Virus record (IMG/VR): IMGVR_UViG_3300031251_000106
Location: 1 to 23,373 of that record
Source of the DNA: a virus
Strand: one strand, 5' to 3'
DNA: 23,373 nucleotides
The notes under the pieces are model-generated. The model made no database searches. It saw nothing but the letters and a program-made list of their open reading frames with translations, and was not told where the DNA came from. The position numbers were made by a program, and so were the translations under genes. Position 1 is the stretch's first letter, and the number at the start of each line of letters is the position of its first letter. Positions 1-23,373 of the stretch are shown piece by piece.

Positions 1-81
1 CTCGGCAAGCTCGGCGTCGTTCAGGTGCCAGGTCCAGCGCTCGTCCTGCGCTGCGGTGGTGGTGCTAAGTGTGTCGGTCAT
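1..81 (-). CDS. N-terminus of an unidentified protein (runs off the left edge)
   Basis: Only the first 27 codons are in the window (MTDTLSTTTAAQDERWTWHL, then NDAELAE). ATG at 79-81 is preceded by a strong GGGAGG ribosome site with 6 bases of spacing, and a good promoter lies just upstream (110-139), so this is a real gene start and the first gene of a new transcription unit. The function cannot be told from this fragment. Confidence 0.7.
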   Translation of the reverse strand, partial: MTDTLSTTTAAQDERWTWHLNDAELAE

Positions 82-109
82 GGTGCCCCTCCCTTGGCCT
101 TACAACCCC

Positions 110-139
110 AGTCTAGCCGGAGGTGCGACGTTCGGGCAA
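110..139 (-). promoter_or_regulatory. Promoter for the leftmost transcription unit
   Basis: On the minus strand: -35 TTGCCC (134-139), 18-base spacer, -10 TAGACT (110-115), followed by GGGG. It sits in the 70-base gap between the DnaJ-like gene and the gene starting at 81. The -10 with its following bases (CTAGACTG) is shared with the promoters near 14802 and, more loosely, 5814 and 19203. This is inferred from sequence similarity only. Confidence 0.6.
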
Positions 140-151
140 GACGGAACGGGA

Positions 152-349
152 CTAGCTTGTGTGGTCTCCGTCACATGAGTCGTCCAGGTGGCTTGGCCGG
201 TCACCCCAGACAGGGAGCATCGGCACCTCACCCTCACCGAGGCAGGTGAAGCACACCTCAGCCTCGTACTCGTCGTCGTAGCCGTCACCCTTGCAACGCG
301 GGCAGACCTGCGGCGGTCCGGACGGGGGACCAGAATACTGAATCTTCAC
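152..349 (-). CDS. Small DnaJ-type zinc-finger protein
   Basis: A 65-residue protein with two CxxCxGxG-type knuckles: CPRCKGDG (Cys16, Cys19) and CFTCLGEG (Cys33, Cys36). This matches half of the DnaJ central zinc domain, a four-cysteine zinc site. There is no J domain, so it is not a DnaJ co-chaperone. Such stand-alone knuckle proteins are common in actinophages and their role is unknown. The start is GTG at 347-349 with only a weak AAAGG-like ribosome site, 9 bases after the stop of the upstream gene, so it probably depends on translational coupling. It is the last gene of its unit. The zinc knuckles are seen directly; the function is not known. Confidence 0.75.
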   Translation of the reverse strand: MKIQYSGPPSGPPQVCPRCKGDGYDDEYEAEVCFTCLGEGEVPMLPVWGDRPSHLDDSCDGDHTS

Positions 350-358
350 CTTTGGGGA

Positions 359-1861
359 TTAACTCTCTTCCGTGTCTTCGATGATCTCGGCGTCGATGAA
401 GTCCTGTGCGTCGACCGCCTCAGGCAGCGCCGTCACGGCGTCTCCCGCGTCGCGGCCGAACACGCGGCTCATGACTCCCACGCCCTTGTCATCACTTGCT
501 GACACCGTGAGCGTGAAGCCGGACTTCTCGCCGTCGCGCTTGGCGTTGATAAGCTTCTGCAGCCGGTCAATCTCAGCCGAAGCGTTCTGGTCTGAATAGC
601 CGCCCTGAGCCTGCTCGAACATCAGCATCCGCGCGGTACGCTGGAATTGCATCTCGATCAGGGCATCCTGCAGCCGACGCATCTGGTTCTTGCTGGTGAC
701 CTGAATCGGGATCTCGTAGGCGCACGAGGCGTTCGCCTTAGCCTTGGGACAGAACTCCCGAATGTGGCAGGTATTGCATTGCAAGAGAGATGCATTTGAG
801 GGCGTTGTGACTAGCCGCTCCTCGAAATCCTCGCCGTTCTCGTCCTCCGACTTAGTTGTTACGACCTCAATTCCCATGATAGGAATGAGCACCGGATCAC
901 GATGTTCGACCGGTACGGGGAGCAACCCGCCGTTCTCCGGGGAGGTGGGGGGGAGATCAACCGCTGAGGGGGTCGGTTCCGTGGAATCACTATCGCCAAA
1001 GCTACCTTGGGGAGTAACTCCGGAGCCGCCTCCGAACGGATTAAAGACGCGGGCGCGGTCAAGCGAGCCCATGAATTGCTGCCAGGACCACACAGAGAGC
1101 CGTAGAACCTCCTTGCGGTCATCCCCTAGTATCTTGTCCGCGTCAAAGCCCTGACGCTCCAGATAGCCCTTGTGGCGCTTCCTGGACTGGTCCTTGAGCC
1201 TAGCCGGGTATCGCTTCAGCTCATTCCCTGTCCAGATGATCGTGTCCCCGTCGATGGACGGTGAGATCCAGCTCTTGGAGCCGATGGAGTCCCACTTCAC
1301 CGACTGGCAGAGAGACACCTTGGTCGCGGTGATACCGAGGCCGTGGAACTTCACCCCGTAACGCGACACCAAGCTGTTGAGGATGGGGACAAGGTGTTCG
1401 TCCATGCCTGCCGCCAGAATTCCGACATGCCCATATTTAGAGGCCAGGCGCTCAAGCTCGCTGGTTCCGGTGTCGTCATGCCAAACGGGACAGAACTTGT
1501 CTCCGAGGTCGTCATAGAAATCCTCTCGCATCGCGAGCAGCCAGTCGCGGCCGAGTATGTTCGCGTCGAATTCGGTCACGAGGTCAACCGCGTCGATGTT
1601 CGCGGAGACGAATGCCATGTAGGCGGTCGCGGTGTCCATGGCCTCTTCTTCGGTGGCCTTGGAGTCTGTCTTGTTGAACGAGTAGCCGCCCGCGTCGAGC
1701 AGGACATGCTGGCCCTCGAAGTGACTCGCGACTGACCACTTGCCGGTGCCCTTGACGCGCTTCGACAGGCCGACGAATGACATCGAGACGTACTCTACTC
1801 CCTGCTCCTGCAAGAAGTTACGCCACTCGTTATTCTCCGTACCCGCTAGGTACAGGTGCAT
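359..1861 (-). CDS. Putative TGT/DpdA-like TIM-barrel protein with C-terminal zinc motif
   Basis: A 500-residue protein. The N-terminal ~210 residues look like a TIM barrel: LLDAGGYSF (Asp56) resembles the DSGGFQV active-site motif of tRNA-guanine transglycosylases, and KFHGLGITA (171-179) sits where TGTs have their GGLAVG loop. DpdA relatives insert 7-deazaguanine into phage DNA. A Pro/Ser-rich linker (about 275-315) leads to a four-Cys cluster (Cys362, 365, 371, 380) and then a long helical region (about 388-450). The linker and second domain suggest a fusion. No preQ0 synthesis gene is visible in the window, so a role in DNA modification is only an inference; a different TIM-barrel function is possible. 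ATG overlaps the upstream stop (TAATG). Confidence 0.45.
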   Translation of the reverse strand: MHLYLAGTENNEWRNFLQEQGVEYVSMSFVGLSKRVKGTGKWSVASHFEGQHVLLDAGGYSFNKTDSKATEEEAMDTATAYMAFVSANIDAVDLVTEFDANILGRDWLLAMREDFYDDLGDKFCPVWHDDTGTSELERLASKYGHVGILAAGMDEHLVPILNSLVSRYGVKFHGLGITATKVSLCQSVKWDSIGSKSWISPSIDGDTIIWTGNELKRYPARLKDQSRKRHKGYLERQGFDADKILGDDRKEVLRLSVWSWQQFMGSLDRARVFNPFGGGSGVTPQGSFGDSDSTEPTPSAVDLPPTSPENGGLLPVPVEHRDPVLIPIMGIEVVTTKSEDENGEDFEERLVTTPSNASLLQCNTCHIREFCPKAKANASCAYEIPIQVTSKNQMRRLQDALIEMQFQRTARMLMFEQAQGGYSDQNASAEIDRLQKLINAKRDGEKSGFTLTVSASDDKGVGVMSRVFGRDAGDAVTALPEAVDAQDFIDAEIIEDTEES

Positions 1862-1995
1862 TATCCCTGCTCCAGTTCCGCCATCATCTCAAGCACGAGT
1901 TCGTAGGCTGACCACCGCGAGTCACTGATGCCGTCGACCTTATCGCGGCACTCAATTACCTGATCCTTTAGCGTGGCCCACCATTCGTCCCACAT
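1861..1995 (-). CDS. Small acidic Trp-rich protein, 44 aa
   Basis: MWDEWWATLKDQVIECRDKV and on to GIS...MMAELEQG, ending in TAA. The ATG overlaps the stop of the upstream gene by one base (TAATG) and its own stop overlaps the next ATG in the same way, which is the strongest evidence that it is translated. It has four Trp in 44 residues and looks helical. No function recognised. Confidence 0.65.
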   Translation of the reverse strand: MWDEWWATLKDQVIECRDKVDGISDSRWSAYELVLEMMAELEQG

Positions 1996-2456
1996 TACTC
2001 TTCATCGCTCCGGTGATCGTTAGCACGCATCGACTGCTGCTTTGCGATACTATCCTTGATCTCGTCCCAAGGCGTAATACTGAACTGGTGATCCGGCCGC
2101 CAGGAATTCTTGGCGTAGTACGGGTGGAAGTAACCGAGCACGGGGAAGCCCGCGTTAACCAGGCTGACAACGCGAGCGGGATCGGGCTCGATAACGAAGT
2201 CGACGTGGTATCCCCACTCGTGCGTAATCCGGTGCATCTGCTGTACGCAATTCTTGTCCTTGCCGAGAACTAGAACGTGCGGCAGCCCGTGAAGGTCCAG
2301 CCACTCCTCGATCTTATCGGCCGGATCGTCAGCCAGGTAGATGAACGTCGTGTCCCCGCCGAGCGTACGCAGCATGTCGACCATCTGCACGATAGGCTGC
2401 TCGTCAAAGATCTTGCGAACTACCCCGCTAAAGGTGATGACGAACGTGCGCTTCAT
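1995..2456 (-). CDS. HAD-like phage protein lacking the catalytic Asp motif
   Basis: A 153-residue protein with the layout of a small HAD-superfamily fold. It has an N-terminal strand (FVITFSGVV), a middle TTFIYLADDP...EEWLDLHGLP segment like the strand-2/cap helix of phage HAD phosphatases, and a VDFVIEPDPARV...LGYFHP segment that resembles the acidic metal-binding loop. The usual DxDG nucleophile motif at the N-terminus is replaced by TFSG, so phosphatase activity is doubtful. The start ATG has an excellent GGAGGAG ribosome site 5 bases upstream. The assignment rests on fold-like pattern only; an unrelated Rossmann-type protein is possible. Confidence 0.5.
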   Translation of the reverse strand: MKRTFVITFSGVVRKIFDEQPIVQMVDMLRTLGGDTTFIYLADDPADKIEEWLDLHGLPHVLVLGKDKNCVQQMHRITHEWGYHVDFVIEPDPARVVSLVNAGFPVLGYFHPYYAKNSWRPDHQFSITPWDEIKDSIAKQQSMRANDHRSDEE

Positions 2457-2560
2457 CGTGACTCCTCCAAGTCAAGCCACATGTCATAGCAGGAGTCCGA
2501 GCAGAATGGCCAGTTCTCCTCGTAACCATCAAGTATCTGGTCACATCCGAGGCAGATCAC
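2453..2560 (-). CDS. Micro-protein with a CxxC...CxxxC zinc motif, 35 aa
   Basis: GTG start one base after the stop of the small membrane protein. Its TGA overlaps the ATG of the HAD-like gene (ATGA). The sequence has Cys3-x2-Cys6 and Cys20-x3-Cys24 and Trp/Tyr residues between, like a treble-clef zinc knuckle. The same arrangement of overlaps on both sides supports real translation. Function unknown. Confidence 0.6.
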   Translation of the reverse strand: MICLGCDQILDGYEENWPFCSDSCYDMWLDLEESR

Positions 2561-2561
2561 T

Positions 2562-2648
2562 TCATAGCCGCCCGTTCTTGTGCGCAATGATGACGGCGAC
2601 GAGGAGGACAATCCAGAACGTCAGCGTCACCGCCAGCAGAATGCTCAC
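2562..2648 (-). CDS. 28-aa single-span membrane micro-protein
   Basis: The GTG start overlaps the TGA of the nucleotidyltransferase-like gene (GTGA). The product (start VSILLAVTLTFWIVLLVAVI) is almost wholly one hydrophobic helix followed by a basic tail, HKNGRL. A coupled start and a clean transmembrane profile argue for a real gene; the small size limits certainty. It could help lysis or anchor a partner, but there is no direct evidence. Confidence 0.5.
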   Translation of the reverse strand: MSILLAVTLTFWIVLLVAVIIAHKNGRL

Positions 2649-3634
2649 CGCGTGCCTCGCCCACGGTACTGCTGGGCCGCACGCCGCAGGGCAATCTCTG
2701 CCCCGTCAATAGGTGCGCCCCATTGCTCAGTCTCCTGGGCCTTGCGCGCCTCTACGCCGACCTGGGCGATCTCATGCAGGGCCTGGACCGCGCCCGTGAG
2801 CTTCCCGTGCTGCCACCGGAAGTTCGCGTAGTCACCGTAGCCCTGCCCCTGCGCGCTGAACGCGGCGCGGCGGCCAGTATGCAGGTCAGTGAAGAGGTTC
2901 CCTGCCTCTGCCACGATGGCATTCAGGGCCGCTCCGGCGTTATGGTGGTCCGATGATCCGGGGGAGCTTGCCGAGAGCCGTGACAAATAGTGATTGTAGG
3001 CCCCAGTAAGCCGCTCAGCGGACTCTGAGTCTTGTGACGCCTGGTTGTACCAGGATTTAGGGAACGCGTCTCCAGGACGCTCTCCGAGCCGTGGAGGGCG
3101 TACTACCCAAGTGTCGTGGATGACGTCGAACGCGGCGTACGGGTGAATGTGCCTGATGTCATCCTTAGTGCCGGGATTCCAGAAGTACGTGATATCGTAT
3201 AGCTGGTTACCGAGCTGGGTTGCGGAGGTCGACGGCCAGAGGCCTGCTTTCATGGCGTCGTTCAGGTCGCCTGCAAGGTCGACCTCACTCCACCCGCGCC
3301 ACGCCGGATTCTTCTGCTCGAATGTGGTGACGTCAAATGAGACCATGACGTCCAGGTCTCCATTGCCACGGCTCGCCGCCCACTGGTACGTAATACCGCT
3401 GCCAGCCAGCCACGCGCGAATATCACCATGGGCCACATTCAGGTGATTACTGGCCAGCCAGTGCTCAAGCGGGGTAAGGATGCGCTCCCGTACTTCTGGG
3501 CGAATGTACTCACCGTGGAATAGGTTCGGGTCTAGTGTCTGCTCAGGCTGGGAGAAATAGCTCGACGCGCCAGCCGACGTACTGGGAGCGGGCAGCCCCG
3601 ATGCCGCCCGCTCAGTGAAATTCGGATCGGTCAC
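2645..3634 (-). CDS. Putative polymerase-beta-type nucleotidyltransferase
   Basis: A 329-residue protein with the nucleotidyltransferase signature. Gly78-Ser79 in AWLAGSG is followed by GDLDVMV (Asp93, Asp95), and a third candidate carboxylate is Asp147 in YDITYF. The hG[GS]...DxD pattern places two metal ions for nucleotidyl transfer in this superfamily, which includes tRNA nucleotidyltransferases, antibiotic adenylyltransferases, MNT-type antitoxins and CD-NTase-like proteins. The substrate is unknown. The N-terminal ~45 residues look disordered and the C-terminal ~120 are helical. The start is GTG at 3632-3634, two bases after the upstream stop. It sits in an operon with a membrane protein and micro-genes. 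Confidence 0.6.
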   Translation of the reverse strand: MTDPNFTERAASGLPAPSTSAGASSYFSQPEQTLDPNLFHGEYIRPEVRERILTPLEHWLASNHLNVAHGDIRAWLAGSGITYQWAASRGNGDLDVMVSFDVTTFEQKNPAWRGWSEVDLAGDLNDAMKAGLWPSTSATQLGNQLYDITYFWNPGTKDDIRHIHPYAAFDVIHDTWVVRPPRLGERPGDAFPKSWYNQASQDSESAERLTGAYNHYLSRLSASSPGSSDHHNAGAALNAIVAEAGNLFTDLHTGRRAAFSAQGQGYGDYANFRWQHGKLTGAVQALHEIAQVGVEARKAQETEQWGAPIDGAEIALRRAAQQYRGRGTR

Positions 3635-3636
3635 AA

Positions 3637-3792
3637 TCAGCCCCGGTACTTCCGGCGGATCTGCGGGCGCAGGCCCATGTGGACCAGAACCTGGTAGGCC
3701 TGGCCGTACGTGACCTCAGCGCTGACGTCATTGACGTTAGCTTTCTGAAGCCGCTCGAACGCGCGCTGGAGCCGCATCTCTTCGCTGGTCAT
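3637..3792 (-). CDS. Small helical protein, 51 aa
   Basis: MTSEEMRLQRAFERLQKANV at the N-terminus, basic at the C-terminus (RPQIRRKYRG). Its ATG overlaps the stop of the 146-aa gene upstream (ATGA) and its TGA lies two bases before the GTG of the nucleotidyltransferase. Tight coupling supports a real gene. No function recognised. Confidence 0.65.
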   Translation of the reverse strand: MTSEEMRLQRAFERLQKANVNDVSAEVTYGQAYQVLVHMGLRPQIRRKYRG

Positions 3793-4229
3793 CCGTGCCT
3801 CCCTTTGAATTGAACCCGGTCGTTCCCGCCGGGAGCCTTTTGGTTCTGCTGCTGGAGCTGAGCGAGGATCTGCTGATCCTGGAACTGCTTCATCTGCTCC
3901 TGCTGCTTCTGCTCGACCTTCGCGACCACCTCTTCCGCCGCCGCATTCGCGATAGCCGGTATGGTGCCCATGAGCCGGATGTCCTCGATGACGCAGTGCG
4001 CCATTCCGATGACATCGTGGCTCAGGGGGGCCCGGCGGACGGAGACGGGGGCATTCAGGTTCGCGTCCAGGATAACCTGGCCGTCTTCGAGCCGGTAGAC
4101 GATGAATGCCGTCTCGGCGCTAATGACTTCCGGGGCCGGGGGCAGCGGGGCCTCGTCGTCACGCGGTGGCAACTGGTCCTTCTCCTGGCGAACGCGTGCG
4201 GCCGAATGACCAAGCTCTGGAACATCCAT
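3789..4229 (-). CDS. Unknown protein with a Gln-rich coiled-coil tail
   Basis: 146 residues. The ATG at 4227-4229 is chosen because a GAGGAG ribosome site lies just before the upstream stop and ATG follows that stop by one base; a longer reading from 4304 would overlap the upstream gene by 74 bases. The middle (about 35-95) has a beta-rich look (FIVYRLEDGQVILDANLNAP). The last third (about 98-137) is a Glu/Gln/Lys coiled coil with many Gln. No family recognised. It lies directly after a membrane-anchored protein, so the two may act together. Confidence 0.7.
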   Translation of the reverse strand: MDVPELGHSAARVRQEKDQLPPRDDEAPLPPAPEVISAETAFIVYRLEDGQVILDANLNAPVSVRRAPLSHDVIGMAHCVIEDIRLMGTIPAIANAAAEEVVAKVEQKQQEQMKQFQDQQILAQLQQQNQKAPGGNDRVQFKGRHG

Positions 4230-4230
4230 G

Positions 4231-4782
4231 TCAGTTCTCCTCTGTGTCCTTGAAACCGGGGAGCGCGATGGTCTGTCCCTCGGCGGTGGTGTACTTGAAT
4301 TCACGCTCGACGGGGACCGCGCGCTGCGGCGCGTTGTTCCCGACGAACATGTTAATGGCGTCGGTGTCGGTCAGGTGCTTCTCGAATTCCGAGCGCGCCT
4401 GAGTATTGCCCTTCATCTTGTCCAGAATCCTGGTCTCGTTCTGGCCCAGGTCCGTGAGCAGGGGCACGAGGAAACCGCGCACCTTCGCCAGCTCGATCGG
4501 GTTCAGGCCACCACCCAAGAATAGCTGGTCGGCCAGCGCGGCGCGGACGTTCACGTAGCCCTGCCGCGTGCCCTCCAGGACGCCCTGGTCGTACCCGTGC
4601 TGCACGCGCTCGTACTTCTCCACGACCTTCAGGTATTCACCCGCGAGTGCGTCCTTGGACTTGTTAACCTCGTCCAGAACGTACTCAGCGAACCGGCGCT
4701 TCTTGTCGACGTACAGCACGACGACAATCAGGCCGATGAACGCCGCTGCGGCAACCGCCGCGAGAATGATGGTGGTAACCAC
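4231..4782 (-). CDS. Membrane-anchored protein with coiled-coil domain
   Basis: 183 residues. Residues ~3-25 form one strong hydrophobic helix (AAVAAAAFIGLIVVVLYV) followed by DKKRR, typical of a single N-terminal anchor with the rest in the cytoplasm. Residues ~33-70 are helical and charged. The C-terminal half has no motif I know. The start is GTG at 4780-4782, 4 bases after AGGAGG. Position in the operon after the holin-like and Cys-rich genes hints at envelope or lysis work, but this is an inference only. Confidence 0.7.
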   Translation of the reverse strand: MVTTIILAAVAAAAFIGLIVVVLYVDKKRRFAEYVLDEVNKSKDALAGEYLKVVEKYERVQHGYDQGVLEGTRQGYVNVRAALADQLFLGGGLNPIELAKVRGFLVPLLTDLGQNETRILDKMKGNTQARSEFEKHLTDTDAINMFVGNNAPQRAVPVEREFKYTTAEGQTIALPGFKDTEEN

Positions 4783-4790
4783 GAGTCCTC

Positions 4791-5351
4791 CTATGAAGTG
4801 TGGTAGCCGTACTTGGCTGCGTTGACCTTATCCTCTTTGATGCTCCGCATCGGGCAGTAATCACAGAGGTAGGTCATGGTCGGACGGTGCTTCGAGCGGG
4901 TCTCCAGGTTCAGCTCCTTGCGGAGATCCTTTGTCTCCTCACGCTGGTCAACCAGGCGCTTTGAGGAGTGCCGCCATTCACCGCAGTCTTTCGTGCGGTT
5001 GTGCTGCTTCCAGCACGTCATGGCGTCTTCCTGGTAGGTCCCCTTGATGGCGTATAGTTCTGCACCGTAAGGGGTCGCATCACCGGGGGCGGTGAAGTTC
5101 TTCAGGATGTCCTTGCGCGTGGAAAGCCGGTTCCAGTCTTCCTGCGCGACGTCGGTCAGCAGGAGGTTGCTGTGGTAGACGCGGCCATCGGCCAGCATGG
5201 CGGTGTGCGGGATAACCCGGTAATGCAGGAGGTCGGCGCACTGAGCGTGGCCGCATTCCGGGTTCGCCCCGGGCTCCGTGGCACACCATTCGATGGGCTC
5301 GACGGTCTCGCACTTGGGACACACCAAGAGGCGTACCCGCTTTCCGGCCAT
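4791..5351 (-). CDS. Cys-rich, probably zinc-binding protein
   Basis: 186 residues with nine cysteines. Cys11-x2-Cys14 opens the protein, then Cys23, 33, 38, 113 and 123, with a closing Cys163-x2-Cys166 pair (LCDYC). The N-terminal part resembles a zinc ribbon. A Lys/Glu-rich helical stretch (about 130-156) precedes the last pair. The ATG overlaps the stop of the holin-like gene by one base (TAATG). No family is recognised; zinc binding is inferred from the paired cysteines. Confidence 0.65.
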   Translation of the reverse strand: MAGKRVRLLVCPKCETVEPIEWCATEPGANPECGHAQCADLLHYRVIPHTAMLADGRVYHSNLLLTDVAQEDWNRLSTRKDILKNFTAPGDATPYGAELYAIKGTYQEDAMTCWKQHNRTKDCGEWRHSSKRLVDQREETKDLRKELNLETRSKHRPTMTYLCDYCPMRSIKEDKVNAAKYGYHTS

Positions 5352-5776
5352 TACAGCTTCTCCACTTCCGACGCGGGCTCAGTTCGGGCTGGCATTGCGG
5401 CGGTCGGGATCGGGGGGAAAGGGGCCGCACCACCGCCACCACAACCGCCGCAGGAACCGGAGTTACCGGCGACCGGCGCGGAACTCCCGCCAGTGCCAAC
5501 GGCAGTGGGTGCGTGCGCGGAAAGCACACCCAGTGCCATCTGAGACACACGGACGTCCGACTTAACCACGTCTACCCCGCGAACAAGATCCTTCGGCGCG
5601 TGCTTGGTCCAGTAAGCGCTGACCGCGCCGAGGACCGTCGCGATGAGCACGGGGAGCGCGTTCGCGAGGTCCGGCGGGATGCTGCCATGGAACGCGTACG
5701 TCACGAGCAGCCAGGTCGCCAGCCCGGTCAGGGCGGTGACGGTTGACCCGTACTGGACTTTGCGGTCGATGGTCAT
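5351..5776 (-). CDS. Holin-like membrane protein with CGGCGGGG tail
   Basis: 141 residues, first gene after the promoter at 5814-5843. Two transmembrane helices (about 12-29 and 37-56) separated by a short FHGSIPPD turn resemble two-span actinophage holins, which sit in the cytoplasmic membrane and open it for endolysin release. The family name would be a guess. The long tail is unusual: after residue 60 it is soluble, with NSGSCGGCGGGG (Cys109, Cys112) and a Pro-rich end. No endolysin is in the window, so the holin role is an inference. ATG has GGGAG upstream with good spacing. Confidence 0.5.
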   Translation of the reverse strand: MTIDRKVQYGSTVTALTGLATWLLVTYAFHGSIPPDLANALPVLIATVLGAVSAYWTKHAPKDLVRGVDVVKSDVRVSQMALGVLSAHAPTAVGTGGSSAPVAGNSGSCGGCGGGGAAPFPPIPTAAMPARTEPASEVEKL

Positions 5777-5813
5777 GGTTCTCCCTCTGTTACTCCATTT
5801 ATGCCTGCACCTC

Positions 5814-5843
5814 AGGCTAGTCCATTCGTTGCGCCGAAGTCAA
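5814..5843 (-). promoter_or_regulatory. Promoter for the holin-like operon
   Basis: Minus strand: -35 TTGACT (5838-5843), 18-base spacer, -10 TAGCCT (5814-5819), then GAGG. It lies in the 70-base gap between the ART-like gene stop and the ATG at 5776. The spacer and the CTAG-x-CTG surroundings match the promoters at 110 and 14802. Confidence 0.65.
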
Positions 5844-5846
5844 AAG

Positions 5847-6149
5847 CTAATCACGCACTAGGTGCTCGGGCCTCAGCTTGTTCAGGGGCACCGCGTAGTG
5901 CTGCTCCCCGGACGGAAACTCGTCATCTAGTTCCGCAATATGATCGGGCACACGTGCATGCACAACACCAGACCCGAAGGCTGACGCGTACTCACTGCCC
6001 GGATCGGTCGTAAAGAATGCTGCCTGACGAGAATCGTTGTGGATGTTCTTCATGCGTCCGGTCGCATAGATCGCCTGAGCAGCCTCTGGGCTTGTGTGGT
6101 GATACAAGTCCAGAAACTGCTGTTGGTTCAGGCTATCTTGCGCACTCAT
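5847..6149 (-). CDS. Possible ADP-ribosyltransferase-fold protein
   Basis: 100 residues. LYHHTS (His17/His18) near the N-terminus, FFTTDPGSEYASAFG (Tyr54) in the middle and SGEQHYAV (Glu82) near the end follow the His-Tyr-Glu order of small ART-superfamily enzymes, which move ADP-ribose from NAD+ to a target. The match is by pattern only, and a nuclease-like or structural role is possible. It is the last gene of its unit, its ATG overlaps the upstream stop (TAATG), and the -35 of the next promoter begins within 4 bases of its stop codon. Target unknown. Confidence 0.4.
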   Translation of the reverse strand: MSAQDSLNQQQFLDLYHHTSPEAAQAIYATGRMKNIHNDSRQAAFFTTDPGSEYASAFGSGVVHARVPDHIAELDDEFPSGEQHYAVPLNKLRPEHLVRD

Positions 6150-6409
6150 TACCGGTCCTGGTCGGTCACCAGGATGCCCGGCTTCGGCGCGTCAACGCAG
6201 TACGGGGTACGCACCGGGCCAACGGCGTCGCCAAGCTCCTTCTCTTCCTTCTCCACAATGCCGTAGAGCGGAACAGAGAGGTTCTTGCGGGCCTCGTATG
6301 TCGAACTCTCGACAATGCCGCCACGGTCCTTCACGATCTGCTTGTAGCTGCCATCGGTCAGGCCCTGCGCTAGCTCCCGGTTCACTGACCGGCTGACTGG
6401 ACGTCCCAT
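6149..6409 (-). CDS. Unknown 86-aa protein
   Basis: Starts MGRPVSRSVNRELAQGL and ends near APKPGILVTDQDR. The ATG at 6407-6409 has TAGGAG upstream with 5-6 bases of spacing, and the stop overlaps the ART-like gene start. It has a basic N-terminus and an acidic middle. No motif recognised. Confidence 0.65.
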   Translation of the reverse strand: MGRPVSRSVNRELAQGLTDGSYKQIVKDRGGIVESSTYEARKNLSVPLYGIVEKEEKELGDAVGPVRTPYCVDAPKPGILVTDQDR

Positions 6410-6417
6410 TCGAACTC

Positions 6418-7368
6418 CTACTTAGTGCCCCGGTTACCCAGGCGCGGCTTACTTGCCTTTTCATGGACCCAGGAAACGGGCTGGGCTGCGTTTGGTCGCA
6501 TGCGGAGCTGGCGGGCCGCCTCATGGAGGACTGACCGGCCGTAGATGTACCCGCTGAGCTGGCCGGGGTCGGGGGCGGTGCGCGGGGCGGCGATGCTTCC
6601 GGCGCTGTCCTCTTTCCATCCGTGTCGCTGCTCCGGGCCCTCCATGACATTCCGCATGTGCTCGTCAATGGTCCCGCTCGCGCCGTTAAACGCCTCGTGA
6701 GCGTCATACGGGCGAGCTAGGTCGTGAGCGAAGTGACGCTCCTTGACCTCACCGAGCGCGGTGAACGGGTGGACGTCGCCCGACTGGATGTCCAGGGCCT
6801 TGCCGATCGCGTGGACTCCGGCGTGCCCAAGCGGGGTGCCCTTGAATGGCGCGCGAGCTGAAGCCGAACGGACCTTGAATGCTTCCGCTGCCCTGTCGAG
6901 ATTCCCTTGCGCCTCTTCGACGCCGAGGCCGCTGTTCTTGGCCGCCTTTAGCTTCCCCTGAGCTGCCGACTGTGCCTTAGCCGCCGTCCGGGCCTCATTG
7001 ATTGACCCGCGCTGCTCTGGCGTGACACTCTGGAGCTGCGCGGCGGCGGGGACATTCTGCTCCCAGCGCATGCCAGCGGGACGGGCGGGAGACAGGGCCG
7101 CGACCTCGCCCGCAGCGCGGGCCATGGCCGGGTGGACTGATCCGACCTGGTTTCCGCCGACGCCGAACTTATCCCGCGTGCCGGGGTTCTCGTAGTCCTC
7201 GATCGGACCGGGATTCTTCGCCGCGACGCCGAGCGTCTGCGCGTGAGCTTCCGGGTACCAGCCGAGGCCAGCCTTTGTCTCCTCCGGCGTGGCAGACTGA
7301 ACGGAATTCACGACGTTCTTGACGTGAAAGTCGAATGTTTCCTTGTTCGGCAGGTTAGCCTTGGCCAT
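6418..7368 (-). CDS. Actinophage protein with GWYPEAH motif and Ala-rich helical core
   Basis: 316 residues. A conserved-looking N-terminal part contains LGWYPEAH (about 35-42) and AGEVAALSPARPAGMRWEQN (86-105). A pattern of this kind (GWY...AH followed by AALSP...W..N) recurs in actinophage and plasmid proteins I have seen, but I cannot name a proven function. The middle (about 120-170) is Ala/Lys/Glu-rich and helical, perhaps coiled coil. It overlaps the upstream stop by one base (TAATG). It is the longest gene of this unit, so it may be its main product. Confidence 0.65.
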   Translation of the reverse strand: MAKANLPNKETFDFHVKNVVNSVQSATPEETKAGLGWYPEAHAQTLGVAAKNPGPIEDYENPGTRDKFGVGGNQVGSVHPAMARAAGEVAALSPARPAGMRWEQNVPAAAQLQSVTPEQRGSINEARTAAKAQSAAQGKLKAAKNSGLGVEEAQGNLDRAAEAFKVRSASARAPFKGTPLGHAGVHAIGKALDIQSGDVHPFTALGEVKERHFAHDLARPYDAHEAFNGASGTIDEHMRNVMEGPEQRHGWKEDSAGSIAAPRTAPDPGQLSGYIYGRSVLHEAARQLRMRPNAAQPVSWVHEKASKPRLGNRGTK

Positions 7369-7670
7369 TAGTGAGCCCCGCTCTGTCGTGCCATGTCATT
7401 GTCACCAGTAGGGACCTGACTACGGGCGAATACCTCTTCTATTGTAGCCGGGGGGAAAGAGGGAGCGGTACGATCCGTCTGCCGCGTGTCGACTAATGTC
7501 CGGCGAATGAACTTCTCGGGAGTCGACGGGTCGGCGCAAAAGAGAGCCATGGCCATCTTCTGCTCCTCGTCGTCCGAGGATTCAAATGCCTTTTCAAAGG
7601 CTACCTGGTCGTTATGTGACTGCCAGGTGTGCGTGTCATCGATGAAGCCATCGGGGAGCCGCCACGGCAT
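7368..7670 (-). CDS. Unknown acidic 100-aa protein
   Basis: The start MPWRLPDGF at 7668-7670 is chosen because it overlaps the upstream stop by one base (TAATG); the longer reading from 7721 would run 52 bases into the zinc-ribbon gene. Contains an acidic helical stretch (about 24-45: VAFEKAFESSDDEEQKMAM). No family recognised. Confidence 0.65.
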   Translation of the reverse strand: MPWRLPDGFIDDTHTWQSHNDQVAFEKAFESSDDEEQKMAMALFCADPSTPEKFIRRTLVDTRQTDRTAPSFPPATIEEVFARSQVPTGDNDMARQSGAH

Positions 7671-7936
7671 TAGATCCGCGCCGCCATGCTGGCGTGGTCC
7701 CTGTCGGTGCACGTAGGGCACTTGAACGTAGCCGGGTTCACGGGCTGGTGGTACCCGCAGCCCGCGCAGTAGTTCTCGGTGCGCCCCTGGGCACTGCGCT
7801 GGTCACGCTTCACGCTGCGCACCGTGTCATCCACGCGGAGATTCGAGCGGAGCGGCCCCTGCGGGTCAAGCGCCGTCTGGTGCCATTCGAGTGCACCAGA
7901 GAACTGCTCGCCATTCATGTTCATGTGTGCGCTCAT
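7670..7936 (-). CDS. Zinc-ribbon protein, 88 aa
   Basis: Two CxxC knuckles near the C-terminus (Cys57-Cys60 in YCAGCG and Cys73-Cys76 in KCPTC), spaced like a classic zinc ribbon; the first half is hydrophilic. This fold usually binds DNA, RNA or a protein partner. The ATG at 7934-7936 has GTGAGG nearby. Function unknown. Confidence 0.65.
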   Translation of the reverse strand: MSAHMNMNGEQFSGALEWHQTALDPQGPLRSNLRVDDTVRSVKRDQRSAQGRTENYCAGCGYHQPVNPATFKCPTCTDRDHASMAARI

Positions 7937-7940
7937 TGCC

Positions 7941-8516
7941 TCACCAGCTTAGTCCGGGTGCCATCTTGGAGACTACAGCCCGTCGTGCTGGGTCCACCGA
8001 GTCCGTCCCCTGTCCGGTTACGCCGTTAATGCCGTACTTCCGGTAGAGATCGGCCATGTCTCGGTCGGTGACCATCGGGCCGCCCTGCATGTACCCACGA
8101 TACCTCTCGGTGACGTCTCCTGTCGAACCAAACCGCCGGGTCTGGATCGTGCCGTCTCCCATGGCCTGCGCGGTCCGGGCCTGGTTCACGATACCCGCGT
8201 CAGGGTTGAAGTCCGAGGGCCAGCGGTACTCGTCAGGGGTCATCTTGACGAACTTGTGAACGCCTCGCTGGTAGCTCCGGTCGTTCATCCGCTGCTGGAG
8301 CTTGCCCTCTTGCTTGCTGCGGTAGTTTCCTAGGTAGCCGTCCGGGTACTGGGCGTCCGGGAGCTGTCCCGCTCCCATGCGGATCTTGTCCAGCCGGGCT
8401 GCGCCCGTACCGAGGTCGACCGCCGCCGGGTCGCCACCGCCACCGAGGATCTTCCCGGCGCTGCCATTCCAGGGTTGCGCTTGAACAGCCCAATTGGCGT
8501 TAGCGTTGCTGTCCAT
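7941..8516 (-). CDS. Unknown hydrophilic 191-aa protein
   Basis: N-terminus MDSNANANWAVQAQPW, Gly-rich at 25-40, then charged and Arg/Tyr-rich (about 65-150). There is no signal peptide, membrane span or motif I recognise. The ATG follows a purine-rich GAGGGGGG stretch and lies 9 bases after the stop of the protease-like gene. It is probably co-expressed with the metalloprotease-like protein upstream. Confidence 0.6.
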   Translation of the reverse strand: MDSNANANWAVQAQPWNGSAGKILGGGGDPAAVDLGTGAARLDKIRMGAGQLPDAQYPDGYLGNYRSKQEGKLQQRMNDRSYQRGVHKFVKMTPDEYRWPSDFNPDAGIVNQARTAQAMGDGTIQTRRFGSTGDVTERYRGYMQGGPMVTDRDMADLYRKYGINGVTGQGTDSVDPARRAVVSKMAPGLSW

Positions 8517-8525
8517 CGTCCCCCC

Positions 8526-9287
8526 TCACCCCCACCTTGGGTCGACTTTGGGATACCAGGGAGCGGATAGCTTCTGATTTACCACTTCATCCGAAGGGGC
8601 CTCGTCGTGCGGCGTCATTCCGAGCTGGCGGAATCCCTTGTAGGTCGCGACTCCATTCGCCCCGAACTGCTTCTTTATCGGACCGTATCCGCCCGTACGG
8701 CGACCGTGGTAGTCCACAGCGGCGTCATAAGTGGAGTAGTCTGCGCTGTCCCCGCCGTAACCACGCGTGTGCTTACCGGCGTAATTCTCCGCGACCGCCT
8801 CGCGCCTGCCAGATCGCCGCTTGTCAGCGAGCGGGAAGAACTGCTCCGGGTTAAGGTTCCGGTCGACGCCGTGGCCTGTCTCGTGGATAATGGAGTGTGC
8901 GAGCAGGGTCTTATCCGAGTCATTATCCCGCTTCAGGCTCTGGTTCTTGTACGTCGGGATATTCATGTTCCGCGTACGGATTTCGTACTCCGCGAGAGTC
9001 GACTGATTAGCCCGGGTCAGGTGGACCTGGTTAATCGCGTCAAGATCCTCAGCGGGCATAGACGAGCGGGCTACTGCACCCTCAAATCGCCTGCGGCTGC
9101 GTCCGAAACTCTCTTCGCCGTTCTTGTTATATACCGGCGGCATGTGGGTTCGCACGTCTTCAATGCGCTGCCTGCGCCGCCCGCCGGGCGTGTTCGGCCA
9201 GTGCCCACGGGACTGCTTATCCAGCCCAGTACGAATGGTGTTACCATCGTCGTCCATCTGGACTATCTGTGAACTAACGTCTACCAT
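8526..9287 (-). CDS. Putative HExxH zinc metalloprotease-like protein
   Basis: 253 residues. HETGH at 135-139 (in a helix beginning LLAHSII) is a zincin active-site motif: the two His bind zinc and Glu136 activates water. Glu164 or Glu167 in REAVAENYAGKH is placed well as the third zinc ligand, as in gluzincins. The N-terminal ~75 residues are basic and look disordered; the C-terminal part is Gly/Tyr-rich. There is no signal peptide, so it acts in the host cytoplasm or is carried in the particle. It sits among small unknown genes; a substrate cannot be inferred. The motif is seen directly, activity is inferred. Confidence 0.6.
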   Translation of the reverse strand: MVDVSSQIVQMDDDGNTIRTGLDKQSRGHWPNTPGGRRRQRIEDVRTHMPPVYNKNGEESFGRSRRRFEGAVARSSMPAEDLDAINQVHLTRANQSTLAEYEIRTRNMNIPTYKNQSLKRDNDSDKTLLAHSIIHETGHGVDRNLNPEQFFPLADKRRSGRREAVAENYAGKHTRGYGGDSADYSTYDAAVDYHGRRTGGYGPIKKQFGANGVATYKGFRQLGMTPHDEAPSDEVVNQKLSAPWYPKVDPRWG

Positions 9288-9290
9288 AGG

Positions 9291-9518
9291 TCACCACTGG
9301 TCGGAAGAGGGGCTGTCCGGAGTCTCGTCGGTGATGTCTTCGCGTGTGCTTCGCCAGGGATTGTACCCGCCGTCATGCGGACTCCCAGCCGATTGCGGGC
9401 CATAGCTAATGGTGCGACCGGCATTCAGGAAAGCGGAGCGCGTAGTGTCGAGCGCGTCGTAGAAACTCTCATTCCGCGACGCGCCGACATTCTGCTGCTG
9501 GTTACTGGAGGACGTCAC
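9291..9518 (-). CDS. Unknown 75-aa hydrophilic protein
   Basis: Reading from GTG at 9516-9518 (VTSSSNQQQNVG) gives a 17-base overlap with the upstream gene; a longer form from 9551 is possible but overlaps more. It is Ser/Asn/Gln-rich, with a DAL...RSAFLNAGR core and an acidic end. No function recognised, and start uncertain. Confidence 0.5.
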   Translation of the reverse strand: MTSSSNQQQNVGASRNESFYDALDTTRSAFLNAGRTISYGPQSAGSPHDGGYNPWRSTREDITDETPDSPSSDQW

Positions 9519-9837
9519 CCTGGGCACGCTTCTCCCAGAAGTCGGAGACACCCGACTTGCTCGGCAGTAGCTTTACGTTCCGGCCGGTCTTCTCGTGGTC
9601 CGCCGCGTTCGGGTAGAACAGCGTGGTCTGCGGCGCGCAAACCGGGCCGAGGACTTCCGCGTTCACGAGCGTGTGCGCCGCCGGGGCACCCTTAACGCCG
9701 TCAATCGAGTCGCCGGACGGACCGGAGTTCGGGCGGGCCGTGGTGTACGGGGACCGCTCGCCGGACATGTTGATAACCGACTCGGGAATGCCGTTAAGGC
9801 CCATCGCCGGGAAGTCGGTCTTGATCGGGTCACCCAT
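9502..9837 (-). CDS. Unknown 111-aa protein
   Basis: The start MGDPIKTD at 9835-9837 is preferred because GGAG lies 6 bases upstream and the overlap with the preceding stop is short (ATGGGTGA); an ATG 12 bases further out lacks a clear ribosome site. It is Pro/Gly/Ser-rich with an ending FWEKRAQGDVLQ. No motif recognised. Confidence 0.6.
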   Translation of the reverse strand: MGDPIKTDFPAMGLNGIPESVINMSGERSPYTTARPNSGPSGDSIDGVKGAPAAHTLVNAEVLGPVCAPQTTLFYPNAADHEKTGRNVKLLPSKSGVSDFWEKRAQGDVLQ

Positions 9838-10063
9838 GGTGGACTCCATTGTGCTCGGTGAGGTTCTGGTCCGAGCCGGTCATCGGGCTCTGGACGGTCC
9901 AGCCGGGGACATTGGCCGGGGTGTGGGTATGGTCGGGGGCGTAGGTGTTAAAGACCGCGCCGCCCGCGACGTGACCGGGGTTCGCACCGGTCTCCTGGAT
10001 AGTCCAGTTCCCGAATTCCGGAGCGTTCACGCCATCCGGGTTGCTGAATCGCTTAGTGCTCAT
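9830..10063 (-). CDS. Unknown 77-aa protein
   Basis: MSTKRFSNPDGVNAPEFGNW opens a small soluble protein with several His near the end (EHNGVHHG). The ATG overlaps the previous stop (10060-10062). The NPDG/NPNG-like segments and Gly content resemble its neighbours at 9502 and 10060, so the three may be related or act together, but I cannot show homology. Function unknown. Confidence 0.6.
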   Translation of the reverse strand: MSTKRFSNPDGVNAPEFGNWTIQETGANPGHVAGGAVFNTYAPDHTHTPANVPGWTVQSPMTGSDQNLTEHNGVHHG

Positions 10064-10359
10064 TGCTGCCCCTGGAAATAGCGCTTGGTCTGGTAGTAGT
10101 CCTGGGCAATCCCGTTCGGGTTACTGAACTGGCCGCCTAGGGTGTTCTGGTACTGACCCTGGCTCATGCCGTTCATTGAGCCGCTGGGATGGTACGCACG
10201 GGGGACCGCAGCGTTATACCGCGCGGCGGCCTCAAGCATTGACGGTGGCGCAGTGACCTGGCCGCCGACCATTCCCTCGCCAAAAGCCTGGCCTCGGCTC
10301 TGGAACGGAGGCGGCTGAGGCTGGCCCCCGAATCCGCCGTTACCGGTGTTGTCCATCAT
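10060..10359 (-). CDS. Gly/Gln/Pro-rich unknown protein, 99 aa
   Basis: MMDNTGNGGFGGQPQPPPFQ begins a low-complexity protein with a short helical core (about 40-50, SMLEAAARYNAAV) and a Gln/Tyr-rich end. Two adjacent ATG codons (10359, 10356) follow AGGAG. It probably heads the run of small genes down to 5847. No function recognised. Confidence 0.6.
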   Translation of the reverse strand: MMDNTGNGGFGGQPQPPPFQSRGQAFGEGMVGGQVTAPPSMLEAAARYNAAVPRAYHPSGSMNGMSQGQYQNTLGGQFSNPNGIAQDYYQTKRYFQGQQ

Positions 10360-10387
10360 GATGATCTCCTAGCTGCATGCACTACCC

Positions 10388-10393
10388 ATTCTA
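10388..10393 (-). promoter_or_regulatory. Weak candidate -10 element before the small-gene run
   Basis: TAGAAT on the minus strand, preceded by CTCCGGC exactly as in the promoter at 110-139 (CTCCGGCTAGA). It lies in the 50-base gap after the spoVS-like gene. No good -35 is found at 17-18 bases (TACTGT at best), so this is weak. Confidence 0.3.
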
Positions 10394-10409
10394 GCCGGAG
10401 AACAGGCAA

Positions 10410-10685
10410 TTACAGTACGACGACGCGGAGGGCCAGACCTGTTACGACGCCCTCTGGCATCTCGACGTTTATGAATCCAGGGACCAGGGCGAGGTCAATT
10501 CCGCGCGGGGCGACGTAGCCACGTGCGACCGCGAGCGCCTTAATCGCCTGGGAGATAGGCTGTGGGCCGATACAGCGCAGGGTTACCTGCTTGCCGTCAT
10601 ATACGCCGTGTGATATCGCGCTAGCAAGGTCCGGTACCGGTGTTGCCCGGCCGACCCGCAGGACTAGCCCTTCATTACGCTCCAT
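10410..10685 (-). CDS. SpoVS-like protein
   Basis: 91 residues, close to the ~86 of Bacillus SpoVS. The core IGPQPISQAIKALAVARGYV followed by AP-x-GIDL and the Pro-x-Phe of VPGFINVEM reproduces the SpoVS signature (QA[VI]KA[VI]A[IV]ARG[FY]VAP, then D-L and PxF). SpoVS is a small Alba-like protein needed for normal late sporulation in Bacillus and widespread in other bacteria; its biochemical role is still unclear, and nucleic-acid binding is suspected. It stands alone between a terminator on one side and a 50-base gap on the other. The ATG at 10683-10685 has GGAG 7 bases upstream. In a phage it could act on host development or nucleoid state; this is an inference. Confidence 0.75.
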   Translation of the reverse strand: MERNEGLVLRVGRATPVPDLASAISHGVYDGKQVTLRCIGPQPISQAIKALAVARGYVAPRGIDLALVPGFINVEMPEGVVTGLALRVVVL

Positions 10686-10727
10686 ATAGTGCTCCAGAAG
10701 TTAGAATTACCCTCCTCCAGGATACAC

Positions 10728-10756
10728 AAAAGGCCCTCGGCGTTGTACCGAGGGCC
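10728..10756 (-). terminator. Rho-independent terminator ending the PEPCK unit
   Basis: A perfect 9-bp stem (GGCCCTCGG / CCGAGGGCC) with a 7-base loop, followed on the minus strand by TTTT. It begins 7 bases after the stop of the endonuclease VII-like gene. The orientation fits termination of the minus-strand transcript that starts near 14800. Confidence 0.85.
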
Positions 10757-10762
10757 AGTTAC

Positions 10763-11164
10763 TTACTTCTTGCTCCGTTTCTTACGCTTTTTTACCGGAA
10801 CCTTCTGGTCAGGCATCAGATGGTAGGCCGGAGGGTCACGCAGGTAGTCTGCGATGTGCTGGACAAGGACCCAATCCTCATGACGACCAATCAGCCGGTG
10901 GTTAGCGTACCGGGTAGTTATCCCACGTACCTTCTTTTTCCGGTGAGAATGGTCAACTACCCAGTGCCCTTCCGTAAGTACGTCACCGGTAATAGGACAC
11001 TGCCATCCCTGCCGGTCCAGAAGCTGCTCGGCGCTGAGCAAGTTTATCCCGTAAGTGCGAATGAGGTACAGGTTCTTGACATGGTGCTTCGAGCAGTAGA
11101 ACTCGTCCTTCAAGTCCTCTGCTCCGCATTGCCGGAGATGCTCAACCCGGGCTATGCAACTCAT
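10763..11164 (-). CDS. Endonuclease VII-like HNH nuclease
   Basis: 133 residues. Residues 39-95 match T4 gp49-type endonuclease VII: YGI...LL...QGWQCPITG, then VVDHSH (Asp71, His72, His74), VRG, and NHRLIG with Asn88 where T4 has its catalytic Asn. Such enzymes cut Holliday junctions and branched DNA to make it packageable. Three of the four T4 zinc cysteines are absent (only Cys56 remains). The N-terminal Cys13...Cys24-Ser-Lys-His may form another zinc site. The C-terminus is strongly basic. The ATG overlaps the MazG-like stop (ATGA). It is the last gene of the unit before the terminator. Confidence 0.8.
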   Translation of the reverse strand: MSCIARVEHLRQCGAEDLKDEFYCSKHHVKNLYLIRTYGINLLSAEQLLDRQGWQCPITGDVLTEGHWVVDHSHRKKKVRGITTRYANHRLIGRHEDWVLVQHIADYLRDPPAYHLMPDQKVPVKKRKKRSKK

Positions 11165-11538
11165 TTAGGTCTCCGGTCAATAGCCTCGACCTGGGCGACT
11201 GCGACCGCAGCGACCTGGATAAGCTCGGCGCGGAGCTTCTCGGGGTCCTCTTCGGCCAGGGCCTCGAAGATCTCCTCAAGGAGGATATCCCGCCAGGTCA
11301 GGGTCCCGCCCGCGTACTTGGTCTTGCACTTCTCGCGGAAGATAACCGCAAGCTCAGTACCGGAACGGAGATCCAGGTTCACGTCGGTCAGGTACAGGGG
11401 CCGGATCAACGGGCCCGTGCCGTCCCGCCATTCCTGAATGCCGAACTTCGTGTCCTGGGCATTGCGCTCGCGCACGATCTCCCGGAGCACCTCGGCCAGG
11501 TCAGGGGTGGCCCAGGTCGCCAGGGCGATGGCGGTCAC
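11161..11538 (-). CDS. MazG-like nucleotide pyrophosphohydrolase
   Basis: 125 residues, all helical. RERNAQDTKFG with a following W and G-T-G segment, then TWRDILLEEIFEALAEED...LRAELIQVAAVAV, fits the all-alpha NTP pyrophosphohydrolase fold; the EExxE-type acidic residues would bind Mg2+. These enzymes split (d)NTPs into (d)NMP and pyrophosphate. The start is GTG overlapping the upstream stop (GTGA). The adjacent upstream gene is a DUF5664 protein of the same general activity, so the pair probably adjusts the dNTP pool during replication. Substrate preference is not visible. Confidence 0.7.
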   Translation of the reverse strand: MTAIALATWATPDLAEVLREIVRERNAQDTKFGIQEWRDGTGPLIRPLYLTDVNLDLRSGTELAVIFREKCKTKYAGGTLTWRDILLEEIFEALAEEDPEKLRAELIQVAAVAVAQVEAIDRRPK

Positions 11539-12146
11539 TTGCGCTCACCCTTTGCCGGGTTCCCGTGAACCATGTTCTCCTTCAGAACCTCGTGGAGCAG
11601 GCCCTGAACGTTGAACAGCATCGCGCAGAGAACGACTTCCATATCCGGCTCATTGGCCTCGCCGGGGAAGCCCTCAGCGATCAGCTTGAGGTCACTGGTG
11701 TGCCGTGAAAGCGAATGGAAGTAGGCCCACTGTGGAATGCCTTTCTTCCAGTTATTCGAGTCCCGGAGCTTCCCGTCCGTCTGAATGCGCTTCGAGTGCA
11801 TGTACTCCCCGTAGCGCTTCTCCACCAGGGCCGAGCTGAAGCCCCAGTGCTCGGGCTTGCCGTCCGAGGTGTCGCGGGTCGCGCCGGACGCGAAGGTCCG
11901 GAGCGTGCCGTCGTCCTCCTGACTCGTCGGAATGGTCGCGCTGGCGATCTGCTCTGAGACGGTCGGGTGACAGACTTTATCTGTCGGACCGTGATGGGGG
12001 GTATGCACGTGCTGGGCCGGGGGCAAATTCTCCGGGTAATGGATCTCGTCCGCGTCGTCGCTGCCGTCATTGTGCCCGGCGTAATGGGAGCGATCCCTCA
12101 TGGTCTCCTCGATCTCCCGGGCCCGGTCCTCATTCTCCGGGGACAT
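11535..12146 (-). CDS. DUF5664 / dATP-dGTP diphosphohydrolase N-terminal-domain protein
   Basis: 203 residues. The domain at about 85-190 is clear: TFASGATRDTSDGKPEHWGF, then a RYGEYMHSKRIQTDGKLRDS segment with NNWKKGIP, SLSRH, and VVLCAMLFNVQGLLHEVL. This is a family found widely in phages and linked to dATP/dGTP diphosphohydrolases, relatives of MazG. The N-terminal ~80 residues are His/Asp-rich and not recognised. ATG at 12144-12146 is preferred over 12176 because TAGGA lies 6 bases upstream and the overlap with the previous gene is shorter. It precedes a MazG-like gene. Exact substrate is an inference. Confidence 0.75.
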   Translation of the reverse strand: MSPENEDRAREIEETMRDRSHYAGHNDGSDDADEIHYPENLPPAQHVHTPHHGPTDKVCHPTVSEQIASATIPTSQEDDGTLRTFASGATRDTSDGKPEHWGFSSALVEKRYGEYMHSKRIQTDGKLRDSNNWKKGIPQWAYFHSLSRHTSDLKLIAEGFPGEANEPDMEVVLCAMLFNVQGLLHEVLKENMVHGNPAKGERK

Positions 12147-12297
12147 CCACGGTCCTACTCCACGCCATGATCCCATGATTGGCTTCCCTTCGCAGTGCGA
12201 TTATTACGTTCATGTAGCGCTTGGAGCGCTTTACTTCGGGAGTATCATCCTCGAAGATGAATACCCGCTTGGGAATTCCGGTCGTCCTCTTCTTCAC
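12130..12297 (-). CDS. Small basic protein, 55 aa
   Basis: GTG at 12295-12297 overlaps the stop of the 118-aa gene (GTGA), the same coupling seen in neighbours. The N-terminus VKKRTTGIPKRVFIFEDDTP is followed by RSKRYMNVIIALRREANHG. It looks like a compact beta/helix protein. A longer form from GTG 12327 would overlap 34 bases and is less likely. No function recognised. Confidence 0.6.
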   Translation of the reverse strand: MKKRTTGIPKRVFIFEDDTPEVKRSKRYMNVIIALRREANHGIMAWSRTVDVPGE

Positions 12298-12650
12298 CAG
12301 AATCTGCCGGTGGTGCCGCGTCCCCACGGTACCTTAGGCAGGGTTGGCAGGTCAAAAGGAGGGAGGGTCCTGGTTTCCTTTAGCTGCCGTTCGATATCCT
12401 CCTCGCGCCGCCGAATTCGTTCGGTGGCCTCGATCTCGTCGGGCGAGCCTAGCAGCACCGTCCTGATCACCTTGGCGCGGGTAAGCTCCGGGATGTTCTG
12501 GAGCATCATGGCCTCGTCCACGGCGACCAGGAGCTTCCGGAGCCGGGCCCACTCGGCGGCGAACTGCGGGTCGCGCAATTCGGCGCGCTGGGTGTACTCG
12601 GTACGGATTCTCTCCGTGTACCGGAATATCTCCCGATCGGCAGTGCTCAT
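12294..12650 (-). CDS. Unknown helical protein, 118 aa
   Basis: MSTADREIFRYTERIRTEY at the N-terminus, then long charged helices (about 25-95) and a Pro/Trp-rich end (PKVPWGRGTTGRFW). The ATG at 12648-12650 is two bases after the PEPCK stop, so it is translationally coupled to that gene. No known domain. Because of this tight coupling it could be a partner or modulator of PEPCK, which is only an inference. Confidence 0.65.
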   Translation of the reverse strand: MSTADREIFRYTERIRTEYTQRAELRDPQFAAEWARLRKLLVAVDEAMMLQNIPELTRAKVIRTVLLGSPDEIEATERIRRREEDIERQLKETRTLPPFDLPTLPKVPWGRGTTGRFW

Positions 12651-12652
12651 AA

Positions 12653-14542
12653 TTAGTCCTCGTGCAGCGCGAGCGCGACCAGGGACGCGTCGTCGTCCGT
12701 AAGGACCCGCTGGAGGGCCTTAGGGGCATTCATCTTCCGGAGGTACTCCCCGGAAAGCTCGTGCTCCTTGAACCAGCCCTGAACGTCGACCTTGAACAGA
12801 CGCTCGTCGGCCTGCGGGATCTGCGCGGGAAGGGGAGTCAGTCCGAGCGGAGTGACCAGCGCGTGAGTCTTTCCGGTGACCCGCTCATAGACCCACTTGA
12901 GAACGTGCGCGTTCTGCGTGAATCCTGGCCAGAGGAATTCGCCGTCCTCCTGGCGGAACCAGTTCACCCGGTAGATAACCGGGAGGTTCGACTCCCCGAT
13001 GATGGTCTCCATGTCCAGCCAGTGCTGCCAGTAGTCAGCGACGTTGTAGCCGATGAAGGGCTTCATCGCCATCGGGTCCCGGCGAAGCTCCCCGACCGTG
13101 CCCTCAGCCGCAGCGGTCTGCTCGGACGCGATGGTCGCGCCCATGTAGACGCCGTGGGCCCAGGACTTTGATTCGGTCACCAGGGGGACCAGAGAGGGCC
13201 TACGCCCGCCGAACAAGATAGCCGAGATAGGAACACCCTCCGGAGCGTTTGAGTACTCCTGGGCCAGGCTGGGGGCGTTACGGGTGGGGCTGGTGAACCG
13301 GCTGTTCGGGTGCGCCGCCTTTACCGGCGTGATGTCTGCGTCCATAAGGACGTAGGACTTCTTCGCCGCGCGCCAGTAGATGTCCCGGCCCTGCCAGTCG
13401 ACCAGGTGCGCGGGGTGCGGGCCGTCTATGCCCTCCCACCAGACGTCCCCGTCGTCAGTCAATGCGACGTTCGTGAAGATGGTGTCCTTCTCCATCGCGC
13501 GCATTGCATTCGGGTTCGTCTTGTAGTTCGTCCCGGGGGCGACTCCGAAGAATCCGAATTCCGGGTTAATGCCGTAGAGCTGTCCGTCCGCGCCGGGCTT
13601 CATCCAGGCGATGTCGTCCCCGATGGTCTCGAACTTCCACCCGGGAAGGTCGGCCGGAGTCTCTATCATGGCTAGGTTCGTCTTGCCGCAGGCCGAAGGA
13701 AATGCCCCGGCGACGTAGATCGGCTCCGGCTGGGTCCATTCGGTCAGCAGGCCGTCAGGGCTGTCAATGCCCTTTACCGGCGGCGGGGTGACCTTGAGGA
13801 TCATCATGTGCTCGGCCATCCAGCCGTTATCCCGGGCCTGGACGGACGCGATCCTCAGCGCGTAGCACTTCTTGCCGAGAAGGGCGTTCCCGCCATAGCC
13901 AGAGCCGTAGGACCAGATCTCGCGCGTCTCCGGGAAGTGCACGATGTACTTGTCCTCGTTGCACGGCCACGGGATATCCGGCCTGCGGTCAGTCCAGATA
14001 TCACGCAACGGGTAGCCGACGCTGTGCACGGCCGGTACGAACTCCCCGTCGTTACCGAGCACGTCAAGCGCGCCCTGGCCCACACGGGTCATGACGTGCA
14101 TGGAGAGGGCGACGTACGCCGAGTCGGTAAGCTCCACGCCGACCTGGCTGATCGGGCCGCCGACCGGGCCCATGCTGAACGGTACGACGTACATTGTCCG
14201 GCCGCGCATCGATCCCTCGAACCGGTCACGCAAGATCTCGCGCATCTCGTCCGGGTCGTGCCAGTTATTCGTCGGCCCGGCGTCCTTCTCTTCCTTCGAG
14301 CAGATGAAGGTCCGGGACTCGACGCGGGCGACGTCCTTGGGGTCGCTCCGGGCGAGGTAGCTGTTCGGGCGCAGACGCTGGTTCAACGGCTGAAGTGTAC
14401 CGGCGGCAGTAAGCGTCTTGATAAGCCGCTGGTACTCGGCGTCGCTGCCGTCCAGCCAGAGAACCTGATCGGGCTGCGTCAGTTTTGCGACGTTGTAGAC
14501 CCAGGTAATGAGCTTGTTGTTATACGTGGTCGGTGCGAACAT
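12653..14542 (-). CDS. pckG: Phosphoenolpyruvate carboxykinase (GTP)
   Basis: 629 residues, slightly longer than cellular GTP-PEPCKs (about 600-620). It catalyses oxaloacetate + GTP to PEP + CO2 + GDP in the cytoplasm. All main motifs are intact: [14 protein letters not shown] (113-126), GNALLGKK with the metal-binding Lys (218-225), AEHM with the metal-binding His245, the P-loop PSACGKTN (282-289, Lys287, Thr288, and Cys285 as in animal and bacterial enzymes), GDDIAW with Asp310, GVAPGTN (333-339), FGGRRP (444-449) and the lid loop SEQTAAAEG (473-481). The ATG lies 8 bases after AGGAGG and overlaps the stop of the membrane-protein gene. No frameshift or missing catalytic residue is seen, so it should be active. 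Actinobacteria use this GTP form, so host acquisition is likely. The identity is firm; the biological role is an inference. Confidence 0.97.
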
Positions 14543-14757
14543 CAGGCATTCCTCCTACGCTCGTAAATCTTCTTAACGCCGGGGACGTAAATCAGGACCA
14601 GGAAGCTCAGAAGTACCCCAAGGAACAGCACGGGCTGGGCCAGGAAGGGCCAGTGCGCGACGTACGGGAACAGGAAGTGGGCGTACAGCCTGTCGACGGG
14701 GTAGACGAGCGCGATGACGAGCGCAAGCTCAAGTCCGCGCGGCATGGTCTTCTTCAT
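14542..14757 (-). CDS. Two-helix small membrane protein, leader of the PEPCK operon
   Basis: 71 residues from the ATG at 14755-14757 (MKKTMPRG), which has AGGAGG with 6-base spacing; an ATG 6 bases further out directly abuts that ribosome site and is less likely. Helices at about 8-30 and 37-60 are hydrophobic with basic ends ([13 protein letters not shown]), so both termini are likely cytoplasmic. The stop overlaps the PEPCK ATG. It is the first gene after the promoter at 14802-14830. Transport, membrane anchoring of PEPCK or a lysis role are all possible and none is shown. Confidence 0.7.
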
Positions 14758-14801
14758 GAGCATCCTCCTAGATGTCCGGGCTTCTATGACGTTGCAGCCT
14801 C

Positions 14802-14830
14802 AGTCTAGTTCGGTAGCTGCCCCTGCGCAA
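14802..14830 (-). promoter_or_regulatory. Promoter for the PEPCK transcription unit
   Basis: Minus strand: -35 TTGCGC (14825-14830), 17-base spacer, -10 TAGACT (14802-14807), followed by GAGG. It lies in the 74-base gap between the gene at 14832-15137 and the membrane-protein ATG. The -10 is the same as at 110-115. It is paired with the terminator at 10728-10756. Confidence 0.65.
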
Positions 14831-14831
14831 A

Positions 14832-15137
14832 CTAGGCGTCCTCGGTCCCTTTTATGCCGATTTTGAGACCGTCGCACTGGGCCCACATGACTCGCTTGCC
14901 GTTCGGGTACGGGGGTGCGTCCAGTCGGCCGGGGAGGTTCCTGCGCGACTTCTCCAGGCCAAGGCCCAGGCTGACCGGAACGTACGTCCAGACCTCCATG
15001 TTGTGGTACTGATTCAGGTCATAGTACAGCTCCCGGGCCTCCTGGAACGAGAGCATGAGGGCGAAATCTGGGTCCTCCACCATGGCGCTCTCTAGCTGCC
15101 ACATGATCTTTAGCACGCGCTCGGTAACCGGGTGCAT
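14832..15137 (-). CDS. Unknown 101-aa protein
   Basis: MHPVTERVLKIMWQLESAMV begins a soluble protein; the middle has two helices and the end is basic with WAQCDGLKIGIKG. The ATG overlaps the previous stop by one base. It is the last gene of the recA unit; the -35 of the PEPCK promoter starts next to its stop codon. No function recognised. Confidence 0.65.
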   Translation of the reverse strand: MHPVTERVLKIMWQLESAMVEDPDFALMLSFQEARELYYDLNQYHNMEVWTYVPVSLGLGLEKSRRNLPGRLDAPPYPNGKRVMWAQCDGLKIGIKGTEDA

Positions 15138-15664
15138 CAGCTCGAATGCCTTTCTCCTCGATGGTCCCTGTCTGAACGCGCGCTCCTCCGCGTGAGTTCC
15201 CTAGACAGTTGGAATGAGTCCCGGTCGACGTTCGCGTACAGTGCCGCGATCATCTTCCGGTATCCGTAGGCGGACAACTGCGCGTTCTTGACGTCCAGGT
15301 ACTCCGGGTCCTCGTTCGCCCGTGTCTTCGCGTCTACCTTACGGAAGTCATAGCCTTTCAGAGCCTCAGTCCGGGTGACTGCTCTTTCGGCGTAGGACTC
15401 GTCCACTTCGGCCGCTGCCAGTTGCAGGGCCAGGTACTTCACCCACCGCTGTATCTCCTGGTAGAGATTCATCAGCTCGCGGTCGCGCAGTTCCGTCACG
15501 TCCCGTGGTACGTCGGGGGGCTCGTCGGACGGGTGCTTCGCCCACTGGTCCAGGTTGATCCCCTGCATCCCCAGACGCCGGGCGGCGACGTTTGCTCCCT
15601 CGCCCCGGTACAGCGTCTCCTGAGGGCGCTCCGGGCTGTCCGGGGGAAGTCTGCGGCGGGGCAT
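15137..15664 (-). CDS. Helical phage protein, 175 aa
   Basis: The ATG is directly after the stop of the HTH gene (TAGATG). Residues ~55-95 (ELRDRELMNLYQEIQRWVKY and onward) and ~120-165 are helical, with conserved-looking KTRANEDPEYLDVKNAQLSA in between. This pattern resembles a widely conserved actinophage protein of unknown function encoded next to recombination genes, with a coiled-coil look. Basic, Arg/Ser-rich C-terminus. No enzyme motif. Confidence 0.65.
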   Translation of the reverse strand: MPRRRLPPDSPERPQETLYRGEGANVAARRLGMQGINLDQWAKHPSDEPPDVPRDVTELRDRELMNLYQEIQRWVKYLALQLAAAEVDESYAERAVTRTEALKGYDFRKVDAKTRANEDPEYLDVKNAQLSAYGYRKMIAALYANVDRDSFQLSRELTRRSARSDRDHRGERHSS

Positions 15665-16760
15665 CTAGGCCAGCTTCCACGGGTCGCCCGTGAACATCCG
15701 GGCTATCTCCCGCGCGACCTCCATCGGGATCTGGAGAACTTCTGCGACGTCGCGGAGCTGCCAGCCCTTCTCGATCATGAGCTGGTAGATCGCCTTGGTC
15801 TGAAGCTCGTGGAGCCGGTACTCGCCCACCCGCGTCCTCCTCGTACTTACGGCACTGCTTGCATCCCCGCTGGCCCTGGTCATCCTCGTGGGGGCACTCC
15901 GGGGGCTTCCCACACTCCAGAGCGTAGACCACCGCACGGGCCTGCGTCAAAAGGGGCTTCAGGATGCTGTCCGACTTTTTGATGACGAACTCCTTGACCT
16001 GCTGGTTCGCCTTGAACTCGTACAGGAAGCGGACCTCCTTGAACGGCAGGCCCATGCGCTCGGCCAGGTAAAGGTAGATGTTCGCCTGCTTGACGTGGCT
16101 CAGGAACGGGCGCTTCAGGTCCTTATAGAACTTGTCCAGGTTGTAGATCCGGGCACCGTCCGTCGTCTCCACGTAGTACTTCTTGAGCTGGTCGGCCGCG
16201 TCAATTCGCACCGTGCCAAGTCCTATAGACTTGATCTCGACCATATAGCCGTCTGCCAGAACTTCCGGTGCAAGGCCATGTGTGACCATGGCCCCGTCCT
16301 CGTGGCCCCAGATCAGTGACTCCTTGTCTTCGAGCGGGACCTCCATGTACTCCCAGTGGTGGATGATCTTGTCGTAGCACATGCCGCCGTCAGCGGGACC
16401 CGGCTCCCAGCACTGGTGCCGCCACTGCTTGCAGTTCAGGCACTTCCAGGACCCCCAGAGCTTCTTAGTCTCCCGCATCCTCCGCTGCCATTTGGCGTGA
16501 ATCTCATTACCCTCGTCAAAGATGTTCTCAAGGATGAACGAGAACTTGTCGTCAAAGACCTTTCCGGTCTTCAGCCGGTAATAGGTCGCTCGGGGGCACC
16601 AGTCGTCCTTTGACATCTCGGACGGGTGAATGTGGTCATTCCCTCCGGGGTGCCCTCCACCGGCCGACGCGAGAGCCACTTTCTGCAGCTCGGGGAGCAG
16701 GACCCCCCCTGACCTCTTTGCAGAGGCGAGGGCGGCGAACTTCCCGGTTGGCTTAGTCAT
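15366..16760 (-). CDS. Cas4/RecB-like exonuclease; 3' end unresolved
   Basis: From ATG at 16758-16760 (overlapping the WhiB stop by 8 bases) a PD-(D/E)XK nuclease is clear: HPSEMSKDDWCPRATYYRL with Cys55, GHEDGAM with Asp155, VEIK with Glu175/Lys177 and the RecB-type Gln225-x3-Tyr229. Cys55 with three of Cys283, 289, 300 and 303 is set up for a Cas4-type iron-sulfur cluster. A second four-Cys group (107, 110, 117, 128) suggests an inserted zinc site. Such enzymes resect dsDNA ends for recombination. The nuclease ends near residue 310. Beyond that the frame stays open for ~154 low-complexity Arg/Pro/Gly residues, which are just the next two genes read in another frame. The real end may need a +1 frameshift near 15830 or a sequence correction. 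Confidence 0.75.
   Translation of the reverse strand: MTKPTGKFAALASAKRSGGVLLPELQKVALASAGGGHPGGNDHIHPSEMSKDDWCPRATYYRLKTGKVFDDKFSFILENIFDEGNEIHAKWQRRMRETKKLWGSWKCLNCKQWRHQCWEPGPADGGMCYDKIIHHWEYMEVPLEDKESLIWGHEDGAMVTHGLAPEVLADGYMVEIKSIGLGTVRIDAADQLKKYYVETTDGARIYNLDKFYKDLKRPFLSHVKQANIYLYLAERMGLPFKEVRFLYEFKANQQVKEFVIKKSDSILKPLLTQARAVVYALECGKPPECPHEDDQGQRGCKQCRKYEEDAGGRVPAPRASDQGDLPAHDREGLAAPRRRRSSPDPDGGRAGDSPDVHGRPVEAGLDAPPQTSPGQPGAPSGDAVPGRGSKRRRPASGDAGDQPGPVGEAPVRRAPRRTTGRDGTARPRADESLPGDTAVGEVPGPATGSGRSGRVLRRKSSHPD
15665..15829 (-). CDS. Small HTH-like protein, 54 aa
   Basis: GTG at 15827-15829 has AGGAGG 6 bases upstream. The product (VGEYRLHELQTKAIYQLMIE then KGWQLRDVAEVLQIPMEVAR and EIARMF) contains a good helix-turn-helix. 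It overlaps the open frame of the Cas4-like gene and lies in the +1 frame relative to it, so it may instead be the true C-terminus of that protein after a frameshift. If separate, it is a likely small DNA-binding protein. Its TAG abuts the next ATG. Confidence 0.6.
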   Translation of the reverse strand: MGEYRLHELQTKAIYQLMIEKGWQLRDVAEVLQIPMEVAREIARMFTGDPWKLA

Positions 16761-17133
16761 CGTCCCCCAGATCCTCTTCCGCGTACCATGAAGCGGGCTC
16801 TCCTGGCTCGAATAGCTTCCACTCGGGCCGGGGATTCTTACCGCGACGAAGGGGCCATTTCTTTCTGATGGCTTTCCGGTCGATCTCCCCGTGACCACCC
16901 CAGGTGCCGTGCTTCTCGTTATTCACGAGGGCGAAGATAAGGCACTGCTCGATAAGGGGACACACGGGCTTGCCGTCCGCACCACGGCAGAAATCGACCG
17001 CTTCCTCTTCCCGGTCGGGAGTGAAGAACGGGTCAAGCTCCTCCTGGTAATTCCCCTTGTCGTCAAATACCTTTCCAAGGCACTTTGAATTGCGCCACTG
17101 GTCCGGCGCGGGTTGCCTCAAGTGGAGGACCAT
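16753..17133 (-). CDS. WhiB-family iron-sulfur transcription factor
   Basis: 126 residues. Cys18, Cys49, Cys58 and Cys64 plus GTWGGHGEIDRKAIRKKWP give the WhiB layout: four Cys ligands for a [4Fe-4S] cluster, a G-x-W-G-G turn and a basic DNA-contact tail. WhiB proteins bind sigma factor region 4 and redirect host transcription; phage copies such as that of TM4 are known to interfere with host whiB genes. Here the second and third Cys are 8 residues apart (C-x8-C-x5-C) where most have C-x2-C-x5-C. GAGGA lies 8 bases before the ATG. It sits between nuclease genes in the recA unit. Confidence 0.85.
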   Translation of the reverse strand: MVLHLRQPAPDQWRNSKCLGKVFDDKGNYQEELDPFFTPDREEEAVDFCRGADGKPVCPLIEQCLIFALVNNEKHGTWGGHGEIDRKAIRKKWPLRRGKNPRPEWKLFEPGEPASWYAEEDLGDDD

Positions 17134-17136
17134 TGG

Positions 17137-17502
17137 TCAGTCCTCGTAGAAACGTAGTTGGGCCTCAAGCGCCTGAATGCGCTCCTTCATGGCGAGGTAA
17201 TCGTCCTCTGGCTGGATTACCCAGCGCGTTGGCACCCCGAAGAACTTGTCGGTTCGGAAGAACTCGATCCCGAAGATCACATTGCGCCCGTCCATCAGGG
17301 CGTGTCGCCAGGCAGTACAGAGATCCGCCAGGGTCAGCCGGTAGCCGGTGTTCGACGTCCCCTTGAATTCGATGCTCTCGGTATCGGTTCGGACGTCGTT
17401 CTTGCGAATGTCACCGGCCCCGGACTGGCTGTTCACCGTCCCGCCGTAGCGCTTCGCCCCGTCGCGTTCCTGCTTCCTGCTCCGGCGAATTCGCGCGTCC
17501 AT
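17137..17502 (-). CDS. PD-(D/E)XK nuclease, Holliday-junction-resolvase-like
   Basis: 121 residues from the ATG at 17500-17502, which overlaps the Ntn-hydrolase stop; the longer reading from 17559 would run into that gene. KQERDGAKRYGGTVN, SGAGDIRKNDV (Asp before a strand), IEFKGT (Glu and Lys of the catalytic ExK) and LADLCTAWRHA follow the order of small archaeal-type resolvases and related phage endonucleases. Members cut four-way junctions or process ends, using Mg2+. A long C-terminal helix (about 102-120) may aid dimer formation. Co-transcribed with recA and the Cas4-like exonuclease, so a role in recombination is likely. Specific substrate unknown. Confidence 0.65.
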   Translation of the reverse strand: MDARIRRSRKQERDGAKRYGGTVNSQSGAGDIRKNDVRTDTESIEFKGTSNTGYRLTLADLCTAWRHALMDGRNVIFGIEFFRTDKFFGVPTRWVIQPEDDYLAMKERIQALEAQLRFYED

Positions 17503-18068
17503 CAGATGCCCAGGAGATCGAACGGGCCCTTGACGGCGAAGGTCACGCGCTCGGCGCAATCCATCGCTACCGAAAGCTGATGGTGGATCGCGAGCTTCGG
17601 CTGAGCTATGCGCAGCGCGTGCATTGCACCCATGAATGCCGTCTTGCCGAATCCGATGGCGTCGAACGGGTCAGTAGACTCCATGACCGCGTAGTCACCC
17701 TGGATGACGTAGAGGTGGCCGCGAATTCCGACCATGATATTGCCGGGGGGAGCGGCCTCTTCACCAGTCTCGTTGAACCCGTTCTTGGTGAGAAGCTCGC
17801 GGACCTCCGGGACGAACTCCTCGACCATGTAGCCCATGGGGTCCCCGTTTGAAAGGCCCAGGTCCGTGAGGAAGGGTGGCTCTAGCTGGTACCGGAGTAC
17901 CTGCAGCATCCTGAAAGACTCGCTACCGCCGATAAGGAACTCGCCGTTCTGGAATACCTTCGGCTGCTTGATCACGTCCGCGATCAGTTCCTCCGGCGAA
18001 AGGGCGGCACGGTCTCCGGAAAGCCATACGTGCCCGTCTGATGTGACGGCTCCTGCGATGAGCGTCAT
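17502..18068 (-). CDS. Proteasome-beta / HslV-like Ntn hydrolase
   Basis: 188 residues. After Met removal the N-terminus is Thr (TLIAGAVTSDGHVWLSGDRA), as needed for an N-terminal nucleophile. Asp19 in SGDRA and Lys37 in QPKVF are at the spacings of HslV Asp17 and Lys33, followed by LIGGSESF like the HslV GFAGG strand. AIGFGKTAFMGAMHAL near residue 140 matches the HslV AIGSGG helix. These enzymes are barrel-shaped peptidases usually gated by an ATPase (HslU, Mpa/ARC). No ATPase is in the window, so it may work alone or dock onto a host ATPase. Its ATG overlaps the recA stop (ATGA). The fold is well supported; the cellular role is not known. Confidence 0.75.
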   Translation of the reverse strand: MTLIAGAVTSDGHVWLSGDRAALSPEELIADVIKQPKVFQNGEFLIGGSESFRMLQVLRYQLEPPFLTDLGLSNGDPMGYMVEEFVPEVRELLTKNGFNETGEEAAPPGNIMVGIRGHLYVIQGDYAVMESTDPFDAIGFGKTAFMGAMHALRIAQPKLAIHHQLSVAMDCAERVTFAVKGPFDLLGI

Positions 18069-19180
18069 GCTGAACGTCCCCTCTTGCGCCGTGGAGCTTC
18101 CTCGACGGCCTGTTGTAGGATTGCGTCGGCCTTGCGCGGGTCGGCGGCGACTTCCAGAACCTCAGCCGCGAGCTTAACCTGAAGATCGACGTCCTCGCGA
18201 ACGGAGTCCTTCATGGCGTCCTTGCCCTGCCACTGCTGTCCGTCGTAATTCAGCCACGAGCCCTTTAGCTGGACGACGCCGAAGAGAATGCCCATGTCGA
18301 CGTAATCGGAGCCTAGGTCGTAGTCCCCCCGGTGGAATCCGAGGAAAGGAGCGTTCCGGGTGTACGCGCGAACCTTAGCGGTCTGCTGCGGCGCGGCGGA
18401 CTTGTTCTTGGTCGTCTTGTAGGCCATGACCTGGCCGACGACAACGGGGTCCGGGAGACCTGGGCGCTTCTCCGTGATCCATTCATCGCGTGCGACCTTG
18501 ACCCGGGTGTAGAACGCGTAGTCCTTTCCGTGTCCTCCGGGTGTCGTCTGCGGGACGCCGAACTTCTGGAATCCGCCGATCTTGTCTCGGAACTGGTTTA
18601 TCACGATCAGGAGGTAGGGGCGCTCGGTACCGTCGCTGTTCCGGTGCGAGGCGGTGCCGTACTTCCGCCAGAACTTATTGAACAGCTTCGCGCCGGTCGC
18701 CATGACCGCCTCGTTCATCGCCTTCTCGTCCTCTTCCTTTGGAATGAGGGCGGGGAATGAATCGAGTACCACGCAGTCGTAGAGCTTGGATTCCAGGGCG
18801 TCCAGCATGAGGTCCAGCCCGACCTCGGCCTGCTGCGCGGCGGGAGCGACGACGACCCGCTCGTTATCGACGCCAAGGGCGGCGGCCTGATCGGGGGAGT
18901 AGTGCTCGGCGGCGACCCAGAAGGTCGTGAATTCGGGGTCGAGCTTCTGGTTCGCCGCGATTGTCTTCAGTACGGTGTACGTCTTCCCGCTGGACTCGTT
19001 GCCAACGACTTCCACGGCCTGGTTGCCAGGCCATCCGCCGCCGAGTGCGACGTCAAGCGCGAGGCTGCCGGACGGGAAGCGCTTGGCCACCACGATGTCC
19101 GACGCGCGGACAATCGTGTCCGGTCCGATCGACTTGTTTAACTGCGCCATCCAGGCGATGACTTCTGGGCTCAGGGGCAT
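18065..19180 (-). CDS. recA: RecA-like recombinase
   Basis: 371 residues. Walker A GNESSGKT (60-67), catalytic Glu92 in WVAAEH, Walker B YDCVVLDSF (134-142), and the L2 region INQFRDKIGGFQKFG (194-208) followed by TTPGGHGKDYAFYTRVKVARD all match RecA. It loads on ssDNA and drives strand exchange, in phages for repair and recombination-dependent replication. The region after residue 240 is shorter and more divergent than in bacterial RecA and ends in a basic RRKRGRSA. ATG at 19178-19180 has AGGAGG upstream and a consensus promoter (19203-19232). It heads a unit containing nuclease and WhiB genes. A sister phage RecA/UvsX-like designation is possible; RecA fits better. Confidence 0.92.
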   Translation of the reverse strand: MPLSPEVIAWMAQLNKSIGPDTIVRASDIVVAKRFPSGSLALDVALGGGWPGNQAVEVVGNESSGKTYTVLKTIAANQKLDPEFTTFWVAAEHYSPDQAAALGVDNERVVVAPAAQQAEVGLDLMLDALESKLYDCVVLDSFPALIPKEEDEKAMNEAVMATGAKLFNKFWRKYGTASHRNSDGTERPYLLIVINQFRDKIGGFQKFGVPQTTPGGHGKDYAFYTRVKVARDEWITEKRPGLPDPVVVGQVMAYKTTKNKSAAPQQTAKVRAYTRNAPFLGFHRGDYDLGSDYVDMGILFGVVQLKGSWLNYDGQQWQGKDAMKDSVREDVDLQVKLAAEVLEVAADPRKADAILQQAVEEAPRRKRGRSA

Positions 19181-19202
19181 AAGTCCTCCTACGTCTGAGC
19201 AC

Positions 19203-19232
19203 AGTTTAGTTCTCTTGTGACAGGCGCGTCAA
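19203..19232 (-). promoter_or_regulatory. Promoter for the recA unit
   Basis: Minus strand: -35 TTGACG (19227-19232), 18-base spacer, -10 TAAACT (19203-19208), then GTGC. It overlaps the 3' end of the 53-aa gene and lies 22 bases upstream of the recA ATG, with AGGAGG between. The best -35 match of the four promoters here. Confidence 0.7.
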
Positions 19233-19367
19233 AATCTGCCAGAGGCGAATCTCTAGGGGCGTTGCGGGACGCGCTGCACCATTCGGGAATACCACAGTGG
19301 TCGTGTGCTCACTGAGCTTGTGTAGTCCCTTGATGCCAGCTAGGTCCCGTAGCTGGGCGGGGGTCAT
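19206..19367 (-). CDS. Small helical protein, 53 aa
   Basis: MTPAQLRDLAGIKGLHKLSE begins the protein; it ends LWQILTRLSQEN. The ATG overlaps the stop of the zinc-ribbon gene upstream (ATGA) and the -10 of the recA promoter lies over its stop codon. It has a helix-turn-helix-like opening. Function unknown. Confidence 0.6.
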   Translation of the reverse strand: MTPAQLRDLAGIKGLHKLSEHTTTVVFPNGAARPATPLEIRLWQILTRLSQEN

Positions 19368-19942
19368 CCAACTTTGATCTCGAAGAAGTTCCTCATGCCA
19401 TGCGGCTGCCGCGTGGCTTTTATCATGCCGGTGTTGTTCGTGATGCCCTTGGAGTGAGCGTTCCCGATCTGGGCATCGCTCATTGGGTTCCCACCGTTCA
19501 TGGTGTACCCGCAGTCAAAGCAGTGCCCGAACTCAACCGCGCCGACCTTAGTCCTGCGGAGCTTCCCGTAGCTGCCCTCGCTGTCACCATGGCGCGCGAA
19601 GTTAACGCCATTGCACTCCGGGCAGCGTTCAGATGACTGGTTCTTGACCCACTCCGGCGGCTTCCGGATGTACCCCTGGGTCGCGGCGACGTACCCGGCC
19701 TGCTGATCCTGCTGGCTATTACGTGACGGCTGAAGGGCCAGTCCCTGGAATTGCGGCGGGAGTCCACTGCCCGGCTGCTGAGGGGCCTGGGGGGTATACC
19801 CCTGCTGTGGGTACCCCTGCTGCTGCGGGTACCCCTGAGGGGGCATCTGGGGCTGCTGAGGGGCAACCCAGCCCGGCTGCTGCGCCGGGGTAACACGAGG
19901 GGCTGCCGGGTTCCCTAGTGCCCGGTCCCAGAAGGTCGCCAT
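19364..19942 (-). CDS. Pro/Gln-rich protein with C-terminal zinc ribbon
   Basis: 192 residues. Residues ~17-62 are low-complexity Pro/Gln/Gly with GYPQQ repeats; residues 105-150 form a four-Cys zinc ribbon (Cys107-x2-Cys110 in RCPECN and Cys141-x2-Cys144 in HCFDCG). The C-terminus is basic (MIKATRQPHGMRNFF). Such layouts are seen in actinophages near replication genes. The ribbon suggests nucleic-acid or protein binding and the flexible tail may aid condensate or virion assembly; both are inferences. The ATG overlaps the preceding stop by one base. Confidence 0.65.
   Translation of the reverse strand: MATFWDRALGNPAAPRVTPAQQPGWVAPQQPQMPPQGYPQQQGYPQQGYTPQAPQQPGSGLPPQFQGLALQPSRNSQQDQQAGYVAATQGYIRKPPEWVKNQSSERCPECNGVNFARHGDSEGSYGKLRRTKVGAVEFGHCFDCGYTMNGGNPMSDAQIGNAHSKGITNNTGMIKATRQPHGMRNFFEIKVG
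19790..19834 (-). repeat. GYPQQ-coding tandem repeat
   Basis: Residues 37-51 (GYPQQQGYPQQGYTP) are encoded by imperfect repeats of GGGTACCCCTGCTG-like units within the Pro/Gln-rich gene. Tandem units of this kind can change copy number by slippage. Confidence 0.7.
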
Positions 19943-20373
19943 CAGTCCTCGTCCTCTTCCTCTTCTTCCTGAATTTCGATTATCCCCTGCACAAGCTCCG
20001 GTCCGTAAACCAGAATTCCATCGGCCAGGAACTCCACGAGTACCGCGAGCGTGGATGCCCGGCCAAGCAGGAAGGCGTCCTCAGTGAATGCCTCAAGCTG
20101 TTCCTCGCTGGCCTCGGAATGCTCACCCAGGTACGCGGCCTGAATTTCCGAGATCTGGGCGACGTACGCGTCAACCAGCCGGGAAATAGGACGGACCAGG
20201 TTAGCCCTCCCGTGGGCTTCCCGGTGCTCCATTGCCTCGACGTCCTTGTTCGGGGGCGTCAGGCCGAGCTTCTCCATCCACTCGCGCATCTGATCGTGCG
20301 GGAGCAGGTCCCATGCGAGCCGCGACTTCAGCAGCGGCTCAAGGTCAATTGGTTGTTCCATGTCGTTTGCCAT
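19942..20373 (-). CDS. Unknown acidic helical protein, 143 aa
   Basis: MANDMEQPIDLEPLLKSRLA opens a protein made of long helices with a very acidic tail (IQEEEEEDED). ATG at 20371-20373 has AGGAGA 5 bases upstream and the gene is 39 bases after the polymerase stop. No family recognised. Acidic C-terminal tails of this sort occur in ssDNA-binding and processivity proteins, but no other evidence supports that here. Confidence 0.65.
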   Translation of the reverse strand: MANDMEQPIDLEPLLKSRLAWDLLPHDQMREWMEKLGLTPPNKDVEAMEHREAHGRANLVRPISRLVDAYVAQISEIQAAYLGEHSEASEEQLEAFTEDAFLLGRASTLAVLVEFLADGILVYGPELVQGIIEIQEEEEEDED

Positions 20374-20412
20374 TGGTCTCCTATCGCCGCAAGCCTATCA
20401 CTTTGAGGTCCA

Positions 20413-22335
20413 CTATTTGGCAGCCGCCCAACGGTCAACGATTTTACAGTCAACGTTCAAGGGTACCTTGACGCGATCCTGCATTCCCCCGCCAGTCATG
20501 GACCAGATAACTATCTGCCGGACCTTCTCGGCCAGGTGCTCCGGGCACATGATGACCATTTCATCGTGCACCGTCAGGCTAAGCCGGGCTTCAGGTACAT
20601 GCTTTTTCAGGGCCCAGTAGACACGGATCAGGGAGAGCTTCATAAGCTCAGCCGCGCCACCCTGGATCATGGTGTTGAACAGTTGCCGCTCATTGTACCC
20701 ACGCGTCCCGTAGTCGTCTGAGAACAGCCCGCGCAGCCTGCGCTTCCGGCCGAGAATAGGAGTCCGGATGTAAGGGACGCCGGAGACAGACATCGCCTGC
20801 CTGATCAGCTTGACCTTGAGCCGCTCGGTCTCGGGGAACTCGGTGTCGTAGTCCGCCTGGATCTTCTTAGCTTCCTTGCCCGAGACACCGGCCGTCTCCG
20901 CGATCGTCTTCCATCCCGCGCCGTTTACGATCGTGAAGCCTAGGGTCTTGCCGTACTTCTGGCGCTCGGCCGGGGTAATGCCACCGTCCTTGCCACCGTC
21001 CTTAGTGATGAACGGCTTCTTGTGCAAGACACCGGCCGCGTGTGCGATGTGGGGGTCGACGCCGTGCATGAACCCGTCGTAAAGCTTGCCCTTGCCTAGC
21101 ATGTGGGCCAGGATCACAAGCTCAATCTGCCCGTAGTCGGAGACCACGAGCTTCCACCCGGGCAGGGAGTCGAACGCGCCACGGATAAGCTTGCCGTACG
21201 GCTTGTCGGGGCGCGGGATGTTCTGGAGGTTCGGCGCGCGTCCGCTGAACCGGCCGGTGACCGTGCCGTGCTGCTGAAATTCGGTGTAAAGGTAGCCGTC
21301 GACAATCAGGCAGGGCTTCTTTGGATTCCCCGGCTCGCCCAGCCACGAATTGATGTAGGTGCTGAGGAGCTTGTGCGTGTCAGCATAGGCTAGCAGGGCC
21401 TTGCACACCGGGTTGCCCGGGTAGCTCGCCAGGACGTCCGCGTCCGTCGACCATCCGCCGCTGTCCGTCTGCTTCCACGGCTTGAGGGCCTGTCCTCCTT
21501 CTTCCTTCGGGCCGAACAGGATCTTCTGCTTCTGCGGTGGTGAGTTCAGGTTGAATTCCTGACCGGCCGTGCGGTAGCAGTCCGCCTCCTGGATTACCAT
21601 GCGCTCGCCCATTTCCTTCTGGGTGCTCAGAAGGCTGGGGACGTCCATGTGGGCACCGTTAAGGCGCATGTCTGTCAGTACCGGGATAAGGTCTACGTCG
21701 ACCTGGTGGGCCTCTGTGAGCCCCTCACGGGCTATCTTCGGGTGCTTCTGCAGCCAGAGCAGCCAGGTGTACAGCGCGTCCATGTAGCTGTAGTGCGCGA
21801 CCTTATTGAACGGGTGAATCTCGACGCACTTACCCACGTTCTCATGGTCGTACTCCACGCCGAACGTCCGCTTGGTCCAGGCCTTGAGTCCGTTGTCCTT
21901 CTGCGCGGTGTTCTCGTCCAGCAGCCGCATGATGACCTTGGTGTCATCGAACGGGCCCGGCATGATCTCGCCGTCGAAGTACTTTGTCATCGAGCCGACG
22001 TCGAACGTCGCCTCGTGGCAGATCTTAGTGATCTTCGGGTTAAAGAACAGCGGCTTCAGGATAGCCACTGCCTCACCGATGGAAAGCTGGGGGGGTGGGT
22101 CGTCATAAACGGGAACGGAGAAGAACCTGATCTTGCCGTTCTTATCGGCGCGCGGTTCCTTTGTTGTCCCTATGACCTTGCTGCCGAGCGGGTGCCCGAA
22201 GGGAATGACCACCGTCATGCCGTGCGTCGCCATGCTGAGCCAGGTCACGGTGTTCAGCGCCGGGACCCCCCGGTGCGCGCCCACGGTCTCCACGTCGAAC
22301 GCAAAGGCGGGTTGCTTCTGGAAATGCCTGACCAC
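20413..22335 (-). CDS. polA: Family A DNA polymerase with 3'-5' exonuclease
   Basis: 640 residues from GTG at 22333-22335. Exonuclease: DVET (Asp14, Glu16), ATFDVGS (Asp112) and HYSYMD (Tyr182, Asp186) are the ExoI-III motifs. Polymerase: TVTGRFSGRAPNLQNIP (358-374), motif A SDYGQIEL (Asp400), motif B with Lys463, Phe467 and Asn471, motif C TVHDEM (His590, Asp591). There is no 5'-3' nuclease domain, as usual for phage replicative enzymes. Motif A has Val407 where most have Arg, and motif B has Asn471 where most have Tyr. The start is unclear: GTG 22335 lacks a ribosome site and sits in a 13-bp hairpin, while AGGAGG at 22382-22387 points to an in-frame ATT at 22375-22377. Confidence 0.93.
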   Translation of the reverse strand: MVRHFQKQPAFAFDVETVGAHRGVPALNTVTWLSMATHGMTVVIPFGHPLGSKVIGTTKEPRADKNGKIRFFSVPVYDDPPPQLSIGEAVAILKPLFFNPKITKICHEATFDVGSMTKYFDGEIMPGPFDDTKVIMRLLDENTAQKDNGLKAWTKRTFGVEYDHENVGKCVEIHPFNKVAHYSYMDALYTWLLWLQKHPKIAREGLTEAHQVDVDLIPVLTDMRLNGAHMDVPSLLSTQKEMGERMVIQEADCYRTAGQEFNLNSPPQKQKILFGPKEEGGQALKPWKQTDSGGWSTDADVLASYPGNPVCKALLAYADTHKLLSTYINSWLGEPGNPKKPCLIVDGYLYTEFQQHGTVTGRFSGRAPNLQNIPRPDKPYGKLIRGAFDSLPGWKLVVSDYGQIELVILAHMLGKGKLYDGFMHGVDPHIAHAAGVLHKKPFITKDGGKDGGITPAERQKYGKTLGFTIVNGAGWKTIAETAGVSGKEAKKIQADYDTEFPETERLKVKLIRQAMSVSGVPYIRTPILGRKRRLRGLFSDDYGTRGYNERQLFNTMIQGGAAELMKLSLIRVYWALKKHVPEARLSLTVHDEMVIMCPEHLAEKVRQIVIWSMTGGGMQDRVKVPLNVDCKIVDRWAAAK

Positions 22336-22359
22336 CGAGCGAAGATGCTCGGTGGTCAG
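22328..22359 (-). promoter_or_regulatory. Perfect 13-bp hairpin over the polymerase gene start
   Basis: CTGACCACCGAGC (minus strand) pairs with GCTCGGTGGTCAG around a 6-base loop. No T-run follows, so it is not a terminator. It covers the in-frame GTG start codon 22333-22335 and lies about 22 bases after the AGGAGG site. It could be a translational operator of the polymerase mRNA, by analogy with the T4 gp43 autoregulatory hairpin. This is an inference. Confidence 0.45.
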
Positions 22360-22385
22360 TACAATGTTCCCGGTAATGGCTCCTC

Positions 22386-22520
22386 CTAGCCTGTCCGGCG
22401 ATGGAATTCCGCTGTTGCGAGTTCCACGGCCTCTTCGTCGTTCTCGGCTTCGACCGTGATCTCACGGGCCACCTGGCCTCCGTCAGGGGCCCGCTCGAAG
22501 TAGGGGAATGTGTACTCCAT
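22386..22520 (-). CDS. Small acidic protein, 44 aa
   Basis: MEYTFPYFERAPDGGQVARE then ITVEAENDEEAVELATAEF and a basic HRRTG end. The ATG overlaps the upstream stop by one base. Its stop TAG is fused to the AGGAGG that serves the polymerase. It has a beta-hairpin/helix layout seen in many small phage proteins. Function unknown. Confidence 0.6.
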   Translation of the reverse strand: MEYTFPYFERAPDGGQVAREITVEAENDEEAVELATAEFHRRTG

Positions 22521-22726
22521 CAGGCCAGCTTGATGTAGTGCTGGGACTCCGCGCCGTCGTACTGGACCCGGACGATGCCTATAACTATCAGCTCTCCAGA
22601 CTGCTCGGTGAACCTCTTGACCAGGAAATTGAATTCCGAGATGTCGTGCTCCACCGCAGACTCAATAGCATCAGCCAGGTCTTGGAGGTCACCAGTCGTG
22701 AGACGGGAGAGTTCTAGCCCGGCCAT
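22520..22726 (-). CDS. Unknown 68-aa protein
   Basis: MAGLELSRLTTGDLQDLADA and onwards, ending ESQHYIKLA. It has a helical first half with a VEHDISEFNFLV core and a beta-rich end. The ATG overlaps the preceding stop by one base (TAATG), and its own stop overlaps the next ATG. No family recognised. Confidence 0.65.
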   Translation of the reverse strand: MAGLELSRLTTGDLQDLADAIESAVEHDISEFNFLVKRFTEQSGELIVIGIVRVQYDGAESQHYIKLA

Positions 22727-23373
22727 TAGTCCTCGTCGTCCTTTTGGACGGCCTCACGGAGTTCGCGCCGGGTCTTAACCCGCACGACGTCCTTGGCCTC
22801 GAAGGTGTCCTTAGCGAGGTCATCGATCTCGTCGTCGGACAGCGGGTCGAACTTGTAGACCTCGCGAACCTGGTCCTCGGTCACGAGGTTCAGGAAGAAC
22901 TTGTTGAAGCCGTTCGTCTGCTCCTTCTTGTAGGCCACGTAGTAATTGCCGGGCTTGTTCAGCGGGCCATTGAACTCGTCAAAGGCCTGCTCCTCGATCT
23001 CGTCCAGCGGAGCGGGGGTAGCGGTCCAGTACTTGACTGAAGCGTTGCCCTTCCGGTCGAAGACCACGACGTTAAAGACGGCGCGGTACTGCGGCGAGTC
23101 ACCAAGCTCACAGAACGGGCAGTCGTCGGAGAGGCAGACGTAGGCGCGGTAGCCCTTGCCCTGGCCGACGCCGTGCTCATTGTAGGTGGCGAAGGGCTTT
23201 TCTTCCAGGAAGAGAATGAGCGCCTTGTCCTCCTTCGGAGACAGCGGGACCTTGAACTGGTCCTCGGTGTTGAACTTGGACGTCTTGGCCTTGTTCTCCT
23301 TGTAGGCGTCCCAGCCGGAGCCGAGAGAAGAACGCGGGGCCTCGTCGCTCCGCGATGAACGGCGCTTGGAAGA
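22726..23373 (-). CDS. ssDNA-binding-like protein, 5' end beyond window
   Basis: The open frame reaches the right edge (215 codons visible, no start in view; a GTG at 23067 is internal). The N-terminal part seen is Ser/Arg-rich (SSKRRSSRSD), followed by a Gly-Trp-Asp-Ala-Tyr segment. A short zinc-like motif CLSDDCPFCELGD (Cys-x4-Cys-x2-Cys plus an upstream His) leads to QYRAVFNVVVFD and FLNLVTEDQVREVYKFDPLS. This order resembles actinophage ssDNA-binding proteins with a T4 gp32-like zinc site. The tail is very acidic (VQKDDED), as in SSBs, where it recruits partners. It is upstream of the polymerase gene, which fits. Family assignment is from memory. Confidence 0.5.
   Translation of the reverse strand, partial: SSKRRSSRSDEAPRSSLGSGWDAYKENKAKTSKFNTEDQFKVPLSPKEDKALILFLEEKPFATYNEHGVGQGKGYRAYVCLSDDCPFCELGDSPQYRAVFNVVVFDRKGNASVKYWTATPAPLDEIEEQAFDEFNGPLNKPGNYYVAYKKEQTNGFNKFFLNLVTEDQVREVYKFDPLSDDEIDDLAKDTFEAKDVVRVKTRRELREAVQKDDED

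What the first reader, a model, noticed from the sequence alone, without database searches (positions are those of the whole stretch)
22328..22387. Perfect hairpin and missing standard start at the DNA polymerase gene
The strong AGGAGG at 22382-22387 is followed by an in-frame ATT rather than ATG/GTG/TTG, and the next in-frame GTG (22335) lies inside a 13-bp inverted repeat. The hairpin could repress translation (like T4 gp43) and/or start codon choice may be non-standard.
Basis: partly seen in the sequence, partly recalled or inferred. Interest (0 to 1): 0.65.

Follow-up and report, generated by a model that had tools for sequence, protein, structure and literature searches.

The report
Phage polymerase: ATT start, conserved hairpin
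In an uncultured phage related to Streptomyces phages, the DNA polymerase gene has ATT instead of ATG behind a perfect ribosome-binding site and carries, at the downstream edge of an initiating ribosome, a hairpin kept in four related phage lineages, which most likely works as a 'starting block' that helps the ribosome begin on a weak start.

Summary
In detail: AGGAGG (22387-22382), in-frame ATT (22377-22375), and a perfect 13-bp stem with a 6-nt loop (22359-22328, minus strand), the only such hairpin in the window. ATT is very probably the real start. Its spacing from AGGAGG (4 nt) is the one this phage uses before ATG/GTG elsewhere. A sister phage (89% identical protein) has ATG at exactly that place, and ATT recurs in two further assemblies of the same population. 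The inner GTG has no Shine-Dalgarno and would remove conserved residues. The hairpin lies inside the gene, about +19 to +50 from the start, beyond the ribosome footprint. It is present at the same place in a 100/99-supported clade of four polymerase lineages (52-100% identity), is improbable under synonymous recoding in each (p about 0.0005-0.004), and is absent from nearly all other relatives. It does not cover the Shine-Dalgarno, so a T4 gp43-type operator is not supported. The best reading is an activating coding-region stem-loop ('START'/fepA type) helping weak initiation signals: AUU with a strong Shine-Dalgarno here, AUG without one in the sister. Activation versus repression is not shown. 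New variant of a known kind.

The parts
20413..22377 (-). DNA polymerase family A gene with 3'-5' exonuclease domain, 654 codons if started at ATT
   Evidence: Pfam DNA_pol_A 6.8e-75 and DNA_pol_A_exo1 1e-10; homologous over residues 1-654 to L002 (89%)
22375..22377 (-). ATT, probable start codon
   Evidence: in frame; 4 nt after AGGAGG as in other genes of the phage; aligned with ATG of L002; same in L001 and L003
22382..22387 (-). Shine-Dalgarno AGGAGG
   Evidence: sequence; the same TAGGAGGA-nnn-start arrangement precedes recA (ATG 19180) and gene 4231-4782 (GTG)
22378..22391 (-). Weak predicted mini-hairpin GGCU-AGGAGG-AGCC that shows the Shine-Dalgarno in its loop, ending next to ATT
   Evidence: in the MFE and centroid structures; 4 bp only, conservation not testable in L002, which lacks these bases; inference
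22347..22359 (-). 5' arm of the stem, CTGACCACCGAGC (+19 to +31 from ATT)
   Evidence: pairing kept in L002 and nearly all in L017
22341..22346 (-). hexaloop ATCTTC
   Evidence: ACCTTC in L002, ATCTCC in L017
22328..22340 (-). 3' arm of the stem, GCTCGGTGGTCAG (+38 to +50); contains the first in-frame canonical start-like codon, GTG 22335-22333
22386..22520 (-). upstream 44-codon ORF, stop TAG overlapping the Shine-Dalgarno; its counterpart in L002 ends in ATGA overlapping the polymerase ATG
   Evidence: sequence; L002 alignment and frames

Best explanation
The polymerase is translated from the AUU at 22377, placed by the strong AGGAGG. A stable 13-bp stem-loop in the first codons, whose foot lies at about +15 to +19 from the start, is a conserved mRNA element. 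Like the activating coding-region stem-loops of fepA and bamA ('starting block', START mechanism), it most likely stops the 30S subunit with the start codon in the P site and so raises initiation on an otherwise weak site. Shown by computation: start position, hairpin, conservation in a clade. Inferred: that the RNA forms in the cell, that the net effect is activation, and that AUU makes the gene sensitive to initiation factor 3.
For: Start: spacing of AGGAGG to ATT equals that before the phage's recA ATG and another gene's GTG; L002 has ATG at the same column; ATT in three assemblies differing by 1-2 SNPs in 5.9 kb, none near the start; the GTG alternative would drop E10, L12 and R13, which are invariant among five relatives. 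Hairpin: the same place in four lineages that form a 100/99 clade. Synonymous recoding with each gene's own codon use gives p 0.0016 (window), 0.003 (L002), 0.0005 (L017), 0.0036 (L015). L002 keeps 13/13 pairs through 3 double-sided and 2 wobble changes. Window and L017, at 52% protein identity, share 8/8 stem codons (3.7 expected, P 0.0018) and differ only in the loop codon. Position: outermost pair about +15 to +20 from the probable start in all four (counting from GTG in L015 and L017), which matches the 15-17 nt covered by the ribosome and the START window +16 to +65 (PMC7664666) and the fepA stem-loop near +20 (PMC12692685). Weak initiation signals elsewhere in the clade: L002 has ATG without a Shine-Dalgarno (ATGA overlap), L017 has GTG right after TAG, L015 has no clear Shine-Dalgarno.
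Against: No expression data. The amino-acid motif (T/D)-(T/P)-(E/D)-H-L-R-x-V-V is itself nearly palindromic in GC-rich codons, so part of the stem is free. Given L002's amino acids, resampling only its changed codons keeps 13 pairs in 3.8% of trials, and for L017 12 pairs in 21%: the covariation is modest. In L015 the stem is in a shifted register, so it is conserved in place, not pair by pair. The start codon of L015 is uncertain (ATG at -15 or GTG at -3). A stem this strong could hinder as well as help.
Confidence: 0.5

Rival explanations
1. Repressor site: the polymerase itself or another phage protein binds the hairpin and blocks initiation or early elongation (autogenous control in the manner of T4 gp43).
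For: Phage replication genes are known to be controlled this way (PMC3014915); a hairpin conserved at a polymerase start fits; loop letters are similar in three lineages.
Against: Hairpin is downstream of the start and leaves the Shine-Dalgarno free; the loop letters encode conserved H-L-R, so their conservation needs no protein; L015 has another loop (GCGCA) and register.
Confidence: 0.2
2. By-product of the protein: a helix-start motif whose GC-rich codons happen to be self-complementary, with no function at RNA level.
For: D-D-L-H-E-V-V in L094 and D-D-L-H-Q-V-V in L089 also give 9- and 8-bp stems with z near 0; E10, L12, R13 and V16 are conserved in the protein.
Against: In the clade the fold is far below synonymous recodings; relatives with similar peptides (VILTPDRLNTVVERF, TVLTPEHLHSVVDYF) fold with z +0.3 to +1.5; stem codons are identical between window and L017 at 52% protein identity.
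Confidence: 0.15
3. Holding device for translational coupling: the stem keeps ribosomes that finish the upstream small gene near the restart site.
For: Upstream stop overlaps or abuts the polymerase start in L002 (ATGA), L017 (TAG-GTG) and L073 (GTGA), and lies 9 nt upstream of ATT in the window.
Against: Gene overlaps are common in this phage (e.g. starts 5351, 6149, 14542) while no other such hairpin exists in the window; the window has a full Shine-Dalgarno and so needs coupling less.
Confidence: 0.1
4. DNA-level or processing element: protein-binding palindrome, RNase III site or transcription signal inside the gene.
For: Perfect 13-bp inverted repeat.
Against: No T-tract and no terminator match, no Rfam family; two G-U pairs in L002 keep an RNA stem but break a DNA palindrome; place is fixed relative to the start codon.
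Confidence: 0.05

Closest known systems
Activating coding-region stem-loops of E. coli fepA and bamA (Jagodnik et al. 2017, read through PMC12692685 and PMC7769764); START mechanism (PMC7664666)
   Same: Stem-loop inside the coding sequence, foot at about +15 to +20 from the start, beyond the ribosome footprint, leaving the Shine-Dalgarno free
   Different: Phage replication gene, a stem of 13 bp, weak or non-AUG start; activation and small-RNA control not tested here
Genes with an AUU start: E. coli infC and pcnB; S. aureus cvfC1 (PMC13009471)
   Same: AUU where a canonical start would stand, behind a strong Shine-Dalgarno (as reported for cvfC1)
   Different: A phage DNA polymerase; the closest relative uses AUG; IF3 sensitivity unknown
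Streptomyces sigR with a GTC start repressed by IF3 (PMC5472188)
   Same: Non-canonical start after an AGGAGG-type site in a GC-rich genome; limited translation plausible
   Different: Other codon and gene; no stem-loop noted in the passages read
T4/RB69 gp43 translational operator (PMC3014915)
   Same: Hairpin near the start of a phage DNA polymerase gene
   Different: Upstream with sequence overlapping the ribosome-binding site there, downstream inside the gene here; other polymerase family; other loop

Membership tests
START / coding-region activating stem-loop | Stable stem-loop with its foot just beyond the ribosome footprint (about +16 to +20) | tested here: met
   13-bp stem +19 to +50; outermost pair +15 to +20 in four lineages
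START / coding-region activating stem-loop | Selection on the structure beyond the protein | tested here: met
   Synonymous-recoding p 0.0005-0.0036 in four lineages, clade 100/99; covariation modest
START / coding-region activating stem-loop | Opening the stem lowers initiation | not testable with these tools
   needs reporters or toeprinting
AUU-start gene | No ATG/GTG/TTG at the Shine-Dalgarno-defined start position; AUU at usual spacing | tested here: met
AUU-start gene | Relative uses a canonical start at the same place | tested here: met
   L002 ATG
AUU-start gene | N-terminal peptide or start complex at AUU; IF3 repression | not testable with these tools
   needs mass spectrometry, ribosome profiling or IF3 mutants
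T4 gp43-type operator | Hairpin upstream of the start, operator overlapping the ribosome-binding site | tested here: not met
   hairpin is +19 to +50, Shine-Dalgarno not in it; definition from PMC3014915
T4 gp43-type operator | Conserved UAAC-like loop | tested here: not met
   loops AUCUUC, ACCUUC, AUCUCC, GCGCA
T4 gp43-type operator | Polymerase binds the RNA | not testable with these tools
   binding assay needed
Intrinsic terminator | U-tract after the stem | tested here: not met

The most novel reading that the evidence does not exclude
AUU start plus stem-loop form one switch: the polymerase gene is kept low by host initiation factor 3 at its AUU and is raised when the stem-loop-assisted start complex wins, for example when infection changes the ratio of factor to ribosomes, so that the onset of replication is timed by the state of the host's ribosomes.
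Probability: 0.1. Interest if true: 0.75.

Novelty: new variant of a known kind. Interest (0 to 1): 0.5.

Why it matters
AUG-to-AUU start changes are very rare (1 in 61,358 ancestral AUG starts reconstructed in PMC5622118), and a gene caller limited to ATG/GTG/TTG would start this polymerase 14 codons late, at a GTG inside the hairpin. If the stem-loop is an activator, it extends the coding-region 'starting block' from a few enterobacterial genes to a phage replication gene. It would also give a natural series (AUU with Shine-Dalgarno, AUG without, GUG) in which to measure how a downstream hairpin makes up for weak start signals.

Tried and rejected
Sequencing error: rejected as unlikely, ATT in three assemblies that differ by SNPs elsewhere. 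GTG 22335 as start: no Shine-Dalgarno, removes conserved residues, inside the stem. In-frame start upstream: none of ATG/GTG/TTG. Terminator and known RNA families: none. Hairpin as a general trait of these polymerases: rejected; of 59 representatives only the four-member clade shows it consistently, with L073 as a separate strong case (z -4.3, GTG start) and weaker folds in L058 and L088. Streptomyces phage relatives (BRock, LuckySocke, GiJojo, pSt2308, Alone3) have a normal ATG and no such stem. Frameshift or readthrough role: the upstream gene is in a different frame in the window and the same frame in L017, so no common scheme. More close sisters were sought in genome contigs, viral contigs and by DNA pattern: none.

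Full report
1. Observation. On the minus strand the polymerase gene begins ...GGCT AGGAGG AGCC ATT ACC GGG AAC ATT GTA CTGACCACCGAGC ATCTTC GCTCGGTGGTCAG GCATTTCC. It is the only non-overlapping inverted repeat of its kind found in the window; a Markov model expects 0.017 stems of 12 bp or more per window; the RNA fold is 6.3 standard deviations below shuffles.

2. The gene. It is a family A DNA polymerase with a 3'-5' exonuclease domain, close to a recA gene. The nearest named relatives are Streptomyces phages such as BRock and LuckySocke (about 41% identity). Near relatives in viral contigs: L001 and L003 (same population, 1-2 SNPs in about 5.9 kb), L002 = L013 (89%), L015/L016 (53%), L017 (52%).

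3. The start. L002 has ATG exactly where the window has ATT, followed by the shared ACCGGGAACATTGT. The window has nine extra bases in the alignment that supply the Shine-Dalgarno; L002 has none and joins the upstream gene through an ATGA overlap. A spacing of 4 nt from AGGAGG is this phage's habit: recA TAGGAGGACTT-ATG, gene 4231-4782 TAGGAGGACTC-GTG, polymerase TAGGAGGAGCC-ATT. Of the 36 starts listed there this is the only one without ATG/GTG/TTG (the other 35 were picked as ORFs with such starts, so this only shows how the polymerase differs, not how common ATT is). The alternative GTG has no Shine-Dalgarno and would remove residues E10, L12 and R13, which are invariant among five relatives. 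ATT is therefore very probably the start codon; that it is used is inferred, not shown. A strong Shine-Dalgarno beside a weak start is a known compensatory pattern (PMC5622118; sigR, PMC5472188; cvfC1 AUU, PMC13009471).

4. The hairpin. Comparable stems stand at the same place in L002 (14 bp, two G-U), L017 (12 perfect bp plus four beyond a bulge) and L015/L016 (12 bp in a register shifted by a few bases). These lineages form a clade with 100/99 support; of 59 representatives nearly all others lack the stem. Against recodings that keep the protein and the gene's codon use, the folds are at p 0.0016, 0.003, 0.0005 and 0.0036. Between window and L002 five of 13 pairs changed and all still pair, three by changes on both sides. 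Between window and L017, whose proteins are only 52% identical, all eight comparable stem codons are identical (3.7 expected, P 0.0018) while the loop codon differs. The four p-values are not independent, because the peptide is shared and window and L002 are close. The covariation test alone is modest: shuffles reach the covariation score in 3 of 500, and resampling the changed codons gives P 0.038 for L002 and 0.21 for L017. The peptide is itself prone to self-complementarity; this is the main weakness.

5. Mechanism. The outermost pair lies at about +15 to +20 from the probable start in all four lineages, the edge of the initiating ribosome (15-17 nt, PMC7664666). The same place is occupied by the fepA stem-loop, which raises initiation as a 'starting block' (PMC12692685; PMC7769764). 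The Shine-Dalgarno is not in the hairpin; it is predicted in the loop of a weak 4-bp hairpin of its own. Members of the clade have in common a hairpin and a start lacking one usual signal: AUU, no Shine-Dalgarno, or GUG next to a stop. I therefore think activation most likely (0.5), repression by a bound protein next (0.2), and a by-product of the peptide third (0.15). The direction of the effect was not tested.

6. Known or new. Each part is of a known kind: an AUU start (infC, pcnB, cvfC1) and a START-type coding-region stem-loop (fepA, bamA). The pairing of the two in a phage DNA polymerase was not found in the papers searched; that library lacks most subscription journals. It is not a T4 gp43-type operator by position or loop, nor by polymerase family.

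Noticed in passing
window 12653-14542 (-): A complete GTP-dependent phosphoenolpyruvate carboxykinase (both Pfam domains, E 1.9e-134 and 6.8e-99) in a phage genome. Only 3 of 50,697 phage records match it by tblastn, but it is present in the sister contigs of L002 (112 kb) and L003.
   Followed up: partly
window 17502-18068 (-): Protein matching PHROG 'peptidase HslV family' (1.3e-10), just downstream of recA.
   Followed up: no
window 22378-22391 (-): The AGGAGG is exactly the loop of a predicted 4-bp hairpin GGCU-AGGAGG-AGCC that ends next to ATT.
   Followed up: no
L073 1498-1560: A distant polymerase (43%) with a GTG start has an even stronger stem at the same place (z -4.3 to -4.9), apparently arisen independently.
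   Followed up: partly
window 14542-14763 (-): ORF whose AGGAGG directly abuts its ATG (zero spacing), so this start is doubtful.
   Followed up: no
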